From Bosea sp. OAE506 (lineage in GTDB: Bacteria; Pseudomonadota; Alphaproteobacteria; Rhizobiales; Beijerinckiaceae), in assembly GCF_040546595.1 (NCBI RefSeq), contig NZ_JBEPOB010000001.1, positions 3,535,001 to 3,599,000 on the forward strand: a stretch of DNA of 64,000 bases, written 5' to 3'. The position numbers and the translations under genes were made by a program. Numbering within the stretch: the first letter of the stretch is position 1; each line of letters begins with the position of its first letter. Positions 1 to 64,000 of the stretch are shown one piece after another. The notes below the pieces were generated by a model that did not search any database, was not told the DNA's origin, and was given only the letters and a program-made list of their open reading frames with translations.

Positions 1-2
1 AG

Positions 3-1010
3 AAGCTCGCCAAGGGCATGGCCATCCTGATCCGCGAGGGCTCGGTCTCGAAAGACCTGCTGCAGCTGATCCCGCTGATCTCGCGCGACGCCTCGCCCTT
101 CCTCGCCTTCTGCACGGATGACCGCAACCCGCTCGACATCGCCGAGGAAGGCCATCTCGACTTCATGATCCGCACCGCCATCGCCCGCGGCGCGGATGTG
201 CTGGCGACCTATCGCATAGCCTCGCTCTCGGCGGCGCGGCTGTACGGCCTGTTCGACCGCGGCTTCATCGGCCCGGGCAAGCGCGCCGACATCGTGCTAG
301 TCGAGGACCTCGCGGCCTGCTCGGTGAAGCGGGTCTTCGCTGGTGGACGGCTGGTCGAGGATGGGCTCTTTGCCGACCGCGTGCCGGTGGCCCCGGTCGG
401 GCTCGGCAGCGTGAAGCGCCGGACGCTCACGGAGAGCGACTTCAGGGCAGTGGCCCGGGAGGGCGAAACGCCGGTGATCGGGGTGGTGCCCGGCCGCATC
501 ATCACCGAGCGGCTGGCGATGCGGCTCCCGGTCCGCGACGGAGAGGCCCTGCCCGATTTCGATCAGGACGCGGTCAAGGTCACGGTGATCGAGCGCCATG
601 GCAAGAGCGGCGGCATCGTCACGGGCTTCGTCCATGGCTTCGGCATGAAGAGCGGCGCGATCGCCTCCTCCGTCGGCCATGACAGCCATAATCTCTGCGT
701 CGTCGGCGTCGACGAGGCCTCGATGGCCACCGCTGCCAACCGGCTGATCGCCATCGGCGGTGGCTTCGCGGTGGCCGATCGCGGGGTTGTGACGGCGGAA
801 CTGGCGCTGCCGGTGGCAGGGCTGATGAGCGACCAGCCCTTCGAGACCGTGCGGCACGGGCTCGAGGATCTGCGCGCGGCCGCCAAGGCGCTCGGCGTGG
901 TGCTGGCAGAGCCCTTCCTGCAGGTCGCTTTCCTGACGCTGCCGGTGATCCCGCATCTCAAGATCACCGACAAGGGGCTGGTCGATGTCGATGCGTTCGA
1001 CTTCGTGTAG
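3..1010 (+). CDS. ade: Adenine deaminase, 5'-truncated by the window edge
   Basis: The reading frame is open from the first bases, so the true start lies outside the window. The protein reads like the C-terminal half of adenine deaminase (adenine to hypoxanthine plus ammonia, purine salvage, cytoplasm). It has the amidohydrolase segment FCTDDRNP followed by the GFIGPGKRADIVLV barrel-closing strand. The C-terminal adenine-deaminase domain then includes KSGGIVTGF, SVGHDSHNLCVVG and IGGGFAV. The ending SDQPFETV...LKITDKGLVDV is also typical. It converges on the minus-strand comC-like gene, with a palindromic repeat between them. Family assignment is confident; the metal site and start cannot be seen. 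Confidence 0.9.
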   Translation, partial: KLAKGMAILIREGSVSKDLLQLIPLISRDASPFLAFCTDDRNPLDIAEEGHLDFMIRTAIARGADVLATYRIASLSAARLYGLFDRGFIGPGKRADIVLVEDLAACSVKRVFAGGRLVEDGLFADRVPVAPVGLGSVKRRTLTESDFRAVAREGETPVIGVVPGRIITERLAMRLPVRDGEALPDFDQDAVKVTVIERHGKSGGIVTGFVHGFGMKSGAIASSVGHDSHNLCVVGVDEASMATAANRLIAIGGGFAVADRGVVTAELALPVAGLMSDQPFETVRHGLEDLRAAAKALGVVLAEPFLQVAFLTLPVIPHLKITDKGLVDVDAFDFV

Positions 1011-1017
1011 CCGGCAC

Positions 1018-1119
1018 GTCATTCTCGGGCGAAGCGCAGCGCAGACCCGAGAATCTCCGGCAGGATGAGGCTTTGGCCTGCACCTGCCTTGAGATGCTCG
1101 GTTCAAGCCCGAGCATGAC
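1018..1119. repeat. GTCAT...ATGAC palindromic intergenic repeat, copy 1
   Basis: A 102-bp element starts GTCATTCTCGGG and ends CCCGAGCATGAC. It holds two hairpins: the first pairs ATTCTCGGG with CCCGAGAAT, the second pairs ATGCTCGG with CCGAGCAT. It lies between two convergent genes and could act as a bidirectional terminator. Related copies lie at 36386, 38182 and 52780. Confidence 0.7.
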
Positions 1120-1126
1120 GCGAAGC

Positions 1127-2107
1127 TCACTTCGCGAGCAGTTCCTCCGGCATTTCAATCCCTTCAGCCCGCGCCTTGGCACGCAGAGTCAGGCGCCGGA
1201 CGCCGGGCAGACGCGTGCCCTCCTGAGCCTCGATGGCGTGGACCAGCGCGCGCATGCGCTCGTCGAACCAGTTGCCGCCCATGGCGTGCGGGTCGATCGC
1301 GAGGATGAGCTGTCCGGTGTCGGGCGGGCCGCCCTCGGTATCGAGGAAGGAGGAGGCCTGAAAGCCGAAATGCGCGCCGACGAGGGCCGCGGCCAGGATC
1401 TCGACCATCATGGCCAGGGTCGCGCCCTTGGCGTCGCCGAGCGGGACCATGGTGCCGGCGAGCGCCGCAGCCGCATCCGTCGTCGGCTTGCCGTGGACGT
1501 CGAGCGCCCAGCCCTCGGGGATGGCTTGCCCCTTCTGCTTGGCGGCAACGATCGGGCCGCGGGCGACCTTGGATAGCGCCATGTCGATGACGACGGGCTC
1601 TCGCCCGGCCAGCGGCGCGGCAAAGGCGATCGGGTTGGTGCCGAAGACCGGCTTGGAGCCGCCCCAGGGCGCGATCGCGCCCGGCGTGTTGGCGAAGAGC
1701 ATGGCGACGAGGCCCTGCTCGGCGAGGCGCTCGACATGCAGGCCGGCGGCGCCGCAATGGTTCGAGCGGCGGATCGGCGCGGCGATGATGCCCTGCTCGC
1801 GGGCGAGGTCGGGGATTTCGGCGATGGCGAGGTCGATCGCCGGGTAGGCGAAGCCGTGGCCTGCATCGATCGCCAGCACGCCGGGCTTCGGCCGGCTCGC
1901 CTTGGGCACGACCTGCCCGTCGATCTTGCCGGCTTTCAGCATGGCGAGATAGGTCGGCACGCGCGACAGGCCGTGGCCCTTGAGCCCGTCCGCCTCGGCC
2001 ATCACCAGCGCCCAGGCGACGGAGGCTGCGTTCGCCGGCGAGGCGCCGGCCGCAGCGAAGATGTCTGTCAGGCGGGTCTCGGCATTCTCCAGAGAAAACC
2101 GCGTCAT
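1127..2107 (-). CDS. comC: Ldh2-family dehydrogenase, probable (R)-sulfolactate dehydrogenase
   Basis: This 326-aa protein belongs to the malate/L-lactate (Ldh2/YlbC) NAD(P)-dependent dehydrogenase family. It carries the conserved DGLKGHGLSRV and SNHCGAAGLH segments near residues 40 and 115, and GGSKPVFGTNPIAFA. Its start overlaps the slcC stop by 4 bp (ATGA), so the two are translationally coupled. In known sulfolactate degraders a ComC/SlcC pair acts as a two-step racemase, interconverting (S)- and (R)-sulfolactate through sulfopyruvate to feed SuyAB. That role is inferred from the neighbours; by sequence alone it could be a malate, lactate or ureidoglycolate-type dehydrogenase. Confidence 0.72.
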   Translation of the reverse strand: MTRFSLENAETRLTDIFAAAGASPANAASVAWALVMAEADGLKGHGLSRVPTYLAMLKAGKIDGQVVPKASRPKPGVLAIDAGHGFAYPAIDLAIAEIPDLAREQGIIAAPIRRSNHCGAAGLHVERLAEQGLVAMLFANTPGAIAPWGGSKPVFGTNPIAFAAPLAGREPVVIDMALSKVARGPIVAAKQKGQAIPEGWALDVHGKPTTDAAAALAGTMVPLGDAKGATLAMMVEILAAALVGAHFGFQASSFLDTEGGPPDTGQLILAIDPHAMGGNWFDERMRALVHAIEAQEGTRLPGVRRLTLRAKARAEGIEMPEELLAK

Positions 2108-3033
2108 ACCCTGTCCTCCAGCGCCGCCATGACCCGCTCGGCCACGAACCCGGAGACGCGGCCGTTCGACTCGACCGTGTTGCCGGCAATGTGGGGCGTC
2201 AGGATCAGATTGGGCACATCGGCGAAGAGCTTGCCGGCGCCGCGCAGCGGCTCCTCGGCGAAGACGTCGATGGCTGCGCCGCCGAGCTTGCCGGCCTTTA
2301 GCGCGCCCACCAGCGCGGCCTCGTCCATGATGCCGCCGCGCGCCGCGTTGATCAGGATCGCGTCAGGCTTCATCCGGGCGAGCGCATCCTTGCCGATCAA
2401 CCCCTTGGTCTCGGGCGTCAGCGGCAGATGGATGCTGACGACGTCGGAATTCGCCAGCAGCGCATCGAGTTCGAGCCGCTCGGCCGAGGCCCAGGCCGGA
2501 TGATCGGCTGCGACATAGGGGTCGTAGGCCGCGACCGTCATCCCGAGCAGGCGGCCATGGGCGGCGGTGTCGCGGGCGATGGCGCCGAAGCCGACGAGGC
2601 CGAGCCGCTTGCCGGCGATCTCACGGCCGATCAACTTCGTCTTGGGGAACTCGCCCGCGACCATCGCGGCATTGGCGAAATAGGCGCCTCGAAGCAGCAT
2701 CATGGCGCTGCCGATGACGTATTCGACGACGGAGAGGCTGTTGGCCCCCGTGGCCGGGAAGACCTTGATGCCGCGCGCCTCGCAGGCGTCCATGTCGATG
2801 TTGTCGAGGCCGACGCCCAGCCGCCCGACGACCTTCAGCTTCTTCGCCGCCTCGAGCACCGGGCCCCTGACATTGGTCTGGTTGCGGACGATCAGGGCCG
2901 GGACGTCGGCGACGAGCTTCGCCAGTTCGTCGGGCTTGCCGAAGAGCTCGGGGTCGTGATGGACCTTGTAGCGGGCGCTCAGCGCCGCGACCGCCGCCTC
3001 GTCCATGAATTCCGTGATGACGATGTCAGTCAT
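2104..3033 (-). CDS. slcC: D-2-hydroxyacid dehydrogenase, probable (S)-sulfolactate dehydrogenase
   Basis: A 309-aa member of the D-isomer-specific 2-hydroxyacid dehydrogenase family. It shows GRLGVGLDNID near residue 90, a nucleotide-binding GLVGFGAIA around 145, the catalytic Arg region INAARGGIMDE, and the catalytic His in LILTPHIAGNT. The start has a GGAAGGG ribosome site. It lies 23 bp after the YeiH-type gene and overlaps comC by 4 bp. Pairing with an Ldh2-family enzyme and suyAB points to (S)-sulfolactate oxidation to sulfopyruvate. Phosphoglycerate or other hydroxyacid dehydrogenase activity cannot be excluded from sequence. Confidence 0.72.
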   Translation of the reverse strand: MTDIVITEFMDEAAVAALSARYKVHHDPELFGKPDELAKLVADVPALIVRNQTNVRGPVLEAAKKLKVVGRLGVGLDNIDMDACEARGIKVFPATGANSLSVVEYVIGSAMMLLRGAYFANAAMVAGEFPKTKLIGREIAGKRLGLVGFGAIARDTAAHGRLLGMTVAAYDPYVAADHPAWASAERLELDALLANSDVVSIHLPLTPETKGLIGKDALARMKPDAILINAARGGIMDEAALVGALKAGKLGGAAIDVFAEEPLRGAGKLFADVPNLILTPHIAGNTVESNGRVSGFVAERVMAALEDRV

Positions 3034-3056
3034 GGCAGGCCCTTCCGGTGATGGCG

Positions 3057-4121
3057 TCAGCCGAGCGCGATCAGGCCGGCTGTGACGATGACGAGGATGA
3101 CGAGGCTCGTGCCGGTGACGAGCGCCAGATGGCGCCAGCCGAGCCGAGCCATCGCGCCGAGCGAGGTGCCGAGCCCGAGCGCGGCGATGGCGATCAGCAG
3201 GCCCCAGCCCGAGATCGCCAGAAGCAGGCTACGCAGCGGTGAATAGAGCGGCGCCAGGCCCGGCTGGAGCAGGAGCACGCTGTTCACCAGGCAGAGCACC
3301 AGGAACATGATGGCGAAGACCGGCACGGGAACCTTCGCCCTGTCGGCGACGCCCCCGGCGCGCTTGGCATCGTCATGGACAAGCCACCAGCCGACGATCA
3401 GCACGGCGGGCAGCAGCAGGAAGACGCGGAACAGCTTGACGATGATCGCCGCGTTCGACGCCTCGACCGAGACGGACTGGCCGGCACCGACGACCTGCGC
3501 GACGTCATGGATGGTGGCGCCGAGCAGGATACCGGTCTGGGCCGGCGTGAAGCCGAGCCAGACGCAGAGCAGCGGATAGGCCAGCATCGCGACCGTCGAG
3601 AGCGCGTTCATCGCGATGACGGTGAAGGCGACGTCCGCGGCCTTGCTCTTGTAGTCCGGCACCACGGTGGCGGTGGCGAGGGCGGCCGAGGCGCCGCAGA
3701 CGGCGGTGGCGACGCCGCCCAGCGCGCCCATGCCGGTCTCGCGGCCGAGCCAGCGCGCCAGCAGGAAGCCGGACAGGATGGTGGCGGCCATCGCCACGAT
3801 GACGAGCAGCGCCGTGGTCGCTCCGAGCGCGATAATGTCGCCCAGCGCGACGCGCAGGCCCAGAAGCGCGATCGCCCAGCGCAGCATCTTCTTGACGCAG
3901 AAAGTCATGCCGGCCTGGAAGCGCGGCGCGTTGGCCAGCGGGTGCAGGACCATGCCGATGACCAGCGCGATCACCACGGCGGGGATGCCGAAACGCCCAC
4001 CAGCCGCCGACTTCACCAGCGGCTCGGCAATGTAGGCGGCAACCGCGACCGCGGCGGACAGCGCGATGCCGTCGAGGAGCGGACGCCAGGCACTGACGCG
4101 GGTCGTCGTCGCGATGGACAA
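3057..4121 (-). CDS. YeiH/UPF0324-family membrane protein, putative sulfite/sulfate exporter
   Basis: A 354-aa polytopic inner-membrane protein with about ten hydrophobic segments and the family motifs ATAVCGASAA and GILLGATIHDVAQVVGAG. The start codon is TTG, nine bases after a GGGAG ribosome site; no better ATG precedes the first membrane segment. UPF0324/YeiH proteins occur next to sulfonate desulfonation genes, where they are proposed to export the sulfite or sulfate released. Here the gene sits between suyB and slcC on the same strand, so export of sulfite from sulfolactate cleavage is the best guess. Transport has not been shown for most members. Confidence 0.78.
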   Translation of the reverse strand: MSIATTTRVSAWRPLLDGIALSAAVAVAAYIAEPLVKSAAGGRFGIPAVVIALVIGMVLHPLANAPRFQAGMTFCVKKMLRWAIALLGLRVALGDIIALGATTALLVIVAMAATILSGFLLARWLGRETGMGALGGVATAVCGASAALATATVVPDYKSKAADVAFTVIAMNALSTVAMLAYPLLCVWLGFTPAQTGILLGATIHDVAQVVGAGQSVSVEASNAAIIVKLFRVFLLLPAVLIVGWWLVHDDAKRAGGVADRAKVPVPVFAIMFLVLCLVNSVLLLQPGLAPLYSPLRSLLLAISGWGLLIAIAALGLGTSLGAMARLGWRHLALVTGTSLVILVIVTAGLIALG

Positions 4122-4201
4122 GATCGAAGGCTCCCGAGTGTTCGGCCGGGGCGATGGGAGTGCCGGGGCGGAGCGTGGCCGCCCCGGCTGTTAGCAGTCG
4201 C

Positions 4202-5482
4202 TCAGGCCGAGCGGTAGAGCTTGGTCATCGAGAATTCGCGGTGCCCCAATGCTTCCGCTGCAGTCAGGCGGCCATTGGCGGTGCGCACGATGTTCTCGAT
4301 CAGGGCGTCGCCGGCCTGCGGGATCGTCATGTCGCGGCGCAGGATGCCGGAGACGTCGACGTCGATATGCTCCGGCATGGTGCGCATCGTCTTGGGGTTG
4401 CCGGTGATCTTGATGACCGGGACGATCGGGTTGCCGATGACGTTGCCCTGGCCGGTCGGGAAGGTGTGCACGACATAGCCGCCCGCCGCCATCAGGGTCA
4501 CGCATTCGGCCGCGGCCGAGGAGGTGTCCATGTAGTAGAGGCCCGGCCCCTTGGTCGGCGCCTGCGCCGGCTCGAGGATGTCGATGTATTTGCACTCCCG
4601 GCCGATCTTCTCGAGGTTGCCGAGCGCCTTCTCCTCGATCGTGGTCAGGCCGCCGGCGATGTTGCCCTTGGTCGGCTGCGAATCGGAGAGATCGTCGGTC
4701 TTGTGGGCCTCGATCACGTCGTCCTGATAGGCCTTCCACATCTTGTACCAGCGTTCGCCCACCTCGGGCGTCGCCGCGCGGGCCTTGCAGAGATGCTCGG
4801 CGCCGGTGATCTCGGAGGTCTCGCCGAAGACGCCGTAGACGCCGCGCGGAATCCACTTGTCGTACATGTTGCCGACGGTCGGGCAGGAGGAGAGGCCCGT
4901 CGTGGTGTCGGATTCACCGCATTTGGTCGAGACCCAAAGCTCCTCAATGCCGCACTTCACGCGCTGCAGCTCGGTCGCCCACTGGACGAATTCCTTGGCG
5001 ACATAGGAGGCACGGGCGATCGTCGAGATGTCGCCATGGCCCTCGATGCCGAAGCCGACGACGGGCTTGCCGGTGGCGGCGATGCCATCGACGACGCGCT
5101 TGGTCCAGCCGTCCTCGATGCCGATGACGACCACGGCGGCGACGTTCGGGTTGGAGCCCGTGCCGATCAGGGTGCGGAAATGGAGCTCCAGATCCTCACC
5201 GAACTGCAGGCGGCCATAGGCGTGCGGGATCGCCAGCGTGCCCTTGACGTTGTTGGCGACGGCCTCGCAGGCGGCGTTGGAGAGATCGTCGAGCGGCAGC
5301 AGCAGCACGTGATTACGCACGCCGACGCGGCCGTTCTCGCGGCGCCAGCCGAAGAACGAGTCGAGGTTGCGGCCGGTCGGGCGGCGGACGACGGGGGTCT
5401 TGAACTCGGGAGCCTCGATCTTGCGACCCTTGATGCGGGCGAGCTTGCCTTTGACGAGATCGAAGTTGGCGACGATCGACAT
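4202..5482 (-). CDS. suyB: UxaA-type dehydratase large subunit, probable (2R)-3-sulfolactate sulfo-lyase subunit beta
   Basis: A 426-aa protein homologous to the C-terminal catalytic part of altronate/galactarate dehydratases. Visible motifs are [12 protein letters not shown] near residue 50, [18 protein letters not shown] near 210 (Cys residues typical of the family's metal site), and [11 protein letters not shown]. The N-terminal SAF domain is missing and is encoded separately by suyA 76 bp upstream, which is the SuyAB arrangement rather than the fused UxaA one. SuyAB cleaves (R)-sulfolactate into pyruvate and sulfite in the cytoplasm. An AGAGGAAA ribosome site supports the start. A split sugar-acid dehydratase is the alternative. 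Confidence 0.8.
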
Positions 5483-5558
5483 GGACGTTTCCTCTTTTGG
5501 CTAAGCGGGCTCGACCCTGATGGGAGCCCTTGGCGGCACGGTCAGACGGGCGAGGCGC

Positions 5559-5846
5559 TCACCAGCGCTTGGTCTTGGCGTTGTGGACGTGGAGATGCTC
5601 GCCCTGCTTCACGTCGGCGCGGGCCTGGCCGATGTCCTGGCCGTATTTCCAGATCGTCTCGCCCTTCTTGATGTCCTTGAGCGCGACCTTGTGACCGATC
5701 GGGATGTCCATCTTCGCGGTCAGGCGGAAGTCGGAATTGTCGTGCGTGATCACGCACAGCATGTCGGTGCCGGCCTTCAGGCCTTCGACGACGACGACGC
5801 CGACGGTGTCCTTCTTCTCATGGACCAGGAGGTGGGGCTTGCTCAT
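5559..5846 (-). CDS. suyA: SAF-domain small subunit, probable sulfolactate sulfo-lyase subunit alpha
   Basis: A 95-aa single SAF domain beginning MSKPHLLVHEKKDTVGVVVVEGL and ending HLHVHNAKTKRW, with DIPIGHKVALKDIKKGE in the middle. This matches the short N-terminal domain of UxaA-type dehydratases, split off as in SuyA. A GAGGAAA ribosome site precedes the ATG. It is the first gene of the minus-strand operon suyA-suyB-yeiH-slcC-comC, and its promoter region is shared with the divergent GntR gene. Confidence 0.8.
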   Translation of the reverse strand: MSKPHLLVHEKKDTVGVVVVEGLKAGTDMLCVITHDNSDFRLTAKMDIPIGHKVALKDIKKGETIWKYGQDIGQARADVKQGEHLHVHNAKTKRW

Positions 5847-5913
5847 CGGGGTTTCCTCGCTGCGATCGTCTCCCGGCCCGCTCCAATTCAGGACTCGACC
5901 GGCTGCATGACAA

Positions 5914-5927
5914 GTCTTATATAAGAC
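5914..5927. promoter_or_regulatory. Perfect 14-bp palindrome, probable GntR operator
   Basis: GTCTTATATAAGAC is a perfect 14-bp inverted repeat in the 83-bp divergent gap between suyA and the GntR gene. It ends two bases before the only plausible ATG of the regulator. Short AT-rich GTNT...ANAC palindromes are typical GntR-family operators. Autoregulation plus control of suyA is inferred. Confidence 0.7.
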
Positions 5928-5929
5928 AT

Positions 5930-6694
5930 ATGACCGAGCACAAGCGCGAAATCGCGCATCCCCCCGAACCGGCCGGCAGCGCCGAAATTCTCGGCTTCCG
6001 GCCGCTCTACCGGCAGGTGAAGGACCATTTCGTGCGCCGACTCGTCGATGGCGTGTGGGCGCCGGGAACGGCGTTGCCGAGCGAGGGGCAGCTTGCGGCC
6101 GAACTCGGCGTGAGCCAGGGCACTGTCCGAAAGGCGCTCGACGAACTTGCCGCCGAGAACCTGCTGGTGCGCCGCCAGGGGCGCGGCACCTTCGTTGCCG
6201 AGCATGACGAGCAGCGCATCCTGTTCCAGTTCTTCAAGCTGGTGCCGGACGATGGCGTGGCGCAGTTCCCCGACAGCACGGTTCTGGCGACCGAGAGTGC
6301 CGAGGCCGACGATGCGGAGCGCGCCGCGCTGGCGCTCGAGGCGGGAGAGACGGTGCTGCGCATCCGGCGCATCCGCTCGCTCGGCGGCAAGCCGCAGGTC
6401 CTCGAGACCGTCAGCCTGCCTGAGCGCCGCTTCCCAGGCCTCGCCGACGGGCCCATTCCGAACAATCTCTACAGCCTGTTCGCCACGCGCTACGGCGTGA
6501 CGGTGGCCCATGCCCGCGAGCGGCTGAAGGCGGTCGCGCTCTCGCCCGACGAGGCGCGCCGCCTCGGAGCCGCAGCCGGCACGCCCGCGCTCTCGATCGA
6601 CCGCATCGCGCTGTCGCTGGAGGGCGTCCCCGTCGAGCGACGTCTCAGCCTGTGTCTGACCGAGGAGGCTCACTACCAGTCCGATCTGCGCTGA
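5930..6694 (+). CDS. GntR/HutC-family transcriptional regulator, probable regulator of the sulfolactate operon
   Basis: A 254-aa regulator. The N-terminal winged helix runs over residues 24-95 (PLYRQVKDHFVRRL, PSEGQLAAELGVSQGTVRKAL, RRQGRGTFV). A UTRA effector domain covers residues 100-250, with VLRIRRIRSLGGKPQVLET and ALSIDRIALS. It is divergent from suyA, and a perfect palindrome ends two bases before its ATG. No ribosome site precedes that ATG, so the transcript may be almost leaderless, and a bound repressor would sit on the start. A small sulfonate effector is an inference. Confidence 0.85.
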   Translation: MTEHKREIAHPPEPAGSAEILGFRPLYRQVKDHFVRRLVDGVWAPGTALPSEGQLAAELGVSQGTVRKALDELAAENLLVRRQGRGTFVAEHDEQRILFQFFKLVPDDGVAQFPDSTVLATESAEADDAERAALALEAGETVLRIRRIRSLGGKPQVLETVSLPERRFPGLADGPIPNNLYSLFATRYGVTVAHARERLKAVALSPDEARRLGAAAGTPALSIDRIALSLEGVPVERRLSLCLTEEAHYQSDLR

Positions 6695-6768
6695 CGCGTT
6701 CGCGGTCCCTGAACTTTCCCAAAAGCCGCCAAAGAGCGGCCGTTCAACACGACCCATGGAGGATACGC

Positions 6769-7746
6769 ATGAGCATGACCAAAAGGGCGGCCCTGGCCGC
6801 GTTGCTGTCACTGGGGCTGGCTGCGCCGGCGCTGGCGCAGAGCTTTCCGACCAAGCCGATCACGGTGATCGTGTCCTTCGCGGCCGGTGGTCCGAGCGAC
6901 GTGATCGCGCGGCTGCTGGGCGAGCAGATGAGCAAGACGCTCGGCCAGCCGGTCGTGGTCGAGAACGTCGCGGGAGCGGGCGGCACGGCGGGCGCCAAGC
7001 GCGCGGCCGCGGCCGAGCCGGACGGGCACACCATCCTGATCCACCATCTCGCGCTCGCCGCGGCGCCGGCGCTCTACGCCAATCTCGGCTACGACACGAA
7101 GACCGCCTTTGCGCCGATCGGGCTGGTCAACACCGGTCCGATGGTGATCGCCAGCAAGCTCGCTTTGCCACCGACGGACGCGAAGTCCTTCTTCCCCTAC
7201 ATCAAGGAGAATGCCGAGAAGCTGACGGTGGCGCATGCCGGCGTCGGCTCGAACTCGCATCTTTGCGCCGTGCTGATGTCCCAGCAGCTCGGGGCCAAGT
7301 TCAATCAGGTCGCCTATCGCGGTACGGGACCGGCGATGAACGACCTGGTGGGCGGCCAGATCGACATCCTCTGCGACCAGTCGACCTCTGCGATCCCGCA
7401 GATCACCGGCAAGAGCATCCGCGCCTATGCCGTGACCTCGACGCAGCGGCTCGACGTTCTCCCCGATGTCCCGACCATGGCGGAAGCGGGCGCCAAGCTC
7501 GACATGACGATCTGGCACGGTCTCTACGCGCCGAAGGGGACTCCCGCCCCGGTTCTGGACAAGCTCAACGCGGCGCTGCGGACGGCGCTGAAGGAGCCGG
7601 CCGTGGTCGAGAAGTTCAAGGCCTTCGGCACCAGCACCTTCCCCGAGAGCGAGATGAGCCGCGACGCGCATGCCAGGCTCTTCGCGGCCGAAGTCGACAA
7701 ATGGGCGACGTCTCTCGCGGCGGCCGGCGTCAAGCCGCAGGGCTGA
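6769..7746 (+). CDS. TctC/Bug-family tripartite tricarboxylate transporter substrate-binding protein
   Basis: A 325-aa periplasmic protein with a signal peptide ending around ALAQS. The mature part begins with the Bug-family FPTKPITVIVSFAAGGPSD and continues through VVVENVAGAGG, VAYRGTGPAMNDLVGGQID and LDVLPDVPTMAEAG. A GGAGGA ribosome site six bases before ATG 6769 fixes the start. TTT transporters are known to import sulfolactate in some degraders, and this gene follows the GntR regulator, so a sulfonate ligand is plausible. No tctA/tctB membrane partners are in the window. Confidence 0.85.
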   Translation: MSMTKRAALAALLSLGLAAPALAQSFPTKPITVIVSFAAGGPSDVIARLLGEQMSKTLGQPVVVENVAGAGGTAGAKRAAAAEPDGHTILIHHLALAAAPALYANLGYDTKTAFAPIGLVNTGPMVIASKLALPPTDAKSFFPYIKENAEKLTVAHAGVGSNSHLCAVLMSQQLGAKFNQVAYRGTGPAMNDLVGGQIDILCDQSTSAIPQITGKSIRAYAVTSTQRLDVLPDVPTMAEAGAKLDMTIWHGLYAPKGTPAPVLDKLNAALRTALKEPAVVEKFKAFGTSTFPESEMSRDAHARLFAAEVDKWATSLAAAGVKPQG

Positions 7747-7820
7747 GGCGATCGCGCCCGTGCCCCCTTCCGCAGGCTGTGCCGCTCGCCTCGCGCGGCG
7801 GCACATGCTAGGGGCCGGCG

Positions 7821-8327
7821 ATGTCCAGCAATGTCGTGACGCTCGAAGCCTTCGCCGCCCTGCCCGACCATGCAAGGCTGCTCGGGCTCGACCTAGGTAC
7901 CAAGACGATCGGGCTGGCGCTCTCCGACGTGGAGCGCCGGATCGCGACGCCGCTGGAAACGATCAAGCGGATCAAGTTCACGCAGGACGCCGCCGTGCTG
8001 TTGCAGATCGCGGCGAAATACGGCGTCGCCGGGCTGGTCGTCGGCCTGCCGCTCAACATGGACGGGACCGAGGGCCCGCGCGTGCAGTCGACGCGAGCCT
8101 TCGTGCGCCATCTGGTTCCGCTGACGTCGCTGCCGATCCTGTTCTGGGACGAGCGGATGTCGACGCTGGCGGTCACGCGCACGCTGCTCGATGCAGACGC
8201 CTCGCGCGCCAAGCGGGCAGCCGTGGTCGACAAGATGGCGGCGGCCTACATCCTCCAGGGGGCGCTCGACCGGCTCACCCGGATCGAGAACGCGGCCGCA
8301 GACGAGGCCGATCCCGACCAGCCCTGA
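7821..8327 (+). CDS. ruvX: YqgF/RuvX-family putative pre-16S rRNA nuclease / Holliday junction resolvase
   Basis: A 168-aa RNase H-fold protein. [15 protein letters not shown] at residues 24-38 holds the first catalytic Asp. [15 protein letters not shown] lies around 72 and [11 protein letters not shown] around 110, and a further Asp lies in the [14 protein letters not shown]-terminal motif. Length and motif order fit the family. Its members process the 5' end of pre-16S rRNA in E. coli and are also annotated as Holliday junction resolvases. It ends before a strong hairpin shared with the convergent gene. Confidence 0.88.
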
Positions 8328-8345
8328 CGGGCCCCCTCACCGGGC

Positions 8346-8382
8346 ACGAAAAAGCCCGCGCGTTTGACCGCGCGGGCTTGCG
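8346..8382 (-). terminator. Rho-independent terminator for the minus-strand gene at 8402-8782
   Basis: An 11-bp perfect stem (AAGCCCGCGCG pairs with CGCGCGGGCTT) with a 6-nt loop lies at 8352-8379. Read on the minus strand it is followed by a run of Ts, so it terminates the minus-strand gene. On the plus strand no T-run follows, though the stem may still slow transcription from ruvX. Confidence 0.85.
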
Positions 8383-8401
8383 AATCGATCTCCGTCGACG
8401 C

Positions 8402-8782
8402 TCAGCGATGGTCGCGGAAGTCGTAGGCCGGACGGCCATAATAGCCGCGGTAGACCGGCGCGGGAGCGTAGACGGGCCCCGGCGCGTAGTAGCCGTCGTC
8501 ATAATAGGGCTCGGCATAGGCCCTGCTCTGCGAGGCGATCACCGCCGCGCCGAGAAGTCCGAGTCCGACACCGGCGGCGATGCCTGCGCCGCGGTTGCCG
8601 CGGTGCCAGCCGCCGCGATAGCCGCGGTAGCGATACTGGCTGTATTCGGCCTGAGCCTTGTCCAGCCGTGCCGGATCGACGCTCGCGGGCGCTCCAGCGG
8701 CCATGGCCGGCGCGACGAGGCCGGCGGATACGACGCTCAGCGAGGCGAGCGCGACGATGGCGGTCTTCCTCAGCGACATCAT
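8402..8782 (-). CDS. Small secreted Gly/Tyr-rich protein
   Basis: A 126-aa protein starting MMSLRKTAIVALASLS, with a signal peptide likely cut after APAMA. The mature part has a YRYRGYRGGWHRGNRG stretch, one hydrophobic segment (GIAAGVGLGLLGAAVIAS), and a Tyr/Pro-rich tail rich in YYxxGYY-type units. An AGGAG site precedes the paired ATGs, favouring this start over an upstream in-frame ATG at 8908. Proteins of this type are common in Hyphomicrobiales and have no known function; an envelope location is likely. Confidence 0.7.
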   Translation of the reverse strand: MMSLRKTAIVALASLSVVSAGLVAPAMAAGAPASVDPARLDKAQAEYSQYRYRGYRGGWHRGNRGAGIAAGVGLGLLGAAVIASQSRAYAEPYYDDGYYAPGPVYAPAPVYRGYYGRPAYDFRDHR

Positions 8783-9069
8783 GATGAATCTCCTGTCTGC
8801 GGGGACGCCCCCGACTTGCGGGAACTCTCGTCCCCGGCGGTTGAATGCGGCGTGAACCGATCGCGGCCGGATTGCGGCAGACGCAACGCCACCTCGGGGC
8901 TGCGCCATTGCTCCACGCCGGCGGCCATGAAATGGGAAGCGGGTCCTCCGCTCCGGATGCCATGGCCGTCTGCTCTCACAACGGCTGACGGGCGCGCCGG
9001 TTCCCCTTGGGCATCCATCCCGACCGCCTCGCCGCCGGCGACCCTGCCCCTCCTCCGCCCACTGAAACC

Positions 9070-9984
9070 ATGCTGACCAGCCTGATCGCCGTCTTTCTCG
9101 TCATCGCCACCGGCTGGTTCCTGAAGGCCCGCGGAATCGTCGCACCGAGCCATTGGCTTGGCGTCGAGCGGCTGACCTATCAGGTCCTGTTCCCATCGGT
9201 CGTGATCCACACCCTCGCCGTCGCCGATCTCAGTCGCCTGCCCGTGCTGGCGATGGGGCTGAGCCTCGTCCTGGCCATCCTGATCGTGGCCGGAGCACTG
9301 CTGCTGGCCCGCCCGCTCCTGGCGCGCGCCGGGGTCGATGGGCCGGCCTTCACCTCGATCTTCCAGGGCTCCGTGCGCTGGAACACCTTCGTCGCGCTCG
9401 CGCTGGCCGCCGGCCTGCAGGGCCGCGACGGCACCACGCTGATGGCGATCGCGGTCGCCGCGATGATCCCGCTGCTCAACGTGATGTGCGTGCTCGTTCT
9501 GTCGCGCTTCGCCCATGGCCGGCCGATGGGCGCGATGGCGACGGTCCGCTCAATCGCCTTCAACCCCTTCATCTGGTCGTCCGTGGTCGGCCTCGTGCTC
9601 AACCAGTGCCAGTGGATGCTGCCGGCCGCGATCGTGAGCTATCTCGACGTGATGGGCCGGGCCGCGCTTGGCGTCGGGCTGCTGGCGGTCGGTGCCGGGC
9701 TCGATCTGCGCAGCCTCGCGCGGCCCCGCACCGCCCATCTCGTAGCGGTGACCACCAAGCTCGTGGTGATGCCGCTGCTGGCCTGGACCATCGCCCGCCA
9801 TCTCGGGCTGAGCGGCCCTGCCCTGACGATGACGGTGGTCGCGGCGGCGGTCCCGACCGCGACGGCGGCCTATTTCCTCGCCCGTGATCTCGGCGGCGAT
9901 GCGCCGCTGATGGCCGAGATCACGACGTTGCAGACGCTGCTCGCGCTGGCGACGCTGCCGCTGGCGGTTCTTTTCCTCGGCTGA
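9070..9984 (+). CDS. AEC (auxin efflux carrier)-family transporter
   Basis: A 304-aa inner-membrane protein with about ten hydrophobic helices. It starts MLTSLIAVFLVIATGWFLKARGI and contains TYQVLFPSVVIHTLA, FQGSVRWNTFVALALA and VAAAVPTATAAYFLARDLGGD, all typical of the AEC/MleP permease family. The ATG at 9070 is chosen because the in-frame upstream ATG at 9007 adds a Pro-rich stretch unlike the family. AEC members move small organic acids or related metabolites; the substrate is unknown and no partner gene is adjacent. Confidence 0.82.
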   Translation: MLTSLIAVFLVIATGWFLKARGIVAPSHWLGVERLTYQVLFPSVVIHTLAVADLSRLPVLAMGLSLVLAILIVAGALLLARPLLARAGVDGPAFTSIFQGSVRWNTFVALALAAGLQGRDGTTLMAIAVAAMIPLLNVMCVLVLSRFAHGRPMGAMATVRSIAFNPFIWSSVVGLVLNQCQWMLPAAIVSYLDVMGRAALGVGLLAVGAGLDLRSLARPRTAHLVAVTTKLVVMPLLAWTIARHLGLSGPALTMTVVAAAVPTATAAYFLARDLGGDAPLMAEITTLQTLLALATLPLAVLFLG

Positions 9985-9997
9985 CCGCGCCAAGTGC

Positions 9998-10027
9998 TTG
10001 AGATTGTCCTACAATACTCGCTATGAT
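9998..10027 (+). promoter_or_regulatory. Sigma-70-type promoter upstream of the 10103 gene
   Basis: TTGAGA at 9998-10003 and TATGAT at 10022-10027 are separated by 18 bp. This would give a leader of about 70 nt before ATG 10103 and supports that start over the one at 9998. Confidence 0.5.
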
Positions 10028-10102
10028 TGCATCACGTCGCACCGGTGGGGGCGCGGCGCCAATCGCCGGGTTCAGCCCGGCTCGAGCGGGGATGCGTCGG
10101 GG

Positions 10103-10399
10103 ATGAGGAGCAAGGGACAGTCCGGGGGCTTGCCGGAGTTGGGTGCGGCGTCGGAACAGGACGAGGGCGAGACCGGGACCAAGCAGCAAAACCTGCCCGC
10201 AGCGGTGCTGAAAAGCCCGCCCCCACGCGCCGCGCAATCGGAAGTGGCCGACTATATCGAGGTTCTCGTCGCCGAAATGCGGCATATGGCCCAGACGGCC
10301 CATCTCGAGAGCCTCGCCTATTTCCTCGAGATGGCGCGGCTGGAAGCGGCCATCCAGGCCCGCCGCCTGGGCTGTTGCGGGCCGGAGCGGACAGGCTGA
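10103..10399 (+). CDS. Conserved small hypothetical protein
   Basis: A 98-aa protein starting MRSKGQSGGLPEL. The first half is polar and low in complexity. The second half is a predicted amphipathic helical segment (ADYIEVLVAEMRHMAQ, ESLAYFLEMARLEAA). Small proteins ending this way are common in Hyphomicrobiales, but I do not recognise a named family. The start is chosen from the promoter at 9998-10027 and because the upstream in-frame extension would overlap that promoter. It converges on dprA. Confidence 0.55.
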   Translation: MRSKGQSGGLPELGAASEQDEGETGTKQQNLPAAVLKSPPPRAAQSEVADYIEVLVAEMRHMAQTAHLESLAYFLEMARLEAAIQARRLGCCGPERTG

Positions 10400-10459
10400 G
10401 CCGCGGCGCGGCCTCCGAACGCATCTCTACCTGAGGTTGTATTCCGCGGCCGATGGCCG

Positions 10460-11677
10460 TCAGTCCTCGACGCGCGACAGCGCCCCTCCGGGGTGGCGGC
10501 GGATCGCACCGTCCAGTTCGAGATCGAGCACGGTGCGGCTGACATCGCGGGCCGAACAGCCGCTCGCCCGCACCAGATCGTCCAGCGACACCGGGGCCGC
10601 CCCCAGCAGGGCGAGGAGGCGCGGGCGAATGCCCTCGCTGTGCTCGGTCGTGCTCGCGGGATCCGGCGTCACCGCCGCGGGCTCCGGCCAGAGCGCCAGC
10701 GGTGCCGGCTCGATGCCAGGCAGATCGAGTTCGTCCCAAAGGGGCTGCGTCTGCGTCTCACCCGCGCCCTCATGCATCGCGGGCGGAGGCTGGAGAAGCG
10801 CGCCGTCCGTCCCGATGAGGGGCGCCAGTGCCTCGACGACATGGGCGGCCTCGGCGCAGAGCGTCGCGCCCTCGCGGATCAGGTGATTGCCGCCCTCGGC
10901 GCGAGGATCGAGCGGCGAGCCGGGGACGGCGAAGACGATCCGCCCCTGCTCGTTGGCGAAGCGGGCGGTGATCAGCGAGCCGGATTTGCGGACGGCCTCG
11001 ACCACGACCGTGCCCAGCGACAGCCCCGAGACGAGGCGGTTGCGCCGCGGAAAGTCGCGCCCCCGGGGCGCGAGGCCGAGCGGCATCTCGCTGATCGCGG
11101 CGCCGTCCGCCAGGAGGCGCTGCAGCAGCGGGATGTTCTGCGGCGGATAGACCTCGTCCAGCCCGCCGGCGAGTACCGCGACCGTGCCCGTACCGAAGCT
11201 GGCTTCGTGAGCGGCCGTGTCGATCCCGCGTGCGAGGCCGGAGACGACGACGAAGCCCGCTTCGCCCAGGTCACGCGCGAGACGCGCGGTGAATTTCAGC
11301 CCGGCGGCGGAGGCATTGCGCGAGCCGACGATGGCGACGCAAGGGCGCAGCAGCACCTCGGCCCGCCCAAGAACGGCGATCAGCGGTGGGGCGGTGTCGA
11401 TCGCCTGCAGCGCGGGCGGATAGGCGGCCTCGCCCAGGGCGAGGAGGCGGGCTCCACGCCGGCGCAGCCCCTCCATCTCGCGCTCGGCCTCCGCGAGCGT
11501 GCAGATTCGAAGCGTACGGCCGGCCTGGCGCGCGAGATCGGGCAGCGCCTCGATGGCGGCCGCGGCCCCGCCGAAGCGGTTCATCAGCGAGCGGAAGGTG
11601 CGCGGGCCGACGCTTTCGCTGCGGATCAGCCGCAGCCAGTCGAGACGCTGGCGATCGCTGAGGACGATGCCAGCCAT
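10460..11677 (-). CDS. dprA: DNA-processing protein DprA
   Basis: A 405-aa protein that loads RecA on incoming single-stranded DNA during transformation. It has an N-terminal helical region ([20 protein letters not shown]). The Rossmann-like DprA core contains [31 protein letters not shown] and [22 protein letters not shown]-terminal winged helix ([19 protein letters not shown]) follows a Pro-rich linker. The start [10 protein letters not shown] is chosen because an ATG 57 bp upstream would overlap plsY. It follows plsY by 7 bp in a plsY-dprA unit. The other competence gene in the window, comEC, is interrupted. Confidence 0.92.
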
Positions 11678-11684
11678 GGGGGCC

Positions 11685-12308
11685 TCAGCCCTTCTGCCCG
11701 ATCTTGCCCTCGCTCCCGGCGAGGAGGCGAGCAATGTTCGCCCGGTGCATGAACCAGAGCAACAGGGTGAGCACGGCCATCAGTGCCGCCGCCTTGGCGT
11801 CGCGCACCCAGAACAACAACAGCAGCGGCGTCAGCAGGCTCGCAATCAGGGCCGACAGCGAGGAATAGCGCGTGAGATAGGCGATGCTGAGCCAGAGCGC
11901 GGCGAAGATCAGGGCGATCGAGCCCTTCAGCGCGATCAGGATGCCGAGGAAGGTGGCGACGCCCTTGCCGCCCTTGAAGCGCAGCCACACCGGGAAGAGG
12001 TGGCCTAGAAAGGCGCCAAGCCCCGCCACCAGCCCTGCCTCGCGCCCGCCGAGCAGGGCGGCGGCGAGCAGCACGGCCGCCGTGCCCTTGAGCATGTCAC
12101 CGAGCAGGGTAAGCGCCGCCAGCTTCTTGTTGCCGGTGCGCAGGACGTTGGTCGCGCCGATATTGCCCGAACCGATGCTGCGCAGATCGGGCCCGCCGCT
12201 CAGGCCGGTCAGGATGATGCCGAAGGGAATCGAGCCGAGCAGATAGCCGAGCACCAGCGCAGCGGCGCCAGCCGAGCCGGACAGGCTCCAGTTCATCACG
12301 TCGCTCAT
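11685..12308 (-). CDS. plsY: Glycerol-3-phosphate acyltransferase PlsY
   Basis: A 207-aa inner-membrane enzyme that transfers the acyl group of acyl phosphate to glycerol-3-phosphate, the first step of phospholipid synthesis. The three PlsY motifs are present: [11 protein letters not shown] with [13 protein letters not shown], then [21 protein letters not shown], then the late membrane segment with [10 protein letters not shown]. Length and hydrophobic profile are normal. An AAGAGGCGG ribosome site precedes the ATG. It lies between the pyrC-like gene and dprA on the same strand. Confidence 0.93.
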
Positions 12309-12341
12309 GCCGCCTCTTTCGTCACCGGTCGGAACTCTAGC

Positions 12342-13643
12342 CTACCCCGCCGGCGCCTCATAGACCACGCGGCCGCCGACCAGGGTCGCCTGGACGATGC
12401 CTTCCAGCCGCGCCTCGTCGAAGGGCGAGTTCTTGGCGCGCGACTTGAGCTTGCGCTTGTCGACGACATAGGGCGCATCGACGTCGAGCAGCATCAGGTC
12501 GGCGGGTGCACCGGGCGCGAGCCGGCCGCAGCGCAGGCCCAGCAGGTCGGCCGGCTTGGTCGACAGCGCCGCCAGCAGGTCCGGCAAGGCGATCTGGCCC
12601 GCCTGCACCAGGCGCAGCGAGGCCGAAAGCAGCGTCTCGATGCCGAGCGCGCCGTCCGCGGCCTCGGCGAAGGGTTGGCGCTTGGTCTCGACATCCTGCG
12701 GATCATGATCGGATACGACGACGTCGATGACGCCCTCGGCCAGCGCGGCGACCAGGGCCAGCCGCTCCTGTTCGTCGCGCAGGGGCGGCGAAACCTTGCA
12801 GAAGGTGCGGTAGTCGCCGACGTCGTTCTCGTTCAGCGTCAGGTTGTTGATCGAGGCGCCGCAGGTGACGCGCAGGCCTTCGGCCTTCGCCCGGCGGATG
12901 AGTTCGACCGAATCCGAGCAGGAGATCATCGCGGCGTGGTAGCGCCCGCCGGTCGCCCGGGCGAGGCGCAGATCGCGCTCCAGCATCACCGTCTCGGCCT
13001 CGCGCGGGATGCCCGGAAGGCCCTTGCGGCTGGCGAACTCGCCCTCGGCCATCACGCCGGCGCCGCGCAGATCGGGATCCTCGACATGGTTCATGATCAG
13101 CGCGTCGAAATCGCGAGCATAGATCAGGGCGCGGCGCATGATCTGCGGATTGCGCAGGGCCTTGGCGCCATCGCCGAAAGCGACCGCGCCGGCCTCCAGC
13201 AGCAGGCCGATCTCAGTGATCTCCTTGCCGTGCAGGCCCTTGGTCAGAGCGGCGCAGGGCAGGACGTTGACGATCGCCTTGTCGCGGGCGCGGCGCTTGA
13301 TGAAGTCGATGATGGCGGGGTCGTCGATCGGCGGGTCGGTGTCGGGCCGGCAGACCACGGTGGTGACGCCGCCGGCCGCTGCAGCCTGAGAACCCGTCCC
13401 CAGCGTCTCGCGGAACTCGGCGCCCGGCTCACCGAGGAAGGCGCGCAGATCGACGAGGCCCGGCGCGACGACCAACCCGCGCGCGTCGATGCGGCGGGTG
13501 CCTTCGGCGGTCGCGGGGGCTGGCCCCCACTCGACCGACGCGATGACACCATCGCGCAGCAGCAGCGAGCCACGCCCGTCGCGGCCTGTGGCGGGGTCGA
13601 CGAGGCGCGCATCGAGGATCGCGACGTCCTGAAGTTCGGCCAT
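12342..13643 (-). CDS. Dihydroorotase-like protein lacking the first metal-binding histidines (PyrC-like)
   Basis: A 433-aa class I dihydroorotase homologue. Active enzymes have an H-x-H pair after the GLVDxH region. Here the sequence is GLVDLRAFLGEPG, with Arg67 and Phe69 in the two His positions. Other landmarks remain: IMNHVEDPDL, TCGASINNLTLNE and VVSDHDPQ. It starts 16 bp after the pyrB stop. In other bacteria a non-catalytic PyrC' subunit binds and stabilises aspartate transcarbamoylase, and this protein fits that role. It is unlikely to hydrolyse dihydroorotate by the usual two-metal chemistry, so an active dihydroorotase is expected elsewhere in the genome. Confidence 0.85.
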   Translation of the reverse strand: MAELQDVAILDARLVDPATGRDGRGSLLLRDGVIASVEWGPAPATAEGTRRIDARGLVVAPGLVDLRAFLGEPGAEFRETLGTGSQAAAAGGVTTVVCRPDTDPPIDDPAIIDFIKRRARDKAIVNVLPCAALTKGLHGKEITEIGLLLEAGAVAFGDGAKALRNPQIMRRALIYARDFDALIMNHVEDPDLRGAGVMAEGEFASRKGLPGIPREAETVMLERDLRLARATGGRYHAAMISCSDSVELIRRAKAEGLRVTCGASINNLTLNENDVGDYRTFCKVSPPLRDEQERLALVAALAEGVIDVVVSDHDPQDVETKRQPFAEAADGALGIETLLSASLRLVQAGQIALPDLLAALSTKPADLLGLRCGRLAPGAPADLMLLDVDAPYVVDKRKLKSRAKNSPFDEARLEGIVQATLVGGRVVYEAPAG

Positions 13644-13659
13644 GCCCGTTTCCACTCGC

Positions 13660-14604
13660 TCAGATGTTGGGCAGATGCTGCGCCAGCGCGTCGAGCACGG
13701 CCATCCGCACCGCGACACCCATCTCGACCTGCTCGCGGATCAGCGACTGGGCGCCGTCGGCGACCTCGGAGGAAATCTCGACGCCACGGTTCATCGGGCC
13801 CGGATGCATGACGAGCGCGTCGGGCTGTGCCCGCTGCAGCTTCTCCCGGTCGAGGCCGAAGTAACGGAAATACTCCTTCGAGGACGGCACGAAGGCGCCA
13901 TGCATGCGCTCGAGCTGGAGGCGCAGCATCATCACGATGTCAGCGCCTTCCAGGCCCTTGTTCATGTCGGTGAAGACCTCGACGCCCATGCGCTCGATGC
14001 CGGCGGGCAGAAGCGTCGAGGGGGCGATCAGGCGCACCTTGGCGCCGAGCGCATTGAGCAGGATGATGTTCGAGCGGGCGACGCGCGAGTGCAGGATGTC
14101 GCCGCAGATCGCCACCGTCAGCCCCATGATCCGCCCCTTGTTGCGGCGGATGGTCAGGGCGTCGAGCAGGGCCTGGGTCGGGTGCTCATGGGCGCCGTCG
14201 CCGGCATTCACCACCGAGCAGCCGACCTTGCGGGCCAGCAGATGGACCGCGCCCGCCGCATGATGGCGCACGACGATGATGTCGGGCCGCATCGCGTTCA
14301 GGGTCGCGGCGGTGTCGATCAGCGTCTCGCCCTTCTTCACCGAGGAGGACGCGACCGACATGTTCATGACGTCGGCGCCCAGCCGCTTGCCGGCCAGCTC
14401 GAAGGAGGCCTGCGTCCGGGTCGAGGGCTCGAAGAACAGGTTGATCTGGGTGCGGCCGCGCAGGGTCGCCGTCTTCTTCTCGACCTGGCGGGAGAGCGCG
14501 ACATAGGCGTCGGCCCGGTCGAGCAGCGCCTCGATGTCCAAATGGGACAACCCCTCGATCCCGAGGAGATGCCGGTGCGGATAGAGCGGGGCTGGCGATG
14601 TCAT
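13660..14604 (-). CDS. pyrB: Aspartate carbamoyltransferase catalytic subunit
   Basis: A 314-aa enzyme that joins carbamoyl phosphate and aspartate in pyrimidine synthesis. The carbamoyl-phosphate loop [13 protein letters not shown] lies near residue 57. [23 protein letters not shown] around 155 and the aspartate-binding [12 protein letters not shown] near 265 follow. Length is normal. It is the first gene of the minus-strand run pyrB-pyrC-like-plsY-dprA. No pyrI is visible, which fits an ATCase partnered by a PyrC-like subunit. Confidence 0.95.
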
Positions 14605-14761
14605 TTGAAGAGGGGTGTTTAGGCGCGAGTCGGGCGGGGCGCAAGCGCGCGATGGCGCTCTCCCGCATGCGGTCTGCCCGCTGGTGGCGCGAGACGAAGG
14701 ACGCTACGCCTTCGGGTCTGGCGGCGCTGCCGCCCCCTGCCCGCGCCGAGGAGCCCGCCCG

Positions 14762-15889
14762 ATGTCCCCCTCCGCCGTTCCCGCCGCCCATGGCTCGACC
14801 TGGAGCACGATCGCGCCGGCCGAGGCCGGGTTCGACGAAGCCAAACTGGCAGCCGCAGTCGCCTTCGCGCAGGCCCATGAGAGCCCCTGGCCGAAGAGCC
14901 TGTTCTACCCCGATGGAAGTTATGTCGGGAATCGCGAATGGAACGAAAGCGGGCCATGGACCGAGATCGTCGGCCCCGTGCGCGAGCGCGGCGGGCCGGC
15001 CGGCCTCGTGCTGAAGGGCAGGCGCATCGTCGCCGAATGGGGCGACACCACCCGCACCGACATGACCTTCTCGATCGCCAAGAGCTATCTGTCCGTGCTG
15101 GCGGGGCTCGCCGTACAGGACGGGCTGATCGCCGATCTCGACGAGCCGGTGGGCCACAGCCTGCCCGGCCCGTTCTTCGCAAGCACCCACAACGCCAAGA
15201 TCACCTGGCGGCACCTGCTGCAGCAGTCGAGCGAGTGGCAGGGCGAGATCTTCGACAAGTCCGACCAGGTCGACCACAACCGCCAGGTCGGCCCCAGCGC
15301 CGACAACAGCCGCAAGGGCCAGAAGCGGCAGCTGCATGCGCCCGGCAGCTTCTACGAATACAACGACGTGCGGGTGAACCTGCTCGGCTGGTGCCTGCTG
15401 CAACGCTTCCGCAAGCCGCTGCCCGAGGTGCTGCGCGAGCGCATCATGGACCCGATCGGCGCTTCATCCGAGTGGGAGTGGCAGGGCTACGAGAATTCCT
15501 TCGTCGAGATCGACGGGCAGCGCATGCAGTCCGTGCCGGGCGGCGGCCATTGGGGCGGCGGCCTGTTCATCGGCGCGCGCGACCATGCCCGCTTTGGCCT
15601 GCTGATGGCACGGGGCGGCGAATGGGGCGGCCGCAGCCTGCTCTCGGCCGACTGGATTGCGCAGATGGTCGCGCCCTCCCCGACCCTGGCGAATTACGGC
15701 TTCCTGTGGTGGCTGAACCGCGGCCCCACGGCCCGGCCGGCTCTCCCTGCCAGCGCCTACTGGGCGCTGGGCGCAGGCACCAACATCATCCTTGTCGACC
15801 CCGAGAACGATCTCGTCGCGGTGCTGCGCTGGATCGACGGAGCGTCGTTCGACGCCTTCCTGGGCCACCTCTATGGCGCGATGGCCTGA
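14762..15889 (+). CDS. Class C beta-lactamase-family serine hydrolase
   Basis: A 375-aa serine hydrolase with the S-x-x-K nucleophile motif SIAK near residue 105, the Y-x-N motif YEYN around 200, and WGGGLFIGARDHARFG further on. Family members include D-aminopeptidases, esterases and 6-aminohexanoate-dimer hydrolases. I see no clear signal peptide from the chosen start MSPSAVPAAHG. Longer in-frame starts exist back to 14615 but would overlap the pyrB promoter region. It lies alone between pyrB and topA, and its substrate is not predictable. Confidence 0.8.
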   Translation: MSPSAVPAAHGSTWSTIAPAEAGFDEAKLAAAVAFAQAHESPWPKSLFYPDGSYVGNREWNESGPWTEIVGPVRERGGPAGLVLKGRRIVAEWGDTTRTDMTFSIAKSYLSVLAGLAVQDGLIADLDEPVGHSLPGPFFASTHNAKITWRHLLQQSSEWQGEIFDKSDQVDHNRQVGPSADNSRKGQKRQLHAPGSFYEYNDVRVNLLGWCLLQRFRKPLPEVLRERIMDPIGASSEWEWQGYENSFVEIDGQRMQSVPGGGHWGGGLFIGARDHARFGLLMARGGEWGGRSLLSADWIAQMVAPSPTLANYGFLWWLNRGPTARPALPASAYWALGAGTNIILVDPENDLVAVLRWIDGASFDAFLGHLYGAMA

Positions 15890-16135
15890 AGGGGCTCGAT
15901 CAGGCCCGACCCGCGACCTTGATCGCTGCCGATGCAAGCCCATCTGACAGCGAGGTCCGGGGCCTTGTGCCCAAAACGCCGCCGAACGTCGCAATCCGCA
16001 TTCGGCGTTTGACACGGCCTCCCGCCTGAACCACTTTCGCGCGCAATTCCGAACGCCCTAGTCCGTTGCCGGTCGCGAGGTCGCCTTTCAGGCCGATTTC
16101 GCGCTCTGCTGAGGCCGTTACCGAGACACGCCATC

Positions 16136-18811
16136 ATGAAGCTCCTCGTCGTCGAGTCGCCGGCCAAGGCCAAGACGATCAACAAGTATCTCGGCTCCGA
16201 CTATGAGGTGATCGCCTCCTTCGGGCATATCCGCGATCTTCCCGCGAAGGACGGCTCGGTCGATCCCGAGCATGACTTCGCGATGAAGTGGGAGATCGAG
16301 GGGCGCGGCGCCAAGCAGGTTTCCGAGATCGTCAAGGCGCTCAAGGGCGCCGACAAGCTGATCCTCGCAACCGACCCCGACCGCGAGGGAGAGGCGATCT
16401 CGTGGCATGTGCTGGAGGCGCTCAACGCCAAGAAGGCGCTGAAGGGCATTCCCGTCGAGCGCGTGACCTTCAACGCCGTGACCAAGGACGCGGTGCAGAC
16501 CGCGCTCGCCAATCCGCGCCAGGTCGACCAAGCGCTGGTCGACGCCTATCTCGCACGCCGCGCACTGGACTATCTCGTCGGCTTCACCCTCTCGCCGGTG
16601 CTCTGGCGCAAGCTGCCCGGCGCACGCTCCGCGGGGCGCGTGCAGTCGGTGGCTCTGCGCATCGTCTGCGACCGCGAGCGCGAGATCGAAGCCTTCCGGG
16701 CGCGTGAATACTGGTCGCTGGTCGCAACGCTGGCGACGGCTGCGGGCGGCGTCTTCGATGCCCGCCTCGTGGGCGCCGACGGCAAGAAGATCACCCGGCT
16801 CGACATCGGCACCGGCGACGAAGCCCGGGCTTTCAAGGAGTCGCTGGAGAGCGCCGCCTTCAATGTCGCCAATGTCGAGGCCAAGCCCGTCAAGCGCCAC
16901 CCCTACCCTCCCTTCCAGACCTCGACCCTGCAGCAGGAGGCCTCCCGCAAGCTCGGGCTGGCTCCGGCGCGGACGATGCAGCTGGCGCAGCGGCTCTATG
17001 AGGGTGTCGACATCGGCGGCGAGACGGTCGGTCTCATCACCTATATGCGAACCGACGGCGTCGACATGGACGGGTCGGCCATCACCGCGGCGCGCCGCGT
17101 CATCGGCAAGGAGTTCGGCGACGCCTATGTGCCGGACGTGCCGCGCAAGTATACGGTCAAGGCCAAGAACGCGCAGGAGGCCCACGAGGCCATCCGCCCG
17201 ACCGATCTCGGCCGTCTGCCGGCCATGGTCGCGCGCCATCTCGAGCCCGAGCAGGCCAAGCTCTACGAGCTGATCTGGAAGCGCACCATCGCCAGCCAGA
17301 TGGAATCGGCCTCGCTCGAGCGCACCACGGTCGACATCGCGGCCATGGTCGCCGGGCGCGACCTCGAGCTGCGTGCCACTGGCCAGGTCACGCTCTTCGA
17401 CGGCTTCCTGACGCTCTACCAGGAGAGCCGCGACGACGAGGAGGACGAGGACTCCAAGAAGCTTCCGGTGATGAAGACCGGCGACAGCCTCGAGAAGCGC
17501 GCCATTGCGGCCGACCAGCACTTCACCGAGCCGCCGCCGCGCTATTCGGAGGCCAGCCTGGTCAAGCGCATGGAAGAGCTCGGCATCGGCCGTCCGTCGA
17601 CCTATGCCGCGACGCTGTCTACGCTGCGCGACCGCGAATATGTCCGCATCGAGAAGAAGCGCCTCGTCCCCGAGGACAAGGGCATGCTGGTGACGGCGTT
17701 CCTGGAGAGCTTCTTCAACCGCTATGTCGCCTTCGACTTCACCGCCCTGCTCGAAGAGAAGCTCGACCGCGTCTCGAATGCCGAGATCGACTGGAAGGTG
17801 CTGCTGCGCGAATTCTGGGAGGAATTCACCAAGTCGATCGGCGACACCAAGGATCTGCGCGTCACCGAGGTGCTGGAGGCGCTGAACGGCGTGCTCGGCC
17901 CCCATGTCTTCCCGCAGCGGGAGGATGGCGGCGATCCGCGCTCCTGCCAGGTCTGCGGCACCGGCACATTGTCGCTGAAGCTCGGCAAATTCGGCGCCTT
18001 CGTCGGCTGCTCGAACTACCCAGAGTGCCGCTACACCCGGCCGCTGACCGTCTCCGCCGCCGACGGCGAGGCGACCGCCGAGGGCGGCACCGGCGCGCCG
18101 GGCGTGCGCATTCTCGGCAAGGACCCGGTGACGGAGACCGAGGTCACGATCCGCGACGGGCGCTTCGGCCCGTATATCCAGCTCGGCGAAGGCGAGAAGC
18201 CCAAGCGCTCCAGCCTGCCCAAGGGCATGAGCCCGGGCAGCGTCGACCTTGCGACGGCGCTCGCTTTGCTTGCGCTGCCCAAGGAGGTCGCGAGGCATCC
18301 CGAGAGCGGCGAGCCGATCCTGGCCGGCATCGGCCGCTACGGGCCTTACGTCCAGCACGGCAAGACCTACGCCAATATCGACAAGGACGACGACATCCTT
18401 CAGATCGGCGGCAACCGCGCGATCGACCTCATCGTCGCCAAGGAAACGGGCGGGCCCGGTGCTCGTTTCGGGCGCGGCGCGGCCGTTCCCGGGCGCGAGC
18501 TCGGCGAGCATCCTGGCGGTGGCAAGCTCGTGGTGCGGGCCGGCAAATACGGGCCTTACGTCAACTGGGGCAAGGTCAATGCGACGCTGCCGAAGGCGCT
18601 GACGCAGGAGGCGATCACGCTCGAACAGGCGGTGGAACTCGTCAACGCCAAGGCCGAGTCGAGCGGCGTCAAGGGACCTGGCAAGGCCAAGGCCGCCAAG
18701 GCGCCAGCGAAGAAGCCGGCGGCCAAGCCGGCTGCGAAAGCGGGGGCGAAGACCGCCGCCGCGAAGCCGAAGGCCGCGGCGACCAAAGCGAAGGCCGCCG
18801 CCAAGGGCTGA
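16136..18811 (+). CDS. topA: DNA topoisomerase I (type IA)
   Basis: An 891-aa enzyme that relaxes negative supercoils. The TOPRIM domain begins LLVVESPAKAKTINKYLG and includes the acidic ATDPDREGEAISWH around residue 80. The catalytic tyrosine is Y303 in ITYMRTDGVDM. A four-cysteine zinc finger (CQVCG...CSNYPEC) lies around 605-630. Two or three topo-CRPT repeats of the type GRFGPYIQ/GRYGPYVQ/GKYGPYV follow. The tail is a long Lys/Ala/Pro-rich stretch of about 45 residues, presumably a DNA-binding extension as in other alphaproteobacterial TopA. The 246-bp upstream gap shows no other gene. Confidence 0.96.
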   Translation: MKLLVVESPAKAKTINKYLGSDYEVIASFGHIRDLPAKDGSVDPEHDFAMKWEIEGRGAKQVSEIVKALKGADKLILATDPDREGEAISWHVLEALNAKKALKGIPVERVTFNAVTKDAVQTALANPRQVDQALVDAYLARRALDYLVGFTLSPVLWRKLPGARSAGRVQSVALRIVCDREREIEAFRAREYWSLVATLATAAGGVFDARLVGADGKKITRLDIGTGDEARAFKESLESAAFNVANVEAKPVKRHPYPPFQTSTLQQEASRKLGLAPARTMQLAQRLYEGVDIGGETVGLITYMRTDGVDMDGSAITAARRVIGKEFGDAYVPDVPRKYTVKAKNAQEAHEAIRPTDLGRLPAMVARHLEPEQAKLYELIWKRTIASQMESASLERTTVDIAAMVAGRDLELRATGQVTLFDGFLTLYQESRDDEEDEDSKKLPVMKTGDSLEKRAIAADQHFTEPPPRYSEASLVKRMEELGIGRPSTYAATLSTLRDREYVRIEKKRLVPEDKGMLVTAFLESFFNRYVAFDFTALLEEKLDRVSNAEIDWKVLLREFWEEFTKSIGDTKDLRVTEVLEALNGVLGPHVFPQREDGGDPRSCQVCGTGTLSLKLGKFGAFVGCSNYPECRYTRPLTVSAADGEATAEGGTGAPGVRILGKDPVTETEVTIRDGRFGPYIQLGEGEKPKRSSLPKGMSPGSVDLATALALLALPKEVARHPESGEPILAGIGRYGPYVQHGKTYANIDKDDDILQIGGNRAIDLIVAKETGGPGARFGRGAAVPGRELGEHPGGGKLVVRAGKYGPYVNWGKVNATLPKALTQEAITLEQAVELVNAKAESSGVKGPGKAKAAKAPAKKPAAKPAAKAGAKTAAAKPKAAATKAKAAAKG

Positions 18812-18834
18812 GGCTTCCGGGGCGGCGGGGCCGG

Positions 18835-19302
18835 TCAGAGAAAGCCGATCCAGCGCCCCGCCAGCAGCACGCCGGGCCAGAGCGTGACCGAGGCGGCTGC
18901 GCGCCAGCGCACCGCCGCGGTGATGTCACCTGCGAGCGCGCGGCCATAGGCCGCGCTGCGATGCTGCAGGGCGATGTTGGCGAACGCCAATGCGAGCAGG
19001 CCGAGTTTCCAGAGGAAGGCGGCGTTGCCGGCGTATTCGACCGGCCGCACGGTAAACAGCCAGGCCCCCGTCAACAGGGCGAGACCCAGCCCGCAGGCTG
19101 CGATGCGCGACAGCACCGGCGGGAGCACGTTGACCGGCACGCTGCGGAAGAACCCGAGCAGCCGCAAATCGAGCGGCAGGATCGCGCCGATCAGCAGGGC
19201 GATGCCGAGAATGTGGCTGGCGTTGACGAGGAGATAGGCCGTGCCGCTCTGCTTGAGCAGCACGGCGCCGGGCCAGTGTCCGAGAGCGGCAAGGACTTCC
19301 AT
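18835..19302 (-). CDS. Four-helix inner-membrane protein (DUF6644/DUF2214-like)
   Basis: A 155-aa membrane protein with four hydrophobic segments, the first around YLLVNASHILGIALLIGAILPLD and others around ILSRIAACGLGLALLTG, AAFLWKLGLLALAFANI and AAASVTLWPG. Conserved-looking His and Trp residues resemble CopD/DUF2214-type proteins. It is 6 bp downstream of a DUF6152-like secreted protein on the same strand, a pairing I recognise from other Hyphomicrobiales. Metal handling is possible but unproven. Confidence 0.6.
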   Translation of the reverse strand: MEVLAALGHWPGAVLLKQSGTAYLLVNASHILGIALLIGAILPLDLRLLGFFRSVPVNVLPPVLSRIAACGLGLALLTGAWLFTVRPVEYAGNAAFLWKLGLLALAFANIALQHRSAAYGRALAGDITAAVRWRAAASVTLWPGVLLAGRWIGFL

Positions 19303-19308
19303 GCGGCC

Positions 19309-19716
19309 TCAGTTGGTACGGATGCGCTCCGGATACATGTCGTAGTTATTGCCGGCGATGACGATGCGCACCGCCTTCATATGCGCCTTGCTCTTGTCGA
19401 GATGGCGGTTGCCAAGCGCGGTGATGGCGTCCCCGGGCCTGGCCGTCTCGCCGGTGAAGCCGGAGCGCGCGGTCTGGTTGGGGTTGCCGAGATCGACCTG
19501 CCACTCCGTGCCGTCCTCGGCGGTCACCATCAGCATCGGATGGGGCGGCGCCATCGAGATCGTCCGGATCTTGCCCTTCAGCTCCATCTGCTCGCCCTCG
19601 GCCCAGGCCCAGCCATGATGGGCCAGACCAGGCAGGGCGGCCATCGAGGCGAGGAAGGCGGCGCCCGCCAGCAGATGGCGGCGCGAGGCGAGGGGTACGG
19701 TCGCGGAACGGGTCAT
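19309..19716 (-). CDS. Secreted DUF6152-like protein
   Basis: A 135-aa protein with a twin-Arg-like N-terminus (ASRRHLLAGAAFLASMAALPG). The mature domain reads AHHGWAWAEGEQMELKGKIRTI...APHPMLMV and EWQVDLGNPNQTARSGF. The AHHGW...P-H-x-x-L pattern suggests a small beta-barrel domain with conserved His residues. An AGGGAG ribosome site favours ATG 19716. It is followed after 6 bp by the membrane protein at 18835, so the two probably form an export/membrane pair. Function unknown. Confidence 0.65.
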   Translation of the reverse strand: MTRSATVPLASRRHLLAGAAFLASMAALPGLAHHGWAWAEGEQMELKGKIRTISMAPPHPMLMVTAEDGTEWQVDLGNPNQTARSGFTGETARPGDAITALGNRHLDKSKAHMKAVRIVIAGNNYDMYPERIRTN

Positions 19717-19805
19717 CGGCGGTCTCCCTGTGGATCGATGGGGCCAAACCCCTCGGCTGCCCCCATCGTTCCGCAAGCGCCGATCACGCGCCGCTCACCT
19801 CCGCG

Positions 19806-20981
19806 TCAACGCGAGGCGATCAGCGAGGTCGGCGCGTCGCGCATGCTGGCGACGACGACGAGGCGCCTGACCTCACCGCGCAGATAGGCCTGCAGGAAGC
19901 GGTCGTAGTCCTTGAAGGAGACGCAGCCGTTGGAATCGCCGTTCGGCCCGAGCAGATAGGGATGGGTCAGCAGGCCGGCGCGGCCATAGATCGCGCTGCT
20001 GCCGCCGACGGGATGGAGCCGCAGGGCGCGATGCCCGTGGAACAGCGCCTCGCGCTCGGTCAGTGTGTAGGTGTGCGGCGGTGTTGCGCCGTGCATCCGG
20101 ACATGAACGTATCGAGGATCGTCCATCTTGTCGCCGAGGCCGGAATGGGCCTCCAGCTTCTCGCCATTGGGCATGTACACGGTCTTGGCGCTGATGTCGT
20201 AGATCGCCGTGCCCTGTGCGGCGCCGGGTGCGGGGCCGAAGGAGGGGCTGAGGCGACGGCCGCGCGAGCGATCGACCGCGTCGTCTTCCGGCGCGGCATA
20301 GGCCATGGCCGGCCCCTTGGCCTGCGGCGCCGCGCCGAAGAGCTTTTCGAAGAAGGAGCGGTTGTCCTCGGCGGCGGGCGCCGGGGTCGCGGTCGCCACA
20401 CGGGCAGCGCGGCGGGTCGGCTGGCGCAGCGCGATGGCGGGCGGCTCGGCTGTCTGCGGGCCTTTCAGCTCGGCCGGGCGCGGCGCCGGCAGCGGCGCGT
20501 CCTTCAGGATGCGGGAGACAGCCTGCGACTCGACAGCGGGAGCCGCGACGGATGCGACCGCCGCAGGAGCCGGCTGAATTGCCGGAGCCGGTGGGGCAGC
20601 CACAGCAGTGGGCGGCAGGGCGGCGACGACGGCGGGCTCGGCAGCAACCGGCAGACGGGCGGTCTGGACCGGCGTCTCACTGCGCTGGAGGCCAGCCTGC
20701 AGCGGAGCCTGGGCGCCGAAGGCCGAGGGCGTGGTTCCAAGAGCGAAGCCCGGCTTCAGTAGGTCGCGATAGGCCGTCGACGATGCGGCGAGAGAGCCGG
20801 TCACCATGACGTCGCGCTGGGGCGTCGCCGGGGCGGGGCGCTGCGCCTCATGACCGGGATCGAGCGCGACATAGCCGACGCCGCAGGCGACGACGATGGC
20901 GGCCATCTGCAGGAAGATGTTGTGACCGACCCGGTAGCGGGTTCGCGGCGCTCTGCGCAGCCTGTAGCCCTGACCCGACAT
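19806..20981 (-). CDS. Tlde1/DUF2778-domain protein, putative L,D-transpeptidase or carboxypeptidase
   Basis: A 391-aa protein with an N-terminal transmembrane anchor ([19 protein letters not shown], residues ~23-41). A long Ala/Pro-rich low-complexity region of about 180 residues follows. The C-terminal DUF2778 domain runs from about 240. It holds [18 protein letters not shown], then [18 protein letters not shown], and the catalytic H...GDSNGCVSF motif with Cys353. DUF2778 includes the type VI effector Tlde1, which trims or exchanges D-Ala on peptidoglycan stems. Here no secretion genes or immunity partner are nearby, so an anchored periplasmic enzyme acting on the cell's own wall is the simpler reading. 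Confidence 0.75.
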
Positions 20982-21111
20982 TCCGCACGCTCTCGACCCG
21001 ACGCAACACACAAGCGCCGCCACGACAGGACGGCACGGACCGGCAGAGCGGCCTGGATCGAGTAGAGGCGGTCTTGGTTAAGGCGGGGTGAAAGGCATCC
21101 GGTGATTGCGA

Positions 21112-21151
21112 CAAAAACCAGCGGGGCGGGCCGGCTGCCCGGCCCGCCCCG
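21112..21151 (-). terminator. Rho-independent terminator for the dioxygenase pseudogene
   Basis: A very GC-rich stem (GGGGCGGGCCGG pairs with CCGGCCCGCCCC, tetraloop) lies at 21123-21150. On the minus strand it is followed within a few bases by TTTTT, just after the stop of the gene at 21184. Confidence 0.8.
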
Positions 21152-21183
21152 TGACGGTGTGAAGATGTGACCGAAGCCGTGCT

Positions 21184-22132
21184 TCAGAGCGGCTTCAGCC
21201 CAGCCTCGATCTGCGCGCGCTTGCCTTCCAGGAAGGGCGGCAGGGAGAGCGCCTCGCCCATCGTCTCGGCCGGCTCGTCGGTCGCGAAACCGGGCTCGTC
21301 GGTCGCGATCTCGATCAGGATCCCGTTCGGCTCGCGCAGGTAGAGCGAGCGGAAATAGAAGCGATCGACCGGCCCGCTGTTGGGATAGCCGGCCGCGCGC
21401 AGGCGCTCCGCCCAGGCGTCGTAATCGGCGAAGGTCGGCGTGCGCAGTGCGAGATGGTGGACACCGCCCGCCCCTTCCCGCGCCTGCGGCAGGTCCGGCT
21501 CGACCGCGACATGGAGCTCGGCCGCCGGGCCGCCCTCCCCGATCTTGAAGACATGGATCTCGCCGGTGGCATGGGCCGCATCGCGATAGCTGCCGATTCG
21601 CTCCAGCCCCAGAAGCTGCGTCAGCACGACTTCGGTGCGCTCCAGCTTCGGCACGGAGATCGTGACAGGGCCGAGGCCGCGGATCTGATGCTCGGCCGGG
21701 ACCGGGCTCTTCTCCCAGACGACGAAGGGAATCGCACCGCCATCGGCGAGCAGCGTCAGGCGCTGTCCTTCGGGGTCCTCGAAATCGACAGCCGAGCGGC
21801 CGTTGATGGTGCGGACGGGCGAGACCGCGACGCCGGCGGCCGTCAGGCGCTCGCGCCACCAGTTGAGCGAGGTCTCGTCGGCGACCCGCAACGAGGTGCG
21901 GACGATCGAATGGGTGCCACGGCGGGCGGGCGGGGCCGGCCAGTCGAAGAAGGTCAGGTCGGTGCCGGGCGAGCCTGCGCCATCGGCATAGAACAGGGTG
22001 GTAGGCCGAGGTGTCGTCCTGGTTCACCGTCTTCTTGACCAGGCGCATGCCCAGCGTCTCGACATAGAAGCGGCGGTTGCCCGGCGCGTCGGCCGAGATG
22101 GCGGTGACGTGGTGAATTCCGGTGAGCTTCAT
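21184..22132 (-). pseudogene. VOC-family ring-cleaving dioxygenase with a frameshift
   Basis: Two reading frames together make a full-length (about 315 aa) glyoxalase-fold dioxygenase of the MhqA/MhqO type. The first part starts [26 protein letters not shown] and runs to NQDDTSAYH. The second continues [19 protein letters not shown] in another frame and ends [14 protein letters not shown]. The break is one extra base in the GGG run at 21996-21998; removing it restores the family sequence. Metal ligands (HHVT, GVHHLAL, a late Glu in ILIEIA) are intact on both sides. It is either a recent pseudogene or a sequencing error. An AGAGGG site precedes the ATG. Confidence 0.8.
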
Positions 22133-22270
22133 GGCGCCCTCTCTGGTGTGCCGGGCAGGACGCCCGGCCGTTGCGACAGAGATAGCGTGCATGACGCGCA
22201 ACGGAACCGTGCTCCGGGCAATGTCTTCATTGCCCGGACGCAATGACCGTCGCTGCCGTCACCGGTCGTG

Positions 22271-22609
22271 TCAGGGCTTCGGGGCCGGGGGAGCGGCGGA
22301 GGTGTCGGGGAGATCGACCTTGTCGCCGGGATTGGTCGGGGTCGTGCAGTCCTGCGGCCTGTTCTTGCAGTCATAGACCATCGTCGGCGCCGCAGACGGG
22401 TGCGAAACACCCGCGTTCGGCAGGATCATGTTCTGGCCCTTGTCGATTTCCGTGGGGTTCGTGATCACCGGGCCGAGACCGCCGCTGGCCTTCGCCTCTG
22501 CCGGCGCCTCGGGCTTTGTCGTGGTCTGGCCCTGCGGCTGCGCGAGGGCAGCGGTCGTCAGGACCGAGAGAACGGCGGCGAGCGCGAGGCCCGGAAGCGA
22601 GCGAAGCAT
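22271..22609 (-). CDS. Small secreted hypothetical protein
   Basis: A 112-aa protein with a clear signal peptide (MLRSLPGLALAAVLSVLTTAALA, cut before QPQG). The mature region is Pro/Thr-rich with two cysteines in TMVYDCKNRPQDCTTP that could form a disulphide. No known domain is recognised. An AAGGAAAGGG ribosome site supports the start. It sits between the dioxygenase pseudogene and the aminobenzoyl-CoA cluster and seems unrelated to either. Confidence 0.6.
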   Translation of the reverse strand: MLRSLPGLALAAVLSVLTTAALAQPQGQTTTKPEAPAEAKASGGLGPVITNPTEIDKGQNMILPNAGVSHPSAAPTMVYDCKNRPQDCTTPTNPGDKVDLPDTSAAPPAPKP

Positions 22610-22709
22610 CGGATAACCCTTTCCTTTCCCGCGCGGCTTGCGGGCATCGGATCAGGCAACCCTGCGGCAGGCCGGATGTTCCGGCGGCGGCGGATGCCGC
22701 CGCGCGGCG

Positions 22710-25034
22710 TCACGGGCTCAGCGCATGGCGGGTCGGCTTCGCCTTGAGCTTGAGCGCTTCGAGGTCCTGGCGCTCGCGTGGCGTGTTGCGCAGGAGCTGG
22801 TCCTTGCCCGGCCCATACTGAACCGGCTGCATCAGATCGACGCCGTACCAGGCGGCCGAGCGCAGCACGAACGACGGGTCAGACAGATGCGGGCGCCCGA
22901 GCGCGACGAGATCGGCCCGGCCCGAGGCGACGATCGTGTTGGCCTGATCGGCCGTCGTGATGTTGCCGACGCACATGGTGGCGACGCGGGCCTCGTTGCG
23001 GATCTGGTCCGAGAACGGCGTCTGGAACATACGGCCATAGACGGGGCGCGACTCGCGCACGGTCTGGCCGGTCGAGACGTCGACGAGATCGCAGCCCTCG
23101 GCGCCAAAAGCCTCCGCGATGGCAACCGCATCCTCAGCCGAGAGGCCGCCCTGCGCCCAGTCGGTCGCGGAGATGCGCACCGACATCGGCTTTTCGCGCG
23201 GCCAGATCTCGCGCAGCGCGCGGAACACCTCCAGCGGATAGCGCAGCCGGTTCTCGATCGAGCCGCCGTATTCATCGCCGCGGCGGTTGGTCAGCGGCGA
23301 GAGGAAGCTCGCCAGCAGGTAGCCATGGGCGCAGTGGAGCTCGAGCATGTCGAAGCCGGCACGCGCGCCGCGTTCGGCCGCGGCCACGAACTCTGCCTTG
23401 ACCCGGTCCATATCGGCCCGCGTCATCTCGCGGGGCACTTGGCTCTCGGGATAATAGGGCAAGGCGGAGGCTGAGATGATCGGCCAGGCGCCCTCCGCGA
23501 GCGGACGGTCCATGCCCTCCCACATCAGCTTGGTCGCCCCTTTTCGCCCGGCATGGCCGAGTTGGAGGCAGAGCTTGGCGGCGGAGTTGGCGTGGACGAA
23601 GCCGACGATGCGGGTCCAGGCCGCCTCCTGAGCATCGGTGTAGAGACCGGCGCAGCCGGGCGTGATTCGGGCGTCCGCCGAGACGCAGGTCATCTCGGTG
23701 AAGATCAGGCCGGGCCCACCGATGGCGCGCGAGCCGTAATGCATCAGATGCCAGTCGCCCGGCACGCCGTCTTCCGCCGAATACTGGCACATCGGCGCGA
23801 GCACCAGGCGGTTCTCCAGCGTGACGTCGCGCAGCTTCAGCGGCTGGAAGGCCGGCGGCACGGCGCTCCCATCCTTGCGGCGGCGGGCGAGCGGGCCGAG
23901 TTGGCCCGCGACCATCTCGTCGACGGCGGCGACCATAGCGGGCGCGCGCAGCGCGAGATTGTCATAGGTGATCGCCTTGGAGCGGGTCATCAAGCCGAAG
24001 GCGAAGCGCAGCGGATCGAAATCCCAGAAGCGGCCGAGCTGCTCGAACCAGACCAGCGAGACATCCGCGGCGTGTTGCGTCTTCTCGACCTCCTCGCGGC
24101 GGCTGCGCTCGTACAGGGCGAGCGCGTCATCGACCTTGAGGCCGGCCTTGTGGAAAGCCTTGTGCAGGCCGATCGCATCCTCCATCGCCAGCTTGGTGCC
24201 CGAGCCGATCGAGAAATGCGCCGTGGCCTTGGCATCGCCGATCAGCACGACGTTCTCGACCACCCAGTTGCGGCAGCGGATCATCGGGAAGTTGCGCCAG
24301 AGCGAGCGGTTGGTGATCAGCTTGTGGCCCTGCAGCTCCTCGGCGAAGACGCCTTCGAGGAAAGCGGCCGACTCAGCCTCGTCCATCGCGCCAAGGCCGG
24401 CTTTCTGGAAGGTCTCGGGGTCCGTTTCCAGCACCCAGGTCGAGCGGCCGGCCTCGTACTGGTAGCAATGGGCGATAAAGACGCCGTGCGGCGTCTCCTT
24501 GAAGAAGAAGGTGAAGGCGTCGAAGGGGCGCGTCGAGCCCATCCAGGTGAAGTGGTTCGGCCGCAGATCGACCTCCGGCTGGAAGCGGTCGCGCCAGCCC
24601 TCGCGGATGCGGCTGTTGATGCCGTCCGAGGCGACGACGAGATCGTAATTCGCCTTCAGCGTCTCGATGTCGGCCGCCTCCTCGCCGAAGCGCAGCTCCA
24701 CGCCGAGCTGGCGGGCCCGCGCCTGCACCAGCAGCAGAAGCGAGCGGCGCGAGCAGCCGCAGAAGCCGTTGCCGGAGACGCGGTGGACGCTGTCCTTGAA
24801 ATGGACCTCGATGTCGTCCCAGTATGCGAAATTGTCGCGGATCGCGGCATAGCTTGCCTCGTCGGCGGCCTTGAAGATGTCGAGCGTCTGGTCGGAGAAG
24901 ACGACGCCGAAGCCGAAGGTGTCGTCCGGCTGGTTACGCTCGAAGACCGTGATCTCGAGATCCGGCCAGTCCCGCTTCATCAGGAGCGCGAAATAGAGCC
25001 CCGCAGGCCCGCCGCCGACCACCGCGATACGCAT
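22710..25034 (-). CDS. Two-domain flavoprotein monooxygenase/reductase, probable 2-aminobenzoyl-CoA monooxygenase/reductase
   Basis: A 774-aa fusion. Residues 1-390 form a p-hydroxybenzoate-hydroxylase-type FAD monooxygenase ([14 protein letters not shown] at 5-18, [11 protein letters not shown], and [20 protein letters not shown] around 265). Residues ~395-774 form an Old Yellow Enzyme domain ([47 protein letters not shown]). This is the architecture of 2-aminobenzoyl-CoA monooxygenase/reductase, which hydroxylates and then reduces the CoA-bound ring. Salicylyl-CoA 5-hydroxylase annotations share the first domain. It is divergent from the SDR-MarR-ECH-ACAD-ligase-RidA operon, and an operator-like repeat lies 28 bp upstream of its start. 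Confidence 0.85.
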
Positions 25035-25061
25035 CCGAAGCCCCTCTCCCCAACCGTTCGA

Positions 25062-25087
25062 AAATTATTTTAGGTCTGAAATAATTT
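25062..25087. promoter_or_regulatory. Operator-like inverted repeat proximal to the monooxygenase/reductase gene
   Basis: The arms AAATTATTT and AAATAATTT are perfect 9-bp inverted repeats around an 8-bp spacer. Positions 25066-25077 read TATTTTAGGTCT, a 12-mer found again on the opposite strand at 25229-25240, next to the other divergent gene. MarR-family binding is inferred. Confidence 0.7.
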
Positions 25088-25220
25088 TTGCTCAAGACCG
25101 CTTCCGTCGCCTTGAGCGAGATCAAGTGACGCAGCCGGCGGTCAACGTCATATCGTGGCTGAAGCGCGCATTCCGTGAAGCCAGAACGCATGGGGAGCGG
25201 CTTTTCACACCCGCTTGCAA

Positions 25221-25244
25221 AATGCTTTAGACCTAAAATAGATT
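25221..25244. promoter_or_regulatory. Second operator-like site proximal to the SDR operon
   Basis: AGACCTAAAATA at 25229-25240 is the exact reverse complement of the 12-mer at 25066-25077, in AT-rich flanks. It ends about 25 bp before the SDR start, overlapping the expected promoter/leader. The outer arms are less symmetric than in the first site. Confidence 0.65.
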
Positions 25245-25266
25245 GTCGCATCGGGAGGCGGATCGG

Positions 25267-26022
25267 ATGCTCCTTTCAGGGCGGCACGCAGTGGTGACGG
25301 GTGGAGGGCGCGGGATCGGCCGCGCCATTGCCTCGCGCTTGCGCCGCGAGGGCGCGCGCGTCTCCATCATCGGTCGCGACGCGGCGGCGCTGGCCGCGGC
25401 CTGTGCAGCGGGCGACGCCGATGTCCATGCCGCCTGCGACGTCACCGACGCGGCCGCTATGGCGCAGGCGCTGGCGAAGCTGGCCGCCGACCAGCCGATC
25501 GACATCGCCGTCGCCAATGCGGGTGCCGTCGAGACCGGCTCCTTCCTGCGCAGCCCGGCCGAGCGCTTCCGCCGGATGACCGAGATCAACCTGATCGGTA
25601 CCGTGAACCTGTTCCACGGCACCCTGCCCGGCATGGTCGAGCGCGGGCATGGGCGGCTCATCGCGATCGGCTCGACCGCCGGGCATCGCGGCTATGCTTA
25701 CGTTTCGGCCTATGTCGCGGCCAAACACGCGGTGATCGGGCTGGTGAAGTCGCTGGCGCTGGAGACGGCGCGCAGCGGCGTGACTGTCAACGCGGTCAGC
25801 CCCGGCTATGCCGATACGGATATGGTGGCGAGCGGGCTCGACGCCATCGTCACCAAAACCGGTGTCAGCCGCGAGCAGGCGCTGGCGGGAATGGTCAAGG
25901 ACAATCCGCAGGGGCGGCTGATTGCGCCCGACGAGATCGCGCAGGCGGTGCTCTATCTCTGCGGACCGGCCAGCGGCTCGGTGACCGGCCAGTCCCTGAC
26001 GATCAATGGCGGGGAGTTCTAG
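25267..26022 (+). CDS. SDR-family oxidoreductase, probable 3-hydroxyacyl-CoA dehydrogenase step
   Basis: A 251-aa short-chain dehydrogenase with the cofactor motif TGGGRGIGRAIA at residues ~11-22, NAG near 85, a catalytic Ser in AIGSTAGH, and Y-x-x-x-K in YVAAKHA. ATG 25267 follows GGGAGG by 8 bases; an upstream in-frame GTG/TTG start would put the operator inside the gene. It opens a tightly packed operon with MarR, enoyl-CoA hydratase and acyl-CoA dehydrogenase genes. Oxidation of a hydroxyacyl-CoA produced from the reduced ring is the likely role, inferred from context. Confidence 0.85.
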   Translation: MLLSGRHAVVTGGGRGIGRAIASRLRREGARVSIIGRDAAALAAACAAGDADVHAACDVTDAAAMAQALAKLAADQPIDIAVANAGAVETGSFLRSPAERFRRMTEINLIGTVNLFHGTLPGMVERGHGRLIAIGSTAGHRGYAYVSAYVAAKHAVIGLVKSLALETARSGVTVNAVSPGYADTDMVASGLDAIVTKTGVSREQALAGMVKDNPQGRLIAPDEIAQAVLYLCGPASGSVTGQSLTINGGEF

Positions 26023-26025
26023 GCG

Positions 26026-26583
26026 ATGGAGAGCATCCTGCAGGGCCTGATGCTCGACCGCGAGACCAAGGCGAGCGAGCGGCCCGGCGACCACAAGGAC
26101 GAGTTGCGACTCTGGCTGCGGATGCTGACCTGCTCGACGCTGATCGAGACAGAGATCCGCAACCGGCTGCGCGAGGAGTTCAAGACGACACTGCCGCGCT
26201 TCGATCTGATGGCGCAGCTCGACAAGTCGAGCACCGGCATGACGGTCGGCGAGGTGTCGCAGCGGCTGATGGTCTCGAACGGCAACGTCACGGCCGTCGT
26301 TGCCGGGCTCCTGGCCGACGGGCTCGTCGACAAGCGCGCCGCCACGCAGGACCGGCGCGTGCAGGTGCTGACGCTGACGGCACAGGGCCGCAAGGCCTTC
26401 AAGGCGATGGCGGAGCGCCATGAGGGCTGGATCGCCGAACTCTTCGCGGGGCTCGACCAGCCGGAGCTGGCGCAGCTCTTTCGCCTGCTCGGACAGACCA
26501 AGGGCTCGCTGCACCGCGCGATCGCGGCCCGGGCGCAGGACGCCAGCAAGCCGGACGATTCCGGCAAGGGAGATGCCTCGTGA
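26026..26583 (+). CDS. MarR-family transcriptional regulator of the aromatic-CoA cluster
   Basis: A 185-aa winged-helix regulator. The core is [27 protein letters not shown], then [23 protein letters not shown], then the wing [14 protein letters not shown]. It starts 3 bp after the SDR stop and its stop overlaps the next start. MarR regulators of CoA-dependent aromatic pathways usually release DNA on binding an aryl-CoA, and the two matched sites at 25062 and 25221 are good candidate operators. Confidence 0.88.
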
Positions 26584-27416
26584 CCATGCCGGCCAATGCC
26601 ACGACCCTGCCGCTCGCGGGCTTCCAGCCGCAGCATTTCGCGCTCTCCGTCGCCGGCAAGGTCGCGACGGTGACGCTGAACCGGCCTGAGAAAAAGAATC
26701 CGCTGACCTTCGCAAGCTACCGCGAACTCACCGATTTCTTCCTCGCCGCGCAGAAGGAAGAGGACGTCAAGGCGATCGTGGTGACGGGCGCGGGCGGCAA
26801 TTTCTCCTCCGGCGGCGACGTCTTCGAGATCATCGGCCCGCTCGTCGCAATGGAGACCAAGGAGCTGCTGAAGTTCACCCGGATGACGGGCGATCTGGTC
26901 AAGGCGATCCGCGCCTGCCCGCAGCCGATCATCGCCGCGATCGACGGCGTCTGCGCCGGGGCCGGCGCGATCATCGCCATGGCGTCGGATCTGCGGCTCG
27001 GCACCGCGGAGAGCAAGATCGCCTTCCTGTTCAACCGCGTTGGGCTCGCCGGCTGCGACATGGGCGCCTGCGCGATGCTGCCCCGGATCATCGGCCAGGG
27101 CCGCGCGGCGGAGCTGCTCTACACCGGCCGGACCCTGCGCGGCGAGGAGGCCGAGCGCTGGGGCTTCCTGAACCGGCTGGTCGCGAAGGAGGCGGTACTC
27201 GCCGAGGCGCAGGCGCTGGCGGCCGAACTCGGGGATGGGCCGACCTTCGCCAACGCCATGACCAAGCGCATGCTCGAGATGGAATGGGCGATGTCGGTCG
27301 AGAGCGCGATCGAGGCCGAAGCCGTGGCGCAGGCGCTGTGCATGCAGACCGAGGATTTCGCCCGCGCCTACCACGCCTTCGCCAACAAGCAGAAGCCGGT
27401 CTTCGAGGGCAACTGA
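26580..27416 (+). CDS. Enoyl-CoA hydratase/isomerase-family protein
   Basis: A 278-aa crotonase-fold enzyme: [17 protein letters not shown] near residue 25, oxyanion segment [15 protein letters not shown] near 75, [20 protein letters not shown] near 120, and [22 protein letters not shown] start at 26580 overlaps the marR stop (GTGA) and lies 7 bases after GGGAG; an ATG two codons later is possible. It probably hydrates or opens the partly reduced ring CoA thioester in the 2-aminobenzoyl-CoA route. Ring hydrolase or simple beta-oxidation activity cannot be separated by eye. Confidence 0.88.
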
Positions 27417-27417
27417 G

Positions 27418-28620
27418 ATGGCTGCGACGAACCTCGACGGTACTCATCTCCAGGGCATCCTTGGCGACACGCTCGACTGGCCGTTCTTCGAGGACCGGCA
27501 CCGTCGCTTTGCCGCCGAGCTTTCGGCCTGGGCCGACGCCACCCTGCCCGGCCTGCCGCATGACGATGTCGACGCCGCCTGCCGGGCGCGTGTCACGGCT
27601 CTCGGCGAGGGCGGCTTTCTCCGAGCGGTGGTGCCGGAGGCCTATGGCGGGCTGAACCCGACGCTCGACGTGCGCACGCTCTGCCTCGCCCGTGAGATCC
27701 TGGCAGCGCGCGACGGGCTGGCGGATTTTTCCTTCGCGATGCAGGGGCTCGGCACCGGGGCGATCACGGTCGCAGGCTCGGAGGCACTGAAGCAGCGTAT
27801 CCTGCCCGGCGTCTGCGAGGGGGCGCGGATCGCCGCTTTCGCCCTGTCCGAGAAGGAGGCCGGCTCCGATGTCGCAGCGATGGCGACCACCGCCACGCCC
27901 GACGGCAACGGCCATGTCCGGATCGACGGCGAGAAGAGCTGGATCTCCAATGGCGGCATCGCCGACCACTACGTCATCTTTGCCCGCACCGGCGAGGCGC
28001 CGGGCGCGCGCGGGCTGTCGGCCTTTTTGGTCGATGCGGACACACCGGGCTTCAGCGTCACCGAGCGCATCGAGGTGATCGCACCGCACCCGCTGGCGAC
28101 GCTGCGGTTCGAGGCCTGTCGCGTGCCGGTCGAGAACCGGATCGGTGGACCCGGCGACGGGTTCAAGGTCGCGATGGCGACGCTCGACATCTTCCGCTCG
28201 ACGGTCGGCGCCGCGGCGCTGGGCCTCGCGCGGCGGGCGCTGCACGAGACGATCTCCCATGCGAACGCGCGCAAGCTCTTCGGTGGCACGCTGGGCGATC
28301 TGCAGCTCAGCCAGGCCGCCATCGCCGACAGCGCGGCCGAGGTCGACGCCGCCGCTCTGCTGGTCTACCGCGCCGCCTGGACCAAGGATCGCGGGGCGGC
28401 GCGCGTCACCCGCGAGGCCGCGCTCGCCAAACTCGTCGCGACAGAGAACGCCCAGAGGGTGATCGACCGGGCCGTCCAGATTCATGGGGGCTTGGGCGTC
28501 ACCAAGGGCGTCAAGGTGGAGGAACTGTACCGGGAGATCCGGGCGCTGCGGATCTACGAGGGCGCCTCGGAAGTCCAGAAGGTCGTGATCGCGCGCGACC
28601 TCCTCAAGGCCAAGAGCTGA
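27418..28620 (+). CDS. Acyl-CoA dehydrogenase family protein
   Basis: A 400-aa FAD-dependent acyl-CoA dehydrogenase. It has the N-terminal helical part ([20 protein letters not shown]) and the flavin-binding [18 protein letters not shown] and [19 protein letters not shown]. The C-terminal helices hold [32 protein letters not shown]. It starts 1 bp after the hydratase stop, so it is in the same operon. It would oxidise a saturated or partly reduced alicyclic CoA ester formed after ring reduction. Confidence 0.9.
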
Positions 28621-28639
28621 TACGACGAGGGTGACGGCC

Positions 28640-30271
28640 ATGACATTCCTGCGCTCCGGCCATATCGACAGTTTTCCGCGCGACAACCTGCCACCGCCGG
28701 AGCAATGGCCGGCGATCGACCTCGCCGGGGCCGGGCTGAGCTATCCGGAGCGGCTGAACGCGGTCAGCGTTCTGGTCGACGAGCATGTCGCGCAGGGGCG
28801 CGGCGACCGGCCGGCGATCATCGGCGACCACTTCACCTGGAGCTATCGCGACCTCGCCGAGCGGATCGACCGCATCGCCCATGTGCTGACGCGCGATCTC
28901 GGGCTGGTGGCGGGCCATCGCGTGCTGCTGCGTGCGGCCAACACGCCGATGATGGTCGCGGCCTATCTCGCCGTGATCAAGGCGGGCGGAGTCGTCGTCG
29001 CGACCATGCCGATGCTGCGGGCGGGTGAGCTGGTCTATCCGCTGCGCAAGGCCAAGATCGCGCTGGCGCTGTGCGACCACCGCCTGATGGCCGAGCTGGA
29101 GGGCGCCCAGCGCCAGGTGCCGGAGCTCGCGCGCATCGTCGCCTTCGGCGCGGAGGGCTGCGAGCTCGAGACGCTGATGGCGCAGCCGGGCTATGACCGC
29201 TTCGAGGCGGTGGACACCGCCAGCGACGATGTCTGCCTGATCGGCTTCACCTCGGGCACCACCGGCGAGCCCAAGGGCACGATGCATTTCCAGCGCGATC
29301 TGCTGGTGATCTGCGACACCTATGCCGCGAAGGTGCTGAAGGCCTCGCCCGAGGACCGCTTCATCGGCTCGGCGCCGCTCGCCTTCACCTTCGGGCTCGG
29401 CGGCATCGTGCTGTTCCCCTTTTGGATCGGCGCGGCGGCCGTGCTGCCCGACAGGACGGCGCCCGCCGACCTGCTCGACGCCATCGAGCGGCACAAGGCG
29501 AGCGTGATCTTCACCGCGCCGACGGCCTATCGCGCCGTGCTCGACAAGCTCGACGGGCGCGACATCTCATCTCTGCGCATCTGCGTCTCGGCCGGCGAGA
29601 CCCTGCCCAAGCCCGTCTTCGACGCCTGGCTGGCCAAGACGGGCCTCAAACTGATGGACGGCATCGGCGCCACCGAGATGCTGCACATCTTCATCGCGGC
29701 GCCGCTGGAGGCCATCCGCCCGGGTTCGACCGGACTTCCGGTGCCGGGCTATGAGGCGAAGATCATCGATCCCGAGGGTCGCGACGTGCCTGACGGCACG
29801 CCGGGCCGGCTCGCCGTGCGCGGGCCGATCGGCTGCCGCTATCTCGCCGATGCGCGCCAGAAGGCTTACGTCCAGGACGGCTGGAATGTCACCGGCGACA
29901 CCTATATCCGCGATGCGGACGGCTATTTCTGGTACCAGGCGCGTTCCGACGACATGATCGTCTCGTCCGGCTACAACATCGCCGGCCCGGAGGTGGAGGC
30001 CTGCCTGCTCGCCCATCCCGACGTGATGGAGTGTGGTGTGGTCGGCGCGCCCTGCCCCGAGCGCGGCCACATCGTGAAGGCCTATGTCGTGCTGCGCGAG
30101 GGCGTGGTCGGCGACGCGGCGATGCTCAAGACCTTGCAGGACCATGTGAAGGCCGCTATCGCGCCCTACAAATATCCCCGCGCCATCGACTTTGTCACGG
30201 CCCTGCCGAAGACCGCGAGCGGCAAGCTGCAGCGCTTCGCGCTGCGACAGATGGCGCAGGACGAAGCCTGA
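28640..30271 (+). CDS. Benzoate-CoA ligase family protein, probable 2-aminobenzoate-CoA ligase
   Basis: A 543-aa ANL-superfamily enzyme. The P-loop GFTSGTTGEPKGTMHF lies near residue 205. The A5-type motif GIGATEMLHIFIA is typical of aryl-CoA ligases. VTGDTYIRDADGYFWYQARSDDMIVSSGYNI and the C-terminal catalytic Lys in PKTASGKLQRF complete the set. ATG 28640 is chosen over a GTG three codons earlier because the GAGGGTG ribosome site fits it better. It activates the aromatic acid with CoA and ATP. The 2-aminobenzoate specificity is inferred from the adjacent monooxygenase/reductase; benzoate or salicylate are alternatives. Confidence 0.85.
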   Translation: MTFLRSGHIDSFPRDNLPPPEQWPAIDLAGAGLSYPERLNAVSVLVDEHVAQGRGDRPAIIGDHFTWSYRDLAERIDRIAHVLTRDLGLVAGHRVLLRAANTPMMVAAYLAVIKAGGVVVATMPMLRAGELVYPLRKAKIALALCDHRLMAELEGAQRQVPELARIVAFGAEGCELETLMAQPGYDRFEAVDTASDDVCLIGFTSGTTGEPKGTMHFQRDLLVICDTYAAKVLKASPEDRFIGSAPLAFTFGLGGIVLFPFWIGAAAVLPDRTAPADLLDAIERHKASVIFTAPTAYRAVLDKLDGRDISSLRICVSAGETLPKPVFDAWLAKTGLKLMDGIGATEMLHIFIAAPLEAIRPGSTGLPVPGYEAKIIDPEGRDVPDGTPGRLAVRGPIGCRYLADARQKAYVQDGWNVTGDTYIRDADGYFWYQARSDDMIVSSGYNIAGPEVEACLLAHPDVMECGVVGAPCPERGHIVKAYVVLREGVVGDAAMLKTLQDHVKAAIAPYKYPRAIDFVTALPKTASGKLQRFALRQMAQDEA

Positions 30272-30319
30272 ACCACCCTTTCAGACGAGCCGGAACGGCC
30301 CCGAACCGAGGCGACGCCC

Positions 30320-30724
30320 ATGTCGAGTGAAACCCTGTCCCGCGCCATCCTGCCGGAAGGCTGGCCGCTGCCGCGCGGCTATGCCAACGGCATGGTCGCG
30401 GAAGGCCGCGTGCTGGTAACCGGCGGGCTTGTCGGCTGGGACGAGAACGGCGTCTTCGCCAGGGGATTCCTGCCGCAGCTCGAACGCACCTTCCTCAACA
30501 TCAAGGCCGTGGTCGAAGCCGGTGGCGGGCGGATCGAGGACATCGTGCGGATGACCTGGTACGTCACCGACATCGAGGCCTATCGCGCCAGCCTGAAAGA
30601 GCTCGGGCCGGTCTATCGCGGCGTGCTCGGCCGCCACTTCCCGGCGATGGCGGTGGTGCAGGTGGTCTCGCTCGTCGAGCCCGAGGCGCTGGTCGAGATC
30701 GAGGCCACCGCCGTTATCGCCTGA
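30320..30724 (+). CDS. RidA-family enamine/imine deaminase
   Basis: A 134-aa Rid-family protein: LPRGYANGMVAEGRVLVTGGLVGWDENG, FLNIKAVVEAGGGRIEDIVRMTWYVTDIEAY, then LGRHFPAMAVVQVVSLVEPEALVEIEATAV. Rid proteins hydrolyse reactive enamines and imines to ketones and ammonia. It is the last gene of the aminobenzoyl-CoA operon, 48 bp after the ligase. The monooxygenase/reductase should yield a 2-amino-oxocyclohexene-carboxyl-CoA, an enamine. A pathway-specific deamination role is therefore attractive but inferred. Confidence 0.85.
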   Translation: MSSETLSRAILPEGWPLPRGYANGMVAEGRVLVTGGLVGWDENGVFARGFLPQLERTFLNIKAVVEAGGGRIEDIVRMTWYVTDIEAYRASLKELGPVYRGVLGRHFPAMAVVQVVSLVEPEALVEIEATAVIA

Positions 30725-30891
30725 ACGCCTCGCGGCGCGATTGTGTTTCGCTCTGTTGCCACAAGGGCCTGTCGAAACACCGGCTTACCAATCGCCTTGC
30801 GGAGGGCCCCTTCCCCTTAGGCTTCCGCAATGGGCTCGCGCCGGACAATCGCAGGCGCCGCCATCCGGCGGTGACGCGATGGAGTCCAGTC

Positions 30892-31527
30892 ATGTCCAGC
30901 ATCAGTGGCGTCAGCGGCGGGTTTCGCCCGCCTCCGCCCAAGCCTCCGAGCTTCGAGTCGGTCGATACCGACAGCAGCGGCGGGTTGAGCATCGATGAAT
31001 TCAAGGCCGGGGCCCCGAAGGGCGCCGACAGCAGCAAGAGCGAAGAGCTTTTCAAGGCGATCGACAGCGACAGCGACGGGTCGGTCACCAAGGAGGAGCA
31101 GGACGCCTTCAAGACCAAGGCCGAGCAGGCCCAGCAGCAGCTCCAGTCCTTCCTGTTCGGGCTACAGGCCGGCGGGCAGAGTGAGAGCAGCAGCGACGAG
31201 AGCGAGGAGGAGAGCGACATCTTCGCCCAGCTCGACGCCAACTCCGACGGCAGCGTCGCCAAGGACGAGTTCCTCTCGGCCTTTTCCTCCGGCACGAGTT
31301 CGTCGAGCGACCTGCTGAGCAAGTTGTTCGACGCGATCGATTCGAGTTCGGACGGCTCGATCTCGAAGGACGAGCAGAGCTCCTTCCAGGCGGCGCTCGA
31401 ACAGCGCGGCCGGCCGTCGGGTCCGCCGCCCGGCCCGCCGCCGAGCAGCGCCTCGCAGGCCTATGGCAGCACCTACCAGCTCGGCGCGGCAAACGCCTCC
31501 GGCTCCACCTATTCGCAGGCGGCCTGA
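30892..31527 (+). CDS. Four-EF-hand calcium-binding protein
   Basis: A 211-aa acidic Ser/Asp-rich protein with four canonical EF-hand loops: DTDSSGGLSIDE (25-36), DSDSDGSVTKEE (58-69), DANSDGSVAKDE (115-126) and DSSSDGSISKDE (150-161). They lie in two pairs separated by a Gln-rich and a Ser/Glu-rich linker. The N-terminus has a Pro-rich FRPPPPKPPS, and the C-terminus a GPPPGPPP and Ser/Ala/Tyr tail. A GGAG site favours ATG 30892 over an upstream ATG at 30871. No signal peptide is clear. Calmodulin-like proteins of this form occur in soil and plant-associated alphaproteobacteria; the target is unknown. Confidence 0.85.
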   Translation: MSSISGVSGGFRPPPPKPPSFESVDTDSSGGLSIDEFKAGAPKGADSSKSEELFKAIDSDSDGSVTKEEQDAFKTKAEQAQQQLQSFLFGLQAGGQSESSSDESEEESDIFAQLDANSDGSVAKDEFLSAFSSGTSSSSDLLSKLFDAIDSSSDGSISKDEQSSFQAALEQRGRPSGPPPGPPPSSASQAYGSTYQLGAANASGSTYSQAA

Positions 31528-31597
31528 GCCAGCTCGCGAAGACGACGCCGGTCGCCAGAAGGCAGGCCGGCGCCTTCTGCTGTGAGAACCAGCAGCC

Positions 31598-32383
31598 TCA
31601 GATGCTGCGCGTCGCGCCGCCGTCGATGCGGATCTTGGCGCCGGTGACATAGCTCGCCCGCTCGCTGGCGAGGAAGGTCACGACATCGGCGAATTCCTGC
31701 GGCGTGCCGTAGCGGCCGGCGGGAATGGTCGCGCGCGAGGCCTTGGCGGCCTGCTCGGGCGTGGTGCCGGTGCGATCGGCGGCGGCCTGGTCAAGCTGGT
31801 CGACGCGCTCGGTGTGGATACGGCCGGGCAGCACGACATTGACCGTCACGCCCTGCGAGGCGACCTCCGCCGCCAGCGTCTTCGACCAGCCGACGACCGC
31901 CGAGCGGATGCCGTTCGACAGCGCGAGCCGGGGAATCGGCTGCTCGACGCCCGAGGAGGCGATGGTGATGATGCGGCCGAAGCCGCGCTCGACCATGCCC
32001 GGCAGCATGCCCTGCGCGACATGGAAGAGATTGGCGGCCATCGCCTCGAAATGCTTGAGCCAGTCGTCGCGGCCGGCCTCGCGCGCCTCGGCCGGGGGCG
32101 GACCACCGGAATTGCCGATCAAGATGTCGATGCCACCGGCATCGCGCAGCACGGTCATCAGCGATTCGACCGAGGCGAGATCCGACAGGTCGAGGCTGGC
32201 GGCGAAGATGCGGCTGCGCACCTCCTCGGGGCACTGGCTGACCCAGGCATCGGTCGCCGCGACGTTGCGGGCGGCGGCGATGACAGAGGCGCCCTCGCTG
32301 GCGAGCGTGCGGGCGATGGCGGCGCCCAGCCCCCGGCTCGCGCCCAGCACCAGAGCGCGCTTGTCGTGAAGGCCGAGATCCAT
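31598..32383 (-). CDS. SDR-family oxidoreductase
   Basis: A 261-aa short-chain dehydrogenase. The N-terminal motif [21 protein letters not shown] in place of the usual NAG, catalytic Ser in TIASSGVEQ and the C-terminal [11 protein letters not shown] are visible. The usual Y-x-x-x-K is replaced by a region reading [18 protein letters not shown], so the classical Tyr/Lys pair is not obvious. The [11 protein letters not shown] form is known in a sub-group of 3-oxoacyl-ACP reductase-like SDRs. It lies 106 bp downstream of the ABC ATPase genes and may be co-transcribed. Substrate unknown. Confidence 0.8.
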
Positions 32384-32489
32384 GGGCAGGCTCCGTCAGT
32401 TTGGCGCGGCAGGGTCGCGGCGCGTCATCGCCTGCTGATAGCGGGTCGGGGCTTGCGAGGAAATGGCCGGCGCGGAATGGGCGGCGTGC

Positions 32490-33473
32490 TCACGCCGCCG
32501 CGGTCATGGCCTGTTCCGCCAGGATGCAGCGCACCACCCGGCCCTCGCCGAGCTGGACGACCGGCGGCAGCGCCGCGCGGCAGCGGTCCTGCGCATGCTT
32601 GCAGCGCGGCGCGAAGGAGCAGGCCGAGGGCGGCTCGGTCAGCGCCGGCGGGGCGCCCGGAATCGCTTCCAACCGCTCGCCCTTCTTCGCGCCATGCAGG
32701 TTCGCGGCGAGGAGCCCCCTGGTGTAGGGGTGCTGCGGATCGCGCAGCAGCTCGCGCACTGTGCCGGTCTCGACGATCTGCCCGGCATACATCACCGCCA
32801 GCCGGTCCGAGACCTCGACCGCCACGCCGATGTCGTGGGTGACGAAGAGCATGCCCATGCCGAGGTCGCGCTGGAGCTGGCGCAGGAGCAGCAGGATCTG
32901 GATCTGCACGGTGGCGTCGAGCGCCGTCGTCGGCTCGTCAGCGAGCAGGAGCTTCGGACGGGCCGCGAGCGCGAGCGCGATCATGGCGCGCTGGCGCATG
33001 CCGCCCGACATCTCATGCGGATAGGCCTTGAGCCGGCGTTCCGGCGACGGGATGCGGACCAGCTCCAACAGTTCGAGCGCGCGCGCCATCGCCGCCTTCG
33101 CAGAGATCTTCTCATGCCGGATGATCGCCTCGGCGATCTGCTGACCGACGGTGTAGACCGGGTCGAGCGCGAGCGCGGGATCCTGGAAGATCATCGAGGT
33201 CACGGCGCCCCGATAATCCGCCAGATCCTGCGGGTTCAGCGCCAGCACGTCTCGCCCGTCGACGCGGACGCCGCCGCCGATATCGGTGCGGCTCTCGGGC
33301 AGCAGGCGCAGCAGCGTCTTCAGCGTGACGCTCTTGCCGGAGCCGGATTCGCCGAGGATGCCAAGAACCTTGCCCGGCTCCAGGGTCAGCGAGACGCCGT
33401 TGACGGCGTGGACAGTCTGGGCGCCGCGGAAGCGCACCGTCAGGTTCTCGATCTCGACGAGAGGCGTGCTCAT
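32490..33473 (-). CDS. Dipeptide/oligopeptide ABC transporter ATP-binding protein (DppD/OppD type)
   Basis: A 327-aa ATPase: Walker A GESGSGKSVTLKTLL near residue 38, Q-loop SMIFQDPALALDPVY, signature MSGGMRQRAMIALALA, Walker B LLLADEPTTALD and switch VTHDIGV. The C-terminal Cys-rich oligopeptide-transporter tail (CSFAPRCKHAQDRCRAALP) can bind an iron-sulphur cluster in some members. Its start overlaps the previous ATPase stop by 4 bp. It is the last transporter gene of the operon. Confidence 0.9.
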   Translation of the reverse strand: MSTPLVEIENLTVRFRGAQTVHAVNGVSLTLEPGKVLGILGESGSGKSVTLKTLLRLLPESRTDIGGGVRVDGRDVLALNPQDLADYRGAVTSMIFQDPALALDPVYTVGQQIAEAIIRHEKISAKAAMARALELLELVRIPSPERRLKAYPHEMSGGMRQRAMIALALAARPKLLLADEPTTALDATVQIQILLLLRQLQRDLGMGMLFVTHDIGVAVEVSDRLAVMYAGQIVETGTVRELLRDPQHPYTRGLLAANLHGAKKGERLEAIPGAPPALTEPPSACSFAPRCKHAQDRCRAALPPVVQLGEGRVVRCILAEQAMTAAA

Positions 33474-34522
33474 GCCGCGACCTCCAGGCCTGGGGCGTGG
33501 CTGTGGCCGGAGCCGGGCACCTGCATGTGACAGGCGACCTGGCGGGCGCCCTCGCCCACCGTCGCCAGAACAGGCTTCACCTTGGCGCAGACGGTCTGTG
33601 CATGGGGGCAGCGCGGGTGGAAGCGGCAGCCCTCGGGCGGGTTGATCGGGTTGGGCGGATCGCCCGCGAGCGGGGCTTCCATGGTCCGGTTGTCGGGGTC
33701 CATGGACGGCATCGCCGAGAGCAGCGCGCGGGTATAGGGGTGGCGCGGATCGCCATAGAGCTCCTCGACCGGGCCGATCTCCACGACCTCGCCAAGATAC
33801 ATCACCATGACGCGGTCGCTGATGAAGCGGACGACGTTGAGGTCATGGCTGATGAAGATGTAGGTCAGGCCGAACTCCTCGCGCAGATCGGCGAGCAGGT
33901 TGAGCACCTGCGCCTCGACCGATTTGTCGAGCGCCGACACCGCCTCGTCGAGGATCACCAGCCGCGGGCCGAGCGCGAGCGCACGCGCGATGTTGACGCG
34001 CTGGCGCTGGCCGCCGGAGAGCTCGTGCGGGTAGCGCGCGGCGAAGCGGGCGGGATCGAGCCCGACGCGCTGGAGCAGGTCGCGCGCCTTGAGGATCGCA
34101 TTCGCCTTGGAGACGCCGTGCACCGTCGGCCCGAAGGCGATCGAATCCTCGATGGTCAGGCGTGGGTTGAGCGAAGCGTAAGAGTCCTGGAAGACCATCT
34201 GCGCCTGGCGGCGGTATTCCTTCAGCGTCAGGGCTTGGCCGCCCACGATCTCGCCGTCGAACAGCATCTCGCCCTTGTCCTGCGGGATGAGCTGCATGAC
34301 GACGCGCGCCGTCGTCGACTTGCCGCAGCCGGATTCGCCGACGACGCCGAGCGTCTCGCCCTTCATCACGGCGAAATCGACGCCGTCGACGGCGCGCACG
34401 ACGGCCCCGCCGCCGAGCGGGAAATGCTTGGTCAGCGTCTTCGCCTGCAGCAGCGGCGTGCCGGCGCCACCGCGGTCGGGGTGGGTCTGGTGATGGGTCG
34501 CGTCGACCTTGTCATGCGCCAT
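33470..34522 (-). CDS. Dipeptide/oligopeptide ABC transporter ATP-binding protein (DppF/OppF type)
   Basis: A 350-aa ATPase: Walker A VGESGCGKSTTARVV, Q-loop MVFQDSYASLNPRLTI, signature LSGGQRQRVNIARALA, Walker B LVILDEAVSALDKSV and switch ISHDLNVV. The C-terminal CRFHPRCPHAQTVCAKVKP tail fits the OppF type. The start MAHDKVDATHHQ is 2 bp after the DppC-type stop; a longer frame to 34672 would run through the permease gene. It forms a heterodimeric motor with the DppD-type gene. Confidence 0.9.
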   Translation of the reverse strand: MAHDKVDATHHQTHPDRGGAGTPLLQAKTLTKHFPLGGGAVVRAVDGVDFAVMKGETLGVVGESGCGKSTTARVVMQLIPQDKGEMLFDGEIVGGQALTLKEYRRQAQMVFQDSYASLNPRLTIEDSIAFGPTVHGVSKANAILKARDLLQRVGLDPARFAARYPHELSGGQRQRVNIARALALGPRLVILDEAVSALDKSVEAQVLNLLADLREEFGLTYIFISHDLNVVRFISDRVMVMYLGEVVEIGPVEELYGDPRHPYTRALLSAMPSMDPDNRTMEAPLAGDPPNPINPPEGCRFHPRCPHAQTVCAKVKPVLATVGEGARQVACHMQVPGSGHSHAPGLEVAA

Positions 34523-34524
34523 GG

Positions 34525-35418
34525 TCAGCCCTTCACGTCCATCGCCGAGCGCAGACCGTCGGAAAGCAGGTTGAACGAGATCGAGGTGATGAAGATCGCC
34601 GCGCCCGGCAGCGCCGCCACCCAGGGCTGCACATAGATCGCCGTGCGCAGCGTGTTCAGCATCAGCCCCCATTCCGGCGTTGGCGGCTTGGTGCCGAGCC
34701 CGAGGAAGGACAGGCCCGACGCCAGGATCATCGAGACCGAGATCAGGCTCGTCGCATAGACGAAGATCGGACCGAGCACGTTGCCGAGCACATGGACGCG
34801 GATGATTGTGATCGCGTTGGCGCCGCTGGCGCGCGCCGCCTCGACATAGTCCATCGAGCGGACCTGCGTGGTCACGCTCTCGGCGATGCGCGCGATCGGC
34901 GGGATGAAGACGATGGTCAGCGACAGCAGCGAATTGGTGATGCCGGCCCCCAGCGCGCCCGAGAGCGCGATCGCCAGCAGCACGGAGGGGAAGGCATAGA
35001 ACACATCGACCGTGCGCATCACGATGGTGTTGAACTTGCCCCCGAAGAAGCCGGCGGCGACGCCGATCACCGAGCCGATGATGAAGGCGATGAAGACCGG
35101 AACAACGCCCATGAAGAGCGAGAGCCGGGCGCCGAAAATGAGCCGCGAGAGCATGTCGCGGCCAAGTTCGTCGGCGCCGAGCGGATAGCCCTGCGTGCCG
35201 ATGGGCCGCAGGCGCCGCAGCATCGACGAGCGGGTCGGGTCGGCCGGGGCGAGGTAATCGGCGAAGATCGCCATCAGGATGATCGCGAGCACGACGAGGC
35301 CGGCGCAGACCGCGACCTTGTCCTTTTTGAAGCGGCGCCAGACGCCCGACCAGTAGCCGGGCGACTTCGCCAGGGGCGGCACGATGACGGCCGCCTTGCC
35401 TTGAGCGATGGCGGACAT
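34525..35418 (-). CDS. Peptide-type ABC transporter permease (DppC/OppC type)
   Basis: A 297-aa inner-membrane protein with an N-terminal OppC-type segment (YWSGVWRRFKKDKVAVCAGLVVLAIIL). The short PLGADELGRDMLSRLIFGAR loop is typical of DppC. Further membrane segments follow, with the EAA loop YVEAARASGANAITIIRVHVLGNVLGP facing the ATPases. It starts 1 bp after the DppB-type stop. Confidence 0.9.
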   Translation of the reverse strand: MSAIAQGKAAVIVPPLAKSPGYWSGVWRRFKKDKVAVCAGLVVLAIILMAIFADYLAPADPTRSSMLRRLRPIGTQGYPLGADELGRDMLSRLIFGARLSLFMGVVPVFIAFIIGSVIGVAAGFFGGKFNTIVMRTVDVFYAFPSVLLAIALSGALGAGITNSLLSLTIVFIPPIARIAESVTTQVRSMDYVEAARASGANAITIIRVHVLGNVLGPIFVYATSLISVSMILASGLSFLGLGTKPPTPEWGLMLNTLRTAIYVQPWVAALPGAAIFITSISFNLLSDGLRSAMDVKG

Positions 35419-35419
35419 C

Positions 35420-36373
35420 TCAGCGCCTCCGGACGCGCGGGTCGAGCAGACCCTGCAGGATATCGACGAGGACGTTCAGCCCGACGAAGAACATGGCCAG
35501 CACGAGGATGGTGCCCTGGAGCAGCGGCAGGTCGCGCTGGAAGATGGCGTTGCCGAGCAGGAAGCCGGTGCCGGGCCAGGAGAACACTGTCTCGATCAGG
35601 ATCGATCCCCCCAGAAGATAGCCGAGCTGCAGGCCCATCACGGCCAGCGCGGTGGGCGCGGCATTCTTCACGACATGGCGGAAGACGCCAAAATCGAGCA
35701 GGCCCTTGGCCCGTAGCGCCGGCACGAATTCCTGGTTGAGGATGTCGGCGACCAGCGCGCGCACGGTGCGCGCGATGATGCCCATCGGGATCACCGACAT
35801 CGTGATGGCGGGCAGGATCATGTAGCTGACATGCTCCCAATCCCATTTCCACGCCGCCGAGCCGCCAGGCCCCGCCCCGCCCGGCGGCAACCAGCCGAGC
35901 TGCACCGAGAACACGATCACCATCACCATGCCCAGCCAGTAATGCGGCACGGAAACGCCGAGCACCGCCAGCATGGAGGCGAACTTGTCGAGGAAGGAGC
36001 CGCGGAAATAGCCGGCGACGAAGCCGAAGAGGCAGCCGAAGACGAAGCCGATGACCGTCGCGAGCCCCGCGATCAGCAGCGTGTTGCCGACCGCGCGCCA
36101 AACCTCGGCCGCGACGGGACGCCCCGTCGCGATCGAGGTGCCGAGATCGCCCTGCAGCGCCTTCATCAGCCAAAGGCCGAACTGCACCGGCAAGGGCCGG
36201 TCGAAGCCGTAGATCTTGCGCAGCTCGTCCTGCATCGCCTGGGAGGCGTCGGGCGGCAGCACCGAGGTCAGCGGGTCGCCCGGCGCGATATGCACCAGCA
36301 GGAAGCAGAACAGGCTGACGCCAAAGGCGACCGGCAGCACGTAGAGAATGCGCTTGGCGAGGTATTTCAGCAT
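35420..36373 (-). CDS. Peptide-type ABC transporter permease (DppB/OppB type)
   Basis: A 317-aa membrane protein starting MLKYLAKRILYVLPVAFGVSLFCFLLVHIAPGDPL, the standard DppB entry. VSVPHYWLGMVMVIVFSV and the EAA loop VPALRAKGLLDFGVFRHVVKNAAPTALAV follow. It forms the channel with the DppC-type gene. The substrate class (peptide, nickel, opine or other) is not settled by sequence. Confidence 0.9.
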   Translation of the reverse strand: MLKYLAKRILYVLPVAFGVSLFCFLLVHIAPGDPLTSVLPPDASQAMQDELRKIYGFDRPLPVQFGLWLMKALQGDLGTSIATGRPVAAEVWRAVGNTLLIAGLATVIGFVFGCLFGFVAGYFRGSFLDKFASMLAVLGVSVPHYWLGMVMVIVFSVQLGWLPPGGAGPGGSAAWKWDWEHVSYMILPAITMSVIPMGIIARTVRALVADILNQEFVPALRAKGLLDFGVFRHVVKNAAPTALAVMGLQLGYLLGGSILIETVFSWPGTGFLLGNAIFQRDLPLLQGTILVLAMFFVGLNVLVDILQGLLDPRVRRR

Positions 36374-36385
36374 GGGCGTCCTGCC

Positions 36386-36477
36386 GTCATGGTCGGGCTT
36401 GACCCGACCATCTCAGAAACCCGCGCCTTCTCGTTCGAAGATTCTCGGGTCTGCGCTTCGCTTCGCCCGAGAATGAC
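36386..36477. repeat. GTCAT...ATGAC palindromic intergenic repeat, copy 2
   Basis: A 92-bp element between the binding-protein and permease genes. It has a hairpin ATGGTCGGG/CCCGACCAT followed by ATTCTCGGGTC...CGCCCGAGAAT. Its second half is the inverse of the first half of the repeat at 1018. Its place within a transporter operon may lower permease expression relative to the binding protein. Confidence 0.7.
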
Positions 36478-36506
36478 GCTCATCGCGAGCAAAGCCATCA
36501 TACCCC

Positions 36507-38105
36507 TCACTTCGACATGGTGATCGGCGAGAAGTCCTGGAACCAGTTCTGCGCCTGGACGAAGCCCTTCACCTTGGGGCTCAGCGCGCGCGGGTTGACG
36601 TCGTGCGTCACCATCAGGAACAGGGCCTCGTCGACATATTTCTCGTGGATCTTCTGCAGCACCGCCGTCTGAGCGGTCGCGTCGAAGGTGTTGCGGACCT
36701 GGTCGAAGAGCTTGTCCATCTCCGGATCGCAATACATGCCCCAGTTCGTGCCGGCCGGCGGCTGCAGATTGCACTGCAGGTGACGGATCAGGCCCGTGAA
36801 GGGGTCCTGGATGAAGTAGGTGTAGTTCATCCCCGTCGCCTTGCGCGAGGATTCATGGTTGGCGCCGGCGCGCCAGATGTTGATCAGCGTGTTCCACTCG
36901 ACGACCTCGAAGTCGATCTTGATGCCGACCTCGGCCAGGTTCTGCTGGACGAACTCGTTCATCGGCAGCGGCTGCATCTGGCCCGAGCCCGACGGCGCGA
37001 TCAGGATCTTGGTCTGGACCGGCTTGGCCGGCGAGAAGCCGGCCTCGGCGAGGAGCTTCTTGGCCTCGGCCTGGTCGAGCTTGAGCTTGAACTTGGGGTT
37101 GCCGAACCACTGGTGGCCGGGCGGATAGAAGCCCTCGGCCGGGATCATCAGGCCACCGAGCAGCTCCTTCAGCCCCTGCCGGTCGACGGCGAGGTTGGCG
37201 GCCTTGCGGACGCGGATATCGTTCCAGGGCGAGCCCTCGGCGCGCGAGAGGTGCCAGGTCCAGTTGTGCGGATAGGCGTTGGTGATGATCTGGAAGCCGG
37301 CGGTTTTGAGCGAGGGGATCAGGTCCGGCGACGGCGCCTCGATCCAGTCCACCTGCCCGGCCCGCAGCGCGGCGGCGCGCGCATTGGCTTCCGGCAGCGG
37401 CAGCAGGACCATCTTGTCGAGCTTGGGCACGCGCGCCTTGTCCCAGTAGCCCGGAAAGGGCGAGAGCTCGGCGCGCTCGCGCGGCTGGAAGGCGGTGAGC
37501 TGCCAGGGACCGGTGCCGGACGGGGTCTTGGCGAAGGCCTCCCAGCTCTTGCCGAGCTTCTCCCACTGCGCCGGCGAGGACATCATCACCCAGGCGATCT
37601 GGTAGGGCAGCGTGGCGTCGGGCGCCTTGGTGGTGATCTCGACCTTGTACTTGTCGATCACCTTGTAGGCGGCGACGGCGGGAATGCGCGAGCGGCCCTG
37701 CGCCGCCTGGCGCTGATCGAACTGCGGCGCGTCGTTCTTCAGGAGCTTGTCGAGGTTCCAGACCACGGCATCGGCGGTGAATTCCGAGCCGTCGTGGAAC
37801 TTGACGCCCTCGCGCAGGACGAAGGTCCACTTGGTCTTGTCGGTCGCATCGACCGACCAGCTCGAGGCCAGGCCCGGCGTCAGGTCGGAGGCCTTGTCGG
37901 CCTTGTTGAGGTCCCAGTTGATGAGGCCGTCATAGACCGTATAGCCCATGAAGCGCATGCCTTCGCCGCCCTGGTCGGTCTGGCCGGTGGTCAGCGGGAT
38001 GTCGGAGGCGGTCATGCCGATCCGCAGCGTGCCCTGGGCATGCGCCGGGGCCGCGAAGAACGAGACGCCGGCGGCGAGGGTCAGGGCTAGGGCGGTGCGG
38101 ATCAT
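36507..38105 (-). CDS. Peptide/nickel-type ABC transporter substrate-binding protein (SBP_bac_5), first paralogue
   Basis: A 532-aa periplasmic protein with a signal peptide (MIRTALALTLAAGVSFFAAPAHA, cut before QGTLRIGM). Family-5 landmarks follow: TDLTPGLASSW-type domain I, FVLREGVKFHDGSEFTADAVVW, and DWIEAPSPDLIPSL. A GGAG site favours ATG 38105 over an upstream frame. It shares long motifs with the next gene upstream (TASDIP/TAADIP, PLPEANAR, SGSGQMQPLPMNEF), so the two are recent or maintained paralogues serving one permease. Confidence 0.9.
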   Translation of the reverse strand: MIRTALALTLAAGVSFFAAPAHAQGTLRIGMTASDIPLTTGQTDQGGEGMRFMGYTVYDGLINWDLNKADKASDLTPGLASSWSVDATDKTKWTFVLREGVKFHDGSEFTADAVVWNLDKLLKNDAPQFDQRQAAQGRSRIPAVAAYKVIDKYKVEITTKAPDATLPYQIAWVMMSSPAQWEKLGKSWEAFAKTPSGTGPWQLTAFQPRERAELSPFPGYWDKARVPKLDKMVLLPLPEANARAAALRAGQVDWIEAPSPDLIPSLKTAGFQIITNAYPHNWTWHLSRAEGSPWNDIRVRKAANLAVDRQGLKELLGGLMIPAEGFYPPGHQWFGNPKFKLKLDQAEAKKLLAEAGFSPAKPVQTKILIAPSGSGQMQPLPMNEFVQQNLAEVGIKIDFEVVEWNTLINIWRAGANHESSRKATGMNYTYFIQDPFTGLIRHLQCNLQPPAGTNWGMYCDPEMDKLFDQVRNTFDATAQTAVLQKIHEKYVDEALFLMVTHDVNPRALSPKVKGFVQAQNWFQDFSPITMSK

Positions 38106-38181
38106 GGGTGGCTCCGGTTTGGATGGGTTCCAGGCTGGCTTCGCAAGGGCTGTGCCAGCCGCACGCGGCACCCTCCCCAAC

Positions 38182-38271
38182 GTCATGCTCGCCCTGGTGG
38201 CGAGCATCCAAGTCTGACCCGTCGTCACCGACGACGAAGCCGTGGATGGTCGGGACGAGCCCGACCATGAC
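38182..38271. repeat. GTCAT...ATGAC palindromic intergenic repeat, copy 3
   Basis: A 90-bp element between the two tandem binding-protein genes. It begins GTCATGCTCGCC with a hairpin to GGCGAGCAT and ends ATGGTCGGG...CCCGACCATGAC. The second hairpin matches the first hairpin of the copy at 36386. Confidence 0.7.
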
Positions 38272-38303
38272 GACAGAGGCAGGTTGCCGCAGGGCGGACG
38301 CGA

Positions 38304-39956
38304 TCAGTCCATCGACATCGGAGCGAGGTCGATGAACCAGCTCTTCGGCTGGACGACGCCCTTGACCTTCGCACTCATTGCGCGCGGGCCGACGTCATGG
38401 GCCACCCAGACGAAGGGCGCTTCCTCGACGATGCGGGCATGGAGCTTTGCGAGCGCCGCATCGCGCGCCGTCCCGTCGAAGCTGGTGCGGGCGTCGGCGA
38501 TGAGCTTGTCGAACTCGTCATTGCCGAAATAGCCCCAGTTGTTGGAGACCGGCGGGAAGGTCTTGGTCGAGGTGAAGCGCACCATGGCGAAGAATGGGTC
38601 CATCGCCGCGAACGTCACGTTCGTGGCGTTGGCGCCCCGCGCATTGGCGTGCTTGGCGCCCTCGCGCCAGTTGGTGAAGACGGCGTTCCACTCGCCGACC
38701 TCGAGAGCGACGTCGAAGAAGTAGTCCTTCAGCGCCTGCTGCATGAACTCGTTCATCGGCAGCGGCTGCATCTGGCCCGAGCCCGAGGCCGAGGTCAGCA
38801 CCTTCACCTTCGCTGGCTTGGCGGCCGAATAGCCGGCTTCCGTCATCAGCTTCTTGGCGGCGGCGAGATCGTACTTGATGTCGAAGCTGGGGTTGCCCCA
38901 CCAGGGATGGCCCGGGGGAACGGTGCCCTTGGGGATCTCCATCAGCCCGCCGAGCAGCGTCTTCAGTTCCTCGCGGTTGACGCAGAGATTGGCAGCGTGG
39001 CGCACGCGCTTGTCGACCCAGGGCGAGCCCTCGACGAAGGAGAGCTGCCAGGGCCAGACATGCGGCTGGGCGTTGGTGTAGACGGTGAAGCCGCGCTGCT
39101 TGATCTGCGGCACGGCGTCTGGCGAAGGCGACTCGATCCAGTCGACCTGGCCCGAGAGCAGGGCTGCGGTGCGGGCATTGGCCTCCGGCAGCGGCAGCAG
39201 AACGACACGGTCGATCTTCGGCACGCGCTTGGGGTCCCAATAGGCCTTGTTGGCGACCATCTCGAAGCGCTCGCGCGGCGAGAGCTTCACGCCCTTGAAC
39301 GGGCCGGTGCCGGACGGATCGGCCGAGAAGGCCGCCCAGGCCTGCTTGGCGCGCTCGGCCGGATCGGCGACCGAAGCCGGGACGGCGGCGAGCTTGGCGG
39401 CCCAATGGGCCGGGGACGCCATGAACAGGTTGGTCAGGTTGATCGGCAGGAAGGCGTCGGGCTCGCTCGTGGTCAGCTCGACGGTGAGCGGGTCGATGGC
39501 GCGGGCGCTCTTCAACGTCGGCATGCGCGAGACGGTGACGCCGATCTGGTCCGGGGCGAAATGCGCCGCTTCCTTGTTGAGGACCTTGTCGACGTTCCAG
39601 ACGACGGCGGCGGCGTTGAAGTCGGACCCGTCCTGGAACTTGACGCCCGGACGCAGCTTGAAGGTCCATTTCGTCTTGTCGGCGGCGTCGACCGCCCATT
39701 CGGTGGCGAGACCGGGGATGACGACGCTCGCCTTGTCGGCGGAGGAGAGATCCCAATGGGTCAGCGCGTCATACATCGGGATACCGGTGAAGCGGTTGCC
39801 CTCGAAGCCCTGGTCGGGCTGGCCGTGGGTCCGCGGAATGTCCGCTGCCGTCATGCCGATGCGCAGGACCTTCTCCTGGGCGAGCGCTCCGGTGACGAGC
39901 GCCGTCGAAAGGCCGAGGCCGAGAAGGGCCGAGCGGGTGAAGCTGGATACGGACAC
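38304..39956 (-). CDS. Peptide/nickel-type ABC transporter substrate-binding protein (SBP_bac_5), second paralogue
   Basis: A 550-aa periplasmic protein. The GTG start at 39956 follows GGGGAG by 7 bases. The signal peptide ends around ALVTGALA and the mature part begins QEKVLRIGM. Domain landmarks include FKLRPGVKFQDGSDFNAAAVVW and DWIESPSPDAVPQI. It is the promoter-proximal gene of the transporter operon and a paralogue of the gene at 36507. Confidence 0.9.
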   Translation of the reverse strand: MSVSSFTRSALLGLGLSTALVTGALAQEKVLRIGMTAADIPRTHGQPDQGFEGNRFTGIPMYDALTHWDLSSADKASVVIPGLATEWAVDAADKTKWTFKLRPGVKFQDGSDFNAAAVVWNVDKVLNKEAAHFAPDQIGVTVSRMPTLKSARAIDPLTVELTTSEPDAFLPINLTNLFMASPAHWAAKLAAVPASVADPAERAKQAWAAFSADPSGTGPFKGVKLSPRERFEMVANKAYWDPKRVPKIDRVVLLPLPEANARTAALLSGQVDWIESPSPDAVPQIKQRGFTVYTNAQPHVWPWQLSFVEGSPWVDKRVRHAANLCVNREELKTLLGGLMEIPKGTVPPGHPWWGNPSFDIKYDLAAAKKLMTEAGYSAAKPAKVKVLTSASGSGQMQPLPMNEFMQQALKDYFFDVALEVGEWNAVFTNWREGAKHANARGANATNVTFAAMDPFFAMVRFTSTKTFPPVSNNWGYFGNDEFDKLIADARTSFDGTARDAALAKLHARIVEEAPFVWVAHDVGPRAMSAKVKGVVQPKSWFIDLAPMSMD

Positions 39957-40156
39957 GTTTTTCTCCCCTGTGGTTGGCCGCTCGCTCCTGCGAGCGGCGG
40001 CACGAGGTTAGCAACGGGCATGCCAGAGGGCCGCAGCGGATCGAACCCCGCCGGCACCCCTTGTCGCTGCGTCAGGATTGAACAGAAGCAGCAGTCCCGC
40101 ATACGCGGGCCAATATTCTGCCCATGAAATAGGCGGATTGGCTACCGTTGCGGCAG

Positions 40157-43100
40157 TCAGTGGAAATCGCGTGATTTCGGCAGGATGCGGACGTCGCGCG
40201 GATGGCGCCCCCGCGGCGCCTGGGGGTGCTTGAACTCGTCGGCGCGCGTCAGCGTGATCGTGGCGCTGTGGCTCTCCGACAGGCTCGACAGATCGGCGGT
40301 GCGGTCGACGACGCGCTGGGCCATCAGATGGACCACGCCTTCGGGGCTCTTCTGCACCCGGCCCTCGATCTGCAGCAGGCGACCGCTCATCACCTCGCGC
40401 CGGAAGCGCTCGAACAGGCGCGCCCAGAGCAGGATGTTGGCGATGCCGGTCTCGTCCTCCAGCGTGATGAAGATCGCCTTGCCGTTGCCGGGGCGCTGGC
40501 GCACCAGCACGACGCCGGCGGTCGCCGCCCAGCTGCCGTCGGGCCGGCCCTCGAGTTCGGCACAGCTCAGCACGCGGTCGCGCCGGAAGAGCGGCCGCAG
40601 CATTCCCATCGGGTGCCCCTTCAGCGAGAGCCGCACCGTCTGGTAGTCGGCGACGATCTGCTGCGGGAGCGGCATGATCGGAAGCGGCAGGGCCGGCTCC
40701 TCGCCGAGCTCGCGGGCCTGGGCGGCGGCGAAGAGCGGCAGGGCCTCGTCGTCCGGCAGGCGGCGCACGGCCCAGAGTGCCTCGCGGCGGTCGAGCCCGA
40801 GCGAACGGAAGGCGTCGGCATCGGCGAGCAGCCGCATCGCGCGGCCCGGCAGATCGGCCCGGCGCATCAGCTCCTCGACATCGGAAAAGCCATCGCCCCG
40901 CCGCGCCGCGATGCGCAGGCCCCATTCCTCGCGGAAGCCGTCGATCTGCCGGAAGCCGAGGCGCAGGGCGAAGCTCTTCTTGTCCGCCCCCTCAGCCCTC
41001 ATCCTGAGGAGCGCCGCAGGCGCGTCTCGAAGGATGGTTTCAGAGCGCGCCGGATCATCCTTCGAGACGCCGCTGCGCGGCTCCTCAGGATGAGGGCTGT
41101 GGATTCCGGCCTGCGCTCCGGAATGGATCCCGGATCTCCGCTTCGCTGCGTCCGGGATGACGGGGTTCTCTTTTGCAACGTGATCGATACGCTCCAACCC
41201 ATTGTCCCAGAAGCTGAAATTCACATCGATCGGCCTCGGCTCGACGCCGCCGATCTCCTGGGCCTCGCGCACGATCTGCGCGGGTGCGTAGAAGCCCATG
41301 GGCTGGGCGTTCAAAAGCGCGCAGGCGAAGGCTGCCGGATGGTGGCATTTCAGCCAGGAGGAGATGTAGACCAGCTTGGCGAAGGAGGCGGCGTGGCTTT
41401 CGGGGAAGCCATAGCTGCCGAAGCCCTTGATCTGGTCGAAGCAGCGCTGGGCGAAGTCGCGCTCATAGCCGCGCGCCACCATGCGCTCGACCATCATGTC
41501 CTGGTAGTTGCCGATGCTGCCGTCGCTGCGGAAGGTCGCCATCGCCTTGCGCAGGCCATTGGCCTCGCTGTCTGAGAATTTCGCGGCGACCATGGCGAGC
41601 TTCATCGCCTGCTCCTGGAAGAGCGGCACGCCCTTGGTCTTGTTCAGCACCTGGAAGAGCTCGTCAGCCGGCCCGTGCTCGGGCGCCGGCGCGGGGTAAT
41701 GCACCGGCTCCAGCCCCGCCCGCCGCCGCAGATAGGGGTGGACCATGTCGCCCTGGATTGGGCCCGGCCGGACGATCGCGACCTGGATGACGAGGTCGTA
41801 GAGGATACGCGGCTTCAGGCGCGGCAGCATGTTCATCTGCGCCCGGCTCTCGACCTGAAAGACGCCGAGCGACTGGCCCCGGCAGAGCATATCGTAGGTC
41901 GGCCCGTCGTCCTTGGGCACGTCGGCCAGCCCCATCTCGAGGCCTTCATGGTCGCGCAGCAGGTCGAAGGCTTTGCGGATGCAGGTCAGCATGCCCAATG
42001 CCAGCACATCGACCTTCATCAGGCGCAGTTCGTCGATGTCGTCCTTGTCCCATTCGATGAAGGTGCGGTCCGCCATCGCGGCGTTGCCGACCGGCACCAT
42101 CTCATCGAGGCGCCCGCGCGCCAGCACGAAGCCGCCGACATGCTGCGAGAGATGGCGCGGGAAGCCGAGCAGGCGGATGGCGAAGTCGACGGCGCGGCGG
42201 ATCGTGGGGTTGGCGGGGTCGAGCCCCGCCTGGCGGACGCGGTCATCGCCGATCTCCGTGCCCCAGCTGCCCCACTGCGTGCCGGCGATGCGCGCGGTGA
42301 CGTCCTCGGTCAGCCCCAGCGCCTTGCCGACGTCGCGGATGGCGCTGCGCGGGCGGTAGCGGATCACGGTCGCGACGATGCCGGCACGGTGCCGGCCATA
42401 GCGCTCATAGATCCACTGGATCACTTCCTCGCGCCGCTCATGCTCGAAATCGACGTCGATATCGGGAGGCTCGCGGCGCTGCGTCGAGATGAAACGCTCG
42501 AACAGCACGTCGCTCTCGGCCGGGTCGACGGCGGTGATGCCCAGCACATAGCACACGGCGGAATTGGCGGCCGAGCCGCGGCCTTGGCAGAGGATGCCGC
42601 GGCTGACGGCGAATTCGACGATCTGGTGGATGGTGAGGAAATAACGGGCGTAGTTCAGCCCCGCGATCAGATCGAGCTCCTTGCGCAGCAGGGCCTCGAC
42701 CTTCGCCGGCACGCCATCGGGATAGCGGATGTCGCAGCAGCGGCGCACCAGCTCCGTGAGCCAGGCCTGGTCGCTCCAGCCGGGCGGGACGGGCTCGTCA
42801 GGATATTCATATTCGAGCTGGCCGAGATCGAAGTCGATGCGGGCGAGGAGATGGCGCGTCTCGGCGATGGCCTCGGGGGCATCGCGGAAGAGCCGGATCA
42901 TCTCCTGGGGCGTCTTGAGATGGCGCTCGGCATTGGCTTCGAGCAGGCGCCCCGCCCGCTCGATCGAAACGCCCTCGCGGATGCAGCTCAGCACGTCCTG
43001 CAGGTCGCGCTGCTCGGGAGCGTCGTAGAGCACGTCGTTGGTCGCCAGCAGCGGAGTCCGGGTCGCGGCGGCGATCGCCTTCAGCCGCGCCAGCCGGCGG

Positions 43101-43723
43101 CGGTCGTCGCCACGCCGGTGCATGCTGGCGCCGAGCCAGAGCGAGCCGGGCGCGGCCTCGTCCAGCCGGGCGAGCAGCGCAGGCAGGCCGGCGAGATCGC
43201 GCGGGGGCATCAGGATCAGCAGGAGATCGCGGGTATTGGTGAGGAGGTCGTCAAGGTTCAGGATGCACTCGCCCTTGCCGGCGCGCCGGTTGCCCTCGCT
43301 GAGCAGGCGGCAGAGCCTGCCCCAGCCGCTGCGGTTGGCGGGGTAGACGACGATGTCGGGCGTGCAGTCGGCGAAGACGAGCCGGCTGCCGAGGACGAGC
43401 CGGAAATCCTGCGCCATCGCCCGCAGCTGATCCGTAGTGAAGGGCAGATCGGCGAAGGCCGGGTTTTCGACCCAGACGTGTTCGCCGGGGCTGTCGCCCT
43501 CTTTCAGCTTCTCGGCCGGGGGCAGCCCATCCTCGCGCAGCTGCCGCAGCGCGCTCCAGGCCCGCACCACGCCCGCCACGGTGTTGCGGTCGGCGAGGCC
43601 CAGACCCGCATGGCCGAGCAGCAACGCCGTGAGCACCAGATTGGGCCCCGGCGAGGCGCCGCGCAGGAAGGAAAAATTCGTCGCGGCAACGAGTTCGGCG
43701 AAGGGGCTGAGGACCTGATTCAT
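40157..43723 (-). CDS. dnaE2: Error-prone DNA polymerase III alpha subunit DnaE2 with a repeat-derived insert
   Basis: A 1188-aa C-family polymerase for SOS translesion synthesis. It has an N-terminal PHP domain (FAELVAATNFSFLRGASPG), polymerase motifs GQGRGSAANSAVCYVLGIT and PPDIDVDFEHERREEV, fingers and HhH region (GFGSYGFPESHAASFA) and a C-terminal OB fold. The start overlaps the imuB stop by 4 bp (ATGA). Residues ~850-912 are an in-frame insert encoded by palindromic repeat DNA at 40990-41170. It falls just before FALRLGFRQIDGFREEWG, between the fingers and the HhH segment. The rest of the protein is intact, so the gene may still be functional. Confidence 0.92.
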   Translation of the reverse strand: MNQVLSPFAELVAATNFSFLRGASPGPNLVLTALLLGHAGLGLADRNTVAGVVRAWSALRQLREDGLPPAEKLKEGDSPGEHVWVENPAFADLPFTTDQLRAMAQDFRLVLGSRLVFADCTPDIVVYPANRSGWGRLCRLLSEGNRRAGKGECILNLDDLLTNTRDLLLILMPPRDLAGLPALLARLDEAAPGSLWLGASMHRRGDDRRRLARLKAIAAATRTPLLATNDVLYDAPEQRDLQDVLSCIREGVSIERAGRLLEANAERHLKTPQEMIRLFRDAPEAIAETRHLLARIDFDLGQLEYEYPDEPVPPGWSDQAWLTELVRRCCDIRYPDGVPAKVEALLRKELDLIAGLNYARYFLTIHQIVEFAVSRGILCQGRGSAANSAVCYVLGITAVDPAESDVLFERFISTQRREPPDIDVDFEHERREEVIQWIYERYGRHRAGIVATVIRYRPRSAIRDVGKALGLTEDVTARIAGTQWGSWGTEIGDDRVRQAGLDPANPTIRRAVDFAIRLLGFPRHLSQHVGGFVLARGRLDEMVPVGNAAMADRTFIEWDKDDIDELRLMKVDVLALGMLTCIRKAFDLLRDHEGLEMGLADVPKDDGPTYDMLCRGQSLGVFQVESRAQMNMLPRLKPRILYDLVIQVAIVRPGPIQGDMVHPYLRRRAGLEPVHYPAPAPEHGPADELFQVLNKTKGVPLFQEQAMKLAMVAAKFSDSEANGLRKAMATFRSDGSIGNYQDMMVERMVARGYERDFAQRCFDQIKGFGSYGFPESHAASFAKLVYISSWLKCHHPAAFACALLNAQPMGFYAPAQIVREAQEIGGVEPRPIDVNFSFWDNGLERIDHVAKENPVIPDAAKRRSGIHSGAQAGIHSPHPEEPRSGVSKDDPARSETILRDAPAALLRMRAEGADKKSFALRLGFRQIDGFREEWGLRIAARRGDGFSDVEELMRRADLPGRAMRLLADADAFRSLGLDRREALWAVRRLPDDEALPLFAAAQARELGEEPALPLPIMPLPQQIVADYQTVRLSLKGHPMGMLRPLFRRDRVLSCAELEGRPDGSWAATAGVVLVRQRPGNGKAIFITLEDETGIANILLWARLFERFRREVMSGRLLQIEGRVQKSPEGVVHLMAQRVVDRTADLSSLSESHSATITLTRADEFKHPQAPRGRHPRDVRILPKSRDFH
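40993..41099. repeat. Palindromic repeat inside dnaE2, with an adjoining half GTCAT element to 41161
   Basis: The 20-nt arm at 40993-41012 is the perfect reverse complement of the arm at 41080-41099, with imperfect inverted sequence between them. Directly beside it, 41103-41161 holds two shorter hairpins and ends CCGGGATGAC like the intergenic GTCAT...ATGAC repeats. Read on the minus strand the whole is an open frame in phase with dnaE2. Confidence 0.8.
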
Positions 43724-45264
43724 GCAAACAGCCCATGCAGGAACCAGCGCGGCGGCGCCTGCTCCGGCTCGTGGAAGCCGATGCGGAAGAGCCAGAAGCG
43801 GCGGCCTGCCGAGTCCTCGACGCGGTAATAGTCGCGCATCGGCTCGGACGAGCCGTCGCGCCACCATTCCGGCGCGATGCGTTCGGGACCCTCGGCACGG
43901 GCGACGTCATGGATAAGGCGGCGCCAGCGGAAGCGGATCGGCGGGCCGTCTGGCACCTCGGCGATCGCCTCCACCGGCTGGGGCGGCTCGAAGAGCTGGA
44001 GCGGTCGTGTCGGCGGCTCGTGGGGAATGGGCGCCAGCCAGGCGATGCCGGCCGGCGGCAGTGCGGCCGAGCGCGCCTTCGCCGCGCGCACGGGATGGTG
44101 GGTGTCCTGTGCCACGAAGCGCAGCACCCGGTCGCGGCCGAAGCGCACGACCAGCCGATCGACGAGATCGGCCACGGCCTCGTCCTCGACGGCGCGGCGG
44201 TCGAGGCTCGGCTGGGTTTCGCTCAGCGGCTCGCAGACCGGCACGGCAAGGCGCACCGCATCGAAGCCGAAGCCGGGATCGAGCGGGTCGGCCAGGCTCT
44301 CGACGCGCTCGCGCCAGAGCCGCAGGATGGCCTTGCCTTCCCGCGTGGGGCGCCCGGTCTCGATCACCAGCCGCCGCACCGCCCCGTCGCTGCGATGGAA
44401 GCCGATCTCGAAGACGCGCCCGCCCTCGCCGCGCTGCTCCAGCACCCGCGCGGCCTCCGCGATCAGCCGGGCGACGACCTCCTGCAGCCCGTCGAGATCG
44501 AGCATCGGCTCGGCGAAATGGCGCTCGACCAGGCAGGCCGGCGGCGGGCGCAGCGGCGTGAGCCGGGCATCCTCATGGCCGAGCGTGCGCCGCAGCCGCG
44601 TCACCAGATCCTCGCCGAAGCGGGCTGACAGCGCCTTGGAGGGGCGCTCCGCGAGATCGGCCAGCGTCCTCAGGCCCGCGCGGGTCAAGGCGAGCGCGGT
44701 CTCGGCAGGAAGCTCCAGCGCCGCGACCGGCAGCGGCCGCAGCCAGGCCTCGTCCTGCCCGGGCGGCACGATCCCGCCCCGGCCGAAGCGGGTCAGCGCA
44801 TGGGCCGCCTCGGGCGTGCCCGCGACGGCCGAGCGGAGCGCGAGGCCGCCGCGCTGCATCCAGCGGCCGATCGTCGCCAGCAATGCGCCCTCCCCACCGA
44901 AGAGATGGGCGCAGCCGGTGATGTCGAGCAGCAGGCCCAGGGGGCGATCGAGCGCGACCAGCGGGGTGAAGCGGTCGCAGAAGGCGGCGAGCCGCATCAG
45001 CAGGGCCTCGTCGGCCTCGGGCTCGGCCTCGATCGCGATCAGACCGGGAATGCGGGCCCGCGCGTCGGCCAGGGTCAGGTCCCGCGCCAGCCCCAGCGCC
45101 AGAGCCCGGTCGTCCCCCGCGACGAGGCGAAGCGCATTGCCGCGATGGGCGTAGACGACCAGCGGGGCGTCAGCCGGTGCGCCGGATGTCGGGACCCGGC
45201 CCTCCCGCCGCAGCCGGTCGGTCGGCAGGAAAGGGAACCACAGGGCGAGATAGCGGCGTGGCAT
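43720..45264 (-). CDS. imuB: Y-family polymerase-like protein ImuB
   Basis: A 514-aa ImuB-type protein. It begins PRRYLALWFPFLPTDRLRRE, has a Y-family palm/little-finger layout (LLLDITGCAHLFGGE, HALTRFGRGG, LADLAERPSKALSARFG), and ends with a DUF6504-type region (WWRDGSSEPMRDYYRVEDSAGRRFWLFRIG). ImuB lacks the polymerase catalytic acids and acts as a scaffold joining ImuA, DnaE2 and the clamp. ATG 45264 is chosen because it matches the usual N-terminus; it overlaps the imuA 3' end by 95 bp. No ribosome site is obvious, so coupling to imuA translation is likely. Confidence 0.9.
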   Translation of the reverse strand: MPRRYLALWFPFLPTDRLRREGRVPTSGAPADAPLVVYAHRGNALRLVAGDDRALALGLARDLTLADARARIPGLIAIEAEPEADEALLMRLAAFCDRFTPLVALDRPLGLLLDITGCAHLFGGEGALLATIGRWMQRGGLALRSAVAGTPEAAHALTRFGRGGIVPPGQDEAWLRPLPVAALELPAETALALTRAGLRTLADLAERPSKALSARFGEDLVTRLRRTLGHEDARLTPLRPPPACLVERHFAEPMLDLDGLQEVVARLIAEAARVLEQRGEGGRVFEIGFHRSDGAVRRLVIETGRPTREGKAILRLWRERVESLADPLDPGFGFDAVRLAVPVCEPLSETQPSLDRRAVEDEAVADLVDRLVVRFGRDRVLRFVAQDTHHPVRAAKARSAALPPAGIAWLAPIPHEPPTRPLQLFEPPQPVEAIAEVPDGPPIRFRWRRLIHDVARAEGPERIAPEWWRDGSSEPMRDYYRVEDSAGRRFWLFRIGFHEPEQAPPRWFLHGLFA

Positions 45265-46045
45265 CGGGGCTGGCTCTGGGCTGCAGGGTGATCTCGTCGC
45301 GGCCGGCAGCGGCCTGACGGTTTCGAACATCACTCTCCTGGAAAGATTGTCGGTCACGGCTCCACTCCACACGCCACTCGTACTCACCCAGCCCCCCGCG
45401 ATGCCGCAGCAATCTGAGGCTGAAGGCGGGGGCTCCCGGCGCATTCGCCTCCAGCGCCCGCGACGGCAGGGACGCGACCTGCCAGCGGGTCGAAGCCGCG
45501 CTCGGCTGCGGCGCCACGGCGGCGCGCAGCAGAAGTGTCGTCGCGCCCGAGCCTTCCGCCGCCAGGGCCAGGCGCCGGCTCGCGGTCAGGTCGAGGCGCC
45601 GCGGCTCGCCCCAGGGTTCGATCAGCACCGCCCCCAGCGCCGGGCAGCGGGCGGCCTCGGCGCCGGCGCGCAGCACGCCCTCGGCATCGCGCGCCCGCAC
45701 CAGCAGGACGCGGGAAGGATCGAGCCCGAGTTCGGTCAGCCCCGGCGGGTGCAGCCGGCCGGTCTCGGCATCGACGACATCCTGCCGCACCCAGAGGATC
45801 GGGCGCCCGGCGGCGGCCCGGATGGCGAGGCCGACGGCGAATCCAGTCGCCGCCGCGAGATCGGCCGTGGCGGGCGCATAGACCTCGTGCAAGGCCGCCC
45901 GGGCGATGCCGCCACCCAGCGCCGCATCAAGGGCGGGCGCGCCGAAACTCACCTGCCCCACCGCCGCAGGCGCGCCGCGCAGCGCCATCTCGGCGAGATG
46001 GCGGCGCAGATCGGTCAGGGAAGCGGGGTCCGGGCGGGGCTGCAT
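45170..46045 (-). CDS. imuA: ImuA-type mutasome protein (RecA/SulA-like)
   Basis: A 291-aa protein starting SLTDLRRHLAEMALRG with a RecA-like core (FGAPALDAALGGGIARAALHEVYAP, ATGFAVGLAIRAAAGRPILWVRQD, DPSRVLLVRARD). The C-terminal region is Pro/Arg-rich and its codons overlap imuB by 95 bp. It is the first gene of the SOS-regulated imuA-imuB-dnaE2 operon. A perfect LexA box lies 11 bp before its ATG. Confidence 0.9.
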   Translation of the reverse strand: MQPRPDPASLTDLRRHLAEMALRGAPAAVGQVSFGAPALDAALGGGIARAALHEVYAPATADLAAATGFAVGLAIRAAAGRPILWVRQDVVDAETGRLHPPGLTELGLDPSRVLLVRARDAEGVLRAGAEAARCPALGAVLIEPWGEPRRLDLTASRRLALAAEGSGATTLLLRAAVAPQPSAASTRWQVASLPSRALEANAPGAPAFSLRLLRHRGGLGEYEWRVEWSRDRQSFQESDVRNRQAAAGRDEITLQPRASPDATPLSRPVVPFPADRPAAAGGPGPDIRRTG

Positions 46046-46055
46046 GAGGGCTCAT

Positions 46056-46081
46056 GTTCTATATTTGTTCTTTTATAGAAC
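46056..46081 (-). promoter_or_regulatory. LexA (SOS) box of the imuA-imuB-dnaE2 operon
   Basis: GTTC-TATATTT-GTTC at 46056-46070 is an exact alphaproteobacterial SOS box (GTTC-N7-GTTC). A third module, GAAC at 46078-46081, makes an outer inverted repeat GTTCTATA...TATAGAAC. It sits 11 bp upstream of the imuA ATG, so LexA would block the promoter or the very start of the transcript. Confidence 0.92.
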
Positions 46082-46149
46082 GAGCCCTGGTGGAAAGGCG
46101 AGTCGAAGTTGACTCAAAGGGAAGCCAGGCAGCCGGCTGTACCCCGTGC

Positions 46150-46443
46150 CTAAAGTCGCACCCAGTCCAGGTGTCGCGCGCCATGCAGGATGCGCTCGAT
46201 GACGAGAGCGTCGTCGCGGATCGCATGGAAAATCAGATAGCGGCCGTGGACCGTGATCCGGACGCCCGCGCCATATTCTTCGCGCAGCGGATAGGCTTCC
46301 GGCTGATCGGCGATCCTAGTGCAATGGGCCCGCAATTCCGCGACGAAGGACAGGGCGCGCCGGGGACTGTCCGAGGCGATGAACAGCGCGATCTCTTCGA
46401 GATCCTTCTCCGCGGGCAGCGCGAAGCGGCAGGTCCGGGCCAC
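46150..46443 (-). CDS. parE: ParE/RelE-superfamily toxin
   Basis: A 97-aa type II toxin: FALPAEKDLEEIALFIASDSPRRAL, LRAHCTRIADQPEAYPLREEYGAGVRITVHGRYLIFH, and VIERILHGARHLDWVRL. The GRYLIFHAI and RILHGARHL motifs are typical ParE, whose members poison DNA gyrase. It begins directly after the parD stop. It is not clearly mobile, but it sits in the accessory-rich stretch between imuA and the binding-protein pseudogene. Confidence 0.9.
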   Translation of the reverse strand: MARTCRFALPAEKDLEEIALFIASDSPRRALSFVAELRAHCTRIADQPEAYPLREEYGAGVRITVHGRYLIFHAIRDDALVIERILHGARHLDWVRL

Positions 46444-46695
46444 CTACTCGACCATCGCCTTCAACCGGGCTTCGAGCCGATCGAACACCGCATCGGCAGA
46501 GTTGGTCGCTGCGCTCTCCCGGCTTTCGGCAATGGACCGACGAATATCCTCGACCGAAAGCTGGCGCGCCTGCTCCTGGTCATGGCGGATGAGGTCGCGC
46601 ACGTAATCGCTCGCGCTGGCATAGTGACCGTCGTCGATGCGGCGCTGGACCCAGTCCCGCATCGGGTCAGGCAGAGAAATATTCATCGATGCCAT
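46444..46695 (-). CDS. parD: ParD-family antitoxin
   Basis: An 83-aa antitoxin with the N-terminal ribbon-helix-helix MNISLPDPMRDWVQRRIDDGHYASASDYVRDLIR and a C-terminal toxin-binding helix (DAVFDRLEARLKAMVE). ATG 46695 is 7 bp after a GGAGG site; an adjacent in-frame ATG at 46698 is possible. ParD neutralises ParE and represses the operon. Confidence 0.9.
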   Translation of the reverse strand: MASMNISLPDPMRDWVQRRIDDGHYASASDYVRDLIRHDQEQARQLSVEDIRRSIAESRESAATNSADAVFDRLEARLKAMVE

Positions 46696-46727
46696 CATCC
46701 GTCCTCCACGGACGACAATGGCATCAA

Positions 46728-46744
46728 ATGGCAACAACTGCCAT
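46728..46744. promoter_or_regulatory. Inverted repeat upstream of parD, probable ParD operator
   Basis: ATGGCA-ACAAC-TGCCAT is a perfect 6-bp-arm inverted repeat, with a further ATGGCA half-site at 46718-46723. It lies 33 bp upstream of the parD start, as expected for ribbon-helix-helix autoregulation. Confidence 0.55.
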
Positions 46745-46749
46745 CCTCA

Positions 46750-46790
46750 AAGAGGACACCGGATCGGCAGGGCAACCCGGTGTCCTGTCC
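46750..46790 (-). terminator. Hairpin after the NMT1-type binding-protein pseudogene
   Basis: AGGACACCGG at 46753-46762 pairs with CCGGTGTCCT at 46777-46786 around a 14-nt loop. On the minus strand it follows the stop of the gene at 46797, but only CTTTG follows it, so termination would be weak. Confidence 0.45.
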
Positions 46791-46796
46791 GTGCGA

Positions 46797-47838
46797 TCAA
46801 TTCGCCGTGTAGACCAGCTCGCGCTCGGCCTTGGGCGGCAGGAAGGCGCGGGAGAAGATCTCCTCGGGCTTGGGCGTGCGGGGCAGCTGATAGCCCTCGG
46901 CGATGATGCCGATGGCGCTGGCCATGCGGGCGTCCTTGGTGTCGCCGACGCCGATCTCCTTCATCTCCGGCGAGACGATCAGCTCGCTGAAGGAGTATTG
47001 CAGGCGCTTCTTCTCGATCGCCTCGTTGACGAGGGCGTCATAGGCCATCACCGCCTTCATGCCGACGGCCTGGTCCTTAGCTATCTCGAGCATCGCCTTG
47101 TTGGTGGCGCGCACGAGGCCGGCGACGGCCTTGGGATTCTCCTTGATCAGCTTCTGCGAGACCATCAGCCCGTTGGAATAGAGATCGAGCCCGAAATCAC
47201 CGAAGGTGAGCCAGTTGAAGTCCTTCTCCGGGTCCTGACGGTTGAGCAGCAGGTTGAAATAGCTGGTGATGTTGAACACCAGCGCGCCGTCGATGTCGCC
47301 CTTGATCAGCAGCGGCTCCTGCAGGTTGGGCGCCATGCTGGTGAGCTTGATCTTGCCCATGTCGAGCCCGTTCTTGCGGGCGAAGACCTCGAGCAGGCGG
47401 GTCGTCGGCGTGCCGGGGGCCCCGCCCAGCGTCCTGCCTTCGAGATCCTTCGGTTTGGTGATGCCGGTCGCCTTCTTGCTGGAGATCGCGAAGGGCGGGG
47501 CGGTTCCAGATCATGTAGACCATGACCGGGTTCTCGCCCGGCTTGGTCGCGGCGTTCTGGATGATGGCGTTGACGTCGCCGAAGCCGGCGTCATAGGCGC
47601 CGCCCATGATGCGGGTGACAGTCGCGCCCGAGCCCTCGCCCTGGTCGATGACGACGTTGAGCCCCTCGGCCTTGTAGTAGCCCTTGTCGCGAGCGACGAA
47701 GAAGGCGGCGTCCGAGCCCTGCGTCTTCCAGCCCAGGGTGAACTTGATCGTGGTCTCCTGCGCCTGGACGGCGCCGGTGAAGGCCAACCCGGCCATGGCC
47801 AGGCCGGCAGCGGCACCGAGGCAGAGTCTTTTCAGCAT
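46797..47838 (-). pseudogene. NMT1/THI5-type ABC transporter substrate-binding protein with a frameshift
   Basis: The N-terminal part starts MLKRLCLGAAAGLAMAGLAF (signal peptide) and continues FTLGWKTQGSDAAFFVARDKGYYKAEGLNV, SGATVTRIMGGAYDAGFGDV and VMVYMIWNR. The frame then shifts and resumes at PFAISSKKATGITKPKDLEG, ending PPKAERELVYTAN. The break lies in the GGGG run at 47497-47500; removing one base restores a full-length (about 346 aa) protein. Family members bind pyrimidine precursors, nitrate, taurine or aromatics. No permease or ATPase is adjacent. An AAGGGGAA site precedes the start. It may be a true pseudogene or an error. Confidence 0.8.
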
Positions 47839-48174
47839 CTTGTTCCCCTTTTCCTGAGACGATGATTCAAGCATTCCGGCACCGGTCCTGCATTGGCTCC
47901 CCCGCCGATCCCGACGGCGACCTGCGACGGCTCGGTCGCCCGCACCGGCAGAGCGTCGGGCGGCTGCGGACGCCACAGCCGGCAGAGCCGACTCCTGCGA
48001 CTGCATGCCTCTCCTGTGAAAAGTGCATGCAATAGCGATGCCATGCCCACCTCGTCCCGCGCCGCCCTCGCCCTTGCCTCCTTCGCCATGGCGCCAACCC
48101 GCGATTGCAGGCGCAGATTGCGGCCACACCGGCCTCGGGGCTAAGACTAAGGCTCCCGCATTCGGATTTCGGTG
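47839..48174. other. 336-bp divergent intergenic region
   Basis: It separates the minus-strand binding-protein gene from the plus-strand FadR-type regulator. It contains TGCATGC at 48002-48008 and AAAGTGCATGCA at 48020-48031. The second matches a site before the 49020 hydrolase. No ORF or RNA gene was recognised; the open frames across it are antisense or compositional. Confidence 0.6.
48020..48031. promoter_or_regulatory. AAAGTGCATGCA motif, candidate FadR-type operator (copy 1)
   Basis: The core TGCATGCA is a perfect 8-bp palindrome. It lies in the gap between the binding-protein pseudogene and the FadR/FCD regulator. A near-identical copy stands at 48972-48983 before the regulator's downstream neighbour. 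Confidence 0.55.
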
Positions 48175-48912
48175 ATGACGCGCGAGGACAACCGCAGCCG
48201 CCCTGCGACCGACCGGGTCGGAACGATCTGCCGCGCGCTGCGCCGCGCCATCATCGAGCAGGCGCTGGAGCCCGGGGCCAAGCTGCCAGAGGACGCGCTC
48301 GGCGAGCGCTTCGGCGTCAGCCGCACGATCGCGCGCCATGCGCTGGGCCAGCTCGCCGCCGAGGGGCTGGTCGAGCTGCGCCGCAACCGCATCGCCGTGG
48401 TGGCGACGCCGAGCTGGCAGGAGGCGCGCGACGCCTTCGACATCCGCATCGAACTCGAGCGGCTGGTCGTGCGGCAACTGGCGGGGCGGCTGACCAAGGC
48501 GCAGATCGCCGAGCTCCATGCCCATGTCGATGCCGAGGACGAGGCGCGCAACGGCCCCGACGCGATCTCGATCCGGCTCGCGACCGAGTTCCACATCCTG
48601 CTCGCCAGCATGACGGAGAGCCCGATCCTGATCCGCTATGTCAGCGAGATCGCCTATCGCTGCTGCCTGACGCTGTCGCTGTTCAGCCGCCCGCATTCCT
48701 CCGAATGCGCCATTAACGAGCACCGTCTGCTGATCGACGCGCTCGCCAAGGGCGATGCGGACGCCGTGATGTCGCTGATGCACCACCATCTCGATTCGGT
48801 GGCGAGCCGCGCCCTGGTCGCCCAGACGCGGCCGCGCGGGCGCGACATCATGGATATCCTGGCGCCCTATGCCGAGCCGCCGCGGGCAGCGCGCATCAAG
48901 GCCGCCGGCTGA
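48175..48912 (+). CDS. GntR/FadR-family (FCD domain) transcriptional regulator
   Basis: A 245-aa regulator. The N-terminal wHTH is ALRRAIIEQALEPGAKLPEDALGERFGVSRTIARHAL with LVELRRNRIAVV. A C-terminal all-alpha FCD domain holds metal-ligand-type residues (IRLATEFHILLA, EHRLLIDAL, MHHHLDS). ATG 48175 is one codon after a GTG. Divergent to a binding-protein gene and 107 bp upstream of a deaminase-like hydrolase, it probably controls both through the AAAGTGCATRCA motif. The effector is unknown. Confidence 0.85.
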   Translation: MTREDNRSRPATDRVGTICRALRRAIIEQALEPGAKLPEDALGERFGVSRTIARHALGQLAAEGLVELRRNRIAVVATPSWQEARDAFDIRIELERLVVRQLAGRLTKAQIAELHAHVDAEDEARNGPDAISIRLATEFHILLASMTESPILIRYVSEIAYRCCLTLSLFSRPHSSECAINEHRLLIDALAKGDADAVMSLMHHHLDSVASRALVAQTRPRGRDIMDILAPYAEPPRAARIKAAG

Positions 48913-48971
48913 CGCCCTTCCACCCCGCCCTTCGACGAGTGCGCGGCCTTCACAGGCGGCAGCCGGCATGT

Positions 48972-48983
48972 AAAGTGCATACA
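48972..48983. promoter_or_regulatory. AAAGTGCATACA motif, candidate FadR-type operator (copy 2)
   Basis: Differs at one position from the copy at 48020. It lies 36 bp before the GTG of the cytosine-deaminase-like gene. Confidence 0.55.
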
Positions 48984-49019
48984 GTTTAGCCGCCGACTTT
49001 CCTTCTGCCGAACAGCTCC

Positions 49020-50297
49020 GTGCCGATGCCCGACGACAGCGCCATCGACCTCATCTTCCGGCAGGCGACCCTTCCCGGTGAGGCAAGGCCCGTCGATATC
49101 GGTGTCCGGCGGGGGCGCTTTGCCGCCATCGCGCCGGTCATCGTGGCGGATGCCCCCGAGGTGGTGCTGGGCGGGCGCGCCGTGCTGCCGGGCTTCGTCG
49201 ACAGCCATGTCCATCTCGACAAGGCCTGCCTGCTCGGGCGCTGCGGCCATCTGCAGGGTGGGCTCAAGGCGGCGATCGCCGCCGTCTCGGCGATGAAGCG
49301 CGATTTCACCACGCCTGATGTTTATGAGCGCGGCGCCCAGGTTCTGGAGCGCGCGATCGCCAAGGGCACGACGCGCATGCGCAGCCATGTCGAGGTCGAT
49401 CCGCGCGTGGGCCTGCGCAGCTTCGAGGCGCTGAAGGCACTGAAGCGCGATTATGCCTGGGCGATCGACCTGTCGCTGTGCGTCTTTCCGCAGGAGGGGC
49501 TGACCAACGATCCGGGCACCGAGGAGCTGCTGATCCGGGCCCTGCAGGACGGGGCGGACGCGCTCGGCGGCTGTCCCTATACCGATACCGACCCGCACGC
49601 GCAGATCGCCCGGCTGTTTGCGCTGGCGACGCGCTTCGACGTCGATCTCGACTTCCATCTGGATTTCGATCTCGATGGGAGCTGGATGCATCTCGACGAG
49701 GTCTGCCGCCAGACGACGGCCTATGGCTATGGCGGGCGCGTCGCGATCGGCCATGTCACCAAGCTGTCCTCGCTGCCGCCCGAGGCCTTCGCGCGAGCCG
49801 CCGAGCGGCTGGCGGACGCGGGTGTCGCAGTGACGGTGCTCCCCGCAACCGACGTCTATCTGCTCGGCCGGGAGGCGACCCATGACGTGCCGCGCGGCCT
49901 GACGCCGGCGCACCGGCTGCTGGCGCAAGGGGTCACCTGCTCGGTGGCGACGAACAATGTCCTGAACCCTTTCACGCCCTTCGGCGATGCCTCGCTGCTG
50001 CGGATGGCGAATTTCTACGCCAATGTCGCGCAGGTTGGCCCGGAAGGGTTCGATGCCTGCATCGACCTCGTGACGGCGCTGCCGGCGCGGCTGATGAACC
50101 TGAGGGATTACGGCATCGCCATCGGCAACCCGGCCGATCTCGTCGTGCTCGACGCTCCGACGCAAGCCGAGGCGCTGGCGGGGCTGGCCGAGCCGATCAT
50201 GGGCTTCAAGAACGGCCGGCAGAGTTTTTCGCGGCCGGCGGCGCAGCTGCACGCGCCGAGCCAGCCGCGTGCCGCGTTGCGCGCCGTCGCGGGCTGA
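49020..50297 (+). CDS. Cytosine-deaminase-like amidohydrolase
   Basis: A 425-aa metal-dependent hydrolase of the cytosine deaminase branch. It shows PGFVDSHVHLDKACLLGR near residue 60 (first His pair), RSHVEVDP around 120, DLDFHLDFDLDG around 215, GHVTKLSSLP and a late Asn/Asp pair in ATNNVLNPF. The CD family deaminates or hydrolyses cytosine, isoguanine or related cyclic amides. It may start at GTG 49020 or ATG 49026; neither has a strong ribosome site. Regulation by the upstream FadR-type protein through 48972 is likely. Substrate not known. Confidence 0.78.
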   Translation: MPMPDDSAIDLIFRQATLPGEARPVDIGVRRGRFAAIAPVIVADAPEVVLGGRAVLPGFVDSHVHLDKACLLGRCGHLQGGLKAAIAAVSAMKRDFTTPDVYERGAQVLERAIAKGTTRMRSHVEVDPRVGLRSFEALKALKRDYAWAIDLSLCVFPQEGLTNDPGTEELLIRALQDGADALGGCPYTDTDPHAQIARLFALATRFDVDLDFHLDFDLDGSWMHLDEVCRQTTAYGYGGRVAIGHVTKLSSLPPEAFARAAERLADAGVAVTVLPATDVYLLGREATHDVPRGLTPAHRLLAQGVTCSVATNNVLNPFTPFGDASLLRMANFYANVAQVGPEGFDACIDLVTALPARLMNLRDYGIAIGNPADLVVLDAPTQAEALAGLAEPIMGFKNGRQSFSRPAAQLHAPSQPRAALRAVAG

Positions 50298-50309
50298 GGC
50301 GACGCTCGG

Positions 50310-50726
50310 CTAGCGGGCGACCACGCCCCGTCCGCGACCACGGCAGGAACAGGGCTGGCCGAGCAGAGCCGTGCGCCCCAGCCGGCAGGTCGTGCGCGGC
50401 GTCTCGCAGAACCGACCGACGGCCTGGGCGCGCGGGCGGCTCCCGAGACCATAGCCACTCGCGCCCGAAGACGGGGGCCTTCCATAATCGATCGGCGGCC
50501 CGGCGCCCGGGATCCCGCCACCCGGCGCACGCAGGCGCAGATCCGGCACCGAATCCGACAGCGAGGGCGGCCCCAGCCCCTGACGCGGACCACCCGGCAC
50601 GAGCGGCCCGGTACCGGGCGTTCCGACGCCCTGCGCCAGACCGAGTGTGGGGCCGATCAGCATCGTCATCAGCCCGATCACGGGCAGGCCAAGTCGTGTC
50701 CGGTGCGACGGGAGCCAAAACGTCAT
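50310..50726 (-). CDS. Small secreted Gly/Pro-rich hypothetical protein
   Basis: A 138-aa protein with an N-terminal hydrophobic segment likely cut near TLGLAQ. The middle is Gly/Pro-rich (GTGPLVPGGPRQGLGPPS). Four cysteines in the C-terminus (FCETPRTTCRLGRT and QPCSCRGRGR) could form disulphides. Its ATG overlaps the stop of the 50926 gene by one base (ATGA), so they form a unit. Function unknown. Confidence 0.55.
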   Translation of the reverse strand: MTFWLPSHRTRLGLPVIGLMTMLIGPTLGLAQGVGTPGTGPLVPGGPRQGLGPPSLSDSVPDLRLRAPGGGIPGAGPPIDYGRPPSSGASGYGLGSRPRAQAVGRFCETPRTTCRLGRTALLGQPCSCRGRGRGVVAR

Positions 50727-50926
50727 CAGAGGGTTCCGCTGTCACGAGCAGGTGGCGCAGGGTCGGGATTGGCCTGCGCCGCGTTCTCCTCTTCCCAGGC
50801 GGTCGTCAGCTCGACGAGCGTCGTCAGCTCCGTCTCGGCTCCAGGCGTGCCTTCCGGCAACTGCCCCAGCTCCTGGATGCGGCGGATGGCGGCCTCGTAT
50901 TCGGCACGGCTGCTGATCGTCATCAT
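50726..50926 (-). CDS. Short HigA-antitoxin-like N-terminal domain protein
   Basis: A 66-aa protein: MMTISSRAEYEAAIRRIQ followed by GTPGAETELTTLVELTTAWEEEN. This resembles the helical segment that precedes the helix-turn-helix in HigA/HipB-type antitoxins, but no HTH follows. A strong AGGAAAGGGGA ribosome site precedes the paired ATGs. No toxin gene is adjacent; the coupled downstream gene is secreted. Function not assigned. Confidence 0.55.
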   Translation of the reverse strand: MMTISSRAEYEAAIRRIQELGQLPEGTPGAETELTTLVELTTAWEEENAAQANPDPAPPARDSGTL

Positions 50927-50987
50927 GATCCCCTTTCCTGTGGAACGGGTCGGGGACGGCCCTGTTCCGCGGATCGAGTCCGATCGC

Positions 50988-52737
50988 TCACTCGGCCGCC
51001 GTTCCCATCGCCTGCCGCAGCGGCGCGACCTGTGCCTCGTGCAGCGCCCGGTAGGGACCGTCGGCCCGCAGCAGCTCGTCATGGCGGCCCTGCTCGGCGA
51101 TGCCGGCCTGCGTCACCACGACGATGCGGTCGGCATGGCGGATCGTGGCGAGGCGATGGGCGATGACCAGCGTCGTGCGTCCCTCGGAGAGTTCGGTCAG
51201 GGATTGCTGGATCGCGGCTTCCGTCTCTGTGTCGAGCGCCGAGGTTGCCTCGTCGAGGATCAGGATCGGCGGATTTTTCAGGAAGATGCGGGCGATGGCG
51301 AGGCGCTGCTTCTGGCCGCCTGAGAGCTTGACGCCGCGCTCGCCGATCACCGTGTCGAGCCCGGCCGGCAGGTCCGCGATCATCGTCTCGAGCCGCGCGC
51401 GGCGGGCGGCCTCCGTGATCTCTTCTTCGCTCGCATCGAGGCGGCCATAGGCGATGTTCTCGCGGATGGTGCCGGCGAAGAGGAAGACATCCTGCTGGAC
51501 CGACGATCCCGATCTGGCGGCGCAGCGAGGCGAGCGTCAGGGCGCGAATGTCGTGCCCATCGACGGTGATGCGCCCGGCATCGACCTCGTAGAAGCGCGG
51601 CAGCAGCGAGAGCAGCGTGGTCTTGCCGGCGCCGGAGGGGCCGACGAAGGCGACCGTCTCGCCGGCCGCGACCGACAGCGCGATTCCCGAGAGGACCGGG
51701 CGCTCGCTGGCGTAGCCGAAGCCGACGCCCTCGAAGCGGATGTCACCCTTCAGCGGCGGAGCATCGATCGCATCAGCGGCATCGGCGATATCGGGCTCGG
51801 TCGCGAGCAGTTCCTGATAGCGCTGGAAGCCGGCGATACCCTTCGGATAGGTCTCGATCACGCCCGCGATCTTGTCGAGCGGACGATAGAACACGCCGAC
51901 AAGCAGCAAAAATCCGACGAAACCGCCGACGCTGAGGCTGCCCTGCACGACGTAATAGGTGCCGGCCAGCATCACCGCGAGCTGGACCATGCGCATGCCC
52001 AGATAGTTCACGGCCTGGCTGGCGGCCATGATGCGGTAGGCTTCGAGCTTGGTGGTGCGATAGCGCTGGTTGTCGCCGGCGAAGAGCGCGCGCTCATGGG
52101 CCTCGTTGGCGAAGGCCTGGACGACGCGCATGCCGCCGATGTTCTCCTCCAGCCGCGCATTGAAAGCGCCGACACGGCCGAACTGCAGACGCCAGTTCTG
52201 CGCCATGAGCGCGCCGTAGCGCGCCACGATGAAGCCGGCGAGCGGGACGATCAGCGCGGTAATGAGCGCGAGTTGCGGATGCACATAGAGCATCAGCAGG
52301 AAGGCGCCGATGAAGGTCATGATCGCGATGAAGAGGTCTTCAGGCCCGTGATGGGCGACCTCGCCGATCTCCTCGAGATCCTTGGTCACGCGGGCGACGA
52401 GATGGCCGGTCTTCTGCTCGTCATAGAAGCGGAAGGACAGCTTCTGGAGATGGTCGAAGGCGCGCCGCCGCATCTCCGTCTCGATGTTGATGCCAAGCCT
52501 GTGGCCCCAATAGGTCACGATCGCCATCAGCCCGGAATTGACGGCGTAGACGACCAGCAGCGCCAGGCCCGCCAGCATGATCAGCGGCCAGTCGCCGCGC
52601 GGCAGCAGCAGATCGACGAAGGCCTTCACCGCCATGGGAAAGCCGAGTTCGAGCAGCCCCGACAGCACGGCGCAGCCGAAATCGACCAGGAACAGCGCCC
52701 GGTGCGGCCGGTAATAGGCGAAGAACTCTTTCAGCAT
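50988..52737 (-). pseudogene. MsbA-like ABC exporter with a frameshift in the nucleotide-binding domain
   Basis: The intact part starts MLKEFFAYYRPHRALFLVDFG and carries six membrane segments, then the nucleotide-binding domain up to GPSGAGKTTLLSLLPRF and LASLRRQIGIV. The frame then shifts at 51498-51504, where GGTC appears to be inserted. It resumes in another frame at DVFLFAGTIRENIAYG and continues through GERGVKLSGGQKQRLAIARIF and ILILDEATSALD. Removing four bases restores the usual IGIVQQDVFLF. Unless this is an error, the protein loses its signature motif and D-loop and would be inactive. Confidence 0.8.
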
Positions 52738-52779
52738 GGCGACTTTCTAGAGCAGGCATGGACGGCCCGGAACCACCGC

Positions 52780-52874
52780 GTCATCCCGGACAAGCCGCGT
52801 CAGCGGCGCAGATCCGGGATCCATCATAGGGCTCCGGAGCTTGACGATGGATCCCGGGGCAAGCCCGGGATGAC
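52780..52874. repeat. GTCAT...ATGAC palindromic intergenic repeat, copy 4
   Basis: A 95-bp element beginning GTCATCCCGG and ending CCGGGATGAC, with internal hairpins ATCCCGG...CCGGGAT and GGATCCATC...GATGGATCC. It lies between the ABC exporter and the racemase. Half of this pattern also appears inside dnaE2. Confidence 0.75.
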
Positions 52875-52896
52875 GTGGTGGGCGGCAGAGCGGGCT

Positions 52897-53556
52897 TTAC
52901 CTCACCGCCAGCGCGCCGATCGCCATCGTCACGGCGGCCTGGGTCGGGTCGATCACGGGGATGCCGAGCTCCTCTTCGAGCGGGCGGCGGTGGCGGGCCA
53001 TCCCGGCGCAGCCCATGACGATGGCGCCGGCGCCGTCGATCTCCTTCAGCTCGCGACCGATCGCGATCATGCGCTCAAGCGTGCGGTCGCCCGAGGCGGT
53101 CTCGGCGACCGACATCTCCAGCGGGCGCTCGCCGGCGAGGCGGTCCATCAGCCCCATCTGGCGGAGATAGCGGATATGGCGCGGGATCGAGCGCGACTTG
53201 ATCGCGATCACGCCGAAGCGGTCGGCGCGGGCGAGCGCGGTCAGGACGCCGCTCTCGGCGATGCCGAAGACCGGGCTCGTCGTGCCCTCGCGGGCGACAT
53301 GCAGGCCCGGGTCGGAATAGCAGGCGATGACGAAGGCATCGACGCCGTTGGCGGCCTCGACCTTGCGGCGCAGCGGGATCGTCACGCTCTCGGCATGCTC
53401 CTGCGTCTCGACGCCGAAGGGGCCTTCGGTCAGCGTCTCGCAGAGGATCTCGGGACCCTCGGCATAGCTCAGCGGCAGCACCGCCTGCCGCAATCCTTCC
53501 GTCACGGCCTCGTTCGAGTTGGGGTTGATCACGAGGATGCGGGCGCGGCGGGTCAT
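52897..53556 (-). CDS. Aspartate/glutamate/hydantoin racemase family protein
   Basis: A 219-aa racemase-fold protein. RILVINPNSNEAVTEGLR at the start is typical of hydantoin and Asp/Glu racemases. The two catalytic cysteines are in VIACYSDPGLHV and VMGCAGMARHR. GIAESGVL and VIDPTQAAVTM follow. The frame stays open far upstream, but ATG 53556 begins the family sequence. The neighbouring deaminase-like gene suggests pyrimidine or hydantoin metabolism, which is weak context only. Confidence 0.82.
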   Translation of the reverse strand: MTRRARILVINPNSNEAVTEGLRQAVLPLSYAEGPEILCETLTEGPFGVETQEHAESVTIPLRRKVEAANGVDAFVIACYSDPGLHVAREGTTSPVFGIAESGVLTALARADRFGVIAIKSRSIPRHIRYLRQMGLMDRLAGERPLEMSVAETASGDRTLERMIAIGRELKEIDGAGAIVMGCAGMARHRRPLEEELGIPVIDPTQAAVTMAIGALAVR

Positions 53557-53742
53557 GCGGGTGTATCCGTGAGCGAGGGTAAGCGGTGCGGGCCGCGATG
53601 ATCGGCCGCTCCTGCGGCGGCGTCCAGCCATGGCGGGAGATGGCTCCCGTGCCGCCGACGCGATGCAAGCCGCAGGCCGGCGCTTGCCCAGGGCCCTGCC
53701 CTCACGCAGATTGCCGCCCCCTGCCGACCAAGGAGTCTCGCG

Positions 53743-54027
53743 ATGCGGCCCGTCCTCGCCACCCTTCTCGCCGGTTCCGGCCTGCTGCTGGCGATCATCG
53801 CAGGGCCGGCTCCCGCCCGCGCCGAGAGCTGCGACGACCTCTGGTTCGCCCGCAACGAAATCTACAAGGCGCAGGGCTTCTGCTTCCGCACGCGCCGCGG
53901 CATCGAGGCTTTCGGCAATGCCGGCTGCCAGTATGACAATGCCGATGAGGTGCCGCTCTCGGCCGCGCAGCGCCGCACCATCGCCGACATCCAGCGCGAG
54001 GAACGGGCGCGGCGCTGCCCGCGCTGA
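53743..54027 (+). CDS. YARHG-domain secreted protein
   Basis: A 94-aa protein with a signal peptide (MRPVLATLLAGSGLLLAIIAGPAPARA). The YARHG-type domain starts ESCDDLWFARNEIYKAQGFCF and holds a third cysteine in AGCQYDN and a fourth in RRCPR. This domain occurs in periplasmic or envelope proteins of alphaproteobacteria; its function is not known. It precedes the HerA-like ATPase by 135 bp and is not obviously linked to it. Confidence 0.75.
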   Translation: MRPVLATLLAGSGLLLAIIAGPAPARAESCDDLWFARNEIYKAQGFCFRTRRGIEAFGNAGCQYDNADEVPLSAAQRRTIADIQREERARRCPR

Positions 54028-54162
54028 AACGCCGCCCCGCTTTGCTGTGGACGCCGGGCCCGGGCGGGACGCGGCGGCGATTCCCCGTGCTAGAAGCGCC
54101 GGTCGCGAGCCTGCCGACCCGACCGGGCGGGCGACCTGCGGCAACCGGAGCATTTTGACGGC

Positions 54163-55674
54163 GTGACCACGGCGATCGACATGGGGCTGACACAGGGCGG
54201 CCAACCCGCCTTGCTGGACCTTGCCGAGCTGCTGGCGACGCGGCTCCTCGTTCAGGGCAATTCCGGCTCCGGCAAATCGCATCTGCTGCGGCGCCTGCTC
54301 GAACAGAGCGCGCCTTTGGTGCAGCAGGCGGTGATCGACCCGGAGGGCGACTTCGTCTCGCTCGCCGAGCAGTTCGGCCATGTCGTCGTCGATGCCGAAT
54401 GTGGCGAGGCCGAGTTGCAGCGCGTCGCGCTGCGGGTGCGCCAGCACCGCGTCTCTGTCGTGCTCAATCTGGAAAATCTGGAAGCCGACGAGCAGCTGCG
54501 CGCCACGGCCGCCTTCCTCGGCGGGCTCTTCGATGTCGACCGCTCGCTCTGGTTCCCGATGCTGATCGTGGTCGACGAGGCGCAGCTCTTTGCCCCCGTC
54601 ATGGCGGGCGAGGCCTCCGACGAGGCGCGACGGCTGTCGCTCGGCGCCATGACCAATCTGATGTGCCGCGGCCGCAAGCGCGGGCTCGCCGGCGTCATCG
54701 CGACGCAGCGGCTGGCCAAGCTCGCCAAGAACGTCGCGGCGGAAGCCTCCAACTTCCTGATGGGGCGCACCTTCCTCGACATCGACATGGCGCGTGCGGC
54801 CGATCTGCTCGGCATGGACCGCCGCCAGGCCGAGATGTTCCGCGATCTCGAGCGCGGCCAGTTCGTCGCGCTCGGCCCTGCCCTGTCGAAGCGGCCGCTG
54901 CCGCTGCGGATCGGCTCCGTGACCTCGGTCGATCGCGGCGGCGCGCCGGGGCTGATGCCGCTGCCCGAGCAGGCGCCCGAGGAGGCCGGCAAGCTGATCT
55001 TCACCGCCGGTGCCGACGAGCCTGCGCCGGTGAGCCGCCTGCCGCGCCCGGCCCCGCGACCGCGCCCGGCCGTCCACGACACGCTCCGTCAGATCGAGAA
55101 CCACCGGCCGATGCCCACCGCCGAGCCCGAACCGGAGGTCGAGATGGACCCGGCCGAGCGCGAGGCGATCATGGCCGAGATCCTGCGCGAGCTGATGGCC
55201 GATCCCGAGGCGCGCTCGCGCCAGGTCGCCGTCCTCTACCAGGATTTCACCGTCCGCTGCCGGATGCGGCGGCTCGGCCGCACCCAGCTCAGCCTCGACG
55301 AGTTCCGCCGGCGGCTCGCCGTCGCCAAGGCGGGAGCCGGCGAGGAGATCACCGGCTCGACGACCTGGCAGGCTGCGGTGGAGGCCTCCCTCTCCCTGCC
55401 GGACGATCTGCACGGGCTCTTCCTGTTCATCGCGCGCGCCGCGATGGAGGGCGCGCCCTGCCCCAGCGATGCCGAGCTGGCGCAGGTCTATGGCACCCAT
55501 TCGCCCGGCCGCGCGCGCCGGCTGATCGCCTATATCGAGGAGCGCGGGCTTATCGTCTGCCATGTCGATTTCCGCGGGCAGCGCACGCTCGCCCTGCCGA
55601 CACTCGGCATCGAGACGGCGCCCGGCCAGGGCTCGGCCCGCACCGCCGGAATGCCGCGGGGCGCGCGCGTCTGA
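54163..55674 (+). CDS. HerA/DUF87-type AAA ATPase
   Basis: A 503-aa ATPase: Walker A GNSGSGKSHLLRRLLE near residue 33, Walker B MLIVVDEAQLF around 145, an Arg-finger/sensor region (MTNLMCRGRKRGLAGVIATQRLAK). The C-terminal half is helical with a Pro-rich linker and a wHTH-like end. HerA-type ATPases translocate DNA; some members pair with a nuclease or act in anti-phage defence, but no nuclease is adjacent. GTG 54163 is used; a later in-frame ATG at 54181 is possible. It precedes trpG by 56 bp on the same strand. Confidence 0.8.
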   Translation: MTTAIDMGLTQGGQPALLDLAELLATRLLVQGNSGSGKSHLLRRLLEQSAPLVQQAVIDPEGDFVSLAEQFGHVVVDAECGEAELQRVALRVRQHRVSVVLNLENLEADEQLRATAAFLGGLFDVDRSLWFPMLIVVDEAQLFAPVMAGEASDEARRLSLGAMTNLMCRGRKRGLAGVIATQRLAKLAKNVAAEASNFLMGRTFLDIDMARAADLLGMDRRQAEMFRDLERGQFVALGPALSKRPLPLRIGSVTSVDRGGAPGLMPLPEQAPEEAGKLIFTAGADEPAPVSRLPRPAPRPRPAVHDTLRQIENHRPMPTAEPEPEVEMDPAEREAIMAEILRELMADPEARSRQVAVLYQDFTVRCRMRRLGRTQLSLDEFRRRLAVAKAGAGEEITGSTTWQAAVEASLSLPDDLHGLFLFIARAAMEGAPCPSDAELAQVYGTHSPGRARRLIAYIEERGLIVCHVDFRGQRTLALPTLGIETAPGQGSARTAGMPRGARV

Positions 55675-55730
55675 GGCGCGCAACCTTGACCAGCCCGCCC
55701 CGGTGCGTGCATGACCGGAGCCCAAAATCC

Positions 55731-56360
55731 ATGGCTGGGCCGATGCGCATCCTGCTGATCGACAATTACGACAGCTTCACCTGGAACCTGGTCCACCTGA
55801 TCGGCGGGCTGGGAACCGAGGTCGAGGTGCGCCGCAACGATGCGCTCACCGTCGATGAGGCGCTCAGTGGCGATCATGATGCGATCGTGCTCTCGCCCGG
55901 CCCCTGCACGCCCAACGAGGCCGGCATCTGCCTCGATCTCGTCCGCGAGGGGGCGCAGCGCAAGCCGATCTTCGGCGTCTGCCTCGGGCTGCAGGCGATC
56001 GGGCAGGTCTTCGGTGGCGATGTGGTGCGCGCGCCGCTGCCGATGCATGGCAAGATCTCGGCCGTGCAGCACCGGGCGCGGGGCCTGTTCCGCGGCATCA
56101 ACGGGCCCCTGCAGGCAACGCGCTATCATTCGCTGGTCGTCGCCCGCGAGACCTGCCCGGCCGATCTGACGATCGAAGCCGAGACGGAGGATGGGCTGAT
56201 CATGGCGCTGTCGCATCGCAGCCTGCCGGTCCATGGCGTGCAGTTCCACCCCGAAAGCATCGCCTCTGAGCACGGCGCCACGATCCTGCGCAATTTCCTC
56301 GACCTCGCGGAGCGATGGCAGCGCGAGCATGCGACGCCCGCTTTGGCCGAGGCCGACTGA
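55731..56360 (+). CDS. trpG: Anthranilate synthase glutamine amidotransferase component (TrpG/PabA)
   Basis: A 209-aa class I glutamine amidotransferase: RILLIDNYDSFTWNLVHL, SPGPCTPNEAG, the nucleophile Cys84 in FGVCLGLQAIG, and the His/Glu pair in VQFHPESIAS. It supplies ammonia to TrpE, which is not in the window. ATG 55731 and ATG 55743 (MRILLIDN) are both possible; neither has a close ribosome site. It is followed by trpD after 54 bp. Confidence 0.92.
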   Translation: MAGPMRILLIDNYDSFTWNLVHLIGGLGTEVEVRRNDALTVDEALSGDHDAIVLSPGPCTPNEAGICLDLVREGAQRKPIFGVCLGLQAIGQVFGGDVVRAPLPMHGKISAVQHRARGLFRGINGPLQATRYHSLVVARETCPADLTIEAETEDGLIMALSHRSLPVHGVQFHPESIASEHGATILRNFLDLAERWQREHATPALAEAD

Positions 56361-56414
56361 GCGCCGGCCCGTACCAGCCGCCTTCCCGATCGCCCGTTTT
56401 TCCGCAGAGTTCCC

Positions 56415-57428
56415 ATGGACGATTTCAAGCCCTTCATCGCCAAGGTCGCGACCGGCGCCTCGCTATCGCGGGACGAGGCGCGCGACGCCTTCGACACCAT
56501 CCTCTCCGGCGGCGTCACCAATGCGCAGGCGGCCGCCTTCCTGATGGCGTTGCGCGTGCGCGGCGAGACCACCGAGGAGATCACCGGCGCGGTGGGCGCG
56601 ATGCGCGGCAAGATGCTGACGGTCGACGCGCCCGCCGATGCCATCGACATCGTCGGCACGGGCGGGGATTCCTCGGGCTCCTACAATGTCTCGACGCTGG
56701 CCTCGATCATCACGGCGGCCTGCGGCGTGCCGGTCGCCAAGCATGGCAACCGCGCCGCCTCCTCGAAGACGGGCACGGCCGACGTGCTGATGGCGCTCGG
56801 CGTCAAGGTCGGCCTCGAGCCGGCGGCGACGGCGCGCTGCATCGCGCAGGCCGGCGTCGGCTTCATGTTCGCGCCGACGCATCACGCCTCGATGCGCCAT
56901 GTCGCGCCGGTGCGCGTCGAACTCGGCACGCGCACGATCTTCAACCTGCTCGGCCCACTCTCCAACCCGGCCGGCGTCAAGAAGCAGCTCATCGGCGCCT
57001 TCTCGGAGACCTGGCTCGAGCCGATGGTGAAGGTGCTGGCGAGCCTCGGCTCGACGCGGGTCTGGGCTGTCCACGGCTCCGACGGGCTCGACGAGATCAC
57101 CACGACGGGGCCGACCCGCGTGGTCTCTTTGGACAACGGCAAAATCGAGAGCTTCCAGATCTCGCCCGAGGATGTCGGGCTGGCCCGCGCGAGGCCGGAG
57201 GATCTGCGCGGCGGCGAGCCGGCGCAGAACGCCGAGGCGCTGCGAGCGGTGCTCGACGGGCAGAAGACCGCCTTCCGCGACATCGCCGCCTTCAACGCCG
57301 CGGCCGCGCTGCTGGTCGCCGGCCGGGCGGGCGATCTGCGCGACGGCTTCGCGCAGGCGAATGCAGCGCTCGACAGCGGCAAGGCGAAGGCGACGCTCGC
57401 CGCCCTCGTCTCCAGTTCGAACGCGTGA
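56415..57428 (+). CDS. trpD: Anthranilate phosphoribosyltransferase
   Basis: A 337-aa enzyme joining anthranilate and PRPP. The PRPP loop [14 protein letters not shown] lies at 81-94, followed by [39 protein letters not shown] and the later [14 protein letters not shown] complete it. Length normal. It is 7 bp before trpC. Confidence 0.95.
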
Positions 57429-57435
57429 GGGCCCG

Positions 57436-58244
57436 ATGAGCGACATTCTCGCGAAGATCGAAGCCTATAAGCGCCAGGAGATTGCGGCCGCCAAACTGGC
57501 GATCCCGCAGGACCAGATCGAGCGGCTGGCGCGCGATGCCGGCCCGACGCACGGCTTCGCCGAGGCGCTGGCCTCCCAGCACGCCGCCGGCCACCCGGCG
57601 CTGATCGCCGAGATCAAGAAGGCCTCGCCCTCCAAGGGGCTGATCCGCGCCGACTTCGACCCGCCCGTGCTGGCGCGCGCCTATGCCGCTGGCGGGGCCG
57701 CCTGCCTCTCCGTTCTGACCGACGGCCCCTCCTTCCAGGGCCGTCCGGAATTCCTGCTGCAGGCGCGCGCGGCGTCGGGGCTGCCCGTGCTGCGCAAGGA
57801 TTTCCTCTACGATCCCTATCAGGTCTACGAGGCGCGGGCCTGGGGCGCAGACTGCATCCTGATCATCATGGCCGGCGTCGACGACGCCACGGCGCGCGCG
57901 CTGGAGACCACCGCCTTCGACCTCGGCATGGATGTGCTGGTCGAGGTCCATGATGACGTCGAGCTCGACCGGGCGCTCGCGCTGAAGAGCCGCCTGCTCG
58001 GCATCAACAACCGCGACCTGCGCGATTTCACCGTCGATCTCGCTGTGACCGAACGTCTCGCGCCGCGCGTGCCGGCCGACCGGATCGTCATCAGCGAGAG
58101 CGGCATCTTCAGCCACGCCGATATCGGCCGGCTGAACGGCGCCGGCGTCCGGACCTTCCTCGTCGGCGAAAGCCTGATGCGGCAGGCCGATGTGACGGGT
58201 GCGACCCGCGAGCTGCTAACCGGCCGGGCCCAGGAGAGCGCCGC

Positions 58245-58248
<4 letters not shown>
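57436..58248 (+). CDS. trpC: Indole-3-glycerol-phosphate synthase
   Basis: A 270-aa TIM-barrel enzyme: [80 protein letters not shown], and [21 protein letters not shown]. Catalytic Lys/Glu residues are in place. No TrpF domain is fused. The stop overlaps the moaC GTG start (GTGA), so trp and molybdenum-cofactor genes are translationally coupled. Confidence 0.95.
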
Positions 58249-58741
<493 letters not shown>

Positions 58742-58742
<1 letters not shown>

Positions 58743-59953
58743 TGGCCCTGACGCCGGTCCCCGTCGCGCTGCGCGCGCTGCTTGACAGCGTGCCTGGTCC
58801 AACGCCCATCGAGACGCTGCCGCTGGCGCAGTGCGCCTGGCGGGTGCTCGGGTCCGACATCGCGGCGCTGCGGACGCAGCCACCCTTCGCCAATTCGGCC
58901 ATGGACGGCTATGCGGTGCGGGCGGACGATCTCACGCCCGGGACCGAACTGCGCGTTCTCGGCGAATCCGCGGCCGGGCGCTCCTTCGGCGGCAGCGTGG
59001 CCGCCGGCGAGGCGGTGCGCATCTTCACCGGCGCGCCGATCCCCGAGGGCGCCGACACCATCCTGATCCAGGAGAACGCCGACGGTGTCGGCTCGGCCGC
59101 GATCACCGTCCGCGAGGGCGCGCCGAAGGGCAAGTTCATCCGCAAGGCCGGGCTCGACTTCAGCCTGAACGACAGCCTGCTCGCCACCGGGACCCGCCTC
59201 GACAGCGCCGCACTCGGGCTCTCCGCCGCTGCGGGCCACCCGGCGCTGCCGGTGCGCCGCAAGCCGCTGGTCGCGATCCTCGCCACCGGCGACGAGTTGG
59301 TGCTGCCGGGCGAGACCGTGGGGCCGGACCAGATCGTCGCCTCCAACTCCTTTGCGCTCGCCGCTTTGGTCGAGCAGGCTGGCGGAACCGCGCTCGATCT
59401 CGGCATCGCACGCGACGACCATGCCGACCTCGCCGAACGAATCGGCCGGGCGCGGCAAGCCGGTGCCGATGTGCTGGTGACTTTGGGCGGCGCCTCGGTC
59501 GGAGCGCATGACCTCGTCCAGGAGGCGCTGAAGCGCGCCGGGATGGATCTCGGCTTCTGGAAGATCGCGATGCGGCCGGGCAAGCCGATGATGACAGGCC
59601 GGCTCGGCCCGATGGTCGCGATCGGCCTGCCGGGCAACCCGGTGTCCTCGATCGTCTGCGGACATCTCTTTGTCGTCCCGGTGGTCGAGGCCCTGCTCGG
59701 CATGCCCTCGCCCGAGCGCGACCGCAGCGAGCCCGGGCTGCTGGGGCGCGACATGCCCGCCAATGACGAGCGCGAGGATTATCTGCGCTCCAGCCTGGTG
59801 CTGACCGACTCGGGCTGGGAGGCCACGCCCTTCGAGCGGCAGGATTCCTCGATGCTCGGGTTGCTCGCCCAGGCGCAGGCGCTGGCGATCCGCACGGTCT
59901 TCGCGCCGGCCGCCGCTAAGGGCGATCCCTGCCGCTTCATCCGCCTGCGCTGA
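58742..59953 (+). CDS. moeA: Molybdopterin molybdenumtransferase MoeA
   Basis: A 403-aa enzyme inserting molybdenum into adenylated molybdopterin. Landmarks are PPFANSAMDGYAVRADD, IFTGAPIPEGADTILIQEN, LATGDELVLPGETV, TLGGASVGAHDLVQEAL, and AMRPGKPMMTGRLG/GLPGNPVSS. It follows moaC with a one-base TGATG overlap and ends 110 bp before lexA. Confidence 0.95.
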
Positions 59954-59975
59954 GGGGCGACACGGGCACGTCGGC

Positions 59976-60004
59976 TTGCGGAACACAACGCGAACGGGTA
60001 TGGT
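59976..60004 (+). promoter_or_regulatory. lexA promoter with LexA (SOS) box
   Basis: TTGCGG at 59976-59981 and TATGGT at 59999-60004 are 17 bp apart. A perfect SOS box, GAAC-ACAACGC-GAAC, spans 59981-59995 inside the promoter. A second, near-perfect box (GTTC-GTGATTT-GTTT) follows at 60005-60019. Autoregulated lexA expression is expected. Confidence 0.9.
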
Positions 60005-60063
60005 GTTCGTGATTTGTTTCGAATCTGCGGTGATCGGCAGATTTCAGAGCGCCGGCGGGGATC

Positions 60064-60804
60064 ATGCTGACACGCAAACAGTTCGAACTGCTTCGTTTCA
60101 TACAGGAGCGACTGCGCGAAAGCGGCGTTCCCCCCTCCTTCGACGAGATGAAGGATGCGCTCGACCTCAAGTCGAAATCCGGCATTCACCGCCTGATCAT
60201 GGCGCTCGAGGAGCGCGGCTTCATCCGCCGTCTTCCGAACCGGGCGCGGGCGCTCGAAGTGATCAAGCTGCCCGACGGTGCCGGCGGCGGGCTGCAGCCC
60301 GGTGCGCGCCGCTTCAACCCCTCGATCGTCCAGGGCGGGCTCGGCAAGGAGACGCCGCCGGCCAAGGACGGGCTGCCCGGCCGGGTACGGCCGGTCGAGA
60401 CGGCATCGGAGGATGCCCGCAACACGATCGCGATCCCTGTCATGGGCCGCATCGCCGCGGGCACGCCGATCTCGGCGATCCAGAGCCGCAGCCACAGCGT
60501 CGCGCTGCCCGCCGACATGCTGGGCTCGGGCGAGCATTTCGCGCTGGAGGTCCGTGGAGACTCGATGGTCGAGGCCGGCATTCTCGACGGCGACACAGTG
60601 GTGATCCGCCGCCAGGACACCGCCAACACCGGCGATATCATCGTCGCGCTGATCGACGACGAGGAGGCGACGCTGAAGCGGCTGCGCAAGCGCGGCTCCT
60701 CGATCGCGCTGGAAGCGGCCAATCCCGCCTATGAGACGCGCGTGCTCGGCCCCGACCGGGTCAAGATCCAGGGCCGGCTGGTCAATCTGATGCGGCGCTA
60801 CTGA
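60064..60804 (+). CDS. lexA: SOS repressor LexA
   Basis: A 246-aa repressor. The N-terminal wHTH is [33 protein letters not shown]. The cleavage site Ala132-Gly133 lies in MGRIAAGTP. The Ser167 nucleophile is in [10 protein letters not shown] and the Lys205 general base in EATLKRL. It is slightly longer than E. coli LexA because of a low-complexity linker, as in other alphaproteobacteria. It should repress its own gene and the imuA-imuB-dnaE2 operon through GTTC-N7-GTTC sites. It converges on the comEC remnant. Confidence 0.96.
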
Positions 60805-60816
60805 CCGGCAGCCGCC

Positions 60817-62173
60817 TTAAGGGAGGCGCTCGGCATCGGGCGCGTCCTCGCCCGGCGGCGGCGGAGCTGTGCTCGCGGGTGTTGGCGCGGGCTGGGGACG
60901 ACGGCGGCTCCAGGGCCGTTCGCCGGTATCCTGTGCCGCGAGGTTTTGCCAGCCAGACCTGGTCTTGACGAGTGCGGTCGCCCCGTCGCGTAGCAGCGCC
61001 ATCCTGTCGATCAGCCGCGCGCGGCAGGTCGCGGTCCAGGGGATCGGTGTCACCACCACATCGGCGCGGCGACAATCCTCGATGATGGCGAGCCGGTCCT
61101 GCGCATAGGCGATACTGTGCCCCTCCTTCGTCGTCATGACGCAGCCGCGGGCATCGCAGGCCGCGCCCTTGCGCAATGAGGGATCGTCGGGCTGGCGGCC
61201 GTCGCCATCCGCCGTCAGCCATTGCTGCATGACGAAGCGGCTCGGCTTGCCTGCAATGACCAGCAGGCCGTCCCTGCCGCGCACCGCGATGCCCGAGCCG
61301 TCGCGCTCGATCAGGATCGCCGGCTTGTCGGGTTTGGCCGCAACGGCGACGCCTGTGACCAGCGGCAGGATGGCCAACAGGCGCAGCTTCGTCGTCCACA
61401 GCGTCGCCCAGAGCAGCGCGGCGGCAAAGCAGCCGAGCGCGGCCGGGCCGAAGGCCGCCAGCACGAGGGTCGAGTGGTCGATGGTCGCGACCCAGTGCGC
61501 CAGCTTCAGCACCACCTCCGAGGCCATGCCCATCAGCCACCAGGCCGGCGCGTCCAGCCCGAAGGGATAGGCGAGCACGCCAAAAACGGCGGCCGGCATG
61601 ACGAAGAGCGAGACGAAGGGCAGCGCCAGCGCGTTGCCCAGCAGGCCGAAGGGGTTGAAGGTCTGGAAATGATAGGCGCCGAAGGGCGCCGTCGCCGCCG
61701 TGGCCAGCAGGGTCGTCACGATGATGCCGCTGGCGGCGATCCAGAGCGGGCGCAGCGGCCAGGGCAGTGCGGGTGGCGGCTGCAACCGGCCGCGCTCCTC
61801 CCAGCGCTCGGCAAAGGCGATCAGCGCCGCGACCGCGCCAAAGGACATCTGGAAGCTCGGCCCCAGCAGCGCCTCGGGCTCGCGCAGCAGAACGATCATC
61901 GCGGCGAGCGCGAGATTGCGCATGCTCAGCGCCGGGCGATCGACGAGGATCGCGCCCAGCATCACCAGCGTCATGATCAGCGAGCGCACCGTCGCAACCT
62001 CGGCACCCGAGAACACACAATAGGCGACCGAGCCCGCCATGGCCGCGAGCGCGGCGATCTTCTTGACAGGCAGACGCAGCGCCAGCGTCTGCGAGAGGGC
62101 GAGCAGCGCCCGCACCAGCCAGAAGATGGTCCCGGCGGCCAACACCATGTGCAAGCCCGAGATCGAGACGATG
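60817..62173 (-). pseudogene. comEC: ComEC/Rec2 DNA-uptake channel, 5' part removed by an insertion
   Basis: The last ~450 codons of comEC remain: SISGLHMVLAAGTIFWLVRALLA, several hydrophobic segments of the competence domain (FQMSFGAVAALIAFAER, FNPFGLLGNALALPF) and a C-terminal soluble region ending PPPGEDAPDAERLP. The gene normally holds an N-terminal OB/DUF4131 part and membrane segments before SISGLHM; these are absent here. The comEC-like reading stops at about 62173, where the sequence becomes unrelated and the serine recombinase begins 66 bp away. The missing part may lie at the other end of the element. Confidence 0.85.
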
Positions 62174-62180
62174 TTAGATA
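62160..62180. other. Probable attachment-site junction of the inserted element in comEC
   Basis: The comEC identity ends just before the codons for IVSISGLHM on the minus strand. Past 62173 the DNA reads atgttagatagatattg, more AT-rich than comEC. The exact core and crossover bases cannot be fixed without the other junction. Confidence 0.55.
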
Positions 62181-62239
62181 GATATTGCCGGCAGCGATTC
62201 CGATACGGTAGGCAAAGGCCATAAACCGGAGCCAATCCA

Positions 62240-63850
62240 TTGACCAATAAAGCATACTCATACACTCGAATTTCAAGTAAGCATCAACGGCAGGGCGTGG
62301 GCATTGCACGCCAAATCGCAAACACGCAAGCATACTGCGCAAAAATGGGATTCGATCTCGACACTGAATTTCGCGACGACGGCCTGAGTGCTTATTCTGG
62401 CAAGAACCGCAAGGGTGGTGAACTGCGCCGTCTGCTCGAATTGATCCAAGCCGGCCGGATCAAGAAGGGCGAGCATTTGATCATCGAAGCCGTTGACCGT
62501 TTGTCCCGCGAGAATACCTTCACGGCCTTCACGCAGTTCTCGAACATCATCGCGGCTGGCGTGTCCATTCACACCACTAGCAACAGCGAGATTTACAGCG
62601 CCGCCGAGCTTCAGGCCAATCCGGGCAAAATTTACATGCTCGTCGGCATGATGCAGATGGCCAACGACGAGAGCGCCAAAAAGTCCTTCCGTGGTGAGGC
62701 GAACTGGAACTTCAAGCGGCAGGCGGCTGGCAGCCGGAAGATGACTTGCCGTGTTCCCGCGTGGATCGACGCCACCCGCGTCGATAAGGAGATCGTCTTC
62801 AAGATCAATCCGGAGCGCGCGGCAGTCGTTAAAGACATCTTCGACATGTTCGTCGGCAAGGGCGGAATGGGGCGCGGCTCGATCGCTGCTCATCTGAACG
62901 CTAAGGGCGTGAAGCCCTTCGGTAAGGCCAAGATGTGGCATGGCGGCACCGTGCAGAAGGTCACGGACAATCCGGCCGTGATCGGCCACCTGACGCCCAT
63001 GACGACCCTTGTCGATGAGGGCGATCCTCGCCGCCGTAAGCCTGCCGGCGAGGTCATCAAGAATTACTATGATCCGATCATCACCGAAGCTGTTTGGGTT
63101 CGCGCTCGCCAACAAGCTAGTGAGAGTTCCGTGACGCCGAAAAACAAGGGCGGCAGGCGCGGGACGGTTTTCAACAACCTCTTCAGCGGCCTTCCCTGCT
63201 GCGAAAATTGCGGCCAGCCCATGCGCTACAAGGATCGCGGCGTGCGCTCTTTCGTTGCGTTCCGTTGCTCGACGGATATCGAGACTAAGGGGAAGTGCAA
63301 CCCGACGCGCTTCCGCTACCGGGAGCTTGAGGACATCGCGATCACGCTCTTTCAGGGCATCAGGCTGACGCAGGAGAATGCTCCGGACGATCTCGAAGAG
63401 CGGATTGCGAACCTGAAGCTTCAGGAGGAGGCTGTTCGGAAAGGGATCGACGATATTGAAGCGGAACTCGACGGTGACACGACGGGAACCAAAATCCGGC
63501 TGATCGGAATGCGCACTGCAAAGCTCGCCGAGTTGCAGTCAGAGCGTCAGAAACTTGAAAGCGAGCAGGTCGCCCCCTTGGGGGACAGCCTCGCTGATGC
63601 GATGCGGGCCTTCGTCGATTTTCGGGCGACGACGGCAACTCTCGCCAACGAGGATCGTTTCCGGGCTCGCGCTGCCCTCAACCACGCGTTCAAAGCCCTG
63701 ATCGAGACGATGAGCTTCACGAACGACAATATCTGCAATGTGACGCTCAGGGATGGACAGAGGTTCGTCTTCGCTCCGCCAAATGTTGCGGTGGAGGGCG
63801 AACCGAAAGCCGGCCACGCGCGGCTGATCGCCTACAAGTTGGCGGCCTAA
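62240..63850 (+). CDS. Large serine recombinase (integrase of an element inserted in comEC)
   Basis: A 536-aa serine recombinase. The N-terminal catalytic domain has YTRISSKHQ (nucleophile Ser12) and AVDRLSRE (R87/R90). A recombinase domain follows (residues ~150-290, PERAAVVKDIFDMF...GGMGRGSIAAHLN). A zinc ribbon starts with CCENCGQPMRYKD (C321/C324) and includes CSTDIETKGKC. A coiled-coil (residues ~395-450) and C-terminal region finish it. The start is TTG at 62240, 8 bases after GGAG. Its codons are less GC-biased than the neighbours. It most likely integrates a phage, ICE or island; cargo lies beyond the window. Confidence 0.92.
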   Translation: MTNKAYSYTRISSKHQRQGVGIARQIANTQAYCAKMGFDLDTEFRDDGLSAYSGKNRKGGELRRLLELIQAGRIKKGEHLIIEAVDRLSRENTFTAFTQFSNIIAAGVSIHTTSNSEIYSAAELQANPGKIYMLVGMMQMANDESAKKSFRGEANWNFKRQAAGSRKMTCRVPAWIDATRVDKEIVFKINPERAAVVKDIFDMFVGKGGMGRGSIAAHLNAKGVKPFGKAKMWHGGTVQKVTDNPAVIGHLTPMTTLVDEGDPRRRKPAGEVIKNYYDPIITEAVWVRARQQASESSVTPKNKGGRRGTVFNNLFSGLPCCENCGQPMRYKDRGVRSFVAFRCSTDIETKGKCNPTRFRYRELEDIAITLFQGIRLTQENAPDDLEERIANLKLQEEAVRKGIDDIEAELDGDTTGTKIRLIGMRTAKLAELQSERQKLESEQVAPLGDSLADAMRAFVDFRATTATLANEDRFRARAALNHAFKALIETMSFTNDNICNVTLRDGQRFVFAPPNVAVEGEPKAGHARLIAYKLAA

Positions 63851-64000
63851 CGCGCCGAAATCCGAGCGTCGGCTTTAATGGTCGACGCTCGTTTAGGAGG
63901 CCCCCAGCGGCGTCTTATGACGAGCGCAGGTCCATCCGATACAAGAGCCTGCAAGGCCGCCCACGGCCCTCCTATCTGCCGAGCTTCGCCTCACATCGGC
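63851..64000. other. Non-coding end of the window, within the inserted element
   Basis: An inverted repeat (CGAGCGTCG / CGACGCTCG, 63863-63891) just after the recombinase stop is followed by TTT and may terminate it weakly. ATG 63917 opens a frame to the window end (MTSAGPSDTRACK...), too short to judge. Confidence 0.4.

Follow-up and report, generated by a model that had tools for sequence, protein, structure and literature searches.

comEC lies in two pieces on either side of an 8.2-kb element

The window, a stretch of 64,000 nucleotides from the genome of Bosea sp. OAE506 (G000:C1:3535001-3599000, in an assembly of one 5.0-Mb contig that is 99.98% complete), holds the 3′ part of a comEC gene, which is read on the minus strand, adjoins lexA and breaks off beside a gene for a large serine recombinase (LSR). 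We followed this locus beyond the window in a stretch of 15 kb (L007, in which the coordinate plus 60000 gives the window-equivalent position), and found the following features, listed in order.

60817..62174, minus strand: 3′ piece of comEC, corresponding to the intact reference from about residue 312 to its C-terminus and starting V-SISGLHM
62167..62174, minus strand: 8-bp att core ACATCGTC (comEC strand), the copy at the comEC 3′ side, with the predicted G|T crossover at 62168-62169
62168..64000: portion of the 8,197-bp element inside the window, the remainder lying beyond it
62186..62193: TGCCGGCA, a palindrome that forms one att arm of the element at a distance of 17 nt from the central G|T
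62240..63850, plus strand: LSR of 536 aa with a TTG start
L007:4007-5065, minus strand (opposite to the LSR): three small ORFs of no known function
L007:5117-5476, plus strand: small ORF
L007:5317-6057, plus strand: Rep of the REP_ORF2-G2P family, start uncertain, HUH-type motif read by eye
L007:6506-7141, minus strand: small serine resolvase
L007:7310-8771, plus strand: AriA-like ATPase spread over two overlapping frames, with the break at the Walker A motif (by eye)
L007:8771-9760, plus strand: AriB-like DUF4435 protein
near L007:10018-10300, minus strand: small ORF
L007:10341-10348 (window-equivalent 70341-70348): other TGCCGGCA arm
L007:10364-10371 (window-equivalent 70364-70371): second copy of the ACATCGTC core, at the comEC 5′ side
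L007:10364-11341 (window-equivalent 70364-71341; genome 3605364-3606341), minus strand: 5′ piece of comEC, beyond the window

The minus-strand frame of the 3′ piece occupies the DNA between 60817 and the junction (62168-62174), confirming the interruption that the initial annotation had described at the SISGLHM site; the SISGLHM codons themselves, which it had placed outside the reading, belong to the 3′ piece and immediately follow the junction in the reading direction. In Pfam comparisons only positions 25-268 of the Competence domain are matched by this piece, and uninterrupted copies of the genus start at position 1. The 5′ piece, for which a search had been proposed at the outset, carries the DUF4131 domain, has a gene of glutamyl-tRNA synthetase type as its neighbour, and lies on the same strand with 8,197 bp between the two junctions. 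Compared with the reference intact ComEC (a 766-residue open frame in G148), residues 14-321 correspond to the 5′ piece at 72% identity and residues 312-765 to the 3′ piece at 81%, and both halves are without stops. A simple deletion of comEC was rejected, since the missing 5′ half was located 8.2 kb from the 3′ piece, in the same orientation. Integration linked to a tRNA was also rejected, as no tRNA was found in the 15-kb locus.

The DNA between the junctions has a GC content of 0.535 vs 0.691 and 0.682 in its two flanks, in line with the AT-richness first noticed from its window portion. Against 24 intact copies, the comEC 3′ half has a median pN/pS of 0.284, the copies' own values being 0.287-0.385; this unreduced constraint fits a recent insertion, would also be expected of a gene restored from time to time, and carries little information on age.

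Junctions show the geometry of site-specific integration

The core ACATCGTC is present at both element ends and at no other place on that strand of the 15-kb locus. Along comEC, the junction reads ...GGCATCTACCACATCGTC|ATGTGCG on the 5′ side and ...ATCTATCTAACATCGTC|TCGATCTCG on the 3′ side. Rejoining the flanks gives LRAAGIYHIVSISGLHM, which is in frame and whose reading, IYHIVSISGLHM, is that of intact relatives; the target codons are YHIV|SISGLHM, with the G|T crossover point falling in the valine codon. Joined the other way, the element ends form an att site with TGCCGGCA 17 nt either side of G|T. We scored its symmetry over 30 positions each side of the centre, using 2000 mononucleotide shuffles as the null, and obtained 19/30 at G|T, with 14 at the next best centre and only 0.1% of the 2000 shuffles reaching 19.

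The element thus has the two features of LSR-type att sites, a short core common to attL and attR and symmetry about a dinucleotide, here G|T. Because the same 8-bp core stands at both junctions, the joined flanks read like intact relatives and the element att is symmetrical, we interpret the locus as site-specific integration and not deletion; the earlier proposal of a serine-recombinase element inserted in comEC is upheld by halves in register, a common core and an in-frame empty site. Near each element end TGTTAGATAG also occurs once, at L007:2172 and L007:10320, at unequal distances from the core.

Content of the element

The LSR noted initially is present beside comEC, and its Resolvase, Recombinase and zinc ribbon domains (PF00239, PF07508 and PF13408, Pfam) are complete and joined in one protein, as LSR membership entails. 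Rep matches REP_ORF2-G2P with E 2e-6, and one relative besides itself was found, in Bosea sp., 82% identical over 81% of the query. PHROGs comparisons of 10 element ORFs gave integrase, DNA invertase and transposase families (all three via the serine recombinases), replication initiation and families of unknown function, with no phage structural or packaging genes among the 10.

Two other readings of the element were tried and rejected. A prophage is not supported, 10 ORFs having given no phage structural match, and the element was not classed as a temperate phage; for insertion by transposition, no transposase-only family turned up in these 10 ORFs, and the LSR att geometry accounts for the ends.

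No excisionase was recognised among the element ORFs. Megablast searches of 50,697 phage and 72,556 plasmid records found no direct DNA relative of the element, and apart from the LSR its genes lack counterparts in the 164 loci examined, weak resolvase matches excepted. A direct repeat, GTTCGATTTGACTAGT / GTTCGATTTGACTTGT, 29 bp apart (L007:7158-7202, window-equivalent 67158-67202), stands between the genes for the small resolvase and the AriA-like ATPase and is perhaps the site of the small resolvase.

Related recombinases occupy the same comEC site in other genera

LSRs, as treated here, are site-specific integrases with predicted attP and attB. A first scan of species genomes with the single window LSR gave no match. 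A second scan, made with an alignment of four LSRs against one genome per species (84,980 species) and keeping only loci with one of two short peptide patterns, gave 38 loci, the best six of which (30-40% identity) all adjoin a comEC cut at the same site. Their hosts are a Bosea, a Hyphomicrobiales MAG, a Microvirga and three Methylobacterium. For the other 32 loci, at 20-27% identity, the adjoining DNA examined held no comEC match, and the same was true of seven viral-contig loci.

Three of the six LSRs (L056, L057 and L058, the last from Microvirga splendida) adjoin a comEC 5′ piece that stops at reference residues 317-319, and the three Methylobacterium LSRs (L059, L060 and L061) adjoin a 3′ piece starting from residues 297-314; the comEC coordinates of L056/L057 are the same as those in the genus genomes G248/G216. 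Both comEC pieces are present in 6/6 of these genomes. They share one contig in G421 (about 66.7 kb apart) and G422 (about 49.6 kb apart) and are on different contigs in the other four, where the two ends are therefore unproved as one element.

At the level of att symmetry, G|T is the best centre in Microvirga G420 (19, reached by 0 of 2000 shuffles), Methylobacterium G423 (19, 0.05% of shuffles), G421 (16, 2.7%) and G422 (15, 13%), the 3′ end of the last being nearly identical to that of G421, and the symmetry is absent at G|T in G216 (12, tied; 75%) and G213 (8; 100%). G|T is hence the best centre in five of seven elements, namely the window element and four of the six others; the two exceptions count against the explanation that we prefer below. 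An artefact of assembly or a chimera is extremely improbable in view of this junction geometry, common to elements in other genera, and of the single, near-complete 5.0-Mb contig.

In a tree of 31 LSR rows, a branch with 100/99 support parts six comEC-inserted LSRs (the window's, L056-L059 and L061, with L060 omitted as a near copy of L059) from five LSRs of other places; 20 rows of unknown place, eight of them on the comEC side, were left uncounted, and the software flagged long branches. The stem that leads to the window LSR is long (1.63), and its join within the comEC group has 94/81 support. Across the branch, L009, L010 and L011 adjoin comM, and L012 and L013 have neither comEC nor comM in the adjoining DNA examined. 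The adjoining DNA examined for two LSRs of the window's own genome (L004 and L005) likewise held no comEC or comM match. We define a comEC-targeting LSR group by insertion at YHIV|SISGLHM and a place on the same side of the supported branch, and the window LSR belongs to it on both counts.

comEC and comM are interrupted across the genus

We found a comEC match in 65/67 genus genomes, and in six of the 67 the gene is interrupted by islands of serine- or tyrosine-integrase type, which occupy two sites in all. The site of the window element (G000) is also cut in G216 and G248, each with an LSR beside the cut, and in G213, where a 13.1-kb island (L046) has the 12-bp repeat CTACCACATCGT at both ends and an end, GGATTAACC, that resembles those of G216 and Microvirga. 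No LSR match was obtained anywhere in the G213 genome, and its island is perhaps a remnant. At the second site, HFQTFNP, G222 and G189 (L049 and L050) carry satellite-like islands of 15.7 and 14.7 kb with a tyrosine integrase beside the junction, a prohead-protease gene and defence-like genes. Left out of the count were G209 and G255 for their frame breaks, G233 and G234 for low similarity and odd frames, and G225 and G232, which gave no match.

The G213 island, at the same site in a genome lacking an LSR match, indicates that dead remnants may exist, and the frame-broken AriA-like gene would suit such a fate for the window element too, as an old insertion fixed by its lineage's loss of transformation and no longer mobile. 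We regard this as improbable, since its LSR is open with all domains, its att symmetry is present, and the comEC halves are free of stops, with the 3′ half constrained like intact copies.

comM is interrupted in at least 10 of the 67 genomes (L152-L168, in G110, G199, G200, G203, G206, G230, G243, G246, G249 and G255), near residues 219-227 and just before the Walker A motif GPPGAGKS. The 5′ piece ends at the cut in 10/10 of them and an LSR stands beside the cut in 9/10; in G255 the 5′ side alone was read, without an LSR, and no 3′ piece is among the matches listed. G212 and G248, with incomplete comM, were kept out of this count. All 67 genomes match PF01078, the weak matches in G232, G233 and G234 (E 1.6e-4 to 1.7e-8) being probably other ATPases. 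As a control, MutS domain III matched in 66/67 genomes, at full length in 64/66 and, in G237 and G238, in parts on separate contigs; this control is weak because it is one domain, and not the most conserved part of MutS.

LSR-domain matches number 95 in 43/67 genomes, fragments included, of which at least nine are beside comM and three beside comEC by coordinates, the other 83 being unplaced. No genome is in both the comEC and the comM list (comM is truncated in G248 and comEC frame-broken in G255), and we make no claim of mutual exclusion because chance alone gives this outcome with a probability of 0.36. Together, comEC or comM is interrupted in at least 16/67 genus species genomes (6 + 10).

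Family-wide, comEC matched in at least 371/397 genomes. Inspection of 18 genomes with two or weak comEC matches, among the matches listed, found many pieces at contig ends and G024 alone notable, for which reason we give no family rate of interruption. In G024, from another genus of the family, about 35 kb separate the two parts of comEC, and the split lies at a third position (L119/L120, G024:C2:190672-226838).

Candidate defence-type cargo

The element resembles the PARIS system (AriA/AriB) in having an AAA_21 ATPase gene adjacent to a DUF4435 gene, with products scoring 47.1 and 67.7 bits vs published profile thresholds of 27 and 27. The AriB-like protein is at most 38% identical to the AriB-like proteins found (nine besides itself). 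Unlike PARIS, the element has a broken AriA-like frame, the ATPase gene being split over two frames, which may be a mutation or a sequencing error; PARIS defence is described as needing both genes (PMC9122126).

Seven of 10 hand-picked island proteins match candidate defence families: PDC-S36 in G213; a CAP12-type TIR, a GmrSD-like and a ThsB-like TIR protein in G222; PD-T7-3 and PD-T4-6-like proteins in G189; and PDC-S06 in G422. One protein each of G213, G222 and G248 was without a defence-family match. Together with the PARIS-like pair of the window element, these matches suggest that comEC islands carry defence cargo, as a lead only, because we chose the proteins by hand and have no background rate for comparison.

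Proposed function of the comEC target and comparison with known systems

Site-specific insertion is shown by comEC halves in register, identical cores, att symmetry centred on G|T, the full domain set of the LSR and the presence of its relatives at this site in other genera. Our preferred explanation, which we hold to be probable, is that an 8.2-kb integrative element inserted itself through its own LSR at a fixed comEC site, and that this target is kept likeliest as an escape from chromosomal curing. The LSR would integrate at the YHIV|SISGLHM codons, with crossover at G|T in the valine codon, and as long as the element stayed integrated no full-length ComEC would be made; DNA uptake by transformation should therefore be off. 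The LSR and a presumed helper would excise the element and restore comEC exactly. A host unable to take up DNA could not lose the element through recombination with DNA that lacks it ('chromosomal curing'); this escape is the likeliest reason for LSR lineages to keep the comEC target, combined with the practical advantage of a coding site that is highly conserved. The element may also replicate by its rolling-circle Rep, and its cargo is putatively of anti-phage type.

The choice of target could instead be neutral, LSRs settling on coding motifs whose high conservation makes them available in many hosts, and loss of transformation being a by-product of no benefit to the element. This account is compatible with the integration itself and opposes only the reason given for the target. 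comEC and comM are indeed both cut at conserved motifs (SISGLHM, and just before Walker A GPPGAGKS), and prolyl isomerase is another common target in an LSR survey, in which competence genes are also reported to be strongly enriched among the targets (PMC10083194). This enrichment, and the fact that two transformation genes are hit in Bosea by different integrases, tyrosine ones included, tell against neutrality, which we consider a possible but less likely explanation than escape from curing.

The third option, raised by the initial annotation, is a reversible switch. In Listeria, a prophage that splits comK excises and so restores the gene; conditional excision here would restore comEC in frame and turn uptake on, to be followed by reintegration. 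The att sites, LSR and both comEC halves look undamaged, the halves join exactly in frame and the 3′ half is not eroding, which speaks for a switch. A recently integrated LSR element without a switch would look identical, however, and there is neither a recognised excisionase nor a link from the element to a competence signal, which leaves a switch unlikely. Inactivation of transformation through target choice is the more economical account. The Listeria system is alike in that an integrase element splits a competence gene (PMC4774983) and differs in that comK is a regulator.

Elements that attack transformation genes are already known, including an LSR prophage in streptococcal comEC. Phi1207.3 (formerly Tn1207.3) and Tn1207.1 of Streptococcus are, like the window element, serine-recombinase elements at a fixed dinucleotide inside comEC/celB (PMC4260502), and for Tn1207.1 the authors infer a loss of DNA import (PMC8321556). 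Phi1207.3 is described as a 52.5-kb phage with macrolide-efflux genes, three serine recombinases and a GA dinucleotide, whereas the window element is 8.2 kb long, uses G|T, encodes Rep, one LSR and a small resolvase besides its defence-like cargo, and belongs to Hyphomicrobiales. Competence-gene-targeting elements considered in terms of chromosomal curing (Croucher 2016; comYC, comFA, comK and comM) are comparable in that related integrases keep their target across species and different integrases hit it convergently (PMC4774983). Section 11 of that article does not list comEC as an LSR target in Alphaproteobacteria, and its main text lacks the words 'alphaproteobacteria' and 'serine'; comEC is also absent from the main text of the LSR survey of Durrant et al. 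2022. The open-licence literature yielded no paper on Bosea and comEC, which is weak as an absence. In published reports, inactivation of comEC drops Acinetobacter transformation below the detection limit (PMC11472951), a tyrosine-integrase prophage is inserted in ComEC of Variovorax (PMC9658991), and transposable elements interrupt comEC in Piscirickettsia, whose authors call disruption of comEC by mobile elements rare (PMC12955456).

More broadly, and only tentatively, we propose that Hyphomicrobiales harbour a dedicated serine-integrase lineage that has kept one codon-level comEC address at about 30% identity, and that comEC and comM of Bosea are a standing battleground, where elements with anti-phage cargo would switch off transformation, possibly reversibly by in-frame excision. 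The parts worth following are the comEC address common to several genera and the genus-wide pattern. The locus bears on whether mobile elements gain by disabling transformation, for which the published tests we are aware of concern streptococci, Acinetobacter and Legionella. Because the element is small and complete, with defined att sites and an exact empty site, in a genus with at least 16/67 genomes interrupted, the idea is testable by comparison and excision assays.

Elsewhere in the window, dprA is intact at 10460-11779 on the minus strand with all three DprA domains, in agreement with the initial annotation.
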